In this document: positions 1-64,000 of the stretch, piece by piece
Position numbering within the stretch: the first letter of the stretch is position 1
How the letters are laid out: every line of letters starts with the position of its first letter
Source: an uncultured Gammaproteobacteria bacterium
GTDB taxonomy: Bacteria > Pseudomonadota > Gammaproteobacteria > DRJJ01
Reading direction: 5' to 3'
NCBI GenBank assembly: GCA_947258795.1
Contig: CAMYJU010000008.1
Location: 62,001 to 126,000 of the forward strand
Length of the DNA: 64,000 bases
Translations under genes and position numbers: made by a program
The notes under the pieces: generated by a model
Databases searched by the model: none
What the model saw: the letters and a program-made list of their open reading frames with translations, nothing else
What the model was told of the DNA's origin: nothing

Positions 1-57
1 GCCAAAAAGAAAATGGAAGGTAAGTGTGGTGAAGGCAAATGCGGTGGCAAGAAATAA
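1..57 (+). CDS. hvfA: C-terminal end of an HvfA/bufferin-type copper RiPP precursor (5' end outside window)
   Basis: Only the last 18 codons are inside the window, ending in TAA at 55-57. The tail reads AKKKMEGKCGEGKCGGKK and so carries two EGKCG repeats. That motif is the known target of MNIO enzymes in the HvfA / bufferin families, where the Cys is converted to an oxazolone-thioamide (or thiooxazole-type) copper ligand. The MNIO gene follows 12 bases later, which fits a precursor role. The signal peptide and total number of motifs cannot be seen. The precursor would be exported and would sequester copper in the periplasm. Confidence 0.8.
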   Translation, partial: AKKKMEGKCGEGKCGGKK

Positions 58-69
58 TCACTGTATAGC

Positions 70-933
70 ATGAACATGAAAGCATATTCTGTTCATGGTG
101 CCGGCCTCGGCCTGAGGCGGACCCTGTTGGGTCCGTTGGCCGAGCAGCCACCCACCCAGGTCGGCTTCATGGAAGTCGCACCGGAAAACTGGATGCGCGT
201 TGGTGGCAGTCTGGGAAAACAATTCCGTGAATTTACCGAACGTTACCCGTTTGTCTGCCATGGCCTGTCCCTGTCTATCGGCAGCCCGGCACCACTGGAC
301 GTGGATTTTCTGAAGGAATTAAAGGTCTTTCTGAAAACCCATGACATTAAACTTTATTCTGAACACCTCAGTTACTGCAGCGATGAAGGTCATTTATATG
401 ACCTGATGCCGATCCCGTTTACTGAAGATGCAGTCAGTTATGTCGCTGCACGCATCAGACAGGTACAGGATATCCTCGAACAACGTATCACGATGGAAAA
501 CGTTTCCTACTATGCCGCCCCCGGCCAGGAGATGTCGGAAACAGATTTTATCAACGCGGTGCTAAAAGAAGCGGACTGCGATCTGCTACTGGATGTTAAC
601 AATATCTACGTTAACAGCATTAACCATCGCTATGATGCGGAAGAATTCCTGCGCGCCATGCCGGCCGAACGGGTCAGCTATTTCCACATCGCCGGTCATT
701 ATGATGAAGCGGAAGACCTGCGTGTAGACACCCATGGATCCGATGTAATCGACCCGGTCTGGAACCTGCTGGACGTCGCCTACGATCACTGTGGTGTCGT
801 GCCGACTCTGCTGGAACGTGATTTCAATATCCCGCCTCTGCAGGAACTGCTTGCTGAAGTGGATACCATCATTCGCTATCAGCAAAAATGGGCCAACACT
901 AATGTCAGCGATCACCAGCTTGCCCAGGGATAA
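70..933 (+). CDS. hvfB: MNIO (DUF692) multinuclear iron oxidase, HvfB/BufB RiPP maturase
   Basis: This 287-residue TIM-barrel enzyme of the DUF692/MNIO family uses a multi-iron centre and O2 to modify Cys residues of the precursor encoded just upstream. Family hallmarks are present: CHGLSLSIG near residues 63-71 (H64), YSEHL near 96-100 (E98, H99), MENVSYY from 142, LLDVNN at 173-178, HIAGH at 206-210 and DTHG at 220-223, together supplying the His, Asp, Glu and Asn side chains expected to bind iron. Two in-frame ATGs lie at 70 and 76 and no strong ribosome-binding site is seen, so translation may be coupled to the precursor gene. The 3' end overlaps hvfC by 32 bases. The call is firm at family level. 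Confidence 0.9.
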
Positions 934-1687
934 GCAACCCGAATTCATACGCAAGCAGTATGAGTTCGCAGCACATATCCGTGACCCGGAAAATACACCA
1001 CGCCCCGATGATGTCGAGGCCCGGCGCATGGATATATACAACGAACTGTTTTACAACAATGTAGCGTCTTTTATTTCCGATGGCTTTCCTGTCATACGCA
1101 GCCTGTATTCAGACCAAGACTGGCATGCCCTGGTGAGAGATTTTTTTGTAAGCCACCATTGCAAGACACCACTGTTTCTGGAAATCGCGCAGGAATTTCG
1201 TCAATACCTCGAAAGCGAACGCAACAACCCGCAGGATCCACCATTTTTAAAAGAACTGGCGCATTATGAATGGGTCGAAACCGCGGTCGGCATTGCCGAA
1301 GAGGAAATTGACGATAGTCATACCGACATCAACGGGGATTTGCTCGATGGCATCCCGGTACTGTCACCCCTGGCAATGCCACTGCAATACCAGTTTGACG
1401 TTCAGCATATCAAGCCTGAATATCAACCTGACACAACACCCGAACAACCCACCTGCATCATAGTGTATCGCAACCGCGCAGACGAAGTCGGCTTCATGGA
1501 GATCAACCCGGTAAGCCTGCGCCTGGTACAACTGATTGCGACACAGCCGGATCAGACAGGCCGGCAACATCTACAATTAATTGCCAAAGAACTGAACCAC
1601 CCCAAACCGGAAGTTGTCATAACTGGTGGAACAGAGACCCTGGAAACCTTACGCAGTAAAGAGATTATCCTGGGTTCCAGAAGATAA
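902..1687 (+). CDS. hvfC: HvfC/BufC partner protein (DUF2063) for MNIO RiPP maturation
   Basis: This is a 261-residue DUF2063 protein starting [12 protein letters not shown], read from an ATG that overlaps the end of hvfB. The open frame extends further upstream, but that extension is out of character (Cys/Arg rich) and lies inside hvfB, so the ATG at 902 is preferred. The N-terminal segment [27 protein letters not shown] is split here as [13 protein letters not shown] and [10 protein letters not shown]; it is the conserved four-helix region of DUF2063. In characterised systems this protein binds the precursor leader and presents it to the MNIO enzyme. Gene order precursor-MNIO-DUF2063-DoxX matches the Hvf/bufferin operon. 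Confidence 0.88.
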
Positions 1688-1691
1688 GCCC

Positions 1692-1707
1692 GGCCGTCAC
1701 TTGACGG
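1692..1707 (+). promoter_or_regulatory. Perfect hairpin between hvfC and hvfX
   Basis: GCCGTCA-CT-TGACGGC forms a 7-bp perfect stem two bases apart, directly after the hvfC stop. No T-run follows, so it is not a clear intrinsic terminator. It could be an RNA processing or stability element that sets the level of hvfX relative to the genes before it. Confidence 0.4.
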
Positions 1708-1742
1708 CAATGGCATAAAATAAACCTTACGAGGATGGAGAG

Positions 1743-2336
1743 ATGTTGACAAAGCTGCAACAGCTGCTGGATAGCACCCGTGCAATCGATTTCCTGGCGC
1801 CGCTGGCATTGCGTCTGTACCTGGCACCGATCTTCTGGATGGCCGGCATGAGCAAGGCCACCAGTTTTTCCGACACCGCGGCCTGGTTCGGCAACCCGGA
1901 ATGGGGACTGGGCCTGCCGTTCCCGACCCTGATGACTGCACTGGCAACAGGCACCGAACTGGGTGGCGCGATACTGCTGCTGTTCGGGCTTGGCGTACGC
2001 TGGATATCCATCCCGTTGATGGTCACCATGCTGGTCGCGATATTCTCCGTGCACTGGGTCAATGGCTGGCAGATCGTTGCCGATACCAAGTTCTGCCTGT
2101 TCAACTGTGCCGATGCAATCGATGCATCCAACCGGCTTGATGCAGCAAAAGACATCCTGCGTGAACATGGCAATTACGACTGGCTGAGCGGACAAGGCAG
2201 CTTTGTCGTGTTGAACAACGGTATCGAGATGGGCGTAACCTACTTTGTGATGTTACTGGCCCTGTTCTTCATCGGTAGCGGGCGTTATCTGAGCGCGGAT
2301 TACTGGATTGCGAAAAAACTCAACAGTCATGCCTGA
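1743..2336 (+). CDS. hvfX: DoxX-like membrane protein of the copper RiPP operon (HvfX type)
   Basis: This 197-residue membrane protein has about four hydrophobic spans (near residues 20-36, 65-85, 87-103 and 163-185) and a DoxX-family outline. DoxX-like proteins regularly close Hvf/bufferin operons and are thought to assist precursor maturation or redox supply at the membrane; the exact role is not settled. A good ribosome-binding site (GAGGATGGAG) precedes the ATG. The loop with KFCLFNCADAID carries two Cys, which could be a redox or metal pair (inference). The 55-base gap from hvfC contains the hairpin at 1692-1707, so the gene is probably co-transcribed but separately tuned. Confidence 0.82.
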   Translation: MLTKLQQLLDSTRAIDFLAPLALRLYLAPIFWMAGMSKATSFSDTAAWFGNPEWGLGLPFPTLMTALATGTELGGAILLLFGLGVRWISIPLMVTMLVAIFSVHWVNGWQIVADTKFCLFNCADAIDASNRLDAAKDILREHGNYDWLSGQGSFVVLNNGIEMGVTYFVMLLALFFIGSGRYLSADYWIAKKLNSHA

Positions 2337-2367
2337 GGTAGAAGGAGTATGTGGCGACAGCAAATCA

Positions 2368-2616
2368 TTAATACTTCTTCCCGATCAGCTCGATCTGGTA
2401 ACCATCCGGGTCTTCGACAAACGCGATAATGGCCGCACCGGCATTCATCGGTCCGGCATCGCGGATAATCTTGCCACCGCGCTCGCGTATCAAAAGCGTG
2501 AACTTGCCGTCAGGATAGTCCTTCTGGCGTAACAGCTGCATACCCAGCACCTGGGTGTAGAAATCGATAGAGCGTTGCAGGTCACCAACCCTTATCATGG
2601 TATGTAACAGGCGCAT
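2368..2616 (-). pseudogene. gloA: Internally deleted glyoxalase I (lactoylglutathione lyase), probably inactive
   Basis: The 82-residue product starts exactly like GloA ([20 protein letters not shown]) and ends exactly like it ([18 protein letters not shown]), but the middle is missing. The reading frame jumps from GKFTL to IRERGGK, which removes about 46 residues (138 bp) relative to the usual ~130-residue enzyme. In E. coli GloA the metal ligands are H5, E56, H74 and E122. H5 and the C-terminal Glu (in QIELIG) survive, while the segment holding E56 and H74 is lost. Methylglyoxal detoxification by this product is therefore unlikely. The start has a good ribosome-binding site (AAGGAGAAG). An assembly collapse is an alternative explanation. 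Confidence 0.8.
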
Positions 2617-2677
2617 GATACTTCTCCTTTAGATCAAAGCCATCCATTGATCATAGTAAAAGGGTATTTCAGGACTC

Positions 2678-2710
2678 CCCTCTCCCTACGGGAGAGGGTC
2701 AGGGTGAGGG
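2678..2710. repeat. Dispersed palindromic repeat, family 1, copy 1
   Basis: CCCTCTCCC-TAC-GGGAGAGGG followed by TCAGGGTGAGGG. A second copy lies in reverse orientation at 24406-24438, and 30 of 33 bases match. The 9-bp stem is perfect. Repeats of this look are common between genes in many proteobacteria. The copy sits in the gloA-argG gap. Confidence 0.8.
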
Positions 2711-2743
2711 AATAAAACCAGCTTTATACCTCATCATCCTAGC

Positions 2744-2762
2744 CTTCTCCTTGTGGGAGAAG
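2744..2762 (-). terminator. Possible terminator after argG
   Basis: CTTCTCC-TTGTG-GGAGAAG forms a hairpin 20 bases beyond the argG stop. On the minus strand the T-rich run (CTTTTTTATCT) lies before the stem, not after it, so intrinsic termination is uncertain. Confidence 0.35.
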
Positions 2763-2781
2763 AGATAAAAAAGTTTTTTGT

Positions 2782-3999
2782 TTACTGCTTGCGTCTCGCT
2801 CCAATGCGCAAACGCAACGCATTGAGCTTGATAAAGCCTTCTGCGTCTTTCTGATCATAGGCACCGGCGTCATCCTCGAAGGTCGCGATACGCTCATCGA
2901 ACAGGCTGTCGGTTTCCGAGGCTCGCCCGACTACAATAACATTACCCTTGTACAGCTTCAGGCGCACCTTGCCATTCACGGTCTCCTGAGACGTATCGAT
3001 CATTTCCTGTAACATCAGGCGCTCAGGACTCCACCAGTAACCGTTATAGATCAGCTTAGCATAGCGTGGCATCAGCTCGTCTTTCAGATGCAGGGCTTCG
3101 CGGTCCAGGGTCAGCGACTCCATCGCCCGGTGTGCCTTGAGCATGACCGTACCGGCCGGGGTTTCGTAACAGCCACGTGACTTCATACCGACATAACGGT
3201 TTTCGACGATATCGTCGCGACCGATGCCGTTTTCTCCAGCCAGTTTGTTCAGGTATTCCATGACCTGTGCCGGTGTCATCGCCTTGCCGTCGATCTCGAC
3301 GATGTCACCTTTCTCAAAGGTCAGTTCAATATAGGTCGGTTTGTCCGGCGCAGCCTCGGGGGATACGGTCCAGCGCCACATCGATTCTTCCGGTTCGGCC
3401 CACGGATCTTCGAGTATACCGCCTTCATACGAGATATGTAGCAGGTTCGCATCCATCGAGTAAGGGGATTTCTTGCCTTTCTTGAAATCGACCGGGATGT
3501 CGTGTTGCTCGGCGTAGGCCATCAGCTTTTCACGCGAGTTAAGGTCCCATTCACGCCAGGGCGCAATCACCTTGATGTCCGGATCCAGTGCATAGGCACC
3601 AAGCTCGAAACGCACCTGGTCGTTACCCTTGCCGGTCGCACCATGCGAGATCGCGTCCGCGTCGGTTTCCTGTGCGATTTCGACCAGACGCCGTGCAATC
3701 AGCGGCCTTGCGATCGAGGTGCCGAGCAGATATTCGCCTTCGTAGATCGCATTGGCACGGAACATCGGGAACACATAATCACGTGCGTAATCTTCGCGCA
3801 GGTCTTCAATATAAATCTCCTTGACGCCCATGGCCTCGGCCTTCGCGCGTGCCGGCTCAACCTCCTCGCCCTGCCCGATATCAGCGGTAAAGGTCACCAC
3901 CTCGCAATCATATACATCCACCAGCCATTTCAGGATAATTGACGTATCCAGGCCACCGGAATAGGCCAGTACCACCTTGTTGATCTTGGAATCGGACAT
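2782..3999 (-). CDS. argG: Argininosuccinate synthase
   Basis: ArgG joins citrulline and aspartate using ATP to give argininosuccinate, the penultimate step of arginine synthesis in the cytoplasm. The 405-residue length is typical. The N-terminal PP-loop motif AYSGGLDTS binds ATP and [15 protein letters not shown] is a family signature. The ATG at 3999 (MSDSKINK) is preferred over an ATG 18 bases upstream because GGGAGAG stands at the right distance from it. A TATAAT hexamer on the minus strand (4041-4046) lies about 40 bases upstream and is a likely -10 element. argD and argF are in the same window but in another operon. Confidence 0.97.
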
Positions 4000-4084
4000 T
4001 AAATCTCTCCCGCGCACTCGGCATGCATGACAAGACGGGGATTATACCGTTTTAACGGCTTTAGCGGGAGTTATGCCAGGGATG

Positions 4085-4954
4085 TCAGAAGGGCTTTTCG
4101 AGCCTGACTTCCACACGCTGGTTCAGCGCGCGGCCCCGCGTGCTCTTGTTGCTGGCCACCAGCTTGCGGTCACCGGTAAAACGCTTCTTGACCAGCTTCA
4201 TCGGAATTTTCAGCAGTTTCATATAGCTGACCACGCTGTTGGCACGTTTTTCCGACAGGGTCAGGTTTTCAAAACGGCCTTTTTCTGAGGCGTGGCCATG
4301 CACCGTGACCAGAGAAACATTCTTTTCCAGCCTGATATAACGGGCCAGCCTTTTCAGGGCCTGTTTGCCCTTTTCATCCAGATAGTATTCATTTGGCTTG
4401 AAATAGATGCGGGTATGCTTGAGCTGTTCATAACCGTACGGGAACAGTTGTGCCAGGCAGCTGCGGAACTCCTGCAACGCATCCTGGAAACGCACCGGGC
4501 TGACGGCTATTTCAACGCGGTCCTTGCCGTCGGCAACGTCATCAAAACTGAATGTGGGTTGCATACCCCGTTCCAGCTCGGCAATCACCCGTTTGCTACG
4601 CGTCGGTTTCAGGCTAAACGGGATATTGCCCTTGTTCAGGCTGACCATGCCCAGGTCCTGCTTTTTCGCCCTGTGATTCCAGACCGGAGGGCGTGACTCG
4701 AACACGGCTTTGGACACCTGCGAGGCCGGTTGTGTGGTTGTCACGCGCATACGCATGGGCTGGCCGGCTGTCTGGATGAATTCGGCCTTGCCGTACAGCG
4801 GGATATCCTGGCTCATCACGCACTTCAGGTGATTGCTACTGATTTCCCATTGGGACGATTGCAGGTCCAGCGTATAGTCAGGATAGACCGCCTGCGCCGG
4901 CCCCGACGAAATCGCCAACATATTGATTAATATAATAAATGCTCTATATCCCAC
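4085..4954 (-). CDS. motY: MotY-like flagellar stator-associated protein (OmpA C-terminal domain)
   Basis: This 289-residue exported protein has a signal peptide (cleavage probably after PAQA) and two parts. The N-terminal half (about 25-165) resembles the beta-rich MotY domain that docks onto the flagellar basal body (T ring). The C-terminal half (about 185-289) is an OmpA-like peptidoglycan-binding domain with NLTLSEKRANSVVSYM and a final NQRVEVRL. MotY stabilises sodium-type stators. No other motor gene is adjacent, which is usual for motY. The start is a GTG without a clear ribosome-binding site, so the true start could differ by a few codons. A generic OmpA-family lipoprotein-like role is the alternative. 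Confidence 0.75.
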   Translation of the reverse strand: MGYRAFIILINMLAISSGPAQAVYPDYTLDLQSSQWEISSNHLKCVMSQDIPLYGKAEFIQTAGQPMRMRVTTTQPASQVSKAVFESRPPVWNHRAKKQDLGMVSLNKGNIPFSLKPTRSKRVIAELERGMQPTFSFDDVADGKDRVEIAVSPVRFQDALQEFRSCLAQLFPYGYEQLKHTRIYFKPNEYYLDEKGKQALKRLARYIRLEKNVSLVTVHGHASEKGRFENLTLSEKRANSVVSYMKLLKIPMKLVKKRFTGDRKLVASNKSTRGRALNQRVEVRLEKPF

Positions 4955-5086
4955 AATAAAACCCAGTTTTCACGACTGTTATGCTTTATATATCGGATAA
5001 TCGGGTGGTTACTTTAGCCCAGACCCACTGCTCAGATAGGTCTGCTGCAACAAAACAACCCTCTAAACCTCGCTGACTGTAGATAA

Positions 5087-8000
5087 TCAGGCCTTCGCCT
5101 TCCGCTTGCTGCGCCTCAACCGCGACAACAAACGCCTGGCCATTTCACCAAACATTTCGGTCTGGGTCGGGTGCGGATGGATCGCATTGGCGACCTGCTC
5201 CAGGCTCATATCGGCAGAGACCATCATCACCCCTTCACCGATAAGGGTGTCGGCATGGTCGGCCAGGTAATGTACACCAACGATACGCTGGCTGGCCTTG
5301 TCGGCGACGATCTTGATCATGCCATGGGTCTCGTTATTGATCATCGCCTTGGCGTCGATGTTCATTGGCATTTTCACCTCGATCGCATCGACACCCTGGG
5401 CCTTGGCCTGCTCGACCGACAGACCGACAAAGGCAGCCTGTGGACGCGTGAAGATGACGCCACTGTCCTTGTTCTGGTCGTACTTCATATCCTCGCCGAG
5501 GATAGTCGCGGCGGCGATCCGCCCCTGTTGCCCGGCCGTATGCGCGAGCATCAGGCCTCCGATCACATCACCGACTGCAAAGATATGCGGCACACTGGTA
5601 CGGCAACGTGAATCGGCAGTAATGATGCTGCGCTCACTGGCCACACCGGCCTTGTCCAGTTGCAATGGCTCCAGCACCGGACGTTTGCCGGTCGCCATAA
5701 CCACATAATCCACCGTGACCGTTCGATTCTTGCCTTCGGCATCTTCATAGCCGAGCTTGACCGCACCCGGCTTGCCCTTGATCGACTTGACTTTGGCCGA
5801 GGTAACAATATTCAGACGCGGTTCCTGCTGCAGCACTTCGGTCAGTTGTTTTGCAATCTCGGGCTCGACTTCGGCCAGCACACGCTCCTGCCCTTCCAGC
5901 AGGGTGACCTTGGCACCAAAGTCCTGGAATATCTGTGCCATCTCCATGCCGATTGCACCGCCACCGATCACACCCAGGCGTTTCGGTGGCTGTTCCAGTG
6001 ACCAGACGGTATCCGAGGTCAGCACGCTGCCAGCGGCCACGCTATCCTCTGCACCGGGGATCGGCGGTACGAACGGTGGTGCACCGGTCGCGATCACGGC
6101 GCAACCGAAACTGATACGCTCGCCCTGACTACCGTCGCCGGCGACATCCCGTGTATGCGGGTCATCGCTGTTACCGGCGGTATCCACGCATACGGTATGA
6201 TCATCGAGAAAACGCGCAAAACCCTGTATGACCTTGATCTTGACACCCTGGTCAGTCTTCAGCGCCATCGAGCCACGGGTTTCCAGTACGTTCTTGCGAG
6301 TGGCCTCAAGCTTTTCCCAATTCAGTTTGGCCTTGGTAGTGCCTTCGACACCAAGATGTTCGTCATGCATGCGATCACGCATGCGGTCTGCGGCCGCACG
6401 CCAGGCCTTGGACGGGATACAGCCACGCCACAGGCATTCGCCACCCGGGAATGGCGCGTCATTGATCATCGCGACCTTCATGCCATGACCGGCCAGATCA
6501 CGGGCACAGTCTTCACCACCCGGACCACCACCAATCACGACCACATCGTAATCCCAGTCACCCTCAGGTACTGCCGGGCCGGTCGGGCCCATCCAGGTAT
6601 CCGGTTGCTCGATCAGGCCCTTCAATGTATTCAGATAAAGGCCAATCTCGGCACCGTTGACCACACGATGGTCGGCCGTTACGGTCAGCGGCATACCACC
6701 CGGCCCGGCCGAAGAAATGGCCAGGATCGCCGCCGTTCCCGGTGTCGGGATTGCATCAAAATAGTTCACCCCGATCATACCCATGTTGGATACCATGAAG
6801 GTCGGGTTAGCATATTCTTCCGGTGCCAGACGGCGTTTGCGTGCGCGATCGACCAGTTCCTTCCAGTCCTCGTTCAGGGTCTCGATTTCACGAGATTCAC
6901 AGGCACGCAGCACCGGGACCACCAGACCGCCACCCTCTGCGGAAACCGCCATACCGATATCGACATTGTCACGTTCGACCAGCTTGTCCACCGGCTGGTA
7001 GCACCAGTTCACGGTCGGGTGTTTTTTGATTGCCTCGGCACAGGCCTTCGCTATCGCGACGGTAACCGAAACGCCCTTGGCCTTGGCGGCCTTGATCAGT
7101 GCGCCGGGCTGGGCATTCACACTGACGCGGAAGGTCGGCATGGTCAGCGCCGCGGTCATCGAATGGCTGACCGCGCGTTCCATCGCGTTCATCGGTCGTC
7201 CATTTCCGGGCACCTGGATCTCGGGCATGATCATGCCGGCAGTCTGGGCCTGGGCTGCCGCAACCGGCTGGACACGCCGCACGTCTTCGGCAACGACCTC
7301 TCCCTGTGGTCCGGTACCCTTGACTTCGTTCAGATTGACCCGCATTTCACCGGCCAGTTTGCGCGCATACGGTGTCACTGCCAGCCCGGCCGGACGCGCA
7401 GCCGGTTCGGCCGAGTCCAGGGTCGCTGGGGAAGGCGCTGCTACTGCGGCTGTCGTGACCGGTGTCACCGGCTTTGTTGACTTTTCTGCAACTGTCTCGA
7501 CCGCTTCGATACGGCGGGATTCGCTGACCACCTGCTCCGGTTTCTCGACCAGGTAGGCCAATGCGCCGCCAACCGCGACCACGCTATCCACTTCCACCAG
7601 TGGCCCGGACAAATAGCCGTCACGGAACACCTCCAGGTCCATGATTGCCTTGTCGGTTTCAACCTGGGCGACGATATCGCCACGCTTGATCAGGTCACCC
7701 GGCTGGTTCTGCCATTCCACCAGCAGACCTTCGGTCATGGTGTCGGACAGCTGCGGCATCTTGATGGTATACACCGCCCCTTCTGGTGCAGCCTCCTGCT
7801 CACCCGATGCATCGGCTTCGCCAGTTGCCTGAGCGGCTTCCTGTTCCGCCGGCTCAGTAGCTACGGGCGATTCACCCCGTTGCTGTACCTGATCGGCACT
7901 GGCAGCGATATAGGCCAGCGCATCGCCAACCGGGATAACGGCATCGATTTCGGCCAGTGGACCGGACAAATAACCGTCACGGAACACCTCGACATCCATA

Positions 8001-8140
8001 ATCGCCTTGTCGGTTTCCACCGTGGCGACAATATCTCCCCTGGATACCTGGTCTCCGATTGCTTTCTCCCAGCTCACCACCACCCCTTCGGTCATGGTGT
8101 CAGACAGCTGCGGCATTTTGATTACATATGGTTCAGACAT
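5087..8140 (-). CDS. Fused pyruvate dehydrogenase E2-E3: dihydrolipoyl acetyltransferase plus dihydrolipoyl dehydrogenase
   Basis: This 1017-residue protein joins two subunits that are normally separate. Two lipoyl domains come first (residues about 4-80 and 123-198, lipoyl Lys45 and Lys164, both in ETDKA), each followed by an Ala/Pro/Glu-rich linker. An E1/E3-binding domain follows (about 254-290), then the acetyltransferase domain (about 312-515). The FAD/NAD lipoamide dehydrogenase starts near 530 (VVVIGGGPGG), with redox cysteines C569 and C574 in GGECLWRGCIPSK, a second dinucleotide fold (VIGGGAIGMEMAQI) and a C-terminal HPHPTQTE dimer motif. The E2 active-site motif reads DHRVVNG, with N495 where Asp is usual. 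The gene lies 47 bases after pdhB and ends the operon. Confidence 0.95.
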   Translation of the reverse strand: MSEPYVIKMPQLSDTMTEGVVVSWEKAIGDQVSRGDIVATVETDKAIMDVEVFRDGYLSGPLAEIDAVIPVGDALAYIAASADQVQQRGESPVATEPAEQEAAQATGEADASGEQEAAPEGAVYTIKMPQLSDTMTEGLLVEWQNQPGDLIKRGDIVAQVETDKAIMDLEVFRDGYLSGPLVEVDSVVAVGGALAYLVEKPEQVVSESRRIEAVETVAEKSTKPVTPVTTAAVAAPSPATLDSAEPAARPAGLAVTPYARKLAGEMRVNLNEVKGTGPQGEVVAEDVRRVQPVAAAQAQTAGMIMPEIQVPGNGRPMNAMERAVSHSMTAALTMPTFRVSVNAQPGALIKAAKAKGVSVTVAIAKACAEAIKKHPTVNWCYQPVDKLVERDNVDIGMAVSAEGGGLVVPVLRACESREIETLNEDWKELVDRARKRRLAPEEYANPTFMVSNMGMIGVNYFDAIPTPGTAAILAISSAGPGGMPLTVTADHRVVNGAEIGLYLNTLKGLIEQPDTWMGPTGPAVPEGDWDYDVVVIGGGPGGEDCARDLAGHGMKVAMINDAPFPGGECLWRGCIPSKAWRAAADRMRDRMHDEHLGVEGTTKAKLNWEKLEATRKNVLETRGSMALKTDQGVKIKVIQGFARFLDDHTVCVDTAGNSDDPHTRDVAGDGSQGERISFGCAVIATGAPPFVPPIPGAEDSVAAGSVLTSDTVWSLEQPPKRLGVIGGGAIGMEMAQIFQDFGAKVTLLEGQERVLAEVEPEIAKQLTEVLQQEPRLNIVTSAKVKSIKGKPGAVKLGYEDAEGKNRTVTVDYVVMATGKRPVLEPLQLDKAGVASERSIITADSRCRTSVPHIFAVGDVIGGLMLAHTAGQQGRIAAATILGEDMKYDQNKDSGVIFTRPQAAFVGLSVEQAKAQGVDAIEVKMPMNIDAKAMINNETHGMIKIVADKASQRIVGVHYLADHADTLIGEGVMMVSADMSLEQVANAIHPHPTQTEMFGEMARRLLSRLRRSKRKAKA

Positions 8141-8187
8141 AACTACCCGGTGATTGCTTTTGTGGGTCTGGTGATCAGGGCGTCCGC

Positions 8188-9171
8188 TCAGGAACGCCCG
8201 AACATTTTAAGTACGGCATCCACGACATTCTGGATATCGGGGATGGCAGCACGCTCCAGATTATGGTTGTAAGGTATTGGCACATTCTCTGCCGAGACTC
8301 GCATCGGTGGTGCATCCAGTTCGTAGAAACACTCTTCATTGATGATCGCCATAATTTCTGCGCCGACACCAACAGCAGGCTCCGCTTCCTCAACGATCAC
8401 CGCCCGATGGGTCTTGCTGACCGAGCGCTTGATGCCTTCACGATCCAGCGGACTGAGGCTGTACAGGTCGATCACCTCGGCATCGATATTATGATTGCGT
8501 GACAGGATTTCGGCCGCCTGCTGACACCAGTAGACCGAAATGTTGTAACCAAACAGGGTTACATCCTTGCCACCACGACTGATTTCTGAGCCTTCCAGTG
8601 GCATGAAGTATTCCGCATCAGGCACCTCGCCTTTCATGTTGTACATCATCTCGTGTTCATTGATAAATACCGGGTCATTGCAGCGCACTGCTGATTTCAG
8701 CAGACCATAGGCCTGACGCGGATTCGATGGCGTAACCACGCGCAAACCGGCAATGCCCATAAACACCTTTTCCATACGCGCAGAGTGCTGCGCACCGAGC
8801 TGGTGTGCGGTACCACCCGGTGAACGCACCACGACCGGTGCCATCAACTGGCCACCTGACATATAATGCACCTTGGCCGCGGTGTTGAACAACTGATCCA
8901 TCGCCAGCCACGCAAAGTTGACCGACATAATCTCGATAATCGGACGACAACCCAGGAAAGACGAGCCGATACCCAGACCGGTAAAGCCGTTTTCGGAAAT
9001 CGGTGTATCGATTACACGCTCCGGACCGTACTTGTCATACAGCCCCTTGGTCGCCTTGTAGGTACCACCGGCCACGCCGATGTCCTCACCCATACAATAC
9101 ACCAGCGGGTCGTTTGCCATTTCTTCATCATGTGCACGTTGCACCGCTTCCCAGAACATGATTTCTGCCAT
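8188..9171 (-). CDS. pdhB: Pyruvate dehydrogenase E1 component, beta subunit
   Basis: This 327-residue protein matches the usual length of the E1-beta chain of alpha2beta2 2-oxo-acid dehydrogenases. It carries the early MGEDIGVAGGTYKATKGL segment, with the Glu that activates thiamine diphosphate, and the C-terminal transketolase domain. Its ATG overlaps the pdhA stop as TAATG, so the two chains are translationally coupled. It works with E1-alpha to decarboxylate pyruvate and acetylate the lipoyl groups of the fused E2-E3 encoded next. The use of an alpha/beta E1 differs from the single-chain AceE of enteric bacteria. Confidence 0.93.
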   Translation of the reverse strand: MAEIMFWEAVQRAHDEEMANDPLVYCMGEDIGVAGGTYKATKGLYDKYGPERVIDTPISENGFTGLGIGSSFLGCRPIIEIMSVNFAWLAMDQLFNTAAKVHYMSGGQLMAPVVVRSPGGTAHQLGAQHSARMEKVFMGIAGLRVVTPSNPRQAYGLLKSAVRCNDPVFINEHEMMYNMKGEVPDAEYFMPLEGSEISRGGKDVTLFGYNISVYWCQQAAEILSRNHNIDAEVIDLYSLSPLDREGIKRSVSKTHRAVIVEEAEPAVGVGAEIMAIINEECFYELDAPPMRVSAENVPIPYNHNLERAAIPDIQNVVDAVLKMFGRS

Positions 9172-10163
9172 TAGCTTGACCCTCCGCTTGCATAAGAATC
9201 ATTCTCGGTCAGCACATATTTGTTCAATAAATCCATCGATGGTTCCGGAGATTCTTCTGCAAACCTGATCACTTCGTTTTCGATTTCTGCCAGGATTTTG
9301 GCATCCACGGCCTTGTATTCATCCTTGGTTATCTCACCGGCCTCAATCAGACGGTCAAGCAGGGTAATAATCGGGTCGCGCTTGCTCCACATGCGTTCCT
9401 CTTCCTTCTCGCGATAGGCATTGGAGTCAGACATGGAGTGCCCGCGATAACGATAGGTCATCAACTCGAGGAAATACGGACCCTTGCCGGAGCGAACATG
9501 CTCGATTGCCTTTTGCGCTGCATCATAAACGATCTCGACATCCTGGCCATCGACCTGCTCGGACGGAATATTATAGCCGGACACACGCTTGTACTGGTCG
9601 ACCACGGCGGTAGAGCGGTCGATACGCGTACCGATACCATATAGGTTGTTCTCACAGACATACAATACCGGCAGGTTCCAGATCTTGGCCATATTCAGGG
9701 ACTCGTGGAAGGTACCCTGGTTGTTGGCCGCGTCGCCGAGGAAGCAGATACAGATCTCGTCGCCACCCTTCATCTTGATACCCTTGGCAATACCGGCCGC
9801 GAGCGGGAACGGCCCGCCAACCAGCGCGTAACCACCCATAAAGCGGTTTTCTACACCGAAGATATGCATGGAACCACCCAGGCCCTTACAGCAGCCGGTC
9901 TCCTTCGCATACAACTCGGCCATCACCACCTTCGGGTCCATACCGCATTTGATCGCATGGACATGGTCGCGATAACTGGTAATCACGTAATCATGACCTG
10001 CCTGCGCGGCCTCGATCACACCCATTGCACAGGCCTCTTCGCCGGAATACAGGTGCAAGAAACCACCTATCTTGCGCTCGACATAGGCCTCGTAGCAGCG
10101 CTCTTCAAAACGCCGCGCAAACAACATTTCGCGCAGCAATTTCTTTTTGAGATCGGAATCCAT
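9171..10163 (-). CDS. pdhA: Pyruvate dehydrogenase E1 component, alpha subunit
   Basis: This 330-residue E1-alpha chain contains the thiamine-diphosphate motif GDAANNQGTFHESLN (GD...NN pattern) and GLGGSMH, plus the phosphorylation-loop-like YRYRGHSMSD. It is the first gene of the operon pdhA-pdhB-(E2-E3). A ribosome-binding site (GGGAG) precedes the ATG. Substrate could in principle be another 2-oxo acid or acetoin, since the AcoA family is close; pyruvate is preferred because the operon supplies a complete complex with its own E3 and no acetoin genes are near. Confidence 0.9.
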   Translation of the reverse strand: MDSDLKKKLLREMLFARRFEERCYEAYVERKIGGFLHLYSGEEACAMGVIEAAQAGHDYVITSYRDHVHAIKCGMDPKVVMAELYAKETGCCKGLGGSMHIFGVENRFMGGYALVGGPFPLAAGIAKGIKMKGGDEICICFLGDAANNQGTFHESLNMAKIWNLPVLYVCENNLYGIGTRIDRSTAVVDQYKRVSGYNIPSEQVDGQDVEIVYDAAQKAIEHVRSGKGPYFLELMTYRYRGHSMSDSNAYREKEEERMWSKRDPIITLLDRLIEAGEITKDEYKAVDAKILAEIENEVIRFAEESPEPSMDLLNKYVLTENDSYASGGSS

Positions 10164-10402
10164 AGGGCTCCCTGTTGTTGATATTCTGTTTGTTCAGGCG
10201 CATGGACTGGCATACGCCCGAGTGAAACGGCGTATGATCCTGATTTTAGCGCCGCAGGTCAAGAAAATGACCGTACAAATTAACCAGTTAAGTAAAAATA
10301 TTTCTTTTTTATTCATTGCGTTATACTATTTTGCTAAATATTACTGATGACCATGCGGTATACAGAATACTGCGTATTAACATACTTTTTTAAGTGGTAA
10401 TT

Positions 10403-11455
10403 ATGGCTAACACACCCGCATCGACCCTGAGCCTGGCCCGCCCTGATGACTGGCATTTACACCTGCGCGATGGCGCGGCGATGTCCTCAGTCGTCGGGCA
10501 CACCGCACAGCAGTTTGCACGCGCGATCGTGATGCCCAATCTGCAACCACCGGTAACCGATCGCGACATGGCTTTGGCGTATCGCGAACGGATCATGGCG
10601 GCCTTGCCAGACGATACCGCGTTTGAGCCGCTAATGACCCTGTACCTGACCGACAACACCACGGCTAGCGATATTGAACAGGCGCATGCCAGCGGCATGA
10701 TCAGGGCGGTCAAACTCTACCCGGCCGGGGCGACCACCAATTCCGAGTCCGGCGTAACCAATCTGAGCAAAACCTACCCGGCCCTGCGTGCGATGGCCGC
10801 ATGCGGTATGCCCCTGCTGGTACATGGCGAGGTCACTGACCCAGAGGTCGATGTATTCGACCGCGAGGCGGTGTTTATCGAAAACGTGCTGAAGCCATTG
10901 ATGGAGCAGATTCCGGATCTGCGTATCGTACTGGAACACATCACCACCGAGCATGCGGTCAAACTGGTCAGGGAAGCAGATGATCGCCTCGGCGCGACCA
11001 TCACCGCACACCATCTATTGATGAACCGCAACAGCCTGTTCAAGGGCGGCATTCGACCACACCATTATTGCCTGCCGGTACTCAAACGCGAACGCCATCG
11101 CCGGGCTCTGCTTGAGGCGATCAGTAGTGGCCACCCGCGTTATTTTCTTGGCACCGACAGTGCACCGCATGCGCGCGAGGCCAAGGAATCGGCCTGTGGT
11201 TGTGCCGGCATGTATACCGCGCACGCAGCAATCGAGTTATATGCCGAGGCCTTCGAACAGGTCGGTGTACTGGACAAACTCGAGGCCTTCGCCAGTTTCA
11301 ACGGTCCTGATTTTTATGGTTTACCGCGCAACAGCGGACAAATCATCCTGCGTCGCCAGGACTGGCAGGTGCCGGCCAGCTACCCGATGGGCGACACGCA
11401 GGTGATCCCTCTATATGCCGGAGAAACGCTGCACTGGAAACTGGACACGGACTGA
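10403..11455 (+). CDS. pyrC: Dihydroorotase
   Basis: PyrC cyclises carbamoyl-aspartate to dihydroorotate in pyrimidine synthesis. The N-terminal [10 protein letters not shown] supplies two zinc-binding His, with HGE and ITTEHAV further on and FLGTDSAPH near the end supplying the catalytic Asp. The length of 350 residues fits the E. coli class II enzyme. The ATG at 10403 (MANTPAST) is preferred over a GTG three codons earlier; no strong ribosome-binding site is visible for either. The 230-bp gap upstream is AT-rich and is shared with the divergent pdh operon. Confidence 0.96.
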
Positions 11456-11465
11456 TTCCACCAAC

Positions 11466-11861
11466 ATGACAGATAGCGCATCACTCTGCCCTTGCGACTC
11501 TGGCAAAACGTTTGCCCAATGTTGTGAACCCTGCCTGTCCAGCAAGCAAACAGCTGCCACCGCCGAGGCCCTGATGCGTTCACGCTATAGCGCCTATGCC
11601 ACCGGCAACACCACATATTTACTGTCTACCTGGCACCCGGATACCCGGCCGGACTCGCTGGACATTCCACCGGAGCTGAAATGGCAAAGCCTGAAAATAA
11701 AATCAGGCACGAAAGGTCAGCCGGGTGACACCGACGGGACAGTCGAGTTTGTTGCAATCAGCAAGCGCGGTGGTCGCGCACATCGTTTGCATGAAAACAG
11801 CCGCTTTGTTTGTGAACAAGGTCAGTGGTTCTATGTCGACGGAGATCTGAAGACAGACTGA
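11466..11861 (+). CDS. YchJ-like SEC-C metal-binding protein
   Basis: This 131-residue protein starts with a SEC-C-like motif, CPCDSGKTFAQCCEP, a probable zinc site, followed by a NTF2-like YchJ domain (ALMRSRYSAYATGNTTYLL, WHPDT). The family (UPF0225) is widespread in gammaproteobacteria, with no settled function. It starts 10 bases after pyrC ends and is probably co-transcribed with it. Confidence 0.85.
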   Translation: MTDSASLCPCDSGKTFAQCCEPCLSSKQTAATAEALMRSRYSAYATGNTTYLLSTWHPDTRPDSLDIPPELKWQSLKIKSGTKGQPGDTDGTVEFVAISKRGGRAHRLHENSRFVCEQGQWFYVDGDLKTD

Positions 11862-11966
11862 CCAGCGTCATTTCGCGCAAACATAATGTGCCAAGCCGAA
11901 ACAAGCTTGCTATGCTTAAGTTTAGTAAAGGATCATTGTAGGTCAGCTCAAGTATGAGGTGAAAAT

Positions 11967-12566
11967 ATGAAACGGATACGCAATACACTGGGCATCCTGC
12001 TGTTGTTACTGGTCAGCCACAACAGCTATGCACTCGGCGACCCGGCACTGGGCAAGGACAAGGCGGCGCGCTGTATTGAATGCCATGCGACCGATGGCAA
12101 TAACCCGGACCCGAAGGTCCCGAGACTGACGGGTCAGCTGCCTGATTATTTGCTTAAACAAATGCTGGAGTTTGTCTCGGGGCATCGCAAGGACCACGTC
12201 ATGTCCAGCATGATCAAGGAGATCAAGACCACAGACGGCCTGACCGATATCGCCGCCTACTATGCCAACCTGCCGGTCATGTCCGGTAGTGGAACGCAGA
12301 CCGCACTCGGCCAACAGGGTAAAAAACTGTATATGCAGGAACGCTGTATGTACTGCCACAACTTCACCGGCAGACCCGACGACACCTTTGCCGGCGGCGC
12401 TCCGGTGATCGGTGGTCAGAGCAAGGGCTACCTGGTCAAGGTGTTGCTGGAAATTCGCTCCGGCGAACGCAAGGCCGACATGCATGACCTGATGAAAAAG
12501 ACCCTGGCCAAACAATCGGACCAGCATATCGAGGCGATCGCTGAATTCCTCAGCAATATCAAGTAA
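11967..12566 (+). CDS. Dihaem c-type cytochrome (c4/c553-like), copy 1
   Basis: This 199-residue periplasmic cytochrome has a signal peptide ending near SYA (about residue 22) and two CxxCH haem sites, C36-IE-C39-H40 and C127-MY-C130-H131. The two halves repeat each other, each with a PxLxGQ or PVIGGQ stretch carrying the distal part of the haem pocket, as in cytochrome c4. The likely job is electron transfer in the periplasm to a terminal oxidase or other acceptor. A paralogue follows directly. Confidence 0.9.
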   Translation: MKRIRNTLGILLLLLVSHNSYALGDPALGKDKAARCIECHATDGNNPDPKVPRLTGQLPDYLLKQMLEFVSGHRKDHVMSSMIKEIKTTDGLTDIAAYYANLPVMSGSGTQTALGQQGKKLYMQERCMYCHNFTGRPDDTFAGGAPVIGGQSKGYLVKVLLEIRSGERKADMHDLMKKTLAKQSDQHIEAIAEFLSNIK

Positions 12567-12616
12567 GCATTGCATTGACTGCTCATGCGGATATGACTAG
12601 TTACAGTGAATACATC

Positions 12617-13276
12617 ATGAGCACGCTGCGAAACCCCATTATGCGCCCACACCCCGTGCTTGCCGGTATAATGCTGCTGTTGTCAGGCGCTGATACAAAC
12701 GCGGCGGGGAATCCGGTCGCCGGCGAGCAAAAGGCTGCCTTGTGCATCGGTTGCCATATACCGGGCGCCGCGAATGCTGATCCGCTGATACCGGAACTGT
12801 CCGGCCAGCATGCCAACTATATCGTGCAGGAACTATTGGAGTACCAAAATGGTCGACGCAAGGATCCGGTGATGTCAGCACTGGCAAGGATAATTACCAA
12901 TACCGAAGACATACTCGACATTGCCGCCTATTATTCGAGGCTGCCAGTCATGTCCGGCAGTGGCGAACAATTACCACTGTTCGAGGAAGGCGATGAGCTG
13001 TTCACGAATAGTCGTTGCAACTATTGTCATGGCGACACCGGTACACCGGACACGCCTTCAATAGAAGGTATGCCGATCATCGGTGGACAGAACAAGGAGT
13101 ACCTGGTCAAGACCATGAAAGGCATCCGCGCCGGCGAACGTATCGCCGACAAGTTCGGATTGATGCAGAAAGTATTTTCGAGGTTATCAGACCAGGACAT
13201 CGAGGCCCTGGCACAGTTTATCAGTACCCTGAAGGCAGTCAGTACACCGCCGCAGTCTAAAAGTTATACTCAATAA
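12617..13276 (+). CDS. Dihaem c-type cytochrome (c4/c553-like), copy 2
   Basis: This is a paralogue of the preceding gene, with the same layout: signal peptide (RPHPVLAGIMLLLSGADT), haem sites CIGCH and CNYCH, and shared blocks such as DIAAYYSRLPVMSGSG and IIGGQNKEYLVK. The start is uncertain: in-frame ATGs lie at 12593, 12617 and 12641, none with a convincing ribosome-binding site. The ATG at 12617 leaves a normal-length signal peptide. Tandem duplication followed by divergence is the simplest origin. Confidence 0.88.
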   Translation: MSTLRNPIMRPHPVLAGIMLLLSGADTNAAGNPVAGEQKAALCIGCHIPGAANADPLIPELSGQHANYIVQELLEYQNGRRKDPVMSALARIITNTEDILDIAAYYSRLPVMSGSGEQLPLFEEGDELFTNSRCNYCHGDTGTPDTPSIEGMPIIGGQNKEYLVKTMKGIRAGERIADKFGLMQKVFSRLSDQDIEALAQFISTLKAVSTPPQSKSYTQ

Positions 13277-13298
13277 CAAACCTGCTTAGCCGGAAAAA

Positions 13299-13712
13299 AT
13301 GAACAACTTTACACTTGACCCAAGACTTGCCAACGACACCATTCAGTTAGGACAACTCGATAACTGTCTCCTGCTGCTGATGAACAACGCCTTGCTGCCA
13401 TGGTTTATCCTGGTGCCTGAAACCACGGAAGCGGAGTTTACCGATCTGTCTATGAGCGAGCAGGCCGATCTGCTGGAGAAAATAAATCTGCTATCAGGCT
13501 TTATAAAAAATAACTTCGACATTACGAAACTGAATATCGCCACTATCGGGAACATCGTCAGTCAGTTACATATTCATATCGTCGGACGCATTCCATCGGA
13601 CTATTGCTGGCCGAACGTGGTCTGGGGAACCAGCGAACGCAAGCCCTATAAGCAGGATCAGATTGACAATATTACTGCCAAACTCAAACAGCAGCTGGGT
13701 GATCATCTCTAG
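13299..13712 (+). CDS. HIT-family nucleotide-binding hydrolase
   Basis: This 137-residue protein has the HIT-type motif QLHIHIVGR near its C-terminal third, followed by a conserved PNVVWG segment found in the proteobacterial branch of the family. HIT proteins hydrolyse or transfer nucleotide phosphates through the central His. The N-terminal half (LLLLMNNALLPWFILVP) forms the beta strands of the fold. It follows the cytochrome pair by 22 bases. Confidence 0.82.
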   Translation: MNNFTLDPRLANDTIQLGQLDNCLLLLMNNALLPWFILVPETTEAEFTDLSMSEQADLLEKINLLSGFIKNNFDITKLNIATIGNIVSQLHIHIVGRIPSDYCWPNVVWGTSERKPYKQDQIDNITAKLKQQLGDHL

Positions 13713-13723
13713 AACGTCTCACA

Positions 13724-13773
13724 GAACGCTTGCGGCGTTCGTTCTGAGTACCTTATCCACCGTGACGGTGGAT
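13724..13773. terminator. Two hairpins between convergent genes
   Basis: GAACGC-TTGCG-GCGTTC (13724-13740) is followed by the near-perfect palindrome ATCCACCGTGACGGTGGAT (13755-13773). They lie between the HIT gene and the convergent TraB-family gene, where two-way termination would be expected. No long T-run accompanies them. Confidence 0.45.
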
Positions 13774-13816
13774 CAAGGCAATTCCCGCGCACGACAGTGC
13801 ACAGAGCCGCCTTGAC

Positions 13817-14713
13817 TCAGTAAACCGGGGTGACGTGATAACCCCGCTGCTCCAGCCTGCGCAGGATACCCTGTTCTCCGGGCAGGTGCAGGGCGCCGAC
13901 CGCGACAAAGGCCGCACCGCCATTAATGTGTTTTTGCATACGGTCGGTCATGCGACGATTACGCTCGATCACCCCTTCACGGTTAAACGCCTGCATAAAA
14001 TGACCGTACTCACCCGCCGCTTCCTGTTTGGCCATCTCCAGCAGGTAATTAAGATCGCGCGCCAGGTAGGCTTCGCGCAACTTCGAAAATTCCCTGATGA
14101 TACGCTCACGGTCTTCTATGACGCTGCGCACCATATCGATTTTCGCCTGTACCGGCAGATTCTCAAACACCGATAACTGCTCTTCCGCAGTCTCCAGTCC
14201 TTCCACCTGTTTGCCCTGACGCATCGCGTTAGTATACAGCTGATCATCCAGCACACTGGCGCCACCACCCCCCATCTGCGACACACCGAGTACCGACATC
14301 ACCGCCCACGGGCGCATCTTTTTGGCCGCCTTGCGGGAAATGCCGATTTCAGCCAGGCGCACGACAACCTGTTCGAACAATTCCTTGCCCAGTATCGAAA
14401 GCAGGGTGCGCTCATCACTGAAATACATGTTGCGCATCACCGCGGCCATGGTCGCATAGTCCATTCTCAGCTCGGTCAGCAGCACCCGCGCCCCGGTAAA
14501 GGCCTTTTCCACCGGCGCGGCCAGGGTGGTGACCTCGGCATCACCGACATGCATGGTACCGAACACATGACTGGGCTTGAGACCCGGCTTTTCCACCTTC
14601 CACAGCAAACCCTGGCCGAGCGCTATCGCGTCAGCCGTTTGCGGCGGGGACGCCAGCGCCACCGAGGTAGACAGCAGCATCCATAAAACCAGTCGAAACC
14701 ATACCTTGATCAT
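13817..14713 (-). CDS. TraB/GumN-family exported protein
   Basis: This 298-residue protein has a signal peptide (cleavage near ALA-SPP) and the family signatures GTMHVGD (about residues 51-57) and [10 protein letters not shown] near the C-terminus, whose His and Glu are proposed metalloprotease-like ligands in the TraB/PrgY/GumN clan. Its cellular role is unknown in most bacteria. The start is an ATG with AAGG eight bases upstream. It is transcribed alone. Confidence 0.87.
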
Positions 14714-14826
14714 TTCGGAAGCCTTGCCGCGACGAAGCGGCCTGGATAGTTCCCTTACAGTCTGTCGGATTTACCCGGTATTCGCAACAATCGCTTTTCG
14801 CAGGCGCTTCCGATATGCTGTGCGCC

Positions 14827-15450
14827 ATGAACCCAAATAGTAGTAAGCCCGTCATGGCCAGGCGTTTTCGTGGCTATTTACCCATAGTTGTCGATGTCGA
14901 AACCGCAGGATTTGACGCGGCCAAAGACGCCCTGCTGGAAATCGCGGCAGTCATCCTGCGTTTCAATGAGAGCGGCCGGCTGGAGCTGGGCTCCACTGTT
15001 AGTTGCCATGTCGAACCCTTCCCCGATGCCAACCTGGATCCGGAGTCACTGGCTTTTACCGGCATCGATCCATACCACCCATTGCGCCTGGCCCGGCCCG
15101 AGTCCGATGCGCTGGCGCACGTGTTCAAGCCCATACGCCAGGCGGTCAGGGAACAGAACTGCACACGCGCGATTCTGGTCGGCCACAATCCATTTTTCGA
15201 CCTGGGCTTTATCAATGCGGCAGTCGAAAGAACCGGCATCAAGCGCAACCCGTTTCATCCTTTCAGTACATTTGATACGGCCACACTGGGTGGCCTGATG
15301 TATGGCCAGACGGTACTCGCCCGGGTAGCACAGGCCACCGGCATGGACTGGGATAATGACTCGGCGCACTCGGCCGTCTACGATGCCGAACGAACCGCCG
15401 AGGTGTTCTGTCATATCGTTAACCGCTGGTCAGACATGAGCCAGCAGTGA
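14827..15450 (+). CDS. rnt: Ribonuclease T
   Basis: RNase T is a DEDD 3'-5' exoribonuclease that trims tRNA and other stable RNA ends. The protein shows Exo [21 protein letters not shown], Exo [18 protein letters not shown] and Exo [17 protein letters not shown]. About 207 residues is typical. The ATG at 14827 is chosen because it lies just ahead of the conserved [14 protein letters not shown]; a GTG-like extension upstream is less likely. Confidence 0.95.
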
Positions 15451-15485
15451 GTTGCCCGGGGTACGGGGTACCCCGGGATAGCAAA

Positions 15486-15815
15486 TCAGGCCTGCTGGTT
15501 GGCCGCCGTTGCCTCTTTGGTCATTTTCTGTAAATCACCGCTCTGGAACATCTCCAGGGTGATATCACAACCGCCGATCAGCTCGCCATTGATATAGATC
15601 TGCGGAAAGGTCGGCCAGTCAGCAAAACGCGGCAGGTTCTCGAAAATCTCCGGGTCGCCGAGGACATTCACATAGGCGAATTCGATACCACAACCCTGCA
15701 GCGCCTGCGCCGCACGACTGGAAAACCCGCACTGTGGCATCTGCGGTGTGCCTTTCATGTAGATGATCACCGGATTTTCATCCACCTGCTGTTTGATACG
15801 TTCCAATACGTCCAT
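15486..15815 (-). CDS. grxD: Monothiol glutaredoxin of the Grx4 type
   Basis: This 109-residue protein carries the CGFS active site (MPQCGFSSRAAQ) and the GELIGGCDI glutathione-binding segment. Such proteins bind a glutathione-ligated 2Fe-2S cluster and pass it to target proteins or BolA partners. The ATG at 15815 is preceded by GAGGATAA. Gene stands alone with about 160 bases before the next gene on the same strand. Confidence 0.96.
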   Translation of the reverse strand: MDVLERIKQQVDENPVIIYMKGTPQMPQCGFSSRAAQALQGCGIEFAYVNVLGDPEIFENLPRFADWPTFPQIYINGELIGGCDITLEMFQSGDLQKMTKEATAANQQA

Positions 15816-15976
15816 CAAATTATCCTCGTTATTCAGTGTGTTACCTGAGTCGCATACGGGGCTCAGTAATCTGCACAGGGATTATAGCCCCTGTCTGAGC
15901 GGTTAAATACATGTAGTCGTTACGGGTATATGGGGTTTTTCTGCATCAATTCAAGGGTTGAAGCCAGTCACGCCGG

Positions 15977-17773
15977 TCAGGCATTACCGGGAACCGCGGC
16001 TGCATCGACGTTGCGTTGCAGCCAGAATTCCAGCAAGGCCAGGTGCCATAGCTTGCTGCCCTGGATGCGGGTAAAGTGCTGTTCCGGTTCGTCCAGCAGA
16101 TGCTCGACATAGTCACGCTGGTACAGACCACGCCGCAGACAGGCCTCCGAATTCAGAATGTCGCGCATGAAATCGAGAAATTCGCCACTGACATATTTCA
16201 GCGCCGGTACCGGAAAATAGGCCTTCGGCCGGTCGATCACCGCGTCCGGCAGCAGGCCCCGGGCTATGGCCTTGAGCGGGTGCTTGCCACGATTTTTGAG
16301 CTTGATCTCCGGAGGCATGCGGGCAACCAGCTCAACCAGCTCCTGGTCCAGGAACGGCACCCTGGCCTCCAGCCCCCAGGCCATGGTCATGTTATCGACG
16401 CGTTTGACCGGATCATCGACAATCAGCGTGGTCACATCCAGTCTTAATACCTGGTCCAGGTAGGTATCCGCACCCGGCCGTGTCAACTGCTCGCGCGCCC
16501 AGCTGGCGGTATGATCCTTGCCGGCATGGCTCGGGCTGACCATTTGCAGATATTCTTCGTGGTCACGGTCGAAGTAATGCTGCCTGAACCGGTCGACGAC
16601 ATCGCCCTCGGCCTCGTGCATGCGTGGATACCAGAAATAACCGGCAAACACCTCGTCTGCCCCCTGGCCACTTTGCACCACTTTCACATAGCGCGAGACC
16701 TGCTCGGCCAGCAGGTAAAACGCGACCGCGTCCTGGCCAAACATGGGCTCGGCCATATTGTCCACCGCTTCGGGCAGGCGCTGGAGCACTTCCTCGTTCG
16801 GCACCAGGATCTTTTCATGACGGGTTTCAAAACGCCTGGCGACCTGGTCGGAGAATTCAAATTCATTACCGCGTTCTTCCTGACTGTCCTCGAAACCCAC
16901 TGAAAAGGTATGCAGGTCTTCCTGACCGGCCTCGGCCAATAGCCCGACCAGCAGACTGGAGTCGATACCACCTGACAGCAATACCCCGACCGGTACATCG
17001 GCGATGGTCTTGCGTCGTTCTACCGCGCGCTTCAGACATTCATGCACCGCCTCGATCCATTCCCATTCGTTGATCGATCTGGCCGGACGGGTCGCATCCA
17101 GTTTCCAGTAAACCCGCTGCCTGACTGAACCACGCGCATCCACAGTCATGGTCGATGCCGGCTCGAGTTTGCGTATGCCATTCAGTATCGTGTGCGGGGC
17201 CGGTACCACTGCGTGCAGGGTGAACAGCATCTGTAACGCGACCTCGTCTAGCGTGGTATCGACATCTCCTGCAGCGAGCAGGGCCTGTGTACTGGACGCA
17301 AAACGCAGGCGTTTGTTGTCAAGGCTGAAGTACAGCGGCTTGATACCGATACGGTCACGTGCGAGAAACAGTTGCTGTCTGGCCTTATCCCAGATCGCGA
17401 ACGCGAACATGCCATGCAGATGCTCGACACAGGACTCACCCCATTCAGCATAGGCCTTCAGGATGACTTCGCTATCGCCCTCGGAAAAAAAATGATAACC
17501 CCTGCCGGACAGCTCGCGGCGCAATTCGGGATAGTTGTAAATCGTACCGTTAAACACCAGCACCAGATTAAGCTCCTGGTCGACCATGGGCTGATTGGCA
17601 CGCTCGGACAGATCGATAATGGCCAGTCGCCGGTGACCAAAAGCAAGTTTGCCATCAACGTAACTGCCGCTATTGTCCGGCCCACGTCGCCGCAGTTTTT
17701 CCAGCATGCGCTCGATACGCGACAACGATGGCTGCTGATGATCGAACCGGTATTCACCGCAGATGCCACACAT
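15977..17773 (-). CDS. Asparagine-synthetase-like amidotransferase, probably N-acetylglutaminylglutamine (NAGGN) amidotransferase
   Basis: The 598-residue protein has an N-terminal glutamine amidotransferase domain with catalytic Cys2 (MCGICGEYRF) and RRGPDNSG, and a synthetase domain with the PP-loop LLSGGIDSSLL near residue 270. The Cys2 rule fixes the start at 17773; 39 upstream in-frame codons do not belong. Segments such as FNGTIYNYPELR and SEGDSEVILKAYAEWG are closest in memory to the NAGGN branch, which amidates an osmoprotectant dipeptide in Pseudomonas and relatives. The companion synthetase gene, normally adjacent, is not in the window. A plain AsnB-type role is the alternative. Confidence 0.75.
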   Translation of the reverse strand: MCGICGEYRFDHQQPSLSRIERMLEKLRRRGPDNSGSYVDGKLAFGHRRLAIIDLSERANQPMVDQELNLVLVFNGTIYNYPELRRELSGRGYHFFSEGDSEVILKAYAEWGESCVEHLHGMFAFAIWDKARQQLFLARDRIGIKPLYFSLDNKRLRFASSTQALLAAGDVDTTLDEVALQMLFTLHAVVPAPHTILNGIRKLEPASTMTVDARGSVRQRVYWKLDATRPARSINEWEWIEAVHECLKRAVERRKTIADVPVGVLLSGGIDSSLLVGLLAEAGQEDLHTFSVGFEDSQEERGNEFEFSDQVARRFETRHEKILVPNEEVLQRLPEAVDNMAEPMFGQDAVAFYLLAEQVSRYVKVVQSGQGADEVFAGYFWYPRMHEAEGDVVDRFRQHYFDRDHEEYLQMVSPSHAGKDHTASWAREQLTRPGADTYLDQVLRLDVTTLIVDDPVKRVDNMTMAWGLEARVPFLDQELVELVARMPPEIKLKNRGKHPLKAIARGLLPDAVIDRPKAYFPVPALKYVSGEFLDFMRDILNSEACLRRGLYQRDYVEHLLDEPEQHFTRIQGSKLWHLALLEFWLQRNVDAAAVPGNA

Positions 17774-17789
17774 ACAACACCCCGGACGC

Positions 17790-18113
17790 TTATTGGATTT
17801 GTAATCGTGAGCTGACGGACCTGACCCCCTGAACAGAACGCGCCAGGCGCACCGCCCGCTCGGCAATCGCACTGGAGCTGACCGCACCACGCAGCGTCAC
17901 CACTCCGTCACGTGCGCTGACACGGATATCCGTCGCCGGAACCGCCTGGTCCCTGACCAGTACACGATTGACCCGGTTGATTATATCCGCGTCCTGACTG
18001 CTGTAGGTCTTACCTGTTGAATGACCACCGGCACCGATGGTCATGGTGGTACACGCGCTGGTGTTCAGCAGTATGAATAAAAACAGGACCAGTAACTTGT
18101 TTATGGTTCGCAT
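17790..18113 (-). CDS. BON-domain lipoprotein (OsmY-like)
   Basis: This 107-residue protein has a lipobox (LNTSAC, Cys about residue 21) and one BON domain (about 40-105: DIINRVNRVLV, VTLRGAVSSSAIAERAVRLA). BON proteins bind membranes and often rise under osmotic stress. It ends 16 bases before the amidotransferase start, on the same strand, so both may be one operon; that would agree with an osmotic-stress role for both (inference). Start ATG has GGAAGAA upstream. Confidence 0.85.
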   Translation of the reverse strand: MRTINKLLVLFLFILLNTSACTTMTIGAGGHSTGKTYSSQDADIINRVNRVLVRDQAVPATDIRVSARDGVVTLRGAVSSSAIAERAVRLARSVQGVRSVSSRLQIQ

Positions 18114-18197
18114 GGTTTCTTCCTATCGGGACACAGCCGCCAAACGGCTCGGCCTTATAGTAAACACAATACAGACAGAACGCGAAATTCCGGCGGC

Positions 18198-19733
18198 TCA
18201 AGCTTTCCCGTAACCTCCACCACCCGGCGTCATCACCTCCAGCCTGTCACCCGCGTTCACCTGCAAGCTGAATTTGCCGGGTAACGGCTCGTTGTTCAAT
18301 CGATTCGTACCGGACTGCCCCGCTCCGCCACCCCGGATTCCCCAGGGCGGGTGGCGTCGGCGTTCACTGAGCATGGTCACACTGGTTGGCATCAGGAATT
18401 CATATTCCCGCACCAGACCGTCACCACCAGGCCGTTGACCATGCCCGCCTGAGTGCCTGCGTATCGCATAGCGATGCAGACGCAACGGGAATTTCATCTC
18501 CAGCACCTCGATCGGCGTATTCAGAGTATTGGTCATATGCGTCTGCACCGCACTCAGACCACCACCAAGCTGTCCGGCACCCATACCGCCGCCGATAGTT
18601 TCGTAGTAATCCCACGGCTGTTGCGCATCGGCGCTGCCCATGGCCAGGTTATTCATACTGCCCTGACTGGCTGCCGGGATACGTTCCGGTATCGCACCGG
18701 CCAGCGCACCGCATAACACATCGACCATACGCGTAGACGTCTCGACATTACCGGCCGCCACCGCGGCCGGTCTTTGCGCGTTGACCAGACAGGCTGGCGC
18801 TACCTTCAGGCTGATCGGGCGAAAACTGCCGGCACAGGCCGGGGTATTCTCCGGCACCAGGCAGCGAAACACGTAATAAACCGCCGCCGCTGTCACCGAC
18901 AACGGGCAATTGATGTTACCTTCGACCTGTGCGGCCGTGCCGCTAAAGTCCACCTCGATATCGTGACCTTTAACCGTGACGGTCACCCGGATCGCGATAT
19001 CCGTATTGCCGAGGCCATCGTCATCCATCAGGTCTTCGAAGCTGTAACTGCCGTCCGGTATCCTGTTCAGTTCACTGCGTGCCAGTTTCTCCGCATAGTT
19101 GTTCAGCTCGATCAAGGCGCAGGAAAACGCGTTCGTTCCGTTTGAGACAACCAGCTCTTGCAAGCGGGCCAGACCCGTACGATTGGCACTGATCTGTGCA
19201 GCGAAATCACCCTGCGACTGTTCAGGATTACGCAGGCAGGCCAGCAGGCCGGTCATGATCTCCTGGTTCAGTTCGCCGGCTCGTAGCAGGTGTACCGGGC
19301 CGATCACACAACCTTCCTCGGCCAGGGTGCGCGATAGCGGCATGGACCCTGGTGAGGCCGCACCGATATCAGCATGATGGGCACGATTGGCGACAAATCC
19401 GGTCAATTGCTGTTGTGCAAACAGTGGCGCGATCACGGTCACATCAGGCAGATGAGTGCCACCGAGATAGGGATCGTTCAGCATGATCATATCGCCTGCG
19501 CACCAGTCGATCTGACCGACGATATCGGCCATGGCGTAGGCCATACTGCCCAGATGTACCGGGATATGCGCCGCCTGGGCGCATAATTCGCCGTGATGAT
19601 CGAACACGGCACAGGAGTAATCCAGCCGGTCGCGTATGTTCGGGGAGAACGCGGCACGCCTCAGCACCGCGCCCATTTCATCGCAAATAGCCTGCATACG
19701 GCTGGTGAAAATGCTCAGCTCGATGACATCCAT
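18198..19733 (-). CDS. Hydantoinase B / oxoprolinase-family subunit (orphan HyuB)
   Basis: The 511-residue protein is full length for HyuB, with the family segments ILNDPYLGGTHLPDV, DFSGTAAQVEGNINCP and GGGGYG at the C-terminus. HyuB normally works with HyuA in ATP-dependent opening of N-methylhydantoin or 5-oxoproline rings. No HyuA gene is present: upstream lies a repeat element and a divergent gene, downstream the BON lipoprotein. The ATG at 19733 is preferred over the TTG one codon earlier. The substrate cannot be predicted. Confidence 0.88.
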   Translation of the reverse strand: MDVIELSIFTSRMQAICDEMGAVLRRAAFSPNIRDRLDYSCAVFDHHGELCAQAAHIPVHLGSMAYAMADIVGQIDWCAGDMIMLNDPYLGGTHLPDVTVIAPLFAQQQLTGFVANRAHHADIGAASPGSMPLSRTLAEEGCVIGPVHLLRAGELNQEIMTGLLACLRNPEQSQGDFAAQISANRTGLARLQELVVSNGTNAFSCALIELNNYAEKLARSELNRIPDGSYSFEDLMDDDGLGNTDIAIRVTVTVKGHDIEVDFSGTAAQVEGNINCPLSVTAAAVYYVFRCLVPENTPACAGSFRPISLKVAPACLVNAQRPAAVAAGNVETSTRMVDVLCGALAGAIPERIPAASQGSMNNLAMGSADAQQPWDYYETIGGGMGAGQLGGGLSAVQTHMTNTLNTPIEVLEMKFPLRLHRYAIRRHSGGHGQRPGGDGLVREYEFLMPTSVTMLSERRRHPPWGIRGGGAGQSGTNRLNNEPLPGKFSLQVNAGDRLEVMTPGGGGYGKA

Positions 19734-19744
19734 CAAGCCAGTCT

Positions 19745-19920
19745 AGGGTCTGTTAGCGCCAAGTCAATAGGTTCTGTTGCGTATAAAAAGCGCCAATCAA
19801 GGCGCGAGGAGCGTAGTTTGGTTATTCCAAATGAGCGACGAGCAAGCACAGAATGGCGTTTTTTCAGGCGCAACCCGAAGGTCTGGTGCAGGGCCTGTTG
19901 ACTCGGTGTTAACAGGCCCT
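19745..19920. mobile_element. 176-bp fold-back (MITE-like) repeat with 21-bp imperfect terminal inverted repeats
   Basis: The left end (19745-19765, AGGGTCTGTTAGCGCC...) and right end (19900-19920, ...GTTAACAGGCCCT) are inverted copies matching at 17 of 21 positions, all four differences being transitions. A second inverted pair lies inside (19776-19795 against 19854-19874), and the middle is a TTTGG-TTATT-CCAAA hairpin (19817-19831), so the whole element can fold into one long hairpin. No transposase is encoded. The right end contains a separate hairpin GGGCCTGTT / AACAGGCCC. It fills the gap between hyuB and the urate-oxidase-N gene. Confidence 0.65.
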
Positions 19921-19944
19921 TGCAAAGATATCTACTACGGGTGA

Positions 19945-19972
19945 TTGAAAAACGCGAAGCAATCCCTATAAT
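19945..19972 (+). promoter_or_regulatory. Sigma-70-type promoter for the urate-oxidase-N gene
   Basis: TTGAAA (19945-19950) and a perfect TATAAT (19967-19972) are separated by 16 bases. Transcription would start near 19980, about 60 bases before the ATG, which has AGGGAGAG upstream. Confidence 0.7.
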
Positions 19973-20038
19973 GTCCAAGAAATTTACTCAGGTTTATTAA
20001 GTCTTTTAATAATACAAAACTTACTAGGGAGAGCGCTC

Positions 20039-20632
20039 ATGAATCCACTGAAATCCGTCACCGGTACGATAGTAACCGGTTTTATCCTGGCGATTATCGC
20101 CCTGGCCATTATGGGCTTCGGCAAGATCAACGCACTGAATATGGAAGTCTGGTTCCACGTGATGGCCGGTGTGGTCTGGATCGGACTGCTTTATTACTTT
20201 AACTTTGTACAGGTTCCCGGTGTCGGCCAGGCCCTGGCTGAGGCCGATAGTGGTGGCCCCGGCCCTGCTGCGATCAACAAGTATGTCGCACCGCGTGCAC
20301 TGCTGTGGTTTCGCTGGGGGGCGGTGGTTACCTGGCTGTCCGGTGTCGGCGCACTGCAGAACCTGGCTCCGGGCGGCACCCTGAAAGCCTTTACATTCAG
20401 CGGTGGTATGGAAGTCATCGGCCTGGGCGCATGGCTGGGCACCATTATGCTGTTCAACGTATGGGTACTGATCTGGCCGAACCAGAAGAAAATCCTCGGT
20501 ATCGTTGAGTCCACCCCTGAGGCGATTGCCAAGGCCAAGGTGGTTGCACTGATGGCGTCACGCATCAACACGGTACTGTCCATCCCAATGCTGCTGTGCA
20601 TGGTCGGCTATGGCCATGGTCTGAGCTTCTGA
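20039..20632 (+). CDS. Urate-oxidase N-terminal-domain membrane protein (PuuD-like, without cytochrome domain)
   Basis: This 197-residue inner-membrane protein has about five hydrophobic spans (near 8-28, 36-56, 85-103, 119-143 and 175-192) and matches the membrane domain of PuuD-type urate hydroxylases. The C-terminal cytochrome c domain of full-length PuuD is absent, although soluble cytochromes are encoded elsewhere in the window. Stand-alone versions are common and their substrate is unproven. Conserved His in EVWFHVMAGVVW and Trp/Arg in LLWFRWGAVVTW could bind haem (inference). It has its own promoter and a strong terminator, so it is monocistronic. Confidence 0.8.
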   Translation: MNPLKSVTGTIVTGFILAIIALAIMGFGKINALNMEVWFHVMAGVVWIGLLYYFNFVQVPGVGQALAEADSGGPGPAAINKYVAPRALLWFRWGAVVTWLSGVGALQNLAPGGTLKAFTFSGGMEVIGLGAWLGTIMLFNVWVLIWPNQKKILGIVESTPEAIAKAKVVALMASRINTVLSIPMLLCMVGYGHGLSF

Positions 20633-20659
20633 TCGTAAGCACACGCATTTCATGATAAT

Positions 20660-20690
20660 AAGGCCCGGTGTTCAGACCGGGCCTTATTTA
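20660..20690 (+). terminator. Intrinsic terminator
   Basis: AAGGCCCGGT-GTTCAG-ACCGGGCCTT followed by ATTTATTT. The 10-bp stem is perfect and GC-rich. It lies 28 bases after the stop of the PuuD-like gene. Confidence 0.9.
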
Positions 20691-20821
20691 TTTAAGGGTC
20701 TGTTTTAACCCCATTGACCGGCTTGCCTGATCAGGGCTTAGTTACTATAATCACTCGTTTTCTCGGCGTATTGATAAGCAATCGGCAGCACAGGCTGCCT
20801 TTTTTGCTTTTTGGAACAAAC

Positions 20822-22003
20822 ATGACGCAGGATCATCTGATGGATACTTACCGTCGCCAGGCCGTTACCTTTACCCAGGGTGAAGGCGTATGGCTGACGG
20901 ACACCAACGGCAAACGCTACCTGGATGCCATCTCCGGCATCGCGGTCTGCGGTCTGGGCCATGCGCATCCGAAGGTCAGCGAGGCCCTGTGCAGGCAGGC
21001 CTCGACACTGCTGCATACCTCCAACCTGTACCAGATCGACCTGCAGACCCGGCTGGCCGAGCGTCTGTGCGCAATCAGCGGCATGGAAAAGGTGTTCTTC
21101 GGCAACTCCGGTGCCGAGGCCAACGAGGCCGCGATCAAACTCGCGCGTCTGTATGGCCATCACCAGGGTATAGACAAGCCGGCCATCGTGGTGATGGAAA
21201 ACAGTTTCCACGGGCGCACACTGGCCACCTTGAGCGCCACCGGCAACCGCAGTGTACAGGCTGGCTTTGAACCCCTGGTTCAGGGATTTGTGCGTGCACC
21301 CTATAACGACCTGGAGGCCTTGCGCAACATTGCCAGTAACAATTCCAATGTGGTCGCTATCCTGGTCGAACCGGTGCAGGGTGAAGGCGGTATCAACATA
21401 CCGGACACCGGCTACCTGAACAGTATCCGTGAGCTGTGCGACGAGCATGGCTGGCTGATGATGCTGGATGAAATCCAGACCGGCATGGGCCGCAGCGGTT
21501 ACTGGCTGGCATGGCAGGCGGAAGCAGACGCCAGACCGGATGTGGTCACCCTGGCCAAGAGCCTCGGTAACGGCGTACCGATCGGTGCCTGCCTGGCGCG
21601 TGGTATCGCCGCTGATGTGCTACAGCCCGGCACCCATGGATCGACCTTTGGCGGCAACCCGCTGGCCTGTAGCGCCGCACTCGCAGTAATTGACACCATA
21701 GAGTCAGAAAACCTGCTGTCACGCGCAACCGTACTGGGTAATACATTCCAGCATGGTTTCCGGGAACGGATCGGAGAACTTTCAGGCGTCATGGCCATAC
21801 GCAATCATGGTCTATTGATCGGCATCGAACTGGATCGCCCCTGTGCAGAGCTGGTCGCCCAGGCGCTGGACAAAGGCCTGCTGATCAATGTCACGGCTGA
21901 AAAGGTGGTACGCCTGCTGCCGCCATTGATCACAACCGATGAACAGGCGCATTCGGTGATTGCGACCCTGTCTGAACTGATCGAGGCCTTTTTACAGGCT
22001 TGA
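20822..22003 (+). CDS. argD: Acetylornithine aminotransferase
   Basis: This 393-residue class III PLP aminotransferase converts N-acetylglutamate semialdehyde to N-acetylornithine. Motifs include [28 protein letters not shown] and the PLP lysine in [14 protein letters not shown], followed by [10 protein letters not shown]. The ATG at 20822 ([13 protein letters not shown]) is chosen since homology begins there. argF follows 13 bases later, so the two arginine genes form an operon. Confidence 0.95.
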
Positions 22004-22016
22004 CCGGAGTACCACG

Positions 22017-22919
22017 ATGAGCACCAGACACTTTCTGACCCTGATGGACCTGTCTCCGCAAGAACACGAGGAGCTTGTCCAGCGCGCGATAGAACTGAAA
22101 TCCATGCACAAGAACGGCAATCGCCATACACCGTTAAAGAACAAGGTGCTGGGCATGATTTTCGAAAAGTCGTCCACCCGCACCCGGGTTTCGTTTGAAG
22201 CTGGTATGGCGCATTTTGGTGGTCACGCGATATTCCTGTCCCCACGTGATACCCAGCTCGGCCGCGGTGAAACCATTGAGGACAGCGCACGCGTATTGTC
22301 ACGCATGGTCGATGTGATCATGATTCGTACCTACGAACATGAGAAGATCGAACGCTTTGCCGAATACTCGCAGGTGCCGGTTATCAACGCCCTGACCGAT
22401 TTGTATCATCCGTGCCAGTTACTCGCCGATATGCAGACCTATTTCGAACATCGCGGCACCATCCGAGGGCGCACGGTTGCCTGGATCGGTGATGGCAATA
22501 ATATGAGTCACTCGTATATCAATGCCGCGCGCCAGTATGGCTTTGAACTGCGCCTGGGCTGCCCGGAAGGCTATGACCCGGATGCAAATATTCTGGAAGC
22601 GGCAGGCGATAGTGTTCGCCTGCTACGCGACCCGGCCGAGGCCGCAACAGACGCCGACCTGGTCGTGACCGACGTCTGGGCCAGCATGGGTCAGGAAGAA
22701 GAACAACAGGCACGCGAACAGGCCTTTGCCAATTATCAGGTCACGGCTGAATTGATGGGCCACGCCAAAGATGATGCACTGTTCATGCACTGCCTGCCTG
22801 CACATCGTGGTGAAGAGGTCGCCGCCGAGGTAATCGACGGCCCATGGAGCGTGGCCTGGGATGAGGCCGAAAACCGCCTGCATGCACAAAAGGCCTTGCT
22901 GGAATTCCTGCTAAGCTAA
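22017..22919 (+). CDS. argF: Ornithine carbamoyltransferase
   Basis: ArgF makes citrulline from ornithine and carbamoyl phosphate. The 300-residue protein has the carbamoyl-phosphate motif [10 protein letters not shown], the HPCQLLAD segment, and [11 protein letters not shown] near the C-terminus with the catalytic Cys. A modest ribosome-binding site lies between argD and the ATG. Its product is the substrate of ArgG, encoded at 2782-3999. Confidence 0.97.
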
Positions 22920-22930
22920 GAAATTGTCGT

Positions 22931-23425
22931 TTATGACTGACAAAGCGCTTTCAGATCTGCTGCCCGGTAAAAATACAATAGCTGTCCCGCGGCCGGTTGC
23001 GGCTGGCCGCTGAAGCCGATACCCATCACCGCGCTCTTCCTGAATTTGATAAAACAGGAACCGTTGTCTGACAATAGCTCCGAGGCCCAGCTACTCATAT
23101 CCGGCTCATGACCGACGCACATAATGGTGCTGTCCGCATCATAGCCAGACAGGGCCTTGCACAAGGCCGTCACCGGATAGCCTCCGTCCAGCACATCCAG
23201 CGTTTCGACCTCACGCTGTAACGACTCAGCGGTCAGCCACGCGGTCTGTTGCGCCCGTTCACGTGGGCTGGCCAGCACCCGGTCAACGGACATACCAAAA
23301 GCCTGCAAGGCCCTGGCTACCTGTTTCTGTATCTGTACCCCTTTATCGGTCAACGGACGCATCGCATCATCGGCAAAGGCCGCACCGGATACCGCATCGG
23401 CATGTCGCACCAGTATCAGTTCCAT
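22931..23425 (-). CDS. sixA: Phosphohistidine phosphatase SixA
   Basis: This 164-residue histidine phosphatase has the N-terminal RHA catalytic motif (LILVRHADA) and a second His in CVGHEPDMS. SixA removes phosphate from His residues of phosphorelay proteins, including the nitrogen PTS in E. coli. It converges with argF, leaving only 11 bases between the stop codons. A possible 34-codon gene ends three bases before its ATG. Confidence 0.92.
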   Translation of the reverse strand: MELILVRHADAVSGAAFADDAMRPLTDKGVQIQKQVARALQAFGMSVDRVLASPRERAQQTAWLTAESLQREVETLDVLDGGYPVTALCKALSGYDADSTIMCVGHEPDMSSWASELLSDNGSCFIKFRKSAVMGIGFSGQPQPAAGQLLYFYRAADLKALCQS

Positions 23426-23428
23426 ACT

Positions 23429-23533
23429 TCACCCAGGCGTGTAGGCATCATCACTCAAGCTAAAAGCATTGTGGCTAAAAATTTCTTCAGCTTTATTTTT
23501 CAACTCTATATAGAGTTTTTCTTGATTGGTCAT
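23429..23533 (-). CDS. Possible 34-residue small protein upstream of sixA
   Basis: The frame encodes MTNQEKLYIELKNKAEEI followed by FSHNAFSLSDDAYTPG. It has a good ribosome-binding site (AGGAG eight bases before the ATG) and its TGA is followed after three bases by the sixA ATG, which suggests translational coupling. It is hydrophilic, with a probable N-terminal helix, and matches no family I recognise. It could be a true small protein or a leader that gates sixA translation. Confidence 0.5.
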   Translation of the reverse strand: MTNQEKLYIELKNKAEEIFSHNAFSLSDDAYTPG

Positions 23534-23549
23534 TTCCTTTGCTCCTATT

Positions 23550-23567
23550 CATTTGATCCATCAAATG
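23550..23567. promoter_or_regulatory. 18-bp palindrome upstream of the small ORF and sixA
   Basis: CATTTGATCCATCAAATG has perfect 8-bp arms around a CC centre and lies 17 bases before the small-ORF start. It resembles an operator for a dimeric regulator. The TTGAT/ATCAA half-sites are two bases apart, not four, so it is not an FNR box. Confidence 0.5.
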
Positions 23568-23569
23568 CG

Positions 23570-23797
23570 AAGCACTATTCTAGCCTTTCTCGCTTCTGAT
23601 TTTCCAACTCATTTGGCCTGGATCAGTATTTATACGAGCCAGGTTCACTGATTATTAATAATAACAATCACATATGTATACTCCTTGATTCATCGGAGTG
23701 AATTACGAGATTACAAAACTACTCCAGATCCAGTTCAGTAACTGGAAACAACTTTTCTGATCCGCTCTCTCCCTGCATTTCAGGGTACAATAGCCCC
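23570..23797. other. Intergenic stretch without recognised genes
   Basis: AT-rich DNA between the sixA leader region and the protease gene. No convincing ORF, terminator or RNA gene was seen. It should hold the divergent promoters. Confidence 0.5.
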
Positions 23798-24334
23798 ATG
23801 TCAAACCAACCGAATCCGCAAAAACCCCAGCAGACGCACCGTATCGGCCGCGGCATGATCGTCGGCGCCTGGGTGCTGTTACTGGCGATGATGACCATGT
23901 TCTTCAATTCATGGCTGGAGAAGCAGCAAAACCCGAACCAGAACCCGTTTGCACGCGTCGATGATCAGGGAGTACGCGAGCTGCAACTGATACGCAATCG
24001 CGGCGGCCACTATGTCATGAACGGGCGCATCAATGGCGAGACCGTGGTGTTCCTGCTGGACACCGGCGCGACCGATGTCGTACTGCCCGAACAGGTTGCC
24101 GACCAACTGGGTCTGGACCGGGGACAACCCTATACGGTTTCCACTGCCAACGGTTATATCACCGTTTACGCAACCCGCTTGGATGAAATAGAATTGGGCA
24201 CCATCGTACTGAACAAGGTACGCGCCAGTATCAACCCGCATATGGACGGCAGGGAAATCCTGCTCGGTATGTCGGCGCTGAAACAGCTGGAGCTGGTGCA
24301 ACAGGGCAATACCCTGACACTGAAACAATACTGA
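23798..24334 (+). CDS. Membrane-anchored retropepsin-like aspartic protease (clan AA)
   Basis: The 178-residue protein has a positively charged N-terminus, one membrane span (about 20-37) and a single retropepsin domain with the catalytic motif LLDTGATDVVLP (Asp88). One catalytic Asp per chain means it should act as a dimer, as retroviral proteases do. The closing LLGMSALKQLEL is also typical. The family is common in gammaproteobacteria near tethered periplasmic proteins, but its substrates are mostly unknown. Confidence 0.85.
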   Translation: MSNQPNPQKPQQTHRIGRGMIVGAWVLLLAMMTMFFNSWLEKQQNPNQNPFARVDDQGVRELQLIRNRGGHYVMNGRINGETVVFLLDTGATDVVLPEQVADQLGLDRGQPYTVSTANGYITVYATRLDEIELGTIVLNKVRASINPHMDGREILLGMSALKQLELVQQGNTLTLKQY

Positions 24335-24405
24335 CTACTTGCACTGATGGAAAAATATCTCAGTCTGGAGTAATGACAGGAATGGCCAGCTCTATATTTA
24401 CTACC

Positions 24406-24438
24406 CCCTCACCCCAACCCTCTCCCGGAGGGAGAGGG
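24406..24438. repeat. Dispersed palindromic repeat, family 1, copy 2
   Basis: CCCTCACCCCAACCCTCTCCC then GGAGGGAGAGGG, split here, is the reverse complement form of the repeat at 2678-2710, with 30 of 33 bases identical. It lies between the protease gene and the FKBP gene. Confidence 0.8.
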
Positions 24439-24467
24439 AGGTTCATTAGCAATTAAGAGGAAACAGC

Positions 24468-24821
24468 ATGTCTGATCAAATCACCACAGATTCAGGACTG
24501 GTCTACGAGGACCTGGTCGTTGGCGAAGGCACGCAGGCCACCGGCCTCGGCCAGACAGCCATCGTCCATTACACCGGCTGGCTGGAGGACGGTACCGAGT
24601 TCGATTCCAGCGTCAAACGTAACGACCCGTTCAGCTTCCCGCTCGGTGCCAGTATGGTGATCAAGGGTTGGGACGAAGGTGTCGTCGGTATGAAAGAAGG
24701 CGGCAAACGCAAGCTGACCATCCCGCCGGAACTGGGTTACGGCGCGGCCGGGGCCGGTGGTGTCATTCCAGGTAACGCCACGCTGATCTTTGAAGTCGAA
24801 CTACTGGAAATCAGTGAGTAG
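24468..24821 (+). CDS. FKBP-type peptidyl-prolyl cis-trans isomerase
   Basis: This 117-residue single-domain FKBP has no signal peptide, so it is cytoplasmic. It shows the full fold: [63 protein letters not shown]. It is close to the FKBP12-like proteins of bacteria. A ribosome-binding site (AAGAGGAAA) precedes the ATG. nadC starts inside its last codons. Confidence 0.93.
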
Positions 24822-25659
24822 GATTGAAACGCCAGTACAGCAGGAAATCGAAAGCGATGTGCGTCGCGCACTGGATGAAGATATCGGCAGCGGCGACATC
24901 AGCGCTGAAATCCTGCCTGAGGGCCAGCTCGGCAACGCGACCGTAATCAGCCGGGAGGCGGCAGTGATCAGCGGCCGTCCGTGGTTTGATTGCGTTTTTG
25001 CCTTACTCGATCCGTCTGTACAAACCGATTGGCAGGTCAATGATGGCGATAAGGTACAGGCCGGCCAGACCGTATGCACGTTGCATGGCCATAGCCGCAG
25101 CCTGCTCAGTGGCGAACGTTGTGCATTAAACTTTCTGCAAACCCTGTCCGCCACCGCGAGCCAGACACGCCGCTATGTCGAGGCCATTCAGGGCACCAAC
25201 GCGACCATTCTCGATACCCGCAAGACCCTGCCCGGGCTGCGCCTGGCACAGAAGTATGCCGTACGTTGCGGCGGGGGCAGCAACCATCGTATGGGCCTGT
25301 ACGACGCCTACCTGATCAAGGAAAACCATATCGAGGCAGCCGGATCGATAGCCGCAGCGGTACACACTGCACGCACGAACCACCCGGGCTACAGCGTCGA
25401 AGTGGAAGTGGAAAACCTGGATGAACTGCAGCAGGCCCTGGATGCCGAGGTGGAACGTGTGCTGCTGGATAATTTTGACCTGCCCGGTTTAAGTCAGGCC
25501 GTCGGCCTGGCTAACGGTCAGACCGAACTCGAGGCCTCGGGCGGCATCTCGCTGGACACGATCCGCCAGGTTGCAGAGTCTGGTGTGGATTTTATTTCGG
25601 TGGGCGCGATCACCAAGGATATACAGGCGATCGATCTATCCATGCACTTGACCGGCTAA
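24814..25659 (+). CDS. nadC: Nicotinate-nucleotide pyrophosphorylase (quinolinate phosphoribosyltransferase)
   Basis: NadC makes nicotinate mononucleotide from quinolinate and PRPP in NAD synthesis. The 281-residue protein has [25 protein letters not shown] and the C-terminal [12 protein letters not shown] and FISVGAIT phosphate-binding loops. The start is taken as GTG at 24814 (SRIETPVQQ follows), overlapping the FKBP stop by eight bases. An in-frame ATG at 24790 lies within the FKBP gene and gives a non-homologous extension. Confidence 0.94.
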
Positions 25660-25667
25660 ACACCCGA

Positions 25668-26066
25668 TCAAACGTTGGAATCGACGAACAGCCCCTTCAG
25701 GTCACCGAGCGCCTCTTCGAGCTTGTTCAGCTCTTCCGGCGGGATACGGCGGATCACTTCGTCGTTCTCGGCGTCGATGACTTCAATAATGACACGATTC
25801 TCGGACTGGCTCAGCTCAAAACTCAATTCGCGCTTGACTACCTGGACGGGACGATTGTCATCCGCCACTTCAGCCAGAAAGGCCTGTTTCGCTTCCTGCG
25901 CCTTGTCATCCTGCCTGCCCTGCTGCTGATGCTGCTTATCTTCCGTACGTGCGCCCTGTTCCGCAGCAGCGACCGGGGCGACCGGCGGTGCAGACACGGT
26001 GGCTTCTACCGCCGGCTGTAGCTGGGCGGTATAGGCAGTGGTCAGATTGGCGTCAAGGTTCATCAT
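25668..26066 (-). CDS. flaG: FlaG-family flagellar protein
   Basis: The 132-residue protein has a low-complexity N-terminus rich in Ala, Pro and Gln, and a C-terminal FlaG domain (about 75-125: LSFELSQSENRVIIEVIDAE, IRRIPPEEL). FlaG affects flagellar filament length in Vibrio and Pseudomonas and normally lies next to fliD. Here it is alone, converging with nadC. The first of two ATGs is at 26066. Confidence 0.82.
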   Translation of the reverse strand: MMNLDANLTTAYTAQLQPAVEATVSAPPVAPVAAAEQGARTEDKQHQQQGRQDDKAQEAKQAFLAEVADDNRPVQVVKRELSFELSQSENRVIIEVIDAENDEVIRRIPPEELNKLEEALGDLKGLFVDSNV

Positions 26067-26226
26067 CTATCAAGTACAATTATTACAGGTATACATATCC
26101 TGATTCAGAATATAAATTTCACTCATCATGACTATCGGCTATGGACTGAAAAACTTAACACTTTTTTTGTGTTTTTAGATGAATTAAAATAAATCATTGA
26201 TTTATCTTATAAATTATAATGGTATT

Positions 26227-27714
26227 ATGTCAGAAAACAGCCTCACAGGCAGCACTATACAAGCCCCCGCGCAGCTACTAGCCGCTCTACGGCAGCTGCT
26301 GCCGGCTGACGCGATCGTCGATCAGCCCGAGGACCTGTACCCGTATGAATGCGATGGCCTGTCGGCCTACCGCGCTCTGCCGATGCTGGTGCTGTTGCCG
26401 GACAGCGTCGACCAAATCAAACAAATCATGCGCCTGTGCCACCAACACCAGGTTCCGGTAATTGCCCGGGGTGCCGGCACCGGCCTGTCCGGTGGCGCAC
26501 TGCCCAGCCCCGACGCGATCCTGCTGAGCCTGGCGCGACTGAACTCGATCCTGGCTATTGATCCATTGAACCGTACGGCCCGGGTTCAGCCCGGCGTACG
26601 CAACCTGGCTATCTCGGAGGCGGTCAGTCAGTACGGCCTGTACTATGCACCGGACCCATCCTCGCAGATTGCCTGTACCATCGGCGGCAATGTCGCGGAA
26701 AACTCCGGTGGCGTACACTGCCTGAAGTACGGCCTAACCGTACACAATATCCAGCAGCTAACCTTGATTACCGCCGCCGGTGAGGAACTGACGATTGGCG
26801 GTCGCGGCCTGGACGCACCGGGCTATGATTTGCTCGCGCTGCTGACCGGCTCGGAGGGCATGCTCGGCATTATTGTCGATATCACGGTCAAGCTGTTACC
26901 GAAGCCCGAAGACATCCGCGTACTGCTGGCCAGTTTTGATTCGATCACCGCCTGTGGTGCATCGGTTAGCCAGATCATCGCGGCCGGGATTATTCCGGCC
27001 GGGCTGGAGATGATGGACCAACTGGCGATCGAGGCGGCCGAGGCATTTGTACATGCCGGTTATCCGGCTGATGCCGCCGCGCTGTTACTCTGTGAACTGG
27101 ATGGCACCACGTCAGAGCTGGACCAGCAGGTGGAACAGTTGCACCAGTTGCTAATGCAGGCTGGTGCGACCGAGGTGCGCATCGCCAAAAACAGCCAGGA
27201 ACGTGAACTGTTCTGGAAGGGGCGCAAGGCCGCGTTCCCGGCGGTCGGCAGACTGTCGCCGGACTACTATTGCATGGACGGCACCATCCCGCGGCATCAA
27301 CTGCCGGCCGTGTTACAGGGCATCAGTGATTTATCCAGAGAGTATGATCTCGCCGTCGCGAATGTGTTCCATGCCGGCGACGGTAATCTGCATCCACTGA
27401 TTCTGTATGATGCGAACAATCCGGGTGAACTGGAACGCACCGAAGAAATGGGCGGCCGTATCCTCGAACTGTGTATCGAAGCCGGCGGCACCATTACCGG
27501 CGAACACGGTGTCGGTATCGAGAAAATCAACCAGATGTGTGTGCAGTTCAACGAACATGAACTGACCCAGTTTCATGCAATCAAGTCGGCCTTTGATCCA
27601 CACGGACTGCTGAATCCCGGCAAGGCCGTGCCGACGCTGCACCGCTGTGCCGAGTTCGGCGCCATGCATGTACACCATGGTCACACACCACACCCGGAAC
27701 TGGAGCGCTTTTGA
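26227..27714 (+). CDS. glcD: Glycolate oxidase FAD-binding subunit
   Basis: GlcD carries FAD and oxidises glycolate to glyoxylate as part of the GlcDEF complex. The 495-residue protein has the PP-loop FAD motif VIARGAGTGLSGGALP, GGNVAENSGGVHCLKYG and the C-terminal HAGDGNLHP and GEHGVGIEK. The ATG at 26227 is chosen; upstream codons come from AT-rich leader. D-lactate dehydrogenase-type oxidases look similar, but the three-gene order glcD-glcE-glcF supports glycolate. Confidence 0.93.
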   Translation: MSENSLTGSTIQAPAQLLAALRQLLPADAIVDQPEDLYPYECDGLSAYRALPMLVLLPDSVDQIKQIMRLCHQHQVPVIARGAGTGLSGGALPSPDAILLSLARLNSILAIDPLNRTARVQPGVRNLAISEAVSQYGLYYAPDPSSQIACTIGGNVAENSGGVHCLKYGLTVHNIQQLTLITAAGEELTIGGRGLDAPGYDLLALLTGSEGMLGIIVDITVKLLPKPEDIRVLLASFDSITACGASVSQIIAAGIIPAGLEMMDQLAIEAAEAFVHAGYPADAAALLLCELDGTTSELDQQVEQLHQLLMQAGATEVRIAKNSQERELFWKGRKAAFPAVGRLSPDYYCMDGTIPRHQLPAVLQGISDLSREYDLAVANVFHAGDGNLHPLILYDANNPGELERTEEMGGRILELCIEAGGTITGEHGVGIEKINQMCVQFNEHELTQFHAIKSAFDPHGLLNPGKAVPTLHRCAEFGAMHVHHGHTPHPELERF

Positions 27715-28802
27715 ACACGAAAATTGCAGACCAGGACCTGGGTGCATCGCTGGCCGAACAGGTCGGCGTGGCGGCGGCTGAACGACGCCCGCTTGCAATC
27801 ACGGCCGGCAACAGCAAGGCGTTTATGGGTCACCCGGTTGACGCAGACACCCTGGATATCAGTGGCCATAGCGGTGTAATCAGCTACCAACCGGATGAGC
27901 TGGTGGTCACGGTACGCGCAGGCACAACGGTCGCAGAACTGCAGCAACTGCTGATCGAGCACAACCAGCACCTGCCTTTCGATCCGCCACACTACGACGG
28001 CCGGGCAACCATCGGCGGCACCATAGGCTGTAATGCCTCAGGCCCGTCTCGCCCTTACCTGGGAGCAGCACGTGACTTTGTACTCGGCGTCACCCTGATC
28101 AATGGCCTCGGCCAGACCTGCCGCTTCGGTGGCGAAGTCATGAAAAACGTCGCCGGTTATGACGTGTCACGGCTGATGGCCGGCGCGATGGGTACGCTGG
28201 GGGTGCTGTTGGATATATCACTAAAGGTCCTGCCAAAACCGGGATTTGAGCAAACCCGCATACTGAAAATGCCCGACGCCGCATCCGCACTGCAATGGCT
28301 GGGCCAGCAATCAGGTGCTTTACCGCTTACCGCCGCCTGTTATACCAATCAGGCCTTGTACCTGCGCCTGAGTGGCAGCAAGGCCGGTGTCAGCCAGGCG
28401 GCGCAGTATAGTGGTGGTGAGTCAAGTGCATCGGATTCGTTCTGGGAGCAACTACGCGAACAACAACTCGGTTTTTTTAATGACCCGCGTCCGCTATGGC
28501 GCTTGTCCGTCGCCGCCATGACCGGGACAGATACAGATATACCAGGCGATATCCTCTATGATTGGGGCGGCGCACAACGCTGGTTCCTCAGCGACGCATC
28601 GGCAGCGGATATTCGGACCTGGGCCGGTCGTCATGGTGGTCATGCCAGTTGTTTGCGCAACCGGCCAACCGATGTCAGTGTACACCAATCATTGGCACCA
28701 GGACTGCAGACCTTGCACCGTTCATTGCAGCAGTCGTTTGATCCACACCATATACTCAACCCGGGCAGACTGTATCCGGAATCCGAACACAAACAGCCAT
28801 AA
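27711..28802 (+). CDS. glcE: Glycolate oxidase subunit GlcE
   Basis: This 363-residue FAD-binding-4 protein has PPHYDGRATIGGTIGCNASGP (split: PPHYDGRATIGG and TIGCNASGP) and FGGEVMKNVAGYDVSRLM, signatures of GlcE. The only plausible start is a TTG that overlaps the glcD stop as TTGA, so its translation depends on glcD. No ATG occurs before residue 38. It is the second subunit of the glycolate oxidase. Confidence 0.92.
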   Translation: MNTKIADQDLGASLAEQVGVAAAERRPLAITAGNSKAFMGHPVDADTLDISGHSGVISYQPDELVVTVRAGTTVAELQQLLIEHNQHLPFDPPHYDGRATIGGTIGCNASGPSRPYLGAARDFVLGVTLINGLGQTCRFGGEVMKNVAGYDVSRLMAGAMGTLGVLLDISLKVLPKPGFEQTRILKMPDAASALQWLGQQSGALPLTAACYTNQALYLRLSGSKAGVSQAAQYSGGESSASDSFWEQLREQQLGFFNDPRPLWRLSVAAMTGTDTDIPGDILYDWGGAQRWFLSDASAADIRTWAGRHGGHASCLRNRPTDVSVHQSLAPGLQTLHRSLQQSFDPHHILNPGRLYPESEHKQP

Positions 28803-28806
28803 CATC

Positions 28807-30015
28807 ATGCAGACCCATATCGCCGAACAGTACCGTGACACCCCGCTGGGCCGGGAGGCCGATGCGATCCTGCGCAGCTGTGTACATTGTGGATTCTGTA
28901 CCGCCCACTGCCCGACCTATCAGTTACTCGGCAATGAACCCGATAGCCCGCGCGGGCGTATCTACCTGATCAAGCGCATCCTGGAAGGCGAAACCCCGGG
29001 CGACAGCACCCGGCTGCACCTGGACCGTTGCCTGACCTGTCGCGCCTGTGAAAGCATTTGCCCGTCCGGTGTGCGCTATGGCCGCCTCGCCGAAATCGGT
29101 CGCGGTCTGCTTGAGGAACAGGTCAAACGACCCTGGGCAGACCGGCTCAAACGTCAGCTGATCCGTAGCATCGTTCCGTACCCGGGACGCATGCGACCGC
29201 TGCTAAGACTGGGACAGCTATTCCGCCCGCTGTTGCCTGGCTCTCTGAAACGGCACATCCCGCCACGACAACAGGCCGGCGCGCGGCCCACGCAACAACA
29301 TCAACGGGTATTCATGATCCTGGAAGGTTGTGTACAGTCGCTCGCCACCCCGAATACCAATGCCGCGGCCGCTCGGGTACTGGACAGACTGGGTATACAG
29401 GTGATTCCGGCACCGGACACGTCGTGCTGTGGTGCGGTCAAGCATCATACCGGTGACCATGCCGGTGGCCTGGAAACGATCAGACACAATATCGATGCCT
29501 GGTGGCCCCTGCTGCAAAATAATGAGGGCGTGTTATTTAGCGCGTCCGGTTGCGGCGCCCATATCAAGACCTGGGGCGAACTGATGCAGCATGACCCGGC
29601 CTATGCCGACAAGGCCAGGGAAATCAGCGATCGTGCGCTGGACCTGAGCCAGCTGATCGCGTCGGCTGCGACAGACCGTTTAGCCGACATTGGCGCCGGT
29701 CAACGCATCGCCTTTCATGCACCCTGTACGCTGCAACATGGTCTGGCGATCACAGGCGAGGTCGAACAAATCCTGCAAGCCGCCGGCTATGAGCTGACCG
29801 AGGTAGCCAATACACATCTGTGCTGCGGTTCGGCCGGTACCTATTCATTGCTACAACCGGAGATTTCCGGGCAGTTGCTGGGGCGCAAACTCGATGCCTT
29901 GCAGGCCGAAAAACCGGAGCTGATCGCAACCGCCAATATCGGCTGCCAGATGCACCTGGCCAGCCATGCAGCGGTCCCGGTAGTACACTGGATTGAATTG
30001 CTTGACCGAAAATGA
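28807..30015 (+). CDS. glcF: Glycolate oxidase iron-sulfur subunit
   Basis: The 402-residue protein has two N-terminal 4Fe-4S motifs, CVHCGFCTAHCP and CLTCRACESICP, and two CCG-type domains (DTSCCGAVKHHTG, NTHLCCGSAGTYSL) that bind further cofactor. It passes electrons from GlcD to the quinone pool. The ATG at 28807 lies 4 bases after glcE ends. Confidence 0.94.
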   Translation: MQTHIAEQYRDTPLGREADAILRSCVHCGFCTAHCPTYQLLGNEPDSPRGRIYLIKRILEGETPGDSTRLHLDRCLTCRACESICPSGVRYGRLAEIGRGLLEEQVKRPWADRLKRQLIRSIVPYPGRMRPLLRLGQLFRPLLPGSLKRHIPPRQQAGARPTQQHQRVFMILEGCVQSLATPNTNAAAARVLDRLGIQVIPAPDTSCCGAVKHHTGDHAGGLETIRHNIDAWWPLLQNNEGVLFSASGCGAHIKTWGELMQHDPAYADKAREISDRALDLSQLIASAATDRLADIGAGQRIAFHAPCTLQHGLAITGEVEQILQAAGYELTEVANTHLCCGSAGTYSLLQPEISGQLLGRKLDALQAEKPELIATANIGCQMHLASHAAVPVVHWIELLDRK

Positions 30016-30247
30016 GCACTGGTTCACACGGCATTTGCGCCTATAATCTAAAAAGAATGTAAAATACCCTTTATTAACCGTTGTATCTCAAGGTTATTTC
30101 CACAATAATCCAGTAAATTGATCTGAATAATAATAAACCACTATTATACTAAAGTTATTATACAGCAGGCCGTTAAGCGTAATACCAACTATTTATGAAC
30201 AGCACTTAACAGAAAACGAAGGCTTGTTTTAAGAAACAGATCAGGTA

Positions 30248-30970
30248 ATGAATATGCATAGCAAACGACATTCTCATGGTTTTACCTTGCTAGAGCTGAT
30301 GATCACGCTGGCCATTGCGGCCCTGCTGGTCACCATCGTCATTCCAGGTTTCAATGGACTGATCAAGAAAAACCGCATTTCGACCTATGCGAACAACCTG
30401 GTGACCTCTCTGGCGCTGGCCCGCTCCGAGGCGGTCAAACGCGGCACCATCGTCAGTCTGTGTGCCAGTAATACCGGCAATGACTGTACCGCAACCGGCT
30501 TCGACCAGGGCTGGATCGTATTTACAGACCGTAACACCGCTGGCTCAGTTGATGGTACCGATACCATCCTTAGGGTACAGGACGCCATTCCGGGTCTGGA
30601 TTTTACTATTACCGGTAACGCGCTGGTGCAGTATCGACCCAATGGTCTGCTGGTCGCGTCTGCCGACATGGAAGACCATCTGTTACTGGCAGAGGCCTCT
30701 ACCACACTACTGGTACCCACCCTCGGTGAGCGGATCCTGTCCAGCCTGTTGCCAGGCACGTTAGCCCTGGCATCACCACCTGAAGGTGGACCACCCGGTC
30801 AGGGAGGCGAAGAACCACCCGGTCAGGGAGGCGGAGAACCAACTGATCCGCTACGCACCGGTGTGACCAATTTCGATATTTGCACCGAAAACACCAGTGG
30901 CGAGTCCGGCATCCTGGTGGTGGTCAGTATTACCGGCCGCATCTCGACCCTTGAGATTACCTGTAGCTGA
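30248..30970 (+). CDS. FimT/GspH-type pseudopilin with Gly/Pro-rich insertion
   Basis: The 240-residue protein has a prepilin signal HGFTLLELMITLAIAALLV, in which cleavage falls between Gly and Phe and Glu5 of the mature chain is present, then a GspH/FimT domain (ARSEAVKRG, CASNTGNDC, GWIVFTDRN). Residues about 180-200 are a low-complexity insert with repeated PPGQGGEE units, encoded by two 24-bp tandem repeats. Minor pilins of this type prime type IV pilus assembly. Usual partner genes (pilV, pilW, pilX) are absent. A terminator follows. Confidence 0.85.
   Translation: MNMHSKRHSHGFTLLELMITLAIAALLVTIVIPGFNGLIKKNRISTYANNLVTSLALARSEAVKRGTIVSLCASNTGNDCTATGFDQGWIVFTDRNTAGSVDGTDTILRVQDAIPGLDFTITGNALVQYRPNGLLVASADMEDHLLLAEASTTLLVPTLGERILSSLLPGTLALASPPEGGPPGQGGEEPPGQGGGEPTDPLRTGVTNFDICTENTSGESGILVVVSITGRISTLEITCS
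30791..30838 (+). repeat. Two 24-bp in-frame tandem repeats inside the pseudopilin gene
   Basis: Copies at 30791-30814 and 30815-30838 begin CCACCCGGTCAGGGAGGC and differ at one base. Each encodes PPGQGGEE or PPGQGGGE. Copy number may vary between strains by slippage. Confidence 0.9.
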
Positions 30971-31012
30971 AACAGGTATCAGGCGTCAGATTTCAGAGAT
31001 CAGATAAAGAAG

Positions 31013-31039
31013 CCGGCTGTCGTTACAGCCGGTTTTTTT
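31013..31039 (+). terminator. Intrinsic terminator after the pseudopilin gene
   Basis: CCGGCTGT-CGTT-ACAGCCGG followed by seven T. The 8-bp stem is perfect. Confidence 0.92.
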
Positions 31040-31085
31040 ATGTGTGGATCAAGGTCGAGGTCGCTACTCTGCTATACACCATAAG

Positions 31086-31520
31086 CTAACATTGCTCCCA
31101 CGGCAGGCCATGATGGCGCCAGCCACCCACCGTACTGCGATGATGATGTTCATCCAGCTCACCTTCAAAGCCTTCGTCGATGTGATAGATATTTTTCAGG
31201 CCGGAGGCCAACAACTCCTCACCGGCCTCGTGCGAGCGCTTGCCACTACGGCAGATCAGGATGACCGGCGCACAGCCCTCCTCCATGTCACAAACCACAC
31301 CACCGAGCAGGACCTTGCGCACCTCGGCGCAGAAATGCGGATTAATGACCCAGTCCGGCTCATCTATCCAGGGTACGTGTACCGAACCGGCCGGGTGACC
31401 GACAAACAGGTATTCCATGCTGGAACGGATATCGATCAGGATTGCCCGCGGGTCATCCTGCATCATCTGCCAGGCCTGTTCTGGTGTCAGACCCACCGGT
31501 TCGGGTTTTTGTTTGGACAT
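31086..31520 (-). CDS. Rhodanese-domain sulfurtransferase-like protein
   Basis: The 144-residue single-domain rhodanese has AILIDIRSSMEY, the active-site loop CRSGKRS with the persulfide-carrying Cys, and a His-rich C-terminus (DEHHHRSTVGGWRHHGLPWEQ) typical of a proteobacterial subgroup. No signal peptide is seen, so it acts in the cytoplasm, perhaps in sulfur transfer. Its sulfur donor and acceptor are unknown. Confidence 0.88.
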   Translation of the reverse strand: MSKQKPEPVGLTPEQAWQMMQDDPRAILIDIRSSMEYLFVGHPAGSVHVPWIDEPDWVINPHFCAEVRKVLLGGVVCDMEEGCAPVILICRSGKRSHEAGEELLASGLKNIYHIDEGFEGELDEHHHRSTVGGWRHHGLPWEQC

Positions 31521-31632
31521 ATAGACTGCCTTGTTTGAATGGCTTGCTCAACACCTTCCTGATGTTATAGCAGAAACAGGTGACAGATGGCAGACATCAG
31601 ACTTCAGATGTCCAGAATCTGATATCTGGATT

Positions 31633-31708
31633 TGGTGCCGGAAAGAGGACTTGAACCTCCGACCCACGCATTACGAATGCGTTGCTCTACCGTCTGAGCT
31701 ATTCCGGC
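31633..31708 (-). tRNA. tRNA-Thr (anticodon CGT), CCA encoded
   Basis: Read on the minus strand the sequence starts GCCGGAATAGCTCAG and ends TTCCGGCACCA. The 7-bp acceptor stem GCCGGAA/TTCCGGC is perfect. The anticodon loop TTCGTAA gives anticodon CGT, for codon ACG. The T arm holds GGTTCAAGTCC. It lies between the rhodanese and Fur-like genes. Confidence 0.96.
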
Positions 31709-31777
31709 AAAACCCTTAACCACAAGGGAAACGAAGTATAAAAGATAAGATCGGGCAGAACCAGTACAGCTCGGACA

Positions 31778-32206
31778 TCAATGGCTGTTACGAACCCTTA
31801 CGATCACATCGACACCGTCCATGCTGGTATTATCCGGCAGCTCCGGTAGATGTGTAATTTCGAGTGCACCGGCATCGATATCAGTCAGTGTACCGGTATC
31901 GACGTTGTAAAAATGATGGTGTGCGTCCAGGTTCGAATCATAAAAAACCCGGTTCGGGTCAATGATCACTTCACGTACCAGCCCCTTGCGGGCAAACAGG
32001 CCGAGCGTGTTATAAACCGTTGCCTTGGAGACATGACCTGCCTGGTTGACCTGCATCAGGATATCGTCGGCCGACAGGTGCTGGGGCTGGCGAAACAACA
32101 GCATGGCGATCTCCAGCCGCTGTTGGGTGCACTGTATGTCATGCGCCTGCAGCAGGTCTTGAACCTGTCCGATACTGTAGGGCCAGTTTGTTGCTGAACT
32201 AGACAT
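31778..32206 (-). CDS. Fur-family regulator, Irr/PerR-like (no Cys-x-x-Cys zinc site)
   Basis: The 142-residue protein has the Fur winged-helix domain (QRLEIAMLLF, SKATVYNTLGLFARKGLV) and a dimerisation domain with DAHHHFYNVDTG. It lacks the CxxC pairs that hold structural zinc in Fur and Zur and has a single Cys. The HHH stretch and missing cysteines resemble Irr or PerR-like branches that respond to haem or peroxide rather than ferrous iron. Targets are not known. Gene is monocistronic. Confidence 0.85.
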   Translation of the reverse strand: MSSSATNWPYSIGQVQDLLQAHDIQCTQQRLEIAMLLFRQPQHLSADDILMQVNQAGHVSKATVYNTLGLFARKGLVREVIIDPNRVFYDSNLDAHHHFYNVDTGTLTDIDAGALEITHLPELPDNTSMDGVDVIVRVRNSH

Positions 32207-32247
32207 AATACTGATTATATCCGCAAGCCGGTGAAAAATCTATGAAA

Positions 32248-33363
32248 TTACTCAGGTATAGACTCCGCCACGCGTTCCAGCAGGCTGCCGGGGGCATAAT
32301 CGGCCACCGGCAAGATCGGCTCATCACCGGCGATCAGGGCCCTGAGCTGGCGCGCCGAGGCCAGTCCCATGACTACCCCATAGCGATAATGGCCGGTATT
32401 CAGATATAGCCCGTCGATGTCCGTTACCGGGCCTATATACGGCACCCCGCTCGGTGATCCGGGACGCAGGCCGGCCCAATGCCGTTCGATTTCGACCCCG
32501 TCCAGGGCCGGCACCATGGTCACCGCCTTATCGCGCAGTACTTGTGCCGCCTCCTCAGTCACTTCATGCGAGAAACCGACCTCTTCCAGCGTACTGCCCA
32601 TCAGGACCTTGCCATCCACCCTTGGAATCAGGTAGCGTCCCTCCCACAACAGGATATGGTTGATCAGCCCCGGCCTGGCATTGAACAACAACATCTGCCC
32701 GCGCACCGGTTTGACCGGTAGCCCTAGTCCCTGCCGTTGTAACAGCTCGCCACTCCAGGCACCTGCGGCGACCACCACGCGTCCGGTTTGTATCTTGCCC
32801 TGCGCCGTTTCTACACCGGTTACCTGACCCTGCTCAATGACGATGCGCTGTACCGGGCGATGCTCAAGGATCTCCACGCCCATTTTCGTCAGGAACTCAC
32901 GCAGCGCCTTGACTAGCCGCGGATTGCGGATCTGCGCCACATCGGTCATGCACACGGCGTGTGTAAACGCCGCTGACAGCTCGGGTTCCCGGCCATGCAA
33001 ATCCTCATCCGACCAGCTGACCGCGGAGATATTGCGCTCCCGGCACCAGTCCAGCGCATGCTCCATCTCGTCGGTGTCCAGCATCAGGAAGCCACTGCGG
33101 ATCCACTCGGGATCAATGCCGGTTTGTTCGCGCAACTGCTCACAAAAATCGGGATAGATTTGCTGGCTCCAGGCGGCCAGACGATTGATCGGTTCAGGAT
33201 AGCGCCACGGATAGATTGGCGACAGGATGCCGCCGCCGGCCCAGGATGATTCGCGCGCGGCCTGACCCTGCTCAAGGATGGTCACGGAATAACCGGCAGT
33301 ATGCAATTCACGCGCTGTTAACATGCCAATTATGCCAGCACCAATGACAACTACGTCACACAC
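32248..33363 (-). CDS. thiO: Glycine oxidase ThiO
   Basis: ThiO is a FAD enzyme that oxidises glycine to the imine needed for the thiazole part of thiamine. The 371-residue protein has the dinucleotide motif VVVIGAGIIGMLTARELH and the DAO-family C-terminal GLRPGSPSGVPYIGPV and TGHYRYGVVMG. The start is a GTG preceded by GGAGG. No other thi gene is near, so it may instead be a related glycine/D-amino-acid oxidase, but ThiO similarity is strong. Confidence 0.88.
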   Translation of the reverse strand: MCDVVVIGAGIIGMLTARELHTAGYSVTILEQGQAARESSWAGGGILSPIYPWRYPEPINRLAAWSQQIYPDFCEQLREQTGIDPEWIRSGFLMLDTDEMEHALDWCRERNISAVSWSDEDLHGREPELSAAFTHAVCMTDVAQIRNPRLVKALREFLTKMGVEILEHRPVQRIVIEQGQVTGVETAQGKIQTGRVVVAAGAWSGELLQRQGLGLPVKPVRGQMLLFNARPGLINHILLWEGRYLIPRVDGKVLMGSTLEEVGFSHEVTEEAAQVLRDKAVTMVPALDGVEIERHWAGLRPGSPSGVPYIGPVTDIDGLYLNTGHYRYGVVMGLASARQLRALIAGDEPILPVADYAPGSLLERVAESIPE

Positions 33364-33493
33364 ACGGCCTCCGGGTATCGAAATATTTCCATATTTATAC
33401 TATAAGTTCAGTATCTAATAATAATTAACACACAGAACACTATATTTGTACCTGATAGCTCACAAGCTACGTCAGGCGTTCAGGGATTATAAT

Positions 33494-34024
33494 ATGCTTA
33501 CATCCACAGCCAGTGTCAAAGCACAGGGATTTACCCTGCTGGAACTGATGATAGCGCTTGTCATCGCCGCCATTATCGTCGTACTGGCGACACCCTCATT
33601 CAAACAAACCGTCACTTCCAGCCTGATTACCACCCAGGCCAACAACCTGGTCTCCACGATCAGCTATGCGCGCAGCGAAGCGGTCAAGCGGCGTACCAAC
33701 GTGGCCGTGTGCGCCAGTACCGACCAGGCCACTTGCAGTGGGGCCAATGACTGGACCACCGGTTGGATCGTATTTGTTGATACAAACACAAATGGCACGT
33801 TTGACGGTGGCGAGCCGATCGTACGAACCCAGGAGGCATTCAAGGGAAACACGACAATCGATATTACCCCACCACCCGTGGTATTCAACAGTCAGGGGCT
33901 GGCAAACAGCATCCTGTCTTTTAATTTAAGTCCCTATGGATGTACAACTGGTGAAACAGGATCCCGGACTGTTTCAATCTCCGCCACTGGTCGCGGGCAC
34001 GTAGACAAAAGCAACTGCCCGTAG
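33494..34024 (+). CDS. FimT/GspH-type pseudopilin, second copy
   Basis: This 176-residue protein is a paralogue of the pseudopilin at 30248: prepilin signal QGFTLLELMIALVIAAIIVV, then ARSEAVKRRTNVAVCAS, GWIVFVDTNTNG and a C-terminal Cys pair (YGCTTGETG, KSNCP) probably forming a disulfide. It lacks the Gly/Pro insert. The ATG at 33494 is followed within 14 codons by the prepilin motif, as expected. It converges with ispH and stands outside any pilus operon. Confidence 0.86.
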   Translation: MLTSTASVKAQGFTLLELMIALVIAAIIVVLATPSFKQTVTSSLITTQANNLVSTISYARSEAVKRRTNVAVCASTDQATCSGANDWTTGWIVFVDTNTNGTFDGGEPIVRTQEAFKGNTTIDITPPPVVFNSQGLANSILSFNLSPYGCTTGETGSRTVSISATGRGHVDKSNCP

Positions 34025-34038
34025 TCCGGTCTAATCAC

Positions 34039-34980
34039 TCAGGACTGTTGCAGGGCCTTCGGCAACGAGAAGGCCACGTTCTCGGTCTTGCCAGACAGGG
34101 TTTCCACCTCACCGGCACCCAGTTCACGCAAACGCGCAATAACATTATCCACCAGGATCTCCGGCGCCGACGCGCCCGCGGTCACACCAACCACCTGCTT
34201 GTCCTGCAACCACACCGGATCAATATCCTGGTCGGTATCGATCAGGTAGGCGGGCACACGCTGTAACTCGGCGATCTCGCGCAGGCGGTTTGAATTCGAG
34301 CTATTGGCTGAACCGACCACCATCACCATGTCACAGTGCGCCGCCAGTGACTTGACAGCGTCCTGGCGATTCTGGGTCGCGTAGCAGATATCTTCCTTGT
34401 GTGGACCAACGATATCCGGAAAACGCCGGCGTAGTGCGTCGATCACATTGGCCGTGTCGTCGACTGACAGAGTGGTCTGGGTAACGTAGGCGAGGCGATC
34501 CGGTTGTGTCACCTGTAACTGCTCGACATCGTCAACCCGTTCTACCAGGTACACACCACCCTTGCCACCGTCGCGATGGTACTGGCCGGTGGTGCCCTCG
34601 ACTTCCGGGTGCCCGGCATGCCCGATCAGGATCACCTCGTACTGGTCGCGCGCATAACGTGCCACTTCATGATGCACCTTGGTCACCAGTGGACAGGTCG
34701 CATCGAACACCTGCAGGCCGAAGGCATCCGCGTCCCGCCTGACCTGTTGCGAAACACCGTGGGCACTGAAGATAACCGTAGCACCGGCCGGGATCTCGTC
34801 CAGTTCATCGACAAAGATCGCACCCTTGTCGCGCAGTTCATTGACTACGGTGGTGTTATGCACCACCTCATGACGCACGTAGATCGGCGCGCCGTGCACC
34901 GCCAGCGCACGCTCGACGATCTCGATCGCACGGTCCACACCTGCGCAAAAACCACGGGGATTGGCCAACAGCACTTTCAT
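34039..34980 (-). CDS. ispH: 4-hydroxy-3-methylbut-2-enyl diphosphate reductase
   Basis: IspH makes IPP and DMAPP in the last step of the MEP isoprenoid pathway using a 4Fe-4S cluster. The 313-residue protein has [17 protein letters not shown] (first cluster Cys), [13 protein letters not shown], a later cluster Cys in [10 protein letters not shown], and SSNSNRL. It ends the conserved ileS-lspA-fkpB-ispH set, 22 bases after fkpB. Confidence 0.97.
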
Positions 34981-35002
34981 ATAGGGTTATAACTCCAGAG
35001 GA

Positions 35003-35455
35003 CTAGCCTTCAGCCGGAGGCTTGATATCAACCACCTCAACCACAAAACGGATTTCATGTCCGGCCAACGGGTGATTGAAATCCACCTTGACCATTTCAT
35101 TACCGACCTCGAGGATAGCGGCCGGGATATCCTCGCCTTCCGGTGTTGCAAACGCCATGATCTGCCCGGCCTGCAGGTCTATCGTATCCGGAAATTCGCT
35201 ACGCGGCAGCTCCTGCACGGCCTCCTCATCGGGCATGCCGAACGCGTACTCCGGATCGATGCTGACGTCCTGCTTCGCGCCCCGGGCCAGGCCATACAGC
35301 GCCAGTTCCAGGCCTTCGATCAGGGTGCCGTCACCCATCACGAATTGTAGCGGCTCCTCACCAAGATTGCTGTCAGCAACGGTACCGTCTTTCAGGGTAA
35401 TCGAATAGAAAATCGATACCTCGCTACCGGGCTGTATGGTCAGCTCATCCGCCAT
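35003..35455 (-). CDS. fkpB: FKBP-type peptidyl-prolyl isomerase of the SlpA/FkpB type
   Basis: The 150-residue protein has an FKBP domain interrupted by an IF (insert-in-flap) chaperone domain, as in SlyD/SlpA: VSIFYSITLKDGTVADS, GDGTLIEGLELALYG, then FDHPLAGH-like DFNHPLAGHEIRF. The ATG at 35455 (MADELTIQ) lies inside the lspA 3' end, an 11-base overlap. It assists folding in the cytoplasm. Confidence 0.94.
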   Translation of the reverse strand: MADELTIQPGSEVSIFYSITLKDGTVADSNLGEEPLQFVMGDGTLIEGLELALYGLARGAKQDVSIDPEYAFGMPDEEAVQELPRSEFPDTIDLQAGQIMAFATPEGEDIPAAILEVGNEMVKVDFNHPLAGHEIRFVVEVVDIKPPAEG

Positions 35456-35954
35456 CGTCGTTTTCCCTGTGGTGTTTCGCAAACAGACTGTCAGCAATCA
35501 AAATAGTCACCCCGACCGTAATCGCCGAGTCAGCGACGTTAAAGGTTGGAAAATACCAACGCTCATAAAAGACCTGGATAAAATCGATCACATGGCCGAG
35601 CAGGATACGGTCGATCACATTACCAATCGCCCCACCCAGTATCAGCGACAGCGACAGGGCCTCCCAACGCCGCTCAGCAGGCAGGCGCGACAGCCAGATG
35701 GTAATACCGACACTGACCGCCAGCGCCATCAGCGTAAAGAACCAGCGCTGCCAGCCACCGGCATCACTCAGGAAACTGAATGCCGCGCCGGTATTATAGG
35801 ACAGGAACCAGTTAAACGACGGTAACACCGGCACCGGTATCTGGTAATGCAGCAGGGATTCGGCAGCCTGTTTGCTGGCCTGGTCCAGTATGATCACGAT
35901 CAGGGCCAGCCCCAGCCAGCTCAATAACTGCTTGCGACTCATACGACCGCTCAT
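35445..35954 (-). CDS. lspA: Lipoprotein signal peptidase (signal peptidase II)
   Basis: LspA cleaves the signal peptide of diacylated prolipoproteins. The 169-residue protein has four membrane spans and the catalytic Asp pair in [14 protein letters not shown] and FNVADSAI. Its ATG overlaps the ileS stop as ATGA. Several lipoproteins in this window (BON protein, the dehydrogenase at 46852) are possible substrates. Confidence 0.96.
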
Positions 35955-38791
35955 GCAAAGTCCCGTGGCTCGCCATCACCACTGACATTATCCACACAGC
36001 GACCGCACAGTTCCGGGTGTTCAGCATGCTGCCCGACATCCTCGCGATGATGCCAGCAACGTACACACTTGTCGTGCTCAGACACATATACCCGAACCGC
36101 GATTTCGGATTCATCACTCAGCTTGTACGAAACCGCATCGTTGTCCCGCTGATCCATCGCTGCAGTACTGGCCGCCGAGGTGATCAGCACAAAACGCAAC
36201 TCATCACCCAGTTGCTGTAACTGGGACCGGGTCGGTTGGTCGCAATAAACGACCACTTCAGCGTCCAGTGACGAGCCGATGCCGCCGGACTCACGCAGCT
36301 GCTCCAGCTCCTTGTTGACCGCCTCACGCACTTCGATCACGGTATCCCAGTACGCACGTCCCATGTCATCCTGTTCCAGCGCGAACAGGTCTTCATACCA
36401 TTCTGCCAGTAATACCGAATCACCTTCCTGGCCCGGGATATGGGACCACAGCTCATCCGAGGTGAAGCTCAGGATCGGTGCCATCCAGCGCACCATGGCC
36501 TGTACGATATGGTACAGCGCGGTCTGGGTCGAACGACGCGCGCGGCTGTTTTCCTGCGTGGTGTACTGCCGGTCCTTGATGATGTCGAGATAGAAGCCAC
36601 CCATATCCACCGCGCAGAAGTGATGCAGCTTCTGGTAGACCAGGTGGAACTGGTATTGCTCATATCCCTGTTGCAGCTCCGCCTGTAACTGCAGTGCCCG
36701 ATCCACCGCCCATCGATCCAGCGCGAGCATGTCGAACTGCGCAACCATGTTCTCGGCCGGATTAAAGCCATTCAGGTTCGACAGCAAATAACGCGCGGTA
36801 TTGCGGATACGACGATAGGAATCGGCAATGCGCTTGAGGATCTCGTCGGATACGCTCATTTCGTTACGGTAATCCGTCGCGGCCACCCACAGGCGCAGGA
36901 TATCCGCACCCATACTGTTCATGACCTTCTGCGGCGCAATCACGTTACCGCGTGACTTGGACATCTTCTGTCCCTTCGCGTCCACGGTAAAACCGTGGGT
37001 CAGCACGGCCCGGTATGGTGCCTCACCATCCATGGCTACCGAACTGAGCAGCGATGACTGGAACCAGCCACGGTGCTGGTCCGAACCCTCCAGGTACAGG
37101 TCTGCAGGACGGCGCAGATTCTCGTCACGTTCAAGTACACAGTAATGCGAGACACCCGAGTCAAACCAGACATCCAGCGTATCGTTGATCTTGTCGTAAT
37201 CTTCGGCCTCGTCGCCAAGCAATTCGCTGGCTTCCAGCTCGAACCAGCCGTCGATGCCACTGGCCTCGATACGCTGCGCGACCTGCTCGATCAGATCGAC
37301 GGTATCGGGATGCAGCTTGCCGGTCTGCTTGTGCACAAACAGCGTGATCGGCACACCCCAGGTACGCTGGCGCGAGATACACCAGTCCGGACGATTGCCG
37401 ACCATGGCCTCGATACGCGCCTCTCCCCAGGCCGGGGTCCACTGCACCTGTTTGATCGCATCCAGCGCCGCGGTCTGCAGGCCCTGCTGGTTCATGCTGA
37501 TAAACCATTGCGGCGTGGCACGGAAGATAATCGGTGTCTTGTGGCGCCAGCAGTGCGGATAGCTGTGCTGCATACGGCTTTCATGCACCAGTTTGCCACG
37601 CGCGATCAGCTCCTCGATGACGTGCGGGTTGGCATTGAACACATGCTCGCCGGCAAACAGCTCGGTATCCGGCAGAAACACCCCATTGCCACCGACCGGG
37701 TTGTCGATCTTCAGGCCATAACGGGCGCCAACCACGTAGTCTTCCTGTCCATGCCCGGGCGCGGTGTGTACGGCACCGGTACCGGCCTCGGTGGTCACAT
37801 GGTCGCCGAGGATGATCGGCACCTCACGCTCGTAAAAAGGGTGCGCAAGCTTCAGGCCTTCCAGGTCGCCCCCCTTGCAGTAGGCCATGACCTGGTACTG
37901 TTCGATACCGTAGCGATGCATCACATCTTTCAGCATCGCATCGGCGATCACCAGGCGCTCCGGGCCATGCCCGCCGACACCGTCGCATTGCACCACGACA
38001 TAATCCAGCTCCGCGTTTAGTGCCACGGCCTGGTTGGCTGGCAGGGTCCAGGGTGTGGTGGTCCAGATCACCACCGAGATCGGTCCGTTGCCATCGCGTC
38101 CTTCGACGTGATCACAACGCGCCAGAAAGGCCTCTTCGTCCAGCACCGCAAAGCGTACATCGATCGCCGGTGAGCGCCGGTCTTCATATTCCACTTCGGC
38201 CTCGGCCAGCGCCGAACCACAGTCGGTACACCAGTGCACCGGCTTGGAGCCCTGCTGTAAATGACCCTGCTCGATAATCTTGCCCAGCGCACGCACGATG
38301 TCCGCCTCGTAGCGGTAATTCATGGTCAGGTAGGGGTTGGACCAGTCACCGAGTACGCCCAGGCGGACAAAACCCTCACGCTGCTTGTTGACCTGCTTTT
38401 GCGCATAGTCACGACAGGCGCCGCGAAAAGCAGGCGCATCGACCTTGAGCCCGACCTTGCCTACCTTTTTTTCGACATTCAGTTCTATCGGCAAACCATG
38501 ACAGTCCCAGCCAGGTACATAAGGCGCATCATAGCCACTCATGGTGCGCGCCTTGACAATGATGTCTTTCAGGATCTTGTTCACCGCATGGCCGATATGG
38601 ATCTCGCCGTTGGCATAAGGCGGGCCGTCATGCAGGACAAATGCCTCACGCCCTGAGCGTGCCTTGCGTATTTGCCCGTACAGGTCCATCTGGTCCCAGC
38701 GCTTGAGCATTTGCGGCTCACGCTGTGACAGGTTGGCCTTCATCGGGAAGGACGTCTTCGGAAGATTAAGTGTCTGTTTATAGTCCGTCAC
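35951..38791 (-). CDS. ileS: Isoleucyl-tRNA synthetase
   Basis: The 946-residue class I synthetase has HIGH ([11 protein letters not shown]), KMSKS ([11 protein letters not shown]), the editing domain ([28 protein letters not shown]) and a C-terminal zinc finger ([10 protein letters not shown] and CGRCVDN). The start is a GTG ([13 protein letters not shown]). It sits between ribF and lspA in the order typical of gammaproteobacteria. Confidence 0.98.
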
Positions 38792-38867
38792 AAAAAACTC
38801 GTCTTGTCATTACTGGATTAATGTCCCTGCACCCCGGCGGAGTGAAAGAGCCAAGTTAAACATAGTT

Positions 38868-39797
38868 TCATTGCTGTGCAAATATCCGGCGCGCCTGATC
38901 GGCGTCCAGGTGAATCTGCTGCTTGAGCTGCTCGAACGATTCGAAGCGCTGCTCATCACGTATTTTCTCGACGAACTGGATATCGACATGGCTGCCGTAG
39001 ATATCACGACCGAAATCAAACAGGTGCACCTCCATCAGCGTGCGCGTGCCATCCACCGTGGGCCGGGAACCGATATTGGCCACGCCGGGTAATGGCTCAC
39101 CGGCGATGCCGAACATCTCCACCGCGTATACCCCCATGATCGGCGTGGTATGGCGATGCAAATGTATGTTCGCCGTCGGATAACCAATGCTGCGTCCACG
39201 CTTGTCACCATGCGCGACCCGCCCTGACATCCGGTATGGCCGACCGAGCAGTTGTTCGGCCTCATGCAGTTTGCCGGTCAGCAGTGCCTCGCGTATGCGG
39301 GTACTGCTGACCCGCTCACCATTGATATTAAAGGTGTGCATATTGACTACTTCAAAACCCTGTTCGCGGCCCGCCGTGCACAGTAAATCAAAATCACCGC
39401 TACGACCATGACCAAAGCGGAAATCATCCCCTACCACCAGGTAGCGCACGTCCAGGCCCTGTACCAGGATCTGGTCGATAAACTGTGCGGCAGTCAGCGC
39501 GGCAAACTGCTGATCAAAACGTAGCACCAGTACCCGGTCGACCGAGTAGCGACGCAAGGCATGTATTTTCTCACGGAACCGGGTCAGGCGCGCGGCCGCC
39601 TTGTGTGGCGCAAAATACTCGAGCGGCTGTGGCTCAAACACGATCACCACACCGGGCAGTCCCAGGTCATCCGCCTTTTCCGCCAACTGCCCGAGTACCG
39701 CCTGGTGCCCCAGATGTACCCCGTCAAAATTCCCGATGGTGGCCACGCAGCCACGATGCTCGGGAAGCAGGTTGTGGGTCCCGCGAATCAGCTCCAT
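38868..39797 (-). CDS. ribF: Bifunctional riboflavin kinase / FAD synthetase
   Basis: RibF phosphorylates riboflavin and adenylates FMN to FAD. The 309-residue protein has the N-terminal nucleotidyltransferase domain (VATIGNFDGVHLGHQAVL) and the C-terminal flavokinase domain (RPYRMSGRVAHGDKRGRSIGYPTANI split as RPYRMSGRVAHGDKRG and SIGYPTANI). It lies 76 bases before ileS on the same strand. FAD produced serves GlcD, GlcE, ThiO and the E3 domain encoded in the window. Confidence 0.97.
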   Translation of the reverse strand: MELIRGTHNLLPEHRGCVATIGNFDGVHLGHQAVLGQLAEKADDLGLPGVVIVFEPQPLEYFAPHKAAARLTRFREKIHALRRYSVDRVLVLRFDQQFAALTAAQFIDQILVQGLDVRYLVVGDDFRFGHGRSGDFDLLCTAGREQGFEVVNMHTFNINGERVSSTRIREALLTGKLHEAEQLLGRPYRMSGRVAHGDKRGRSIGYPTANIHLHRHTTPIMGVYAVEMFGIAGEPLPGVANIGSRPTVDGTRTLMEVHLFDFGRDIYGSHVDIQFVEKIRDEQRFESFEQLKQQIHLDADQARRIFAQQ

Positions 39798-39960
39798 CGG
39801 CTACCACCATTCGGCCATGCGTATACGGGCGCACCAGGCCAGGTAACTGCGATCGGGTTGGACACTGTTCATCGGCTGTTATCATCCACCATCAGGGCTA
39901 TGCGGGTTGGTTACGCACAAAGGGGCTTATTATAACCAAACCGGGCGGAAAACGTTCAGA

Positions 39961-39983
39961 TTTAGCGCCGAGCTGGCGCTAAA
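39961..39983. terminator. Hairpin between murJ and ribF
   Basis: TTTAGCGCC-GAGCT-GGCGCTAAA has perfect 9-bp arms. On the minus strand it lies about 70 bases after the murJ stop and may end murJ transcripts. T-runs are short. Confidence 0.55.
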
Positions 39984-40055
39984 ATTACGCAAAAGACCTG
40001 TATTCTGATATTTCCGGCGAGACCATCGGCGCCGATGCTGTTAATTCGGGTACGG

Positions 40056-41627
40056 CTATGTCTCGTCCCAGGCGGACGAGCGCCAGCGCCATGGCCAGAC
40101 CCCGGTCATTAGCAATAGCATCGCATACAGACCTGCGCCACCAAATACCAGCCAGGCCAGCCGCCCGCTACGGCCGGCCGCAGACATGCCCAGCCACAGC
40201 TCATCCAGCCCGCCATATTCGATCAGGAACCAGGACATGACCGCAGTTGCGAACAATATCCTCACCCATAACCAAAACCAGCCGCGCTGGGGCTGGTAAA
40301 CACCCTGCTTGCGCAGGGTCCTGTACAGCAGTCCCGAATTGACAAAGGCCCCCAGTGAGGTGGCCAGCGCCAGGCCGGCATGCGGACCGTCAAACCAGAA
40401 CAGGATGAGCGGGATTACTATCAGCAGGTTCAGCGCCATGTTCGAGGTCATTGCGATCACGCCGATTTTCACCGGTGTGCGCGTGTCCTGACGCGCATAG
40501 AATGCCGGTACCAGTACCTTGACCAGGATGAATCCGAGCAAGCCGATACTGTACGCCTGCAAACTGATCTCGGACTTGATCACATCGCTGGCATCGAATT
40601 CGCCATATTGAAACAGCGTGGTCAACAATGGTACGGCCAGGAACATCAGCGCCGCCGCGGCCGGTACACCAATCAGGATCGCCCAGCGCAAGGCCCAGTC
40701 CAGGGTCTGGTTAAACTGCTGCGTATCCTCGTCCGCGTGCTGACGGGACAGGCTTGGCAGGATCACGGTCGCCAGTGCGATCGCAAACACGCCCAGCGGG
40801 AACTCCATCAGGCGGTCGGAATAATACAGCCAGCTGACACTACCGGTCATCAGGAAGGACGCGATCAGGGTATCGAGCAACAGGTTTATCTGTGCAACCG
40901 ACGAGCCGAACATGGCCGGCAACATCAGCCGCATGATACGCCGTACCCCTTCGTCCTTGCGGTCCGGCTTTGGCCAGGTCAGTAGTTTCAGCCGGTACAG
41001 AAACGGTAACTGGAACAGCAACTGCAATACCCCGGCGACAAACACCCCGATAGCCAGTGCCATGATCGGCTGCTCGAACGACGGCGAATATACCACCGCC
41101 GCGATGATCATCGACACGTTCAGCAATACCGGGGTGAAGGCCGGTACCGCGAAACGCCCATAGGTGTTCAGGATACCGGCCGCGAACGCGGTCAGTGATA
41201 TAAAGAACAGGTACGGGAAGGTCAGCCTGAGCATACTGACGGTAAGTTCAAAGCGCCCTTCATCACCACTGAATCCCGGCGCGAAGATATACACCAGCAC
41301 CGGTGCACCAATCACCCCGAGTATGGTGACGATCACCAGTACCAGGCCGAGCGTGCCGGCGACACGCTGTACCAGCGCCTGCACGTCCTGATGCGTATTT
41401 TTTTGCCGGTATTCACCCAGCACCGGCACAAAAGCCTGCGAGAAGGCGCCTTCGGCAAACAGGCGGCGCAGCAGGTTCGGAATCCTGAACGCGACATAAA
41501 ACGCATCGGTGATCAGACCGGCGCCGAAGTAACGCGCCACGACCATGTCCCGGACAAAACCCAGGATACGGGACAGCAGCGTATACACGCTCACAATAGC
41601 GGTTGATTTGAGCAAGCGCCTACTCAT
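40056..41627 (-). CDS. murJ: Lipid II flippase MurJ (MviN)
   Basis: MurJ flips lipid-linked peptidoglycan precursor across the inner membrane. The 523-residue protein has about 14 hydrophobic spans and the family N-terminus LLSRILGFVRDMVVARYFGAG plus RRLFAEGAFSQAFVPVL, each shown within a longer conserved block. Its placement between rpsT and ribF is conserved in gammaproteobacteria. Confidence 0.96.
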   Translation of the reverse strand: MSRRLLKSTAIVSVYTLLSRILGFVRDMVVARYFGAGLITDAFYVAFRIPNLLRRLFAEGAFSQAFVPVLGEYRQKNTHQDVQALVQRVAGTLGLVLVIVTILGVIGAPVLVYIFAPGFSGDEGRFELTVSMLRLTFPYLFFISLTAFAAGILNTYGRFAVPAFTPVLLNVSMIIAAVVYSPSFEQPIMALAIGVFVAGVLQLLFQLPFLYRLKLLTWPKPDRKDEGVRRIMRLMLPAMFGSSVAQINLLLDTLIASFLMTGSVSWLYYSDRLMEFPLGVFAIALATVILPSLSRQHADEDTQQFNQTLDWALRWAILIGVPAAAALMFLAVPLLTTLFQYGEFDASDVIKSEISLQAYSIGLLGFILVKVLVPAFYARQDTRTPVKIGVIAMTSNMALNLLIVIPLILFWFDGPHAGLALATSLGAFVNSGLLYRTLRKQGVYQPQRGWFWLWVRILFATAVMSWFLIEYGGLDELWLGMSAAGRSGRLAWLVFGGAGLYAMLLLMTGVWPWRWRSSAWDET

Positions 41628-41822
41628 AGGATCCTGTTGTACCCTGGCCGTATCAGCCCCAGCAGCCCAGACACGACTCCATAACTTATTGTTATTTATT
41701 GTTTATATCAGAATATCAACTCATACCCGGACAATCCAGCCTGGCCCCGGATGCAGCGATTGTCTCATTTTTCCGTGCACTATCATAGCGCAGGATCGAG
41801 TCGCACAGCGTACCAAAAAGTC

Positions 41823-41851
41823 TTGACAAAAACGTTGTAAAACCGCATAGT
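41823..41851 (+). promoter_or_regulatory. Sigma-70-type promoter of rpsT
   Basis: A perfect TTGACA (41823-41828) and CATAGT (41846-41851) are 17 bases apart. Start of transcription would be about 30 bases before the rpsT start codon. Confidence 0.65.
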
Positions 41852-41890
41852 ACGCAGCCTTTATTTATTCTGGATTGCAGGAGAAAGACC

Positions 41891-42151
41891 TTGGCCAATT
41901 CATCACAAGCTCGCAAACGTGCTCGTCAGGCGGAAAAACACCGTCAGCACAATGCCAGCCAGCGCACCCATATGCGCACCCACATCAAGAATGTGGTCAA
42001 AGCCATCGAGAGTGGCGACAAGAGCCTGGCTGAAGACGCCTACAAGAAGGCCATGCCGGTTATCGACCGCGCAACCAATCAGGGTCATATCCATAAAAAC
42101 AAGGCCGCCCGTCATAAAAGCCGCCTGAATTCGCACATTCGGGCAATGTAG
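41891..42151 (+). CDS. rpsT: 30S ribosomal protein S20
   Basis: The 86-residue basic protein (ANSSQARKRARQAEKHRQHN) binds 16S rRNA. The start is TTG, with AGGAG eight bases upstream and no usable ATG. A weak UUG start is also found in E. coli rpsT, where it takes part in autogenous control by S20, so the same control may apply here (inference). It is divergent from murJ and ends with a strong terminator. Confidence 0.96.
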   Translation: MANSSQARKRARQAEKHRQHNASQRTHMRTHIKNVVKAIESGDKSLAEDAYKKAMPVIDRATNQGHIHKNKAARHKSRLNSHIRAM

Positions 42152-42180
42152 GCCTGAACAGACTGCAACCGATAAATAAA

Positions 42181-42206
42181 AAAGCCGGCCTGATGCCGGC
42201 TTTTTT
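42181..42206 (+). terminator. Intrinsic terminator of rpsT
   Basis: AAAGCCGGC-CTGAT-GCCGGCTTTTTT. Perfect 9-bp stem with a T-run, 30 bases after the stop. Confidence 0.93.
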
Positions 42207-42300
42207 AATGCCTTACTGTCCGCCCTTATGTCTAAAACCCGCATAGTTTCCGACATAGTGGATTTCTTATGTCAAATTCTGTACGTATCTGAATAGAAAC

Positions 42301-42404
42301 GTAACCCGGATAGAGCGCAGTAGAATCCGGGACTGTGGATTCCCGCCTGCGCGGGAATGACGGCAGACTAACGTAGCCCGGATGGCGCGCAGCGGAATCC
42401 GGGA
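42301..42404. repeat. Cluster of dispersed intergenic repeats, families 2 and 3
   Basis: Two 32-bp units starting GTA(A/G)CCCGGAT (42301-42332 and 42373-42404), 27 of 32 bases identical, flank a 27-bp palindromic unit with TTCCCGC...GCGGGAA (42336-42362). The 27-bp unit recurs at 58176-58202 with one difference. The 344-bp gap between rpsT and proB holds nothing else recognisable. Confidence 0.8.
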
Positions 42405-42495
42405 TGGCCTGGACCGCTGGTGCGCTCTCCCCGAATTACGTTTCTCTTCATCCGAGCTACCTTTGCCATGAGTTTTTACAGGACCCAGACCAGCA

Positions 42496-44725
<2,230 letters not shown>

Positions 44726-44750
44726 TTATTCGACAGCAGCTAAAAAGAAC

Positions 44751-45008
44751 TTACGCCGATTCAATACTTACGTATTTACGGTTCTTCGGTCCCTTGACTG
44801 CAAATACCACCTTGCCATCCGCTTTTGCAAACAGGGTATGATCCCTGCCGCAACCAACGTTTACACCCGGGTGGAAATGGGTGCCGCGCTGACGAACAAT
44901 GATATTGCCGGCAGCTACCATTTCACCGCCAAAACGCTTTACGCCAAGGCGTTTGGATTCTGAATCGCGACCGTTACGGGTACTACCACCCGCTTTCTTA
45001 TGTGCCAT
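44751..45008 (-). CDS. rpmA: 50S ribosomal protein L27
   Basis: The 85-residue protein starts [20 protein letters not shown], the L27 N-terminus that reaches the peptidyl-transferase centre. It lies 23 bases after rplU in the normal order. Confidence 0.98.
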
Positions 45009-45031
45009 GTTTAACTGCCTCTTATATCTGC

Positions 45032-45343
45032 TTAGCCACTGATACCGGTGATTTCCAGCTCAGTGTAATACTGGCGATGTCCGGTACGCTTATCGTGATG
45101 CTTGCGACGCTTGAACTTGATCACCTCGATCTTCTTGTCACGACCGTGTGATTTGATCGTGGCCACAACCTTGCCGCCATCGACATACGGAGTGCCAACC
45201 TGTACCTTGTCGCCATCCGAGATCATCAGAACCTTATCGAGTTCAACAGACGAACCGGCATCGGCGTCAAGTTTTTCAACCTTGAGTGTTTGACCTTCAG
45301 TGACACGATACTGTTTGCCACCGGTCTGGATTACAGCGTACAT
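45032..45343 (-). CDS. rplU: 50S ribosomal protein L21
   Basis: The 103-residue protein ([18 protein letters not shown] ... [19 protein letters not shown]) is L21. The ATG at 45343 is the standard start; 24 upstream codons belong to the leader. A good promoter lies about 45 bases upstream. Confidence 0.98.
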
Positions 45344-45386
45344 GAGCGCTCCAAATACTGTTCTAATGCCCAACGAAAGACTGCGA

Positions 45387-45415
45387 ATTCTATATGCAGG
45401 CCGCGTACAGGTCAA
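45387..45415 (-). promoter_or_regulatory. Sigma-70-type promoter of rplU-rpmA
   Basis: On the minus strand TTGACC (45415-45410) and TAGAAT (45392-45387) are 17 bases apart. A palindrome ACCCGG-CGC-CCGGGT lies just upstream at 45434-45448, in the gap shared with divergent ispB. Confidence 0.65.
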
Positions 45416-45601
45416 TATGTTAACGTATTTATTACCCGGCGCCCGGGTATCTCGTCCTGCTGCACTGTAAAATAGTCAGCATATCAATAACATAGAAATA
45501 CAAAATTGCAGCGGAAGCCATTGTTTTTACTGGTATGTTCCGATAGCAGGCGGTAAACTAGAGCTTTCGCGTCAGCCTTAGACTTGATCTGGGCCAGTAA
45601 T

Positions 45602-46603
45602 ATGCACGTAGATGTAAAGAATACCCAACAATTTCAGTCTGTTAGCGACATTCACGCACTGATCGCCGAGGATATGCAGGCGGTCAACGCGCTGATCAGT
45701 CGCTCGCTGCACTCGGACGTGGTGCTGATAGGCCAACTCAGTAACTATATTATTAATAGTGGCGGCAAACGCCTGCGCCCGGTGCTGGTGTTGTTGGCGG
45801 CCCAGGCCTATACCTATCAGGGCAGCCAGCATGTCAATATCGCGGCCATTATCGAATTCATCCACACTGCAACCCTGTTACACGACGATGTGGTCGACGC
45901 TTCAGAATTAAGGCGTGGCAATGACACCGCCAATGCGATCTGGGGCAACGAGGCCAGCGTGCTGGTCGGTGATTTTCTGTATTCGCGCGCGTTCCAGATG
46001 ATGGTCGAGCTGAGCGACATGCGCATCATGGAGATACTGGCCAATGCGACCAACACCATCGCCGAGGGTGAGGTGATGCAACTGATGAATGTGAACGAAC
46101 CGGATACCACCGAAAAACAGTACCTGGATGTAATTTACTGCAAGACCGCGAAACTGTTCGAGGCCGGCTGCCAGCTCGGCGCGCTGGTCGCCCAGCAGGA
46201 CGATCAGCAACTTTTTAACATGGCCGAATACGGCAAGTACCTGGGCACCGCATTCCAGCTGATTGATGACGTAATCGACTACACGCAATCAGCAAATGAA
46301 ACCGGCAAGAACATTGGTGACGACCTGGCCGAAGGCAAACCCACCCTGCCACTGATTCATGCGATGCAGCATGGCCAGCCGGAGCAGGTCAAAATCATTC
46401 GCGAGGCGATCGAACAGGGCGGCCGTGACCGGATGGATGAGATCCAGCAGATTATTGAATCGACCGGGTCAATCGCGTACACTGCCGAGCTTGCTCGCAG
46501 CGAAGCCGTCAAGGCTCGCAAGGCCATTGCTGATCTCCCCGAATCGATCTACAAATCAGCATTGTATGCCTTGACCGATATTGCGGTCGAACGCAGTTTC
46601 TAG
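45602..46603 (+). CDS. ispB: Octaprenyl diphosphate synthase
   Basis: IspB extends farnesyl diphosphate with IPP to make the ubiquinone side chain. The 333-residue trans-prenyltransferase has both Asp-rich motifs, LLHDDVVDASELRRG and LIDDVIDYTQ, and GGKRLRP. The ATG at 45602 is used; a TTG six codons earlier is less likely. It is divergent from rplU as in E. coli. tRNA-Pro begins three bases after the stop. Confidence 0.95.
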   Translation: MHVDVKNTQQFQSVSDIHALIAEDMQAVNALISRSLHSDVVLIGQLSNYIINSGGKRLRPVLVLLAAQAYTYQGSQHVNIAAIIEFIHTATLLHDDVVDASELRRGNDTANAIWGNEASVLVGDFLYSRAFQMMVELSDMRIMEILANATNTIAEGEVMQLMNVNEPDTTEKQYLDVIYCKTAKLFEAGCQLGALVAQQDDQQLFNMAEYGKYLGTAFQLIDDVIDYTQSANETGKNIGDDLAEGKPTLPLIHAMQHGQPEQVKIIREAIEQGGRDRMDEIQQIIESTGSIAYTAELARSEAVKARKAIADLPESIYKSALYALTDIAVERSF

Positions 46604-46606
46604 AAC

Positions 46607-46683
46607 CGGCGTGTAGCGCAGCCTGGTAGCGCACCTGTCTCGGGGTCAGGGGGTCAGAGGTTCGAATCCTCTCACGCCGACCA
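46607..46683 (+). tRNA. tRNA-Pro (anticodon CGG), CCA encoded
   Basis: The sequence starts CGGCGTGTAGCGCAG and ends CACGCCGACCA, with a perfect 7-bp acceptor stem. The anticodon loop CTCGGGG gives anticodon CGG for codon CCG. The anticodon stem CCTGT/TCAGG has a T-T pair next to the loop. The T arm AGAGG-TTCGAAT-CCTCT is perfect. The gene is three bases from the ispB stop. Confidence 0.95.
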
Positions 46684-46851
46684 ATATTATAATTCAATCC
46701 CGAATAGTTTGCTTTCCGCTTGCCTGACAAAGTCGAATAGTCTGGTTTAAAAAAAACCTGACATACTTAACAGTATTTCCCCGCCTTGAGTCGCATACTT
46801 TATATAAACGATATATAGCGATAATTCCAAACAGTTACAGGAGGTGACGTT

Positions 46852-49407
46852 GTGATAGCCGGGAAGTCTGTTAACCTGCTCATAGTGCTGCTATCAAGCC
46901 TGATGATGACTGCCTGTGGTGGCAGTGGCGGCTCGGACAATCAGGATCCACCTGCGCAACCTGCAATCAGTATCGCGGACAGCAGCGTCACCGAAGGTGA
47001 CAGTGGCACCAGCAACCTGGCATTCAACGTTAGCCTGTCGCAAAGTAGCAACCAGACCGTATCCGCAAGCTATTCCGTCACCGGCGGCAGTGCCCAGGCC
47101 GGTACTGATTTTATTGCCGCGAGCGGCACACTGGATTTCAACGCCGGCGAGACCAGTAAGACCATCACCGTGCTGGTCAATGGCGACACCGATGTCGAGA
47201 CCAATGAAACGCTGACACTAACCCTGAGTGCACCGGTCAATGCGACCCTGGCCAATGCGGTTGCGACCGGCACGATACTGAATGACGATGGCGTGGTGTC
47301 CGGCCTGCCGGCACGACCATCGAATACCACCTGTATTGCACCGGACCGTCCGGCCACCGGTGCAAGTATTACCCTGACCAACGCGTTTCCGAATATCAGT
47401 TTTACGCTGCCGATCAAAATGCTGCAGGCACCGAACAACCCGAATCGCTGGTACATGGTCGAGAAAGGCGGCACGGTACGTTATTTCAATAACGACGCCG
47501 GTGCGACCGCCACCACACTGTTTGCGAATATCAGCGACCGTGTCGACAGCTCTCCGAACGAGGCCGGTTTACTCGGCATGGTCTTTGACCCGGACTTTGC
47601 GAACAACGGCTATGTCTACCTGTCCTATACCCGTACCGGCACCACCGGTCCGTTAACCACTTACATTACCCGCTACCAGAGCCCGGACAATGGCCTGAGC
47701 CTGACCATCCCGCCGGCCAACCAGGAAGATGTGATTCTGACCGTTGAACAACCGTTCACCAACCATAATGGCGGCAATATCGCATTCGGCCCGGATGGTC
47801 TGTTGTATATCGGACTCGGTGACGGCGGTAGTGGCGGTGATCCGCAGGGGCATGGCCAGAACACCAGTAGCTTGCTCGGATCTCTGTTACGCATCGATAT
47901 TCGCGTGACCCCGCAGGACTGGACCAACGGTATCCGTTATTACATCCCGCCCGGCAACCCGTTTGCCAGCAACACCAGCTGCAACGGTGGCTGCGCGGAG
48001 ATCTATGCCTGGGGTCTGCGTAACCCGTGGCGCTGGAGCTTTGATAGTGCGAATGGTGATCTGTGGCTGGGCGATGTCGGGCAGAACACTCGCGAGGAAA
48101 TCAACCTGGTCAAGATCGGTGGCAATTACGGCTGGAACCTGTGTGAAGGCACATCGGATTTCAGTGGGTCTGGCTGTACCACGCCCGGCATCCAGGCGCC
48201 GATCGTGGACTATAGCCGCAGCGGCGGGCATTGCTCGGTGACCGGCGGTTATGTCTACCGCGGCAGCAACATCCCGGCACTACAGGGCGCCTATATCTAT
48301 GGGGACTTCTGCTCCGGCACTATCTGGAGCCTGCGCAACGGTGCGCCACCGGTCAGTTCGACACAGTTGCTGGATTCCAGCCTGCAACTGAACTCGTTCG
48401 CACAGGATCAAAACGGTGAAATCTATGCATTCGACTATGCCAGTGGTTCCGTGTTTCGCATCGATCCGCAAGGCGGCAACCCCGTCAGCACTATCCCGAC
48501 ACAGTTATCGGCCTCCGGCTGTGTCAGCACAAGCGATCCGACCCAGCCGGCCAGTGGCATGATCCCGTATGATATCAACGCGCTGTTCTGGTCGGACGGC
48601 GCGGACAAGCAACGCTGGCTGTCGATACCGGACGGCACCACGATCACGGTCAACAACAACCATGACTGGGTGTTCCCGATCGGCGCAGTACTGATGAAAC
48701 ATTTCCGTCTGGCCGGTCAGTTGATCGAAACGCGCTTACTGATGCGCCATACCGATGGCAGCTGGGCTGGCTACAGCTATGAATGGGACAATACGCTGAC
48801 CGATGCGACGCTGGTCAATGGCGGTAAAACCAGTCTGATCAACGGGCAGAACTGGCTCTACCCAAGCAGCAGCCAGTGTGACAACTGCCACACCACGGTT
48901 GCCGGGTTTACGCTTGGCCCCGAAACCGCGCAAATTAACCGCGACTTTACCTATCCGAGCACCGGCATTACCGCCAACCAGCTACAGACACTGGAATTCA
49001 TTGGCCTGTTCAGCGCCCCGCTGGGCGACATTCCAGCCAACCTACCGGCGCTGGCCGATCCGGCCGACACCAATGCCAGCCTGCACGACCGCGCGCGGGC
49101 CTACCTGCACACCAATTGCGCGCAGTGTCACCAGCCCGGCGGACCGACCCCGGCCAATATCGACCTGGATTACCGTACCCCTGACACCAATATGAATGCG
49201 TGTAACCTGGCCCCGGTCGGCACCGACCTCGGCATCGCCAATGCGGCATTGATTACCCCGGTCGACCCGGCCCGTTCCATCCTGTGGCAACGCATGCGCC
49301 GGCGTGATGTGTTCGGTATGCCGCCGCTGGCCAGCAACAACGTCGACAGCAGTGGCGAAGCCCTGCTACAAAGCTGGATCAATGGCATGAACAATAACTG
49401 CCAATAG
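46852..49407 (+). CDS. Exported lipoprotein: Calx-beta domain, PQQ-type sugar dehydrogenase beta-propeller and C-terminal dihaem domain
   Basis: The 851-residue protein starts with a GTG after a strong ribosome-binding site (AGGAGGTGACG) and a lipobox (LMMTAC, Cys22), then a Gly/Ser linker. Residues about 38-148 form a Calx-beta domain (SVTEGDSGTSNLAFNVSLS, GTDFIAASGTLDF). About 175-545 is a glucose/sorbosone dehydrogenase-like six-bladed propeller (GLLGMVFDPDFANNGYVYLS, HNGGNIAFGPDGLLYIGLGDGG, EIYAWGLRNPWRWSFD split from longer blocks). The last third (about 560-851) carries two haem c motifs, CDNCH and CAQCH. It probably oxidises a sugar or aldehyde at the outer membrane or cell surface and passes electrons to its own haems. 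Substrate and PQQ use are unproven. Confidence 0.85.
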   Translation: MIAGKSVNLLIVLLSSLMMTACGGSGGSDNQDPPAQPAISIADSSVTEGDSGTSNLAFNVSLSQSSNQTVSASYSVTGGSAQAGTDFIAASGTLDFNAGETSKTITVLVNGDTDVETNETLTLTLSAPVNATLANAVATGTILNDDGVVSGLPARPSNTTCIAPDRPATGASITLTNAFPNISFTLPIKMLQAPNNPNRWYMVEKGGTVRYFNNDAGATATTLFANISDRVDSSPNEAGLLGMVFDPDFANNGYVYLSYTRTGTTGPLTTYITRYQSPDNGLSLTIPPANQEDVILTVEQPFTNHNGGNIAFGPDGLLYIGLGDGGSGGDPQGHGQNTSSLLGSLLRIDIRVTPQDWTNGIRYYIPPGNPFASNTSCNGGCAEIYAWGLRNPWRWSFDSANGDLWLGDVGQNTREEINLVKIGGNYGWNLCEGTSDFSGSGCTTPGIQAPIVDYSRSGGHCSVTGGYVYRGSNIPALQGAYIYGDFCSGTIWSLRNGAPPVSSTQLLDSSLQLNSFAQDQNGEIYAFDYASGSVFRIDPQGGNPVSTIPTQLSASGCVSTSDPTQPASGMIPYDINALFWSDGADKQRWLSIPDGTTITVNNNHDWVFPIGAVLMKHFRLAGQLIETRLLMRHTDGSWAGYSYEWDNTLTDATLVNGGKTSLINGQNWLYPSSSQCDNCHTTVAGFTLGPETAQINRDFTYPSTGITANQLQTLEFIGLFSAPLGDIPANLPALADPADTNASLHDRARAYLHTNCAQCHQPGGPTPANIDLDYRTPDTNMNACNLAPVGTDLGIANAALITPVDPARSILWQRMRRRDVFGMPPLASNNVDSSGEALLQSWINGMNNNCQ

Positions 49408-49450
49408 GCGCTTTATTGACAGCCTGACGATTGCACAGCATGCTTGAGGC

Positions 49451-50059
49451 ATGGCTCTATTACTAACCAGCTTATGCCGCTACTTGATACCAGTCCTTCT
49501 TGCGTTGTTGCTGTCACCAGTTGCACAGGCGGCCGATGTCACTACCGGGGAAAACCCGGACACCGGTCTACGCTACTGGCAATGGCACGCCGGTGACCTG
49601 CTGCTGAAACTCACACAGCGCCTGCCGGATCAAACACGGGCGTTTTTTCTGGCACGCGGCTTTAACGCAAAACAGTCCGACATGATCGCGACCAGCTGTG
49701 TGTTTCAGTCGATGATGAAAAACACCGGCAAGAACTCGGTGATCGAACTCGACCTGAGCAAATGGAAAGTGACACATGGCGGGCAGCAGCAGACCTTACA
49801 TACCCGTGAGGTCTGGACCAAGCTGTGGCAACAGCAAAAGGCCGATATGGCCGCGCAAATTGCATTTGAATGGTCACTGCTACCGACCCGGCAAACCTAT
49901 CTGGGTGACGACTACAACTGGGGTATGTCCAGTTATGGCCTGAAACCGGGCAGCCGCTTTGACCTGTATTTCAGCTGGCAACGCAACGGCATTAACCATC
50001 ATGGCCGGATCAACGGTATCGAATGTCCGGCAGATATCCACCCGGAGCCGCCTCAATGA
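49451..50059 (+). CDS. Secreted protein of unknown function
   Basis: The 202-residue protein has a clear signal peptide (cleavage near AQA-ADV, residue 28) and no other hydrophobic span. It is rich in Trp and Gln and has two mature Cys (C83 and C192), which could form a disulfide. I do not recognise the family. It lies 43 bases after the dehydrogenase gene and overlaps the TlpA gene by four bases (ATGA), so these exported proteins are probably made together. Confidence 0.75.
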   Translation: MALLLTSLCRYLIPVLLALLLSPVAQAADVTTGENPDTGLRYWQWHAGDLLLKLTQRLPDQTRAFFLARGFNAKQSDMIATSCVFQSMMKNTGKNSVIELDLSKWKVTHGGQQQTLHTREVWTKLWQQQKADMAAQIAFEWSLLPTRQTYLGDDYNWGMSSYGLKPGSRFDLYFSWQRNGINHHGRINGIECPADIHPEPPQ

Positions 50060-50619
50060 AAAACGCGATGATAAAAAGAATCATTGTACTTTGCACTGCC
50101 TGTCTGTGGCTGTGCTCTGCATTCGCCGGCCAGGGTCTGAGCCCTGTCAACGAAAAACCGGTCGCACCGGATTTCAGCCTGGCCGACCTGGATGGTAATA
50201 CACATAAACTGTCTGACTACCGCGGCAAAGTGGTGCTACTGAATTTCTGGGCCACCTGGTGTCCGCCGTGTCGATTCGAGATGCCTTCGATGCAAAATGC
50301 CTGGTTGCAGACCAAGGACCAGGGCATCGTGATCCTGGCTATCGATGTCGGCGAGGACGAGGACACCATTTTTACCTTTACCGGTGACTACCCGGTTGAG
50401 TTCCCTTTGTTACTGGACCGGGACTCAAAGGTAATCCGCCAATGGCCGGTACGCGGCCTGCCGACCACCTTTGTGATCGATCCGGACGGGCGCATCGTTT
50501 ATCGCGCGATTGGCGGCAGACACTGGGACGACCCGGCCTTGCTCGATAAACTCCGTGAATTACTACCCAGTCGTGCCCCCACACAGCACCAGCCAGTAAG
50601 CAAACCACTCCAGAAATAA
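50056..50619 (+). CDS. TlpA-family periplasmic thioredoxin
   Basis: The 187-residue protein has a signal peptide ending near AFA, and a TlpA/ResA-type thioredoxin domain with active site WCPPC (C69, C72) and the cis-Pro loop RGLPTTFVIDPDGR. It reduces disulfides outside the cytoplasm, for example in apocytochromes or copper proteins. The ATG overlapping the previous stop is chosen over an in-frame ATG 33 bases upstream. A natural substrate would be its neighbour's Cys pair or the dihaem domain of the gene before (inference). Confidence 0.9.
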   Translation: MKNAMIKRIIVLCTACLWLCSAFAGQGLSPVNEKPVAPDFSLADLDGNTHKLSDYRGKVVLLNFWATWCPPCRFEMPSMQNAWLQTKDQGIVILAIDVGEDEDTIFTFTGDYPVEFPLLLDRDSKVIRQWPVRGLPTTFVIDPDGRIVYRAIGGRHWDDPALLDKLRELLPSRAPTQHQPVSKPLQK

Positions 50620-50927
50620 AAATACTATAAATAACAATAAGATATAAAATCCTTACCCCGCGTGACCTGTGCCGGTAGCGCTCAGGGATAAACACATAAC
50701 TTATGTGCCGAAAATCACATACTATATTAGTCAGATAGTTCTAGAATTACTCTCGAATAACAATAATAATAGCCATATATATAATATGGTAATAATAACA
50801 TTAAGTATGGTGCACAAAGGGTAATCAACAGCCAGGCCTGGATGCGAGGTGTTTGCGCCTGCCCTTTGAAATAACAGCGTATGCCGGACAAGGCTTTCAT
50901 GGAGTCAGTCATACGCTAGAGGTAGCA
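50620..50927. other. AT-rich intergenic region with two palindromes
   Basis: No gene was found. CACATAACTTATGTG (50693-50707) and CCATAT-ATATA-ATATGG (50773-50789) are perfect inverted repeats and could be regulator sites for the Crp/Fnr-type gene that follows. Confidence 0.4.
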
Positions 50928-51644
50928 ATGCAATCAATAATAAAGCAACCCGAGTATCAGCGGGTTGATGTTGAGGCGATCCTGAGTCGTTATCCGGATC
51001 TGGCCGGCTATGCCGATGATCAATGTCGCGCGATGCTGGCTAAGGCCAGTATTGTCACATTTCCCGACAAATGCCTGTTGTTCAGCGAATCCCATGTCTG
51101 TCAGAACTTCATGTTACTGCTGGACGGCACGGTCAGGGTGTTCAAACAATCGGAAGAAGGCCGCGAGGTAACGATCTACCGAGTATCACCGGGGGAACTG
51201 TGCATGCTCAGCCTGAACAGCATGATGTCACAGAATCCTTATCCGGCATCGGCGATGTCTGAAGGTGATATTACCGCGATTTCAATCTCATCCTGCGAAT
51301 TCAACCAGGCCATACGTGAGTCTGACGGTTTCCGTTCCTTCGTGCTGACATCGCTGACCCAACGGCTAAGCGATGTCATCTCACTGGTCACCGACATTAC
51401 CTTTCACCGGCTGGATATACGCCTCGCCTGCCTGCTCGGTCACCTGTTCGAGCGTTCACAGGGCAGTTCCCTGGACATCACCCATGCCGAACTGGCGCGT
51501 GAACTTGGTACCACCCGCGAGGTAATCAGCCGCATCCTGAAAGAATTCGAACTGCAGAAATGTATACGCCTGGGCCGCGGCCACATACACCTGAGTTCAC
51601 CAGAGGGCATGGCCTGGTTCGTGAACGAAAGAAACGGGGGTTGA
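50928..51644 (+). CDS. Crp/Fnr-family transcription regulator, copy 1
   Basis: The 238-residue protein has an N-terminal cyclic-nucleotide-binding-like domain (about 25-140) and a C-terminal winged helix with recognition segment ELARELGTTREVISRILKEF. It lacks the N-terminal Cys cluster of FNR but has scattered Cys (in DDQCR, DKCLL, HVCQN, GELCML), so a redox or other ligand is possible. The ATG at 50928 has AGAGG upstream. It is followed by convergent pilZ. Confidence 0.88.
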   Translation: MQSIIKQPEYQRVDVEAILSRYPDLAGYADDQCRAMLAKASIVTFPDKCLLFSESHVCQNFMLLLDGTVRVFKQSEEGREVTIYRVSPGELCMLSLNSMMSQNPYPASAMSEGDITAISISSCEFNQAIRESDGFRSFVLTSLTQRLSDVISLVTDITFHRLDIRLACLLGHLFERSQGSSLDITHAELARELGTTREVISRILKEFELQKCIRLGRGHIHLSSPEGMAWFVNERNGG

Positions 51645-51657
51645 TTGAAGGCTTAAG

Positions 51658-52104
51658 CTAGTCGCTGCCCATACGCGGGAATGACTTGGCGTAGCGCTGT
51701 ATCCACTCCAGCGCGGCATCCTTGCTGCTGAGATGACGGCCTTCCTGTTCCAGTACGCGGCGGCGGTATACCTCGATCTGGCATACCTGCTCGACCATCC
51801 GTGCGCGGTAACCCTGTACCTCATCCATAAACTCGATGCCAAGCTCGAAGTGACCATCGATAGCATGACACCACGCCACCCGACCGGTAATGGTAAAGCT
51901 CGGCTCGACGATATTGATGCTCATATTGAGAATATCGCCAACCTTCCAGGCATGATCCGAATCGATCGCCAAACCACCATAGCTGATATTGCGAATACGT
52001 TCGGTTGGTGTTTGCGTGCTAGCAGTATTGACGGACTGTATATCGACAGGAATATCCGCCGGATGACGGATAAATCGACGATGACTGGATTCCACTGCAC
52101 CCAT
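51658..52104 (-). CDS. PilZ-domain protein (cyclic-di-GMP receptor candidate)
   Basis: The 148-residue protein has the RxxxR motif (RRFIRHP) and NISYGGLAI, the N/DxSxxG motif, so both c-di-GMP-binding parts are present. A C-terminal helical tail of about 60 residues follows. The ATG at 52104 with AAGG upstream is preferred over a TTG eight codons earlier. It may affect motility or pili. Confidence 0.86.
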   Translation of the reverse strand: MGAVESSHRRFIRHPADIPVDIQSVNTASTQTPTERIRNISYGGLAIDSDHAWKVGDILNMSINIVEPSFTITGRVAWCHAIDGHFELGIEFMDEVQGYRARMVEQVCQIEVYRRRVLEQEGRHLSSKDAALEWIQRYAKSFPRMGSD

Positions 52105-52200
52105 AGCCTTGTCCTTGACAGTCGGCAACCTATTAAGGTTTATGTAGCACTGATTGCTGTAAAGTCAATTACCAGGCCAGGATGCAGCTCACATTGAAAT

Positions 52201-53394
52201 CTATTCCGATGTCGGGGTAGCGGAAATACGATGGATACTCAGGTCGGCGCCCATGTATTCCTGTTCCTGATCCAGACGGATACCCACCGCTGCACGTAAG
52301 ACACCATACACAATAAGGCCGCCGGCAAACGCAATGCCGATACCTGTCAGGGTACCAATCAACTGGACGATAAAGCTGACCCCACCGACGCCACCGAGCG
52401 CTGTCGCGCCAAAGATACCGGCCGCAATACCACCCCAGGCACCACACAGGCCATGCAAAGGCCAGACACCGAGGACATCATCGATCTTCCAGCGGTTCTG
52501 GGTCAGGGTAAAGCTCACCACGAACAGGCCACCAGCCACCGTGCCGGTCACCAGCGCCCCCAGCGGATGCATAATGTCGGAGCCGGCACAAACCGCGACC
52601 AGCCCGGCCAATGGTCCGTTGTGGATAAAGCCCGGGTCATTGCGTCCAGCCACCAGCGCAGCCAGCGTACCGCCAACCATGGCCATCAGTGAGTTCAGTG
52701 CGACCAGCCCACTGATACCGGATACCGACTGTGCCGACATCACGTTAAACCCGAACCAGCCTACGGTCAGCACCCAGGCACCCAGCGCCAGAAACGGGAT
52801 ACTGGATGGCGGGTGTGCATAGATCTCACCTTGTGGACCATAGCGGCCATGACGGGGACCCAGCAGCAACACTGCCGCCAATGCAATCCAGCCACCGACT
52901 CCGTGTACCACCACCGATCCGGCAAAATCATGGAAACCGACACCGAACTGGCTGCTCAGCCAATCCTGAAAGCCAAGATTACTGCTCCAGATCATGCCTT
53001 CGAAGAACGGGTAGATCAAAGCCACCAGCGCAAACGTTGCGAACAACTGCGGATAAAAACGCGCCCGCTCGGCGATACCACCGGAGACGATCGCCGGTAC
53101 CGCGGCGGCAAAGGTCAGCAGGAAGAAAAAGCGCACCAGTTCGATACCGTTTTTCTCGGCCAGCACCTCGGCCCCGGAAAAGAAATCGATGCCGTAGGCA
53201 ATGCTGTAACCGATAAAGAAATAGGCTATGGTCGACATACAAAAGTCAGTAAGAATCTTGACCAGGGCGTTGACCTGGTTCTTTTCGCGTACGGTACCTA
53301 CTTCCAGAAACGCAAATCCGGCATGCATGGCCAGCACCATCGCCGCGCCGATCAACAGAAAAAATACATCGCTACCTGACTGTAAGGACTCCAT
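52201..53394 (-). CDS. amt: Ammonium transporter
   Basis: The 397-residue Amt/Mep/Rh protein has about 11 membrane spans. Conserved pieces include FAGSVVVHGVGGWIALAAVL with the first pore His, GWFGFNVMSAQ, and PLHGLCGAWGGIAAG with the second pore His. The ATG at 53394 follows GGGAGG at good distance. No glnK gene is adjacent, unlike in enteric bacteria. The N-terminus lacks an obvious signal peptide. Confidence 0.94.
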   Translation of the reverse strand: MESLQSGSDVFFLLIGAAMVLAMHAGFAFLEVGTVREKNQVNALVKILTDFCMSTIAYFFIGYSIAYGIDFFSGAEVLAEKNGIELVRFFFLLTFAAAVPAIVSGGIAERARFYPQLFATFALVALIYPFFEGMIWSSNLGFQDWLSSQFGVGFHDFAGSVVVHGVGGWIALAAVLLLGPRHGRYGPQGEIYAHPPSSIPFLALGAWVLTVGWFGFNVMSAQSVSGISGLVALNSLMAMVGGTLAALVAGRNDPGFIHNGPLAGLVAVCAGSDIMHPLGALVTGTVAGGLFVVSFTLTQNRWKIDDVLGVWPLHGLCGAWGGIAAGIFGATALGGVGGVSFIVQLIGTLTGIGIAFAGGLIVYGVLRAAVGIRLDQEQEYMGADLSIHRISATPTSE

Positions 53395-53622
53395 AACGCC
53401 TCCCACTTAATTGTAATTCGATTGCTGTCAGTCCGAGTTGCCACCTTTTCCAGGCCCTGTGGGGCCGGTTTTTAGCATTCTGTCGCAACGCCGCAATGAT
53501 GACATAAATTCGAGTGCCACATCCAGTTTCCACTTGTCCATGGCCCGCGCAGCGATGCCGCATACAAATATTACTAAACACAAAACAACTGTCCGCCAAC
53601 ACAGCTCAAGAGACTTGTATCA

Positions 53623-55191
53623 ATGGTCGCTAATAAAGCTATGACTGAAACTGCCACACCGATAAACAGCCAGTTCGGACTCCGTGACCTCGACCACTGG
53701 GTCAGCGAGCTCAATAACCGGCAAATGCCTGCTTTTGCCCATACGGCTCATGCGATCGCCGAACAGGTTCAGGACGAAAACAGCTCGGCAGCGCAGCTGG
53801 CCCGCGAGATCCTTCAGGATCCGACCATGACCGCACGCGTACTGAAAATGGCCAATACCGTGCTGCACAATCCAGGGCAGGCCAAAATCAGTACCATCAG
53901 CCGCGCGATCGTGGTGCTCGGTTTCGCGACCGTGCGCCGAATTTGCGTCAGTATTTCATTTATCGACGCGCTGCTCGAGAAAGGGCCGAAAGAAAACATG
54001 CTCAAATCGCTGGCCCTGAGTTTTCACGCCGCGACCCACGCGCACATGCTTGCTGAACAGCGGGGGGACAGCAACCCGGAAGAGGTCTATATCGCGACCC
54101 TGCTCTACCATCTCGGCAACATGGTGTTCTGGTGCTTTGCCAACGATTTTGACCGCGACCTGTACCAACAATTACAAACAGCATTGTCCACCACTGATGC
54201 TGCAGACCACAGCGAAATCGAACGACGCATCCTGGGATTCTGTCTGAAAGACCTGTCCGCTGCGCTGAACAGGGAATGGCAACTAAGTGAACTGCTCGAA
54301 CAGGCACTGCAAAACCGGCGCAGCAAGGACAAACGGGTCGGCAACCTGAGCATGGGCTACGAACTGGCAGACACCATCCAGCAAGGCTGGGACTCGCCGG
54401 AAGTCAAAAAAATCATCCAGCGCACGGCCGAAATACTGTACATCCCGCAGCATAAGGCCGAGGCACTAATCAAGGAAAACACTGAACTGGCCTGCCGCAC
54501 CCTGTCCAGCCTGGGTGCGGGCAAGGTCAATCACCTGATTCCGCGCCCACCGAAACCGACGGTGTCCGATTGCGGCGTACTACAACCCGATACGCAACTA
54601 CCGGAGGGTGAACCCGACACAGCGGACCGGAATGAAGCAAATCACCCGCAACAGCCGCCTGAACAGAACGGCGACCCGCAATTACAACTGACCATCCTGC
54701 GTGAAATCTCCGAACAGCTGGAAGAGGGATCGAATATCACCCTGCTGCTGGAAATGGTGCTGGAGGGTATCCATCGCGGTATAGGCATGGACCGCACGCT
54801 ACTGGCATTGATGACGCCTGATCGCAACAACTTGCGCACCAAGCTGGCGCTCGGAACAGACCGGGAACAGTTGAGCGAACAGTTCTCGTTTCGTATGGAT
54901 CAGCCTGGCCAGATCAAAAATCTGATCGAACCACAACGCAGCCTGGCTATCGACCCGAGTCAGCCGCCCTGGGACAGCCGCCTGCGTAATGACGCGATCG
55001 GTGAGATTTGCCAGGGAGAAGGCTTTTTTATCAGCCCGGTTATCGTTAACCGCAAGCTCATCGGCGTGTTCTATGCCGACCGGGCGATCAGCAAACGCAG
55101 TATGGACAAGGCCAGTTTCAACAGCTTCAAACTGTTTGTGCAACAGGCCAGCATGGGCCTGAGTCATTGTCAGTCGGTTGCTCAGAAATAA
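53623..55191 (+). CDS. HDOD-domain signalling protein with C-terminal GAF domain
   Basis: The 522-residue cytoplasmic protein has an HDOD domain (about 30-230: QMPAFAHTAHAIAEQVQDE, ILQDPTMTARVLKMANT, ISRAIVVLGFATVRRI), a Pro/Glu/Gln-rich linker (about 310-350) and a GAF-like domain (about 360-515, VIVNRKLIGVFYADRA). HDOD proteins are non-enzymatic relatives of HD phosphohydrolases and act in regulatory networks, often with c-di-GMP. An ATG six codons downstream is an alternative start. Confidence 0.85.
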   Translation: MVANKAMTETATPINSQFGLRDLDHWVSELNNRQMPAFAHTAHAIAEQVQDENSSAAQLAREILQDPTMTARVLKMANTVLHNPGQAKISTISRAIVVLGFATVRRICVSISFIDALLEKGPKENMLKSLALSFHAATHAHMLAEQRGDSNPEEVYIATLLYHLGNMVFWCFANDFDRDLYQQLQTALSTTDAADHSEIERRILGFCLKDLSAALNREWQLSELLEQALQNRRSKDKRVGNLSMGYELADTIQQGWDSPEVKKIIQRTAEILYIPQHKAEALIKENTELACRTLSSLGAGKVNHLIPRPPKPTVSDCGVLQPDTQLPEGEPDTADRNEANHPQQPPEQNGDPQLQLTILREISEQLEEGSNITLLLEMVLEGIHRGIGMDRTLLALMTPDRNNLRTKLALGTDREQLSEQFSFRMDQPGQIKNLIEPQRSLAIDPSQPPWDSRLRNDAIGEICQGEGFFISPVIVNRKLIGVFYADRAISKRSMDKASFNSFKLFVQQASMGLSHCQSVAQK

Positions 55192-55300
55192 AACAGCCAG
55201 AAAAAATCAGGTGGTCACATCCCTGCGAGCCACCCTGGAAAAGCATCCTTGCCCAAGACCATCCCTGATGCGGAAGAGTAGTAAAAGTCAGACGGACACC

Positions 55301-56008
55301 TCAGACCGCATGGCGTGCCCGTACCCGCTTGGCATCCATCACCTTCTCCTCGTTCGGCTCTTGCAGCGGGTAGTACCAGTATTGTTCTTGCCTGAACTGC
55401 GAAGGTGACTGCACCTTCAGCAGAATGGTGTCCGGTCTCATCGCGTTCAGCCCCTGTATATTCCCGGTCTCCTTACCGAACAGGGTCGTATCATATTGTT
55501 CCAGGTAACGCTCCGGATTCATGTCCAGTGTCACCACTTCACCCCAGCCTTCTTCTTCTGTCCGCGACTGGACAGTGTAGCGTTGCACCTCCGCCGCGCC
55601 CGAGATCACCATCATCGCGCCCTCACATCCCGGGTGGTCGTGCAAGGGTACCGGGGTTCCCGGATACAGCCTGATCAGGCTCAGACGGCCCAGCTCATCT
55701 TCATACAGGGTCTTGCCTGTCCAGTAATCCTCACTACCGTCCAACGAGATCAGCTGCTCGATCAGTTCCTGATAATCGGTAGACAACATCAGGTAGTGAT
55801 GCAGAAATAACAGGGTTCGCCCTACCCGTATGCTGGCCTCCCAGTCATTTTTTCGGGCACTGTACTGGGCAGTATGAACATGCTCGACCAGGTTTTCCCA
55901 AAGCTTCATCCCCCCCAACTGGAATGGCATACCGCCAGGCGCCATGACTTCCAGCGCCGGCTCATTGAATGACTTGTTTTTGGATGAGTGCGCATCAAAT
56001 TTCTGCAT
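55301..56008 (-). CDS. Cupin protein related to thiol dioxygenases
   Basis: The 235-residue protein has an N-terminal helical region (about 20-95) and a cupin (about 110-225) with LHDHPGCEGAMMVISGAAEV, giving two His and a nearby Cys as in cysteine/cysteamine dioxygenases. The third metal ligand, usually His in a GNIH motif, appears as Gln in TGNIQGLNAM. The ATG at 56008 has GGAG seven bases before it. A thiol oxidation role is likely but the substrate is unknown. Confidence 0.72.
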   Translation of the reverse strand: MQKFDAHSSKNKSFNEPALEVMAPGGMPFQLGGMKLWENLVEHVHTAQYSARKNDWEASIRVGRTLLFLHHYLMLSTDYQELIEQLISLDGSEDYWTGKTLYEDELGRLSLIRLYPGTPVPLHDHPGCEGAMMVISGAAEVQRYTVQSRTEEEGWGEVVTLDMNPERYLEQYDTTLFGKETGNIQGLNAMRPDTILLKVQSPSQFRQEQYWYYPLQEPNEEKVMDAKRVRARHAV

Positions 56009-56092
56009 GACCTGACTCCATTTTGTTTCTTGTGCGTGAGCAATCACTATGATCACCTCCTGCCAGCGCATCCTTAATTATTCTGTAGCCGC

Positions 56093-56269
56093 CTAACCCC
56101 GCTGCTCGCCGGCTGTCACGAGGATATGAGTCCTGCTCACAGCTTCTTGCTGTCCAGATAAAGGCTGGGCAGAAACCCGACTTTGCGAAGCCACTTCGGG
56201 TATACTCATGAAACTGATCGCAGCCATTAACGACAGTACCGACAAAACCAGCAGATTCGACACTTTCAT
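56093..56269 (-). CDS. Small exported or membrane protein, 58 residues
   Basis: The frame starts MKVSNLLVLSVLSLMAA, a signal peptide or membrane span, followed by about 35 polar residues rich in Gln, Ser and Ala. A GGGGG run precedes the ATG, with six bases between. The frame continues far upstream but that part is not protein-like. It lies 23 bases downstream of nothing on its strand except the cupin start region, and is divergent from a Crp-type regulator. I do not recognise it. Confidence 0.5.
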   Translation of the reverse strand: MKVSNLLVLSVLSLMAAISFMSIPEVASQSRVSAQPLSGQQEAVSRTHILVTAGEQRG

Positions 56270-56420
56270 CACCAACCCCCGTACATCTTTTCCTTGATTG
56301 ATTATTAGTATCAGCCAGATCCGCCGCAGACGCAGCGTCAAAAGTCCCTTCAGTTTTGTGAAAAATTCACTGAAATTAATCCGTACTAAGCGTTTCATAT
56401 GATGCAGACATGGAAAACCA

Positions 56421-56464
56421 CCCGCCAGGGTGAATACATCCTTGATGTACAGGCATCTGGCGGG
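56421..56464. promoter_or_regulatory. Nested hairpin ahead of the second Crp/Fnr regulator
   Basis: An outer stem CCCGCCAG (56421-56428) / CTGGCGGG (56457-56464) encloses an inner stem TACATC-CTT-GATGTA (56435-56449). Both stems are perfect. It ends 33 bases before the start codon and could fold in the leader RNA or mark an operator. Confidence 0.5.
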
Positions 56465-56497
56465 TAATAAGCGGATCAACCTGATCGAGGATATGCT

Positions 56498-57220
56498 ATG
56501 ATGAACCAGACAGGATTACAGACAATAACGCATAAGCATCTTATCCGTGGCCAGCATGGCGGCCTGACAACCCATATGATCGAAAATATTCTGCTGTTTT
56601 CAGATTTGCCCGAGGATTATCTGCAGCATATCGCCAGCTGTGCGGTAACGCGCAACTACCCGAAAAACTCCATCCTGATCACCGAAGGCGACCAGAGCGA
56701 CTCGCTGTATATCATTGAAAACGGACGCGTAAAAATCTTCCTGAATGATGAAAACGGCAAGGAAGTCATCCTCAACATACTCGGCCCGAATGAGTATTTT
56801 GGCGAACTGGCCATGCTGGATGAATCACCCCGCTCGGCATCGGTGATGACCCTGGAACCATCACGCTTTTCTATCATTTCCAAGGCTGATTTTGATGCCT
56901 GCCTGGACTCTCATCCGGAAATCGCGGTCCAGTTGATCCGCGCACTGGCAGCTCGTATCCGGGCGTTGACTGAAAATGTTCGTGAACTGGCCCTGCATGA
57001 CGTTTACGAACGGGTTGCCAGCCTGTTGCTGAAAATGGCCCAGGAACAGGACGGTAATCAGGTGATTTCCCAGAAACTGACCCATCAGGAAATCGCGAAC
57101 ATGGTCGGGGCATCCAGAGAAATGGTCAGCCGCATCATGAAGGACCTGGTAACCGGCGGCTATATTGAATCCCACGCCAAGCAGGTTACGCTGCTGAAAA
57201 AACTACCGGCACACTGGTAA
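56498..57220 (+). CDS. Crp/Fnr-family transcription regulator, copy 2
   Basis: The 240-residue protein has a cyclic-nucleotide-binding domain (about 27-140: GDQSDSLYIIENGRVKIF, ILGPNEYFGELAMLDESPRS) and a winged helix with TGQEIA-like LTHQEIANMVGASREMVSRIM. The FGELAxxxxxPRSAS signature of true CRP is kept, so cAMP or another cyclic nucleotide could bind. GAGG lies before the first of two ATGs. Confidence 0.9.
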   Translation: MMNQTGLQTITHKHLIRGQHGGLTTHMIENILLFSDLPEDYLQHIASCAVTRNYPKNSILITEGDQSDSLYIIENGRVKIFLNDENGKEVILNILGPNEYFGELAMLDESPRSASVMTLEPSRFSIISKADFDACLDSHPEIAVQLIRALAARIRALTENVRELALHDVYERVASLLLKMAQEQDGNQVISQKLTHQEIANMVGASREMVSRIMKDLVTGGYIESHAKQVTLLKKLPAHW

Positions 57221-57305
57221 ATCAACCAAACTAGCCGGCCTGAGCTGCCTGGCCCAGACCGGCTATTGACGGTAACAATACTGCTGCCTGGCTTGGCTAC
57301 CAGAC

Positions 57306-57758
57306 TCAGGCGGCCAGTTTCCGTTCCAGACGCGCAAGACAATCTTTCCAACCCTGCTCATGTTCATCGTGTACAAACTGGCTGGGTATCCGTTCCTGGG
57401 TGAGCAGCAACTGGGAACCTTCGCCCTTATCAAGAAACTCCAGCCTGATCAGCATCTCGGCATCACCATCATCGCCTTCCCACTGCCAGGTAAAGATCAG
57501 TTTCCGGTCAGGGATGATTTCCAGGTACTCACCACTCACGGTATGGAACTCGCATTCCCCGCCAACCATCCTGATCCGGTAGCGACCGCCAGGCCTCACA
57601 TCCAGCTCCAGTACCTCGGTCAACATCTCGTCTGCCGGCGCAAACCACCCGGTCAGCATCTGCGCACTGGTCCAGGCCTCGAACAGCCTGTGAGCCGAAA
57701 CATTAAAGTTGCGTCTGATCACCAGGGTTTCGTATTGATTATCCCGTGCTGTTTCCAT
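57306..57758 (-). CDS. SRPBCC / AHSA1-family protein
   Basis: The 150-residue START-like protein has the AHSA1 pattern (RRNFNVSAHRLFEAWTSAQM, GWFAPADEM, GGRYRIRMVGG, RLEFLDKGEGSQLLLTQE). The fold makes a pocket for small hydrophobic ligands. The ATG at 57758 has GGAGGAG upstream. It overlaps the ArsR-type regulator by 20 bases, a very common pairing in which the regulator controls both. Confidence 0.92.
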   Translation of the reverse strand: METARDNQYETLVIRRNFNVSAHRLFEAWTSAQMLTGWFAPADEMLTEVLELDVRPGGRYRIRMVGGECEFHTVSGEYLEIIPDRKLIFTWQWEGDDGDAEMLIRLEFLDKGEGSQLLLTQERIPSQFVHDEHEQGWKDCLARLERKLAA

Positions 57759-58101
57759 CTGACTCCTCCTTGCTTTCGTTTTCCTCAAGATATTGGCTAA
57801 GTGCATCCAGTCTGGTCTCCCAGAACTGCCGGTAATGCTCAATCCAGGAACAGGCCTCCCGCAGTGGTCCCGCGTCCAGATGACAGCGGCGTAAACGCCC
57901 ATCCTTTTCCCGGCTAATCAGGCCGGCGCGCTCGAGCACGCCCAGATGCTTGGTGATAGCGGGTAATGACATGGCAAATGGCTGTGCCAGCTCGGTGACC
58001 CGTGCCTCGCCTGAGGACAACCGCGCGAGTATCGCGCGACGGGTCGGGTCGGCCAGTGCCGCGAATACAGCATCGAGATTGGCATCACTATATTTAACCA
58101 T
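57739..58101 (-). CDS. ArsR-family regulator paired with SRPBCC protein
   Basis: The 120-residue winged-helix protein has LADPTRRAILARLSSGEARV and MSLPAITKHLGVLERAGLI, the ArsR core. It lacks the CVC metal-binding motif of ArsR itself, as do other SRPBCC-linked members. The ATG at 58101 sits at the exact centre of a 30-bp palindrome and has no Shine-Dalgarno sequence, so the mRNA may be leaderless. A TTG seven codons upstream is the alternative. Confidence 0.9.
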   Translation of the reverse strand: MVKYSDANLDAVFAALADPTRRAILARLSSGEARVTELAQPFAMSLPAITKHLGVLERAGLISREKDGRLRRCHLDAGPLREACSWIEHYRQFWETRLDALSQYLEENESKEESDGNSTG

Positions 58102-58116
58102 ATGGTTAAATATAGT
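58087..58116. promoter_or_regulatory. 30-bp perfect palindrome, probable ArsR-type operator
   Basis: The half-site ACTATATTTAACCAT is followed directly by its exact reverse complement. The core TTAACCATATGGTTAA is like operators of ArsR-SRPBCC pairs. It covers the start codon of the regulator gene, so the protein should repress its own operon. Confidence 0.85.
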
Positions 58117-58175
58117 CGACAAACCATATCTGTCAAGACAGCCACTTAATACTTAAGTCATTGATTAATAGGTGT

Positions 58176-58202
58176 TGGATTCCCGCCTCCGCGGGAATGA
58201 CG
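58176..58202. repeat. Dispersed palindromic repeat, family 3, copy 2
   Basis: TGGATTCCCGCCTCCGCGGG and then AATGACG. It matches 42336-42362 at 26 of 27 bases. A further hairpin, ATCCCCGA / TCGGGGAT, lies nearby at 58235-58259. Confidence 0.8.
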
Positions 58203-58282
58203 ATGGAGAGATGGTCACGATGTGCTTTGCCGTCATCCCCGAACGCTGTTGTCGGGGATCCATAAACAAATAATAGATAGCA

Positions 58283-59083
58283 TTACTGGTTCTCTGTACG
58301 CTTGGCCGCCTGCCACAAACGATCCAGTTGCTCCGGGGTTTGATCCTGTATCAGCTTTCCTTGCCGGGCCAAGCCATCCTCAACCCGACCGATGCGGGTT
58401 TCAAATTTACGGCTGGCCTTGCGCAATGCGGTCTCGGCATCGATATCGTAATGGCGTGCAAGGTTAACACAAGTGAACAGCAGGTCGCCCAGCTCTGCTT
58501 CTACAGACTGCTCATCCAGCTCCCGGGTAGCCTGTTGTAACTCGGTAAGTTCTTCCTGGATTTTATCGTACACACCCTGTACCTCAGGCCAGTCAAACCC
58601 GACCCGTGCGGCACGACGTTGTAATTTCTGCGCCCGCACCAGTGCGGGCAAAGCATGACTGATATTGGCCAGTATGCCCGGCCGACCCTGACCACTCTGG
58701 TCCGCCTGTTGCTGGCGCTCGGCCGCTTTGATCGCCTCCCAACGCTCGGTCTGGTGTTCACTGTCTTTCACCGTATCACTGGCAAACACATGGGGATGAC
58801 GCCTGATCAACTTGTCCGCGATCACGCCGGTGATATCATCGAAGTTGTAACGCCCCTGTTCCTCAGCCAGCCTGGCATAGAACACGATCTGGAACAGCAG
58901 GTCCCCGAGCTCACCCTGCAGCGCGTCCAGGTCACCCGCCTCGATACACTCGATCACCTCGTGCACTTCTTCCAGTGTATGGGACGCCAGGCTGGCAAAG
59001 TCCTGCTCCAGGTCCCACGGGCAACCCTGCTGCGGGTCACGCAGTTTTGCCATCACCTCAATCAGCTCATCAATTCCGGACAT
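58283..59083 (-). CDS. mazG: Nucleoside triphosphate pyrophosphohydrolase MazG
   Basis: The 266-residue protein has two MazG domains with the EExxE...ExxD pattern (HTLEEVHEVIECIEAGDLDALQGELGDLLFQ in pieces: HTLEEVHEVIE, LQGELGDLLFQ; second: IQEELTELQ, VEAELGDLLFTCVN). It removes damaged or surplus NTPs. It is transcribed alone, ahead of the phoQ end. Confidence 0.95.
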   Translation of the reverse strand: MSGIDELIEVMAKLRDPQQGCPWDLEQDFASLASHTLEEVHEVIECIEAGDLDALQGELGDLLFQIVFYARLAEEQGRYNFDDITGVIADKLIRRHPHVFASDTVKDSEHQTERWEAIKAAERQQQADQSGQGRPGILANISHALPALVRAQKLQRRAARVGFDWPEVQGVYDKIQEELTELQQATRELDEQSVEAELGDLLFTCVNLARHYDIDAETALRKASRKFETRIGRVEDGLARQGKLIQDQTPEQLDRLWQAAKRTENQ

Positions 59084-59143
59084 GCTATTGCACTCGTTTC
59101 AGTTTTGGTAGTGACCCGTTCATCAGGACAAAGCAATTATTAC

Positions 59144-60505
59144 TCAAGCGTTTAGCGGGATGACGATTTCAACCCGTGCCCCCTGCATCGGGCTGCTGCC
59201 CAGTATTAATCGCCCGTCATAAGACTGCAGGATATCTCGCACCACGGCCAGGCCAATACCCTGCCCTTCGACCTGTTCGTCAAACCTGACACCACGATGC
59301 AGTAACTGCTCGGCCTGTTGCGAACCCAGACCCGGTCCGTCATCGTCAATCAGGATGCTGAGCTCGCTCCTGTCGGCATCATGATCCGATCGTAAACTCG
59401 CACTGATCCTGATCCTGCTCTGGGTGTACTTATAGGCGTTATCCAGCAGATTGCCGACCAGTTCCATCAGGTCGCCCTGGTCACCCGGAAAACGCAACGC
59501 CTCATCCACATCGATCTCGCAGTTCAGGCCACGATCGGCATACACCTTGTCCAGCGTATCGCGCAGACGCAGCAGGGTTGCCTTCAACGGAACGCTCTGC
59601 GCCAGAATGACCTTGCCGCGAGCGGCAGCACGTTGCAACTGGTAATCGACGATCTGGGTCATGCGCGCGGCCTGCTCCTGTAATTGTGCGCGTACCGGAT
59701 CCGGCATATCGCGCTGTTCCGCCAGGCCACGCACTACGGCCAGTGGTGTTTTCAGGCTATGGGCAATATCGCCCAGGCTGTTACGATAGCGGTCGCGCTG
59801 ACTGCGCTCACTGTGTATCAGGGAATTGATACTGTCTGCGAAAGGACGTAGCTCATCCGGGTAACTGGCGGTAAGCTGTTGTTGTTGACCTTGTTTGATC
59901 TGTTCCAGGTCATCGACTACCCGGCGCAATGGCGACAGCCCCCAGCGCAGCACCATCAACAACGCCAGCTCCAGTAACACGGCAATGACCACAAACCATC
60001 CCCACAGGTTTTTACGAAATCCCTGTACCTGCCGTTCAAAACCGCTGCGATCCTCGAATACCTGGATGCTGTATCGTTGCTCGCGCTGCGCAGCGTCTTC
60101 CCACAGCACATCAAACACCAGTGTAAACAGGGTCAACTCCTGCTCCAGTTTCTGCTGGCTGAATTTCCCGACACCGGCTTTGTCTATGGTGATGGTCGGC
60201 AACTGCAGGTCCAGGGTGGAAGCGGATTTCCACACCGTGGTCTGACGGTTCAGGATGTGTGCGTACAGACCGGATTGCGGGGTACTGAAACGCGCCTCCG
60301 GTAAATCCGGTGGCATTTGCAGCATACCCCTGTCATCGGTTTCCGCGGCGGCGAGCAGAGTATAGACCATGGCCTGCAGGCGGTCCTGCACCGCTGTCAG
60401 CGCGCTGTTGCGGAAGGCACTGTCCAGCGCCAGCCCGGTCACACCCAGAAACACTATCAGCAGGATACCACTGGCCAGCAGTAAACGGCGGCCAAGTGAA
60501 TTCAT
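59144..60505 (-). CDS. phoQ: PhoQ-like sensor histidine kinase
   Basis: The 453-residue inner-membrane kinase has two spans (about 8-28 and 168-190) around a PhoQ-type periplasmic sensor, a HAMP segment (WGLSPLRRVVDDLEQI), the phospho-acceptor His in DIAHSLKTPLAVV, the N box NLLDNAYKY and the G boxes DDDGPGL and GQGIGLAVV. PhoQ proteins respond to divalent cations and cationic peptides; the ligand here is inferred. The ATG overlaps the phoP stop (TGATG). Confidence 0.85.
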   Translation of the reverse strand: MNSLGRRLLLASGILLIVFLGVTGLALDSAFRNSALTAVQDRLQAMVYTLLAAAETDDRGMLQMPPDLPEARFSTPQSGLYAHILNRQTTVWKSASTLDLQLPTITIDKAGVGKFSQQKLEQELTLFTLVFDVLWEDAAQREQRYSIQVFEDRSGFERQVQGFRKNLWGWFVVIAVLLELALLMVLRWGLSPLRRVVDDLEQIKQGQQQQLTASYPDELRPFADSINSLIHSERSQRDRYRNSLGDIAHSLKTPLAVVRGLAEQRDMPDPVRAQLQEQAARMTQIVDYQLQRAAARGKVILAQSVPLKATLLRLRDTLDKVYADRGLNCEIDVDEALRFPGDQGDLMELVGNLLDNAYKYTQSRIRISASLRSDHDADRSELSILIDDDGPGLGSQQAEQLLHRGVRFDEQVEGQGIGLAVVRDILQSYDGRLILGSSPMQGARVEIVIPLNA

Positions 60506-61188
60506 CAAGCGTTGTTCCGTTCCAGTACGAAACGATAACCACGACCGCGTAGGGTCTCAATGGGTTCCAGTGTGTTATCGGGATCCAGTTTTTTACGCAA
60601 GCGACGTACAAACACCTCCAGGGTGTTACTGTCGCGGTCATAATCCTGGTGATAGATATGTTCGGTCAGGTCATTCTTGGAGATCACCTCACCGGCGTGC
60701 AGCATCAGGTATTCCAGTACCTTGTATTCATACGCAGTCAGATCGATTTCATTCCCCGACACGGTCACCTTCTGGCTGCCCAGGTCCATCAGCACCGGAT
60801 CACATCTCAGCTGGGACTGGCTCCAGCCGCTGGAGCGACGCAGCAAGGCCCTGACCCGTGCCTGCAGCTCTTCCATACTGAAGGGTTTGACCATGTAGTC
60901 ATCGGCACCGGCCTCCAATCCATCGACCTTCTCCTGCCAGCGGCCACGCGCGGTCAGGATCAGCACCGGAAAATCCAGGCCTTCTTTCCGCCAGCCCCTG
61001 ATCACTTCGATACCCGGCATACCGGGCAGGCCCAGATCAACGATAGCCAGGTCCTGCGGAAATTCCTTGCCCTGGTAGTAACCTTCGTCACCATCTGCGG
61101 CACTGTTAATCACATAACCGGTCTCAGCCAGTGCCGAACTCAACTGTTCACGCAGTATCTGCTCATCTTCGATAATCAGGACACGCAC
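60505..61188 (-). CDS. phoP: PhoP-like response regulator
   Basis: The OmpR-type regulator of about 227 residues has a receiver domain (VLIIEDEQ, phospho-acceptor Asp in LAIVDLGLPGMPG, Lys in VKPFSMEEL) and a winged-helix DNA-binding domain (DLTAYEYKVLEYLML, RRLRKKLDPD, TLRGRGYRF). The GTG at 61188 gives the usual PhoP N-terminus; an ATG at 61215 would add nine residues overlapping the PepSY gene. It is the middle gene of PepSY-phoP-phoQ. Confidence 0.88.
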   Translation of the reverse strand: MRVLIIEDEQILREQLSSALAETGYVINSAADGDEGYYQGKEFPQDLAIVDLGLPGMPGIEVIRGWRKEGLDFPVLILTARGRWQEKVDGLEAGADDYMVKPFSMEELQARVRALLRRSSGWSQSQLRCDPVLMDLGSQKVTVSGNEIDLTAYEYKVLEYLMLHAGEVISKNDLTEHIYHQDYDRDSNTLEVFVRRLRKKLDPDNTLEPIETLRGRGYRFVLERNNA

Positions 61189-61195
61189 AGCCTTG

Positions 61196-61498
61196 TTACC
61201 TACCGCTACCGGCATTGACGTTGATCACGCGAACCCTGCCATTCTTCATCAGCACCTTGATCCGATGCACCTTGCGACCGCCCTTGTCGACCGTATTGGC
61301 CGACAGTATCCTGCCACCGGTCTGTTTGCGTACCCGCTTGACCGCCTGTTCCAGGCTGGTTTGGCCCTGTGCGGCAATCAGATAGCCGCCAGGCAGGTGC
61401 TGTGTTGCATGCACCGGGCCGGGAACTGACACCAGCCCCAGGACCAGCGTCATCACTGCGGCCAGACTGCGGGTTTCGAACATGTTCAAGGCGGACAT
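61196..61498 (-). CDS. PepSY-domain exported protein
   Basis: The 100-residue protein has a signal peptide (cleavage near VHA-TQH) and one PepSY domain (SLEQAVKRVRKQTGGRILSA, HRIKVLMKNGRVRVINV). Genes like this often precede PhoPQ-type pairs and may feed the sensor or inhibit a protease. AGGAG lies just before the ATG. Confidence 0.85.
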   Translation of the reverse strand: MSALNMFETRSLAAVMTLVLGLVSVPGPVHATQHLPGGYLIAAQGQTSLEQAVKRVRKQTGGRILSANTVDKGGRKVHRIKVLMKNGRVRVINVNAGSGR

Positions 61499-61583
61499 CT
61501 CCTGTTGCTTGCCTGTCAGACTATGCTACCGCCTGAGGCCAGGAATACAAGGCCGTAACGGTCACGATAGTCCGATCCAGGGC

Positions 61584-62123
61584 TTACTCGGCCAGGGTTA
61601 CCTTGACCCTAACCCGTACGCGCCTGCCAGGCTCATTATTCATATGGCTGGTGTAGACCTGGCCACGGTACTTGTAACTGACCCGGTAACCATCCACATG
61701 TTGTTCGGTGTGGTAGTCATCCACGGTTCTGCAAACCGTTTCGTAATACCTGTCGGTATGTCCGCCGCTGTGCTTCTTGTTTTGCACATCACGCGCAATC
61801 GATCCGCCCAGCAGGGCTCCGGCCACGGTCGCAACATCCTTGCCGCGGCCTTTACCGACCTGGTGTCCCAGTGCGCCGCCGATCAGGCCACCGATAATCA
61901 TCGGCGTACCGGAACGGTAACCTTCATGATAGCTGGCGCGTTCCTCGTCCCAGCATTCCTGACGCGGCTTGTTGATACGTACAGTCCGGTAAATCGGCTC
62001 GACATGCGTTACCTTTGCATAATCGAAGCGCACCGGGCGCTCACCATGCCCGGCATAGATCGCGCCGGCTCCAGCCATCATCAGGGCACCGGAAATTGCA
62101 ATAGTCAGTTGTTTCTTGTTCAT
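61584..62123 (-). CDS. Glycine-zipper 2TM-domain outer-membrane-associated protein
   Basis: The 179-residue protein has a signal peptide (MNKKQLTIAISGALMMAGAG) and a glycine-zipper segment (PMIIGGLIGGALGHQVGKG, VAGALLGGSIARDVQ) like SlyB and the rickettsial 17-kDa antigen. The C-terminal part, with VCRTVDDYHTEQHVDGYRVSY, matches a common Tyr-rich extension. GGAG lies before the ATG. It may be part of the PhoPQ-linked envelope response, as slyB is in enteric bacteria (inference). Confidence 0.85.
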   Translation of the reverse strand: MNKKQLTIAISGALMMAGAGAIYAGHGERPVRFDYAKVTHVEPIYRTVRINKPRQECWDEERASYHEGYRSGTPMIIGGLIGGALGHQVGKGRGKDVATVAGALLGGSIARDVQNKKHSGGHTDRYYETVCRTVDDYHTEQHVDGYRVSYKYRGQVYTSHMNNEPGRRVRVRVKVTLAE

Positions 62124-62391
62124 GTCTGCACTCCTTTCTCGTACTGTTCTTAAGTGACGAGTACAGATTACGCTGTACCGCCTGAACCGGAACTGAACGG
62201 GCAAACATTTTTTACATTTTTATTGTATGTATTTTATATTCAATTATTACAATGGGTTATGATTCATTTAAACCCAATTCTGGACCAATCCAGCACTCTG
62301 AACGGAGTCTAATAACCACTAAATTATTGACAGGGTTCACTACTAGCTTTTACAGTCAGCATTCGATCAAATTCAGGTAGCTGGAGGGGAT
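62124..62391. other. AT-rich divergent promoter region without genes
   Basis: The gap separates the glycine-zipper gene and rsd. No ORF or strong hairpin was found. Confidence 0.4.
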
Positions 62392-62877
62392 ATGTTGGGC
62401 GAACATCAAGCCATAAAGGAAAGGCGCTCACGTTCTATGGATCTCATTCGGGATCTGATAACGACACGCACAGAGATGCTGGTTCTGTATTCCCGACTCG
62501 CTGCATTCCGGAGTTTTGACAGTGACCGCGATATGCTGGATATTCTCGAGGAATTTTCCGAGATCCTGATTGATTACACCGCCGCCGCACATTTCCGTCT
62601 GTATCGCTACATAGAAGAAAAAATGGAAAAACGTAAAGCGGTACTGGCGCTGGCCGAAACCATTTACCCGCGTATCATCGAGACCACCCAGGTCATCATC
62701 GCGTTTAACGACCGTTACGATGACCATGGCCGGGATTTGACCGAACACGACCTGGCCGAGGATCTGTCCAGCCTGGGCGAGGCCCTGGCTGAACGTATTG
62801 AACTGGAAGACCGCCTGATAGAAGTGTTATCGGCCTCGGCGCGCCAATCGGCCAACGTGACCCAACTGCATTCCTGA
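62392..62877 (+). CDS. rsd: Rsd/AlgQ anti-sigma-70 factor
   Basis: The 161-residue all-helical protein matches Rsd/AlgQ: RSRSMDLIRDLITTRTEMLV, the CASF-like region replaced by RLAAFRSF, DILEEFSEILIDYTAAAHFRLY. Rsd binds sigma-70 in stationary phase and favours alternative sigma factors. AGGGG precedes the ATG at a suitable distance. Confidence 0.85.
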   Translation: MLGEHQAIKERRSRSMDLIRDLITTRTEMLVLYSRLAAFRSFDSDRDMLDILEEFSEILIDYTAAAHFRLYRYIEEKMEKRKAVLALAETIYPRIIETTQVIIAFNDRYDDHGRDLTEHDLAEDLSSLGEALAERIELEDRLIEVLSASARQSANVTQLHS

Positions 62878-62911
62878 GTGATCAGCCGCCACCATCAGGC
62901 AGCATCACCGG

Positions 62912-63208
62912 TCACTCGTCTTTTTTCTTTCCCGGCTTCAGGCTATCCAACGAAACGACCACTGAATCACTGCCCGGCATTTCATCCTTGAATCGGGGCC
63001 GCATGTTTTGCTCACGGCCAGCAGCCTCGGCCAGCTCATGTTCGCGCTGGGCGATCATCGCCAGACAATCACGCATTTGCTTGATAGTCTCATCATTCAA
63101 CGGGTGCTGCAGACCCGGCGTTGTCGCCGTATCCTTGATCACGTCGGTCAGCGTCCGCTTGACCAGATTAAGGATAAGCTCTTCTTTCGTATAGGATTGT
63201 TCAGACAT
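62912..63208 (-). CDS. Small conserved-looking protein, 98 residues
   Basis: This is a hydrophilic, mostly helical protein beginning MSEQSYTKEELILNLVKRTL and ending in a Lys-rich tail. It has a single Cys and no signal peptide or membrane span. Similar short proteins sit near rsd in some gammaproteobacteria, but I cannot name a function. It converges with rsd. Confidence 0.65.
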   Translation of the reverse strand: MSEQSYTKEELILNLVKRTLTDVIKDTATTPGLQHPLNDETIKQMRDCLAMIAQREHELAEAAGREQNMRPRFKDEMPGSDSVVVSLDSLKPGKKKDE

Positions 63209-63389
63209 TCAGCCACCAGTGTTGATACTGCCCGGAGCGCCGGACGGGGATCTATTCTAACGCAAGCCGCAGTGGTACCGATAGTCTTGTACTCAGCGAG
63301 CGCAAACATATCCTTATGTAATACAAGGATATACTTGCCAGATTATCGTCAGGCTCTATAATGCCCGCAGCATATAACAGGTTCTGACC

Positions 63390-63608
63390 ATGCCCTACTT
63401 TATTTTCAAAATTGATCTCAACCGCAATCTCGAACTACTCGAAACCTATTCGAAGTACCGTGATGCCCGCGACCAGGCACGCAAGCTGAGAGGTGATTTG
63501 CCGGTAGAGGATACCGGCACGATCAAGATGATTCATGCCAAGCACGAGCAGGAAGCCATTCATCTGCTCAAACAGGTGCGAGAACCACGGCCTGCCGGAG
63601 AGGAATAG
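63390..63608 (+). CDS. Small protein, 72 residues, unknown function
   Basis: The protein starts MPYFIFKIDLNRNLELLETY and is rich in charged residues (RDARDQARKLRGDL, MIHAKHEQEAIHLLKQVREP). An N-terminal beta strand and helices are likely. Similar short proteins are common in gammaproteobacteria as hypotheticals. It has no signal peptide and stands alone, 20 bases from the end of the convergent His-rich gene. Confidence 0.7.
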   Translation: MPYFIFKIDLNRNLELLETYSKYRDARDQARKLRGDLPVEDTGTIKMIHAKHEQEAIHLLKQVREPRPAGEE

Positions 63609-63628
63609 CGTTCCTGCCTGTACCGGTC

Positions 63629-64000
63629 TCAGTCACGGTAGTAAATCGAAAACCCGTAGTGACCATCACCATAATGCAGACCATAACTGCTGTACGGATT
63701 ATAATACCCGGGCTTCCAGTACGGCCTGTGATGCGGCTTGTGATGTCCATGGTGGGGTCGGTGATGTCCATGGTGTGGTTTATGATGCGGCCGGTGGTGC
63801 CCATGATGGGGTCGGTGATGCGGCCGGTGGTGCCCATGACCGTGTCGCTTATGACCTACGTGATGGCGCTTGCCACGATGTTTATGACCCTCTTGATAGT
63901 GACCGCGTTTGTTATACGATCTGTCATCGTCACTGGCCTGCACTGCCGGGATCTGGAGTCCGCCCAGTGCCGTCGTCAGCAGTATCCCACTTAATAGTGA
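63629..64000 (-). CDS. Exported histidine-rich protein (5' end outside window)
   Basis: The visible 123 codons begin inside a signal peptide (SLLSGILLTTALGGLQIP, cleavage near VQA-SDD). The next part is a run of HHRPHH, HHGHH and HHKPHH units, then a Tyr-rich tail (YYNPYSSYGLHYGDGHYGFS). About 30 of the 104 residues after the signal are His. The protein is probably a periplasmic or surface metal-binding buffer (Ni, Zn or Cu), or a Tyr-rich matrix protein; no catalytic motif is present. Start codon lies beyond position 64000. Confidence 0.75.
   Translation of the reverse strand, partial: SLLSGILLTTALGGLQIPAVQASDDDRSYNKRGHYQEGHKHRGKRHHVGHKRHGHGHHRPHHRPHHGHHRPHHKPHHGHHRPHHGHHKPHHRPYWKPGYYNPYSSYGLHYGDGHYGFSIYYRD

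Follow-up and report, generated by a model that had tools for sequence, protein, structure and literature searches.

The window, the whole stretch of 64,000 nucleotides that was analysed, carries on its minus strand a single ATG-to-TGA open reading frame of 1017 codons (5087-8140), with no internal stop and no N anywhere in the coding sequence. Immediately upstream, in the same orientation, are the genes for the E1-beta and E1-alpha subunits. The features of the locus are listed below, with residue conservation taken from a set of 87 distinct homologs and, for the lipoylation lysines, from those homologs that cover the site.

5087..8140, minus strand: E2-E3 fusion open reading frame, 1017 aa (ORF listing and Pfam).
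7907..8122, minus strand: lipoyl domain 1, aa 7-78, with the lipoylation Lys45 in ETDKA (Pfam; Lys kept in 78 of 78 covering homologs, of 87).
7535..7771, minus strand: lipoyl domain 2, about aa 124-202, with Lys164 (Pfam and alignment; Lys kept in 83 of 83 covering homologs, of 87).
7277..7375, minus strand: peripheral-subunit-binding domain (PSBD; Pfam E3_binding), aa 256-288, proposed E1 binder (Pfam; Arg260 in 85/87).
6590..7198, minus strand: E2 acetyltransferase catalytic domain, aa 315-517, with Ser451, His491 and Asn495 (Pfam, alignment, AF2 model, Foldseek to E2 cores).
6557..6589, minus strand: E2-E3 linker, aa 518-528, just past the short C-terminal E2 helix with its invariant Trp516 (homolog spacing).
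5141..6550, minus strand: E3 lipoamide dehydrogenase domain, aa 531-1000, with Cys569/Cys574, His990 and Glu995 (Pfam, alignments, Foldseek to E3).
8188..9171, minus strand: pdhB, E1 component beta subunit (NF006667 above cut-off, 378.9 vs 321 bits).
9171..10163, minus strand: pdhA, E1 component alpha subunit (TIGR03182 above cut-off, 413.9 vs 393.85 bits).

Pfam recognised in the fused protein two Biotin_lipoyl stretches, E3_binding, 2-oxoacid_dh, Pyr_redox_2 and Pyr_redox_dim, all above their gathering scores. PF00198 scored 151.9 bits over aa 315-517 against a gathering score of 23 bits, and in the E3 half Pyr_redox_2 (aa 531-873) and Pyr_redox_dim (aa 894-1000) scored 223.8 and 97.7 bits. 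Congruently, the first-pass annotation had described two lipoyl domains, a binding domain, an acetyltransferase domain and a full E3 in one open frame; it had also named a stop or frameshift near residue 525, or an assembly join between two genes, as what would overturn that reading. We looked for the former and found neither a stop nor a frameshift around residue 525. The E2 and E3 halves of the gene are similar in composition (GC 0.596 and 0.589, GC3 0.698 and 0.676). Elsewhere in the window, the plus strand holds at 70-2336 genes for an MbnB/TglH/ChrH-family RiPP-modifying enzyme, then a DUF2063/NGO1945_C protein and then a DoxX protein, a set that looks like a bufferin-like RiPP operon, and at 11967-13276 two tandem cytochrome c genes with two CxxCH motifs each.

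Next, we used the 205 residues across the E2/E3 boundary as a junction query. Among 369 Gammaproteobacteria genomes, drawn evenly over the class, 76 gave a stop-free fusion match, and in 67 of these the open frame was 850 aa or longer; single-contig genomes such as G020, G035, G080, G122, G125, G132 and G310 are included in the fused set. An independent named collection contributed 80 contigs with the same chain, or with whatever part of it the contig holds; named carriers include Thiohalobacter thiocyanaticus, Thiohalophilus thiocyanatoxydans, Thiohalomonas, Thiogranum and Acidiferrobacteraceae. A search for the same architecture in other genomes, proposed by the first-pass annotation, thus gave an affirmative answer. 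Across 398 genomes sampled from the whole phylum there were three fused chains, all gammaproteobacterial and the window's own among them, and no independent fusion outside Gammaproteobacteria; every other match was to an E3 (or E2) gene alone or to an E2 and E3 pair split by stop codons. Matches in plasmid records were all below 60% identity (best ~29%) and, where annotated, corresponded to two separate genes. That the fusion is an assembly join, a sequencing error, a frameshift or a pseudogene is refuted to the point of having practically no chance left, since the same uninterrupted chain recurs in 76 of the 369 class genomes, single-contig ones among them, and in the named collection, its linker is conserved, nothing in the window supports an artefact, and broken copies elsewhere end at contig ends or, as in the apparent break of G034, where the assembly has a stretch of N. 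Two operons from entries filed as Desulfobacteraceae (L104) and Spirochaetia (L116) nest among gammaproteobacterial sequences and probably come from misbinned or misnamed MAGs, and three loci (L016, L082 and L120) hold fusion variants with one lipoyl domain.

To characterise the two halves, we examined their active-site residues. Ser451, His491, Asn495, Gly496, Cys569, Cys574 and Glu995 are unchanged in all 87 homologs, and His990, which pairs with Glu995 as the E3 base, in 57 of 57. The catalytic Ser and His and the DHRxxNG motif of an E2 are thus present in 87/87, and the E3 half has the redox Cys pair, the His-Glu pair and both Pyr_redox domains. Asp is the commoner residue at position 495; we ruled out Asn as the mark of a dead E2 because Azotobacter vinelandii E2p (PDB 1eaa, 1dpc), an enzyme unfused to E3 and with a 24-mer cubic core, also has Asn at this position of DHRxxNG (PMC8421416, the native E. 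coli PDH paper). Against the equivalog models, the E2 half scored 299.8 bits on TIGR01349 (PDH E2; cut-off 445 bits) and the E3 half 383.1 bits on TIGR01350 (lipoamide dehydrogenase; cut-off 408.8 bits), its best NCBIfam match. Since both halves lie below these cut-offs, activity is argued from the active-site residues, the fold and the operon and not from a curated match. The AF2 model of the E2 catalytic domain plus E3 had a mean pLDDT of 87.8 and a pTM of 0.76, and that of the E2 part a mean pLDDT of 89.3 and a pTM of 0.86; Foldseek matched the former to E3 structures (TM 0.89 by target) and the latter to human, pig and fungal 60-mer E2 cores (TM ~0.8).

The order E1-alpha, E1-beta, fusion is conserved wherever contigs cover the region. 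We found no PF00198 domain besides the fusion in the window's own genome, and of the 15 fused genomes checked, 9 have the fusion as their sole PF00198 E2, the window's own and the single-contig G020, G122, G125 and G132 among them. No AceE-type E1 was matched at cut-off in any of the 15. As the only E2 in nine of these genomes, with no AceE in all 15, the fusion must serve as the cell's PDH E2. If it acted instead on another 2-oxoacid (2-oxoglutarate, branched-chain or acetoin), this would sit well with two halves under their curated cut-offs and with several fused genomes that lack any other E2, but E1-alpha passes TIGR03182, E1-beta passes the PDH subfamily NF006667 and AceE is missing from the 15 genomes, which makes such a role very improbable. 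From these sequence properties we infer, with a probability of about 0.85, that the gene product is a bifunctional subunit, E2 and E3 in one, of a pyruvate dehydrogenase complex with a heterotetramer E1.

A second lpd in this genome had also been suggested as a check. Other disulfide oxidoreductases or free E3-like proteins were indeed found, namely SthA on contig C19, a PRK06292-family lipoamide dehydrogenase on C3 and an Lpd-like protein on C1 marginally below the TIGR01350 cut-off; the fusion is still the only E2. Also among these oxidoreductases is a MerA/Lpd-like fragment at C18:40-993 (L038), GGDCLHHGCVPSK, truncated by the contig end, which is not a sucB-linked lpd, and its neighbour is a membrane protein seemingly with a rhodanese-like end.

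We then considered the role of the binding domain. The first-pass annotation regarded the retained E3-binding domain as normally unnecessary, a view that is not supported, given that a PSBD binds either E1 or E3 (PMC8421416), that in Geobacillus a single PSBD binds one E1 alpha2beta2 tetramer (PMC2663715), and that the operon has an alpha/beta E1; the retained domain is therefore not redundant. An E3 that is tethered covalently would need no PSBD, which would leave the PSBDs free for E1. PSBD distances track E1 marginally better than E3 (partial r 0.43 vs 0.35), a difference in the expected direction and too weak to decide. In the cycle that we propose, E1 tetramers would be bound on the PSBDs, the two lipoyl arms would take acetyl groups from this PSBD-bound E1 and pass these on to CoA at the E2 trimer, and the arms would be re-oxidised by the E3 domain tethered at the C-terminus of the same E2 core.

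A closer examination of the junction showed that 62 of the 87 homologs have a P513-V535 spacing of 23 aa and the rest one of up to 49, and that the E3 domain begins 13-15 residues past the C-terminal E2 helix in 62/87. This short helix (aa 514-517) is kept in the AF2 model and its Trp516 is invariant in the homologs. Linkers of 11-37 residues are tolerated among the homologs, some of the long ones being Ala/Pro-rich, and from sequence the lengthened linkers of some members suggest a tether rather than a rigid joint. Stop-separated E2/E3 pairs (L127, L128 and L142) adjoin E1-beta, so the fusion plausibly arose when an adjacent pdhC and lpd lost the stop that had kept them apart. In E3-domain trees, built on a sample picked by similarity to the query, a branch with full support has every fused row on the same side. 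The long-linker members (L089-L116, e.g., L092, L094, L109 and L112) are ~59-65% identical to the others in E1 and the E2 catalytic domain, and in E3 and the first lipoyl domain they are as close to the others as the others are among themselves; a burst of change or a replaced E1-E2 core could have produced this subset. Topology tests for an exchange between the E1/E2 and E3 modules (AU p 0.67, 0.69 and 0.12) did not reject a single history, and we therefore claim no recombination. In L155 (G208:C151, 1584-2894, minus strand), a family E2 ends a few residues past the conserved Trp with no E3 behind, and a PAS-GGDEF-EAL gene sits between E2 and E1-beta; either the E3 half was lost naturally or the assembly is rearranged.

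The fixed 1:1 ratio of E2 to E3 that the first-pass annotation deduced does follow from the fusion, as long as cleavage and internal initiation do not occur. Cleavage of the linker, or free E3 made from an internal start, would give a conventional working complex, and the long Ala/Pro-rich linkers of some members and start codons present in the linker region could serve such a process. Against it, only 11 of 87 homologs have a Shine-Dalgarno-like motif ahead of a start codon in the linker, and the motif is not conserved, linker length and sequence are conserved in 62/87 and the frame is kept throughout, and we consider a separated E3 improbable.

The same annotation held that the fusion would force an unusual geometry. 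It need not do so: a two-fold E3 dimer could attach at a two-fold axis, where the short C-terminal helix of E. coli E2 makes the main trimer-trimer contact (PMC8421416), and there is a precedent in OdhA, a hexamer built from chains that fuse an obligate trimer domain with an obligate dimer domain (PMC10415282). By symmetry, an E3 dimer on a two-fold axis would be compatible with a closed 24- or 60-mer. The E3 domains would then pair across the two-fold axes between neighbouring E2 trimers, straddling or stapling the edges of the cage, with 12 E3 dimers on a 24-mer and 30 on a 60-mer; E. coli PDH, by comparison, has 24 E2 and 6 E3 dimers (PMC6270654, table). We give this predicted placement of E3 dimers on the two-folds of the E2 cage roughly even odds.

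The rival geometry is an OdhA-like assembly in which three E3 dimers would join two E2 trimers into a D3 hexamer, not a cage of 24 or 60 subunits, and the PSBDs would again carry E1. OdhA itself, with its fused trimer and dimer domains, is hexameric (PMC10415282), and a big C-terminal extension could block trimer-trimer contacts. However, the C-terminal E2 helix persists with its invariant Trp516 and a spacing fixed in most members, no insertion of the actinobacterial kind was seen, and a linker that tolerates 11-37 residues is not suggestive of a rigid joint, so that the hexamer is possible and rather unlikely. Returning to the stapled cage, the full proposal is a PDH architecture, undescribed so far, in about one fifth of the gammaproteobacterial genomes, which were sampled over its families, with E3 dimers covalently stapled on the cage two-folds, E2:E3 locked at 1:1 and all PSBDs given to E1; it is tentative as a whole, and we would sooner bet against the complete set than on it.

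Finally, we compared the fusion with known systems. The heterotetramer-E1 PDH of Gram-positive bacteria and mitochondria (E1-alpha/E1-beta, E2p, E3) is alike in its upstream E1-alpha/beta genes and in the lipoyl-PSBD-acetyltransferase order, and the E2 fold of the fusion is nearest to the 60-mer mitochondrial cores; E3 is a separate subunit there and lies within the E2 chain here. The E2 domain of the fusion is also ~14 residues shorter than human E2 ahead of the DHRxxNG motif. The Neisseria p64k-type E3 (PDB 5u25/1bhy) likewise has an extra domain on E3, and the match to the 602-aa 5u25 E3 starts at residue 122. The extra N-terminal domain of this type is a lipoyl domain, and the p64k-type chain is not known to have an acetyltransferase or a PSBD. 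The actinobacterial OdhA/KGD proteins (E2o-E1o) also carry two catalytic components per chain, an E2 that forms trimers and an enzyme that forms dimers (PMC10415282). There, however, the partner is E1o on a succinyltransferase and lipoyl is taken in trans, whereas the present fusion has E3 as partner and brings its own lipoyl domains and PSBD; Pfam places E3 domains, and no E1 domains, after E2. Among the NCBIfam models listed for the window protein and 12 members of set A1 there is no whole-chain model, so fused proteins are likely named after one half only, and none of the structure matches listed joins E2 and E3 in one chain. In the full-text literature, where subscription journals are thinly covered and an earlier description is possible, we found no description of an E2-E3 fusion, which appears to be undescribed.

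In the textbook PDH, where E2 forms a core of its own, E1 and E3 can compete for one binding domain. The conserved fusion, with no other E2 in many of its carriers, is a natural 1:1 complex with fixed E3 occupancy, and it opens to test the tolerance of an E3 excess, a PSBD used for E1 only, and the sharing of one assembly by an E2 trimer and an E3 dimer. If the stapled cage is true, a second enzyme dimer would join the core's own symmetry.

Follow-up and report, generated by a model that had tools for sequence, protein, structure and literature searches.

A probable shortened copy of an IS5-type MITE family with paired hairpins in an uncultured gammaproteobacterium

What kind of element is a 176-bp stretch that can fold back on itself along its whole length between two divergent genes of an uncultured gammaproteobacterium? 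The stretch occupies positions 19745–19920 of a contig segment of 64,000 nucleotides (hereafter the window), begins with AGGGTCTGTTAGCG and ends with TAACAGGCCCT, and had originally been read from its letters as either a non-autonomous transposable element or a structured RNA repeat kept by selection. Comparison of its ends reproduced the predicted inverted repeat of 17 matches in 21 bp (19745–19765 / 19900–19920), a score reached at no other of the 63,824 starts of 176-nt stretches in the window. The terminal repeat extends to 32 bp (19745–19776 on the + strand, 19889–19920 on the − strand) with 25 matches and 7 mismatches. All seven mismatches are transitions, as had been claimed for the shorter repeat, while the further claim that each would allow G-U pairing holds for only three of the four within the 21 bp, the fourth being A·C; over 32 bp, six of the seven would form G-U and one A·C in RNA of the + strand. 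The right repeat is itself a near-palindrome (19890–19902 / 19908–19920; AGGGCCTGTTGAC / GTTAACAGGCCCT), in line with the second inverted pair described earlier. Predicted RNA folding gave −91.9 kcal/mol for the + strand (shuffles −53.4 ± 4, z −9.6) and −59.4 kcal/mol for the − strand (shuffles −42.4 ± 3.8, z −4.4), with 0 of 200 shuffles as good in either case. The proposed central hairpin was likewise confirmed.

The host genome (G000; 42 contigs, 97% complete) contained the window copy and one end-like piece of 29–35 bp on contig 19 only. A covariance model of the central hairpin (hairpin 1), built from 24 sequences including the window copy, matched this genome at one place, and an exact-end pattern gave 3 + 3 matches, the window's two forming the sole pair (reversed control 1 + 1). 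DNA matches were obtained in 8 of 94 genomes, the host included; a Ca. Thiodiazotropha copy matched over 97 bp (92.8% identity) and a Nevskia copy at 48 of 48 bp. An exact 40-base core was present on four contigs in GTDB, two from a single Nevskia MAG and one each from Hahella and Ca. Thiodiazotropha. The exact 17-base end CTAGGGYCTGTTNACAC occurred in 26 of 369 genomes of the class, with zero reversed controls among the matches listed, and genome G349 held 84 + 82 = 166 exact 16-base ends. The hairpin 1 model (E ≤ 1e-4) was found in 78 of the 369 sampled genomes of the class, about a fifth, and in 83 of 398 genomes of the phylum, where 48 matches carried a label from outside the class, 37 of these belonging to family f207; the per-genome copy numbers of both searches are floors, since at most 10 or 11 candidates were scored per genome. 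The presence of many dispersed copies is true of the family and false of the window's own genome, which has no second full copy. The original prediction had counted the lack of a second copy together with a lack of conservation against itself, and the former was observed in this genome, while conservation elsewhere proved strong.

Two Azotobacter plasmid records matched locus L003, and the phage collection contained no match to L006. Complete copies were also seen on contigs classed as viral (L093 11136–11402, L095 937–1202, L100 367–629). Several draft contigs have their start in such an end or no more than about 250 bases from one (C6, C45 and C53 of G016; C38, C50, C75, C122 and C188 of G116, where the ends are probably those of an IS), and copy numbers in drafts may therefore be underestimates.

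A paired-end scan of the loci returned 67 distinct stretches of 41–311 bp, of which 41 (255–302 bp) were taken as complete; the 26 dropped comprised the window copy, other short derivatives, inner-hairpin matches, one unrelated palindrome and one 311-bp overlap. Most complete copies measure 263–268 bp (about 265 bp) and follow one layout: a terminal repeat of about 30 bp, hairpin 1 of about 100 bp with the conserved top TTTGG-loop-CCAAA, a CCCGAAGGG link, hairpin 2 and the second terminal repeat. As the hairpin-1 model matches both hairpins head to head in several genomes, hairpin 2 is an inverted relative of hairpin 1. Four of the five copies from family f207 (L216–L220) fold the same way, L218 being shown without its right end.

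Set against this layout, the window element (19746–19919, 174 bp, + strand by the orientation of hairpin 1) carries both ends and hairpin 1 and contains neither hairpin 2 nor a transposase gene. Its hairpin 1 (19776–19874, + strand) aligns to all 99 positions of the model with 91.1 bits (G000:C8:81776-81874), a score that is partly circular as the window copy is among the model's 24 sequences, and the 40 bp at its top (19806–19845, + strand) are identical in the MAGs of Nevskia, Hahella and Ca. Thiodiazotropha. Alignment with L006 and others places the junction at 19875–19888 (+ strand), where complete copies hold about 90 bp of hairpin 2. We conclude, with a probability of about 0.85, that the window element is a worn copy, shortened by an internal deletion, of a non-autonomous transposable element (MITE) of the IS5 type. 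As a single locus it is ordinary and of modest interest alone; the family is of some interest.

Typical family ends read CTA-GGGCCTGTTNACAC, and the 41 complete copies comprise 33 with GGG, one with GGC and seven with GAGCC ends, the latter all from G022. Among the 34 non-GAGCC copies, 28 are flanked by TA on both sides; CTA precedes 20 of them and TAG follows 27, while three of the seven GAGCC-type copies show equal 3-bp TNA flanks; copies within one genome are not independent in these counts. The window copy has TA on the left (19744–19745, within CTAG at 19743–19746) and TT instead of the usual TA on the right (19920–19921). We infer a TA target-site duplication from the flanks of the family, since comparison with G001 and G080 yielded no clean single-TA empty site. 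The G022 variant (L008, L015, L020, L023, L025, L027, L029, L031) combines ends GAGCCTGTC or GAGCCTATC with the same hairpins, which points to one body combined with different IS5-type ends.

The typical MITE ends are also the ends of IS5-family elements of about 810 bp. Analysis of PF01609 loci led to L130, an 806-bp IS with ends TAGGGCCTGTTCACACTAA and a 251-aa transposase that passes PF13340, PF01609 and, from NCBIfam, the IS5 model NF033580 at their cut-offs. A search with this protein gave 30 loci in 14 of 369 genomes at E ≤ 1e-20, 11 of which carry TAGGG-pattern ends on both sides and represent nine distinct IS5 copies of 801–863 bp in four genomes (G116, G122, G107, G043), with ends TAGGG(C/G)(C/G)TGTTNACA(C/G)TAA and 0–3 mismatches over both ends; the pairings L188 1143–2289 and L219 506–1738 were set aside as chance. 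The other 19 loci comprise three close relatives cut by contig ends (L179, L198, L200) and 16 that are at most 38% identical. Four of the 19 (L177, L181, L191, L197) were re-inspected for other ends, the TAGGG pattern being blind to TAGGTTCTGTTGACG ends. In G276, IS ends TAGGTTCTGTTGACGTTT flank the gene on both sides in L181 (1468–2295) and L191 (1340–2165), and two IS ends lie about 1.9 kb apart in L197. The MITE of the same genome (L210), with ends TAGGCTCTGTTGACGTTT, shares 17 of 18 bases with these IS ends, and both depart alike from GGGCCTGTTNACAC, the usual MITE end of other genomes. This same-genome match is the strongest sign of a putative partnership in trans, and it raised our confidence in the MITE reading to the value given above.

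In general, IS5-family elements (NF033580; PF13340 + PF01609; G116, G122, G107, G043, G276) resemble the MITE in their ends, TAGGG(C/G)(C/G)TGTTNACAC or, in G276, the variant given above, and in their TA flanks, several at CTAG; the left repeat of the window copy starts with GGGTCTGTT, compared with GGGCCTGTT in the elements of G116. They differ in carrying a transposase, in that the two hairpins were not seen in them, and in that the end likeness stops after about 16–20 bp. A transposase with matching ends, which the original prediction had suggested looking for, therefore exists in this IS family and stands beside the MITE in two genomes, G276 and G122. We propose that an IS5-family transposase acting in trans would recognise the ends of the element and move it, with insertion at C-TA-G presumably duplicating the TA; the element has probably moved by borrowing an IS5-type enzyme. 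The non-autonomous transposable element of the original prediction is borne out by copies in many genomes, flanks that are mostly TA/TA and IS5-family elements with matching ends.

Several observations fit this MITE reading less well. No L130-like transposase was detected at E ≤ 1e-20 in the copy-rich genomes G349, G209 and G016 or in the window's genome, where the partner may have been lost. In G122, where IS and MITE are both present, their ends differ by one base (GGGCGTG vs GGGCCTG), and G116, which has the best-fitting IS ends, was not among the hairpin-positive genomes of the class search. The failure to find a clean empty site, the TT on the right of the window copy and the identity of its hairpin top with copies in other genera also count against the reading. 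G292, whose L177 (1303–2168) has IS5-type ends CTAGGTTCTGTGCACAAA / TAGGTTCTGTGCACAAA, is another genome not listed by the hairpin search of the class, and no transposase with GAGCC-type ends was seen in four PF01609 loci of G022 (L147, L154, L161, L164).

IS630 elements target TA at CTAG and were considered as an alternative partner. PF13358 was unmatched in 8 of 11 genomes (G000, G349, G209, G333, G016, G081, G034, G204), and among the PF13358 loci of the remaining three (G116, G122, G022) paired ends were found in L130 only, where they belong to the neighbouring IS5 gene; in L139, only one end of this kind, carrying one mismatch, lies next to the end of a contig. A 1,357-bp end pair in G349 was likewise rejected as an autonomous element, as it encloses a chromosomal gene, which we take to be RadC, and not a transposase.

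The question of why the fold persists was addressed with 24 complete copies, the window copy excluded. In this alignment, 94.4% of cells were paired, compared with 38–42% in slid controls, and the terminal repeats of about 30 bp reached 95.5%. Compensatory change was observed in 75 of 88 stem pairs (0 of 500 shuffles), with 410 doubly changed cells versus 111 ± 8.8 after shuffling. Both the derivation of the structure from this very alignment and the origin of some rows in a single genome work in favour of the pairing result, although the covariation margin is far larger than these warnings allow for. Conserved pairing, which the original prediction had asked about, is therefore evident, and double changes of this kind are what a transcribed RNA with a selected + strand fold would produce, either throughout the family or, after co-option, at the window site only. 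RNA tolerates G·U but not A·C on the functional strand. The alignment contained 1905 Watson-Crick, 81 G·U and 58 A·C cells, 19 of the G·U at one apical pair and the ratio being 62 to 58 without it, and over 41 copies the hand-summed counts were 131 G·U and 150 A·C. The strand difference in fold energy over the 41 copies averaged +1.8 kcal/mol (sd 7.1). As G·U is no commoner than A·C and both strands fold alike, the pairing is best seen as a property of the DNA and not of an RNA, and the structured RNA of the original prediction was rejected at the family level, with a weak possibility left for the window copy. The latter is an outlier, with 10 G·U to 1 A·C (two-sided p 0.012) and a + strand that folds better by 32 kcal/mol, outside the range of −13 to +20 covered by the 41 other copies, one of its ten G·U being the apical pair common in the family. 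Over 42 copies a p of 0.012 amounts to about 0.5, and no RNA function is claimed for this copy. Moreover, Rfam gave no match up to E 1 at window positions 19600–20060; in four loci that hold complete copies its matches up to E 0.1 were all tRNAs, and no + strand promoter-like site lies upstream of the element within the scanned positions 19500–20100. An RNA reading, for the family or the window site, is in our view very unlikely.

For the inner palindromes, which do not seem to come from the IS, we favour maintenance at the level of DNA: template switching would most likely correct each arm from the other, and copies forming DNA hairpins or cruciforms would most likely spread or survive better. 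A bolder version regards the family as class-crossing mobile palindromes, in which inner hairpins and ends would be recognised as folded DNA, the hairpin or cruciform would be the selected or self-repairing unit, and the IS5-type ends would have been added or borrowed, perhaps repeatedly. Three end versions around the same body (GGGCCTG, GGCTCTG, GAGCCTG), double changes with few G·U intermediates and arms that change in step on both strands are consistent with this idea, which we put forward tentatively and consider doubtful. Another explanation, in which a non-DDE factor recognises the palindrome as single-stranded DNA or cruciform, as RAYT does with REP, and the IS5-like ends are convergent or acquired, would account for the REPIN-like arrangement of two inverted facing hairpins, for strand-neutral covariation and for copy-rich genomes (G349, G209, G016) without a matching IS5 transposase at the cut-off used. 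The ends are, however, common to IS5-family elements, in G276 the two kinds of end vary jointly, and ends-only derivatives without hairpins recur, which makes this explanation very improbable. That the stretch is not mobile at all, being host sequence that folds back by chance or else a terminator, might be argued from its being the sole hairpin copy in its genome and from the left end occurring in G001 without the rest; but the matches to Ca. Thiodiazotropha and Nevskia and the exact 40-base core in three other genera largely refute it, no T-run follows the right hairpin in the window sequence, and the hairpin-model score, although partly circular, also opposes it, so that it can be virtually dismissed.

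In G001, of the same genus, both neighbouring genes are kept in the same order, while the element body is missing and the left end alone remains, the intergenic sequence reading CTAGGG-CTGT-AG--CCAAGTCAA followed by the right flank. Because this left end is shared beyond the family consensus, it is likeliest, judging from aligned bases, that the element, or at least its left end, was present before the window species and G001 parted. Against an old age, copies in other genera share the 40 bp of hairpin 1 without a difference, an identity that sits badly with an old, decaying insertion. The window copy is now probably immobile, given its diverged ends, its TT right flank and the failure to detect a close relative of the partner transposase in its genome.

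At the window, the element separates a gene for hydantoinase B/oxoprolinase (18198–19736, − strand), whose start codon lies within about 10 bp of it, from a divergent gene with a Urate_ox_N match on its right (20039–20632, + strand). Two promoter-like sites were found in the scanned sequence, compared with 0.8 ± 0.9 in shuffles. A good candidate site for the Urate_ox_N-match gene lies outside the element (19945–19972), and a weaker predicted one, TTGACT-16-TAGACT, which agrees with the consensus at 9 of 12 bases, falls within the left repeat and faces the hydantoinase gene (19740–19767, − strand). Both hexamers of the latter are unchanged in G001, all 12 positions being kept where 4 of 28 differ, which is not significant (p ~0.09, by hand); this candidate pair may be one cause of the left end's retention. 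The site ends about 6 bases ahead of the hydantoinase ATG and, if a promoter, would give a leaderless message.

Among known systems, the Correia, ERIC, RUP and Nezha MITEs were compared by general features, not by sequence. Like the present family, these are short and gene-free, with terminal repeats, a TA-type site and hairpin potential; the present family is set apart by two inverted related palindromes, strong cross-class covariation and IS5-type ends. REPINs and BIMEs with RAYT transposases likewise contain two palindromes in inverted orientation. They differ from our family, which has terminal inverted repeats of about 30 bp, TA flanks and hairpins of about 100 bp rather than about 35 bp. 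TIMEs share mobilisation in trans and differ in their Tn3 ends and 5-bp duplication. TIMEs are described as Tn3-derived miniature elements (PMC4133298). No published description of the family was found in the PMC literature, nor any paper with the end and core strings; ISfinder and most subscription journals lay outside this scope and may hold one. The accessible parts of PMC10969869 and PMC4853749 do not describe the window element, and a short-string match in that of PMC5710167 is a primer. The present IS5-type MITEs form a widespread and apparently unnamed family whose DNA fold of three stems is conserved. Bacterial MITEs are generally regarded as young repeats confined to particular genomes. 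Here, a layout of about 265 bp with three long stems persists across many families, from two classes or more, although its sequence changes, and it changes in pairs. The family offers a testable case for DNA-level maintenance of palindromes, by template-switch repair or cruciform recognition, versus RNA selection, and the hairpin covariance model a means of finding such repeats.

Some smaller elements were observed alongside. In G349, complete copies adjoin end-like family remnants (L112 ~550–590, L124 ~750–790), as if ends attract insertions. G204 carries an ends-only element of about 30 bp, CTA-GGGCCTGTTAACACTATGCGAACAGGCCC-TA, at four sites that differ in contig and in flanks (L059 101–133, L237 1484–1516, L238 1484–1516, L239 1502–1534); in L238, the upstream gene apparently takes its stop codon from the TAG of this element. 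G080, whose identity in this region is only about 70%, has neither the mini-hairpin nor CTAG. Finally, window positions 19890–19920 and the piece on contig 19 of the same genome (L002 1501–1535) have in common the loop GAYTCRGT and a few flanking bases, and the window's right end and this piece may form a two-member mini-hairpin family of their own genome.
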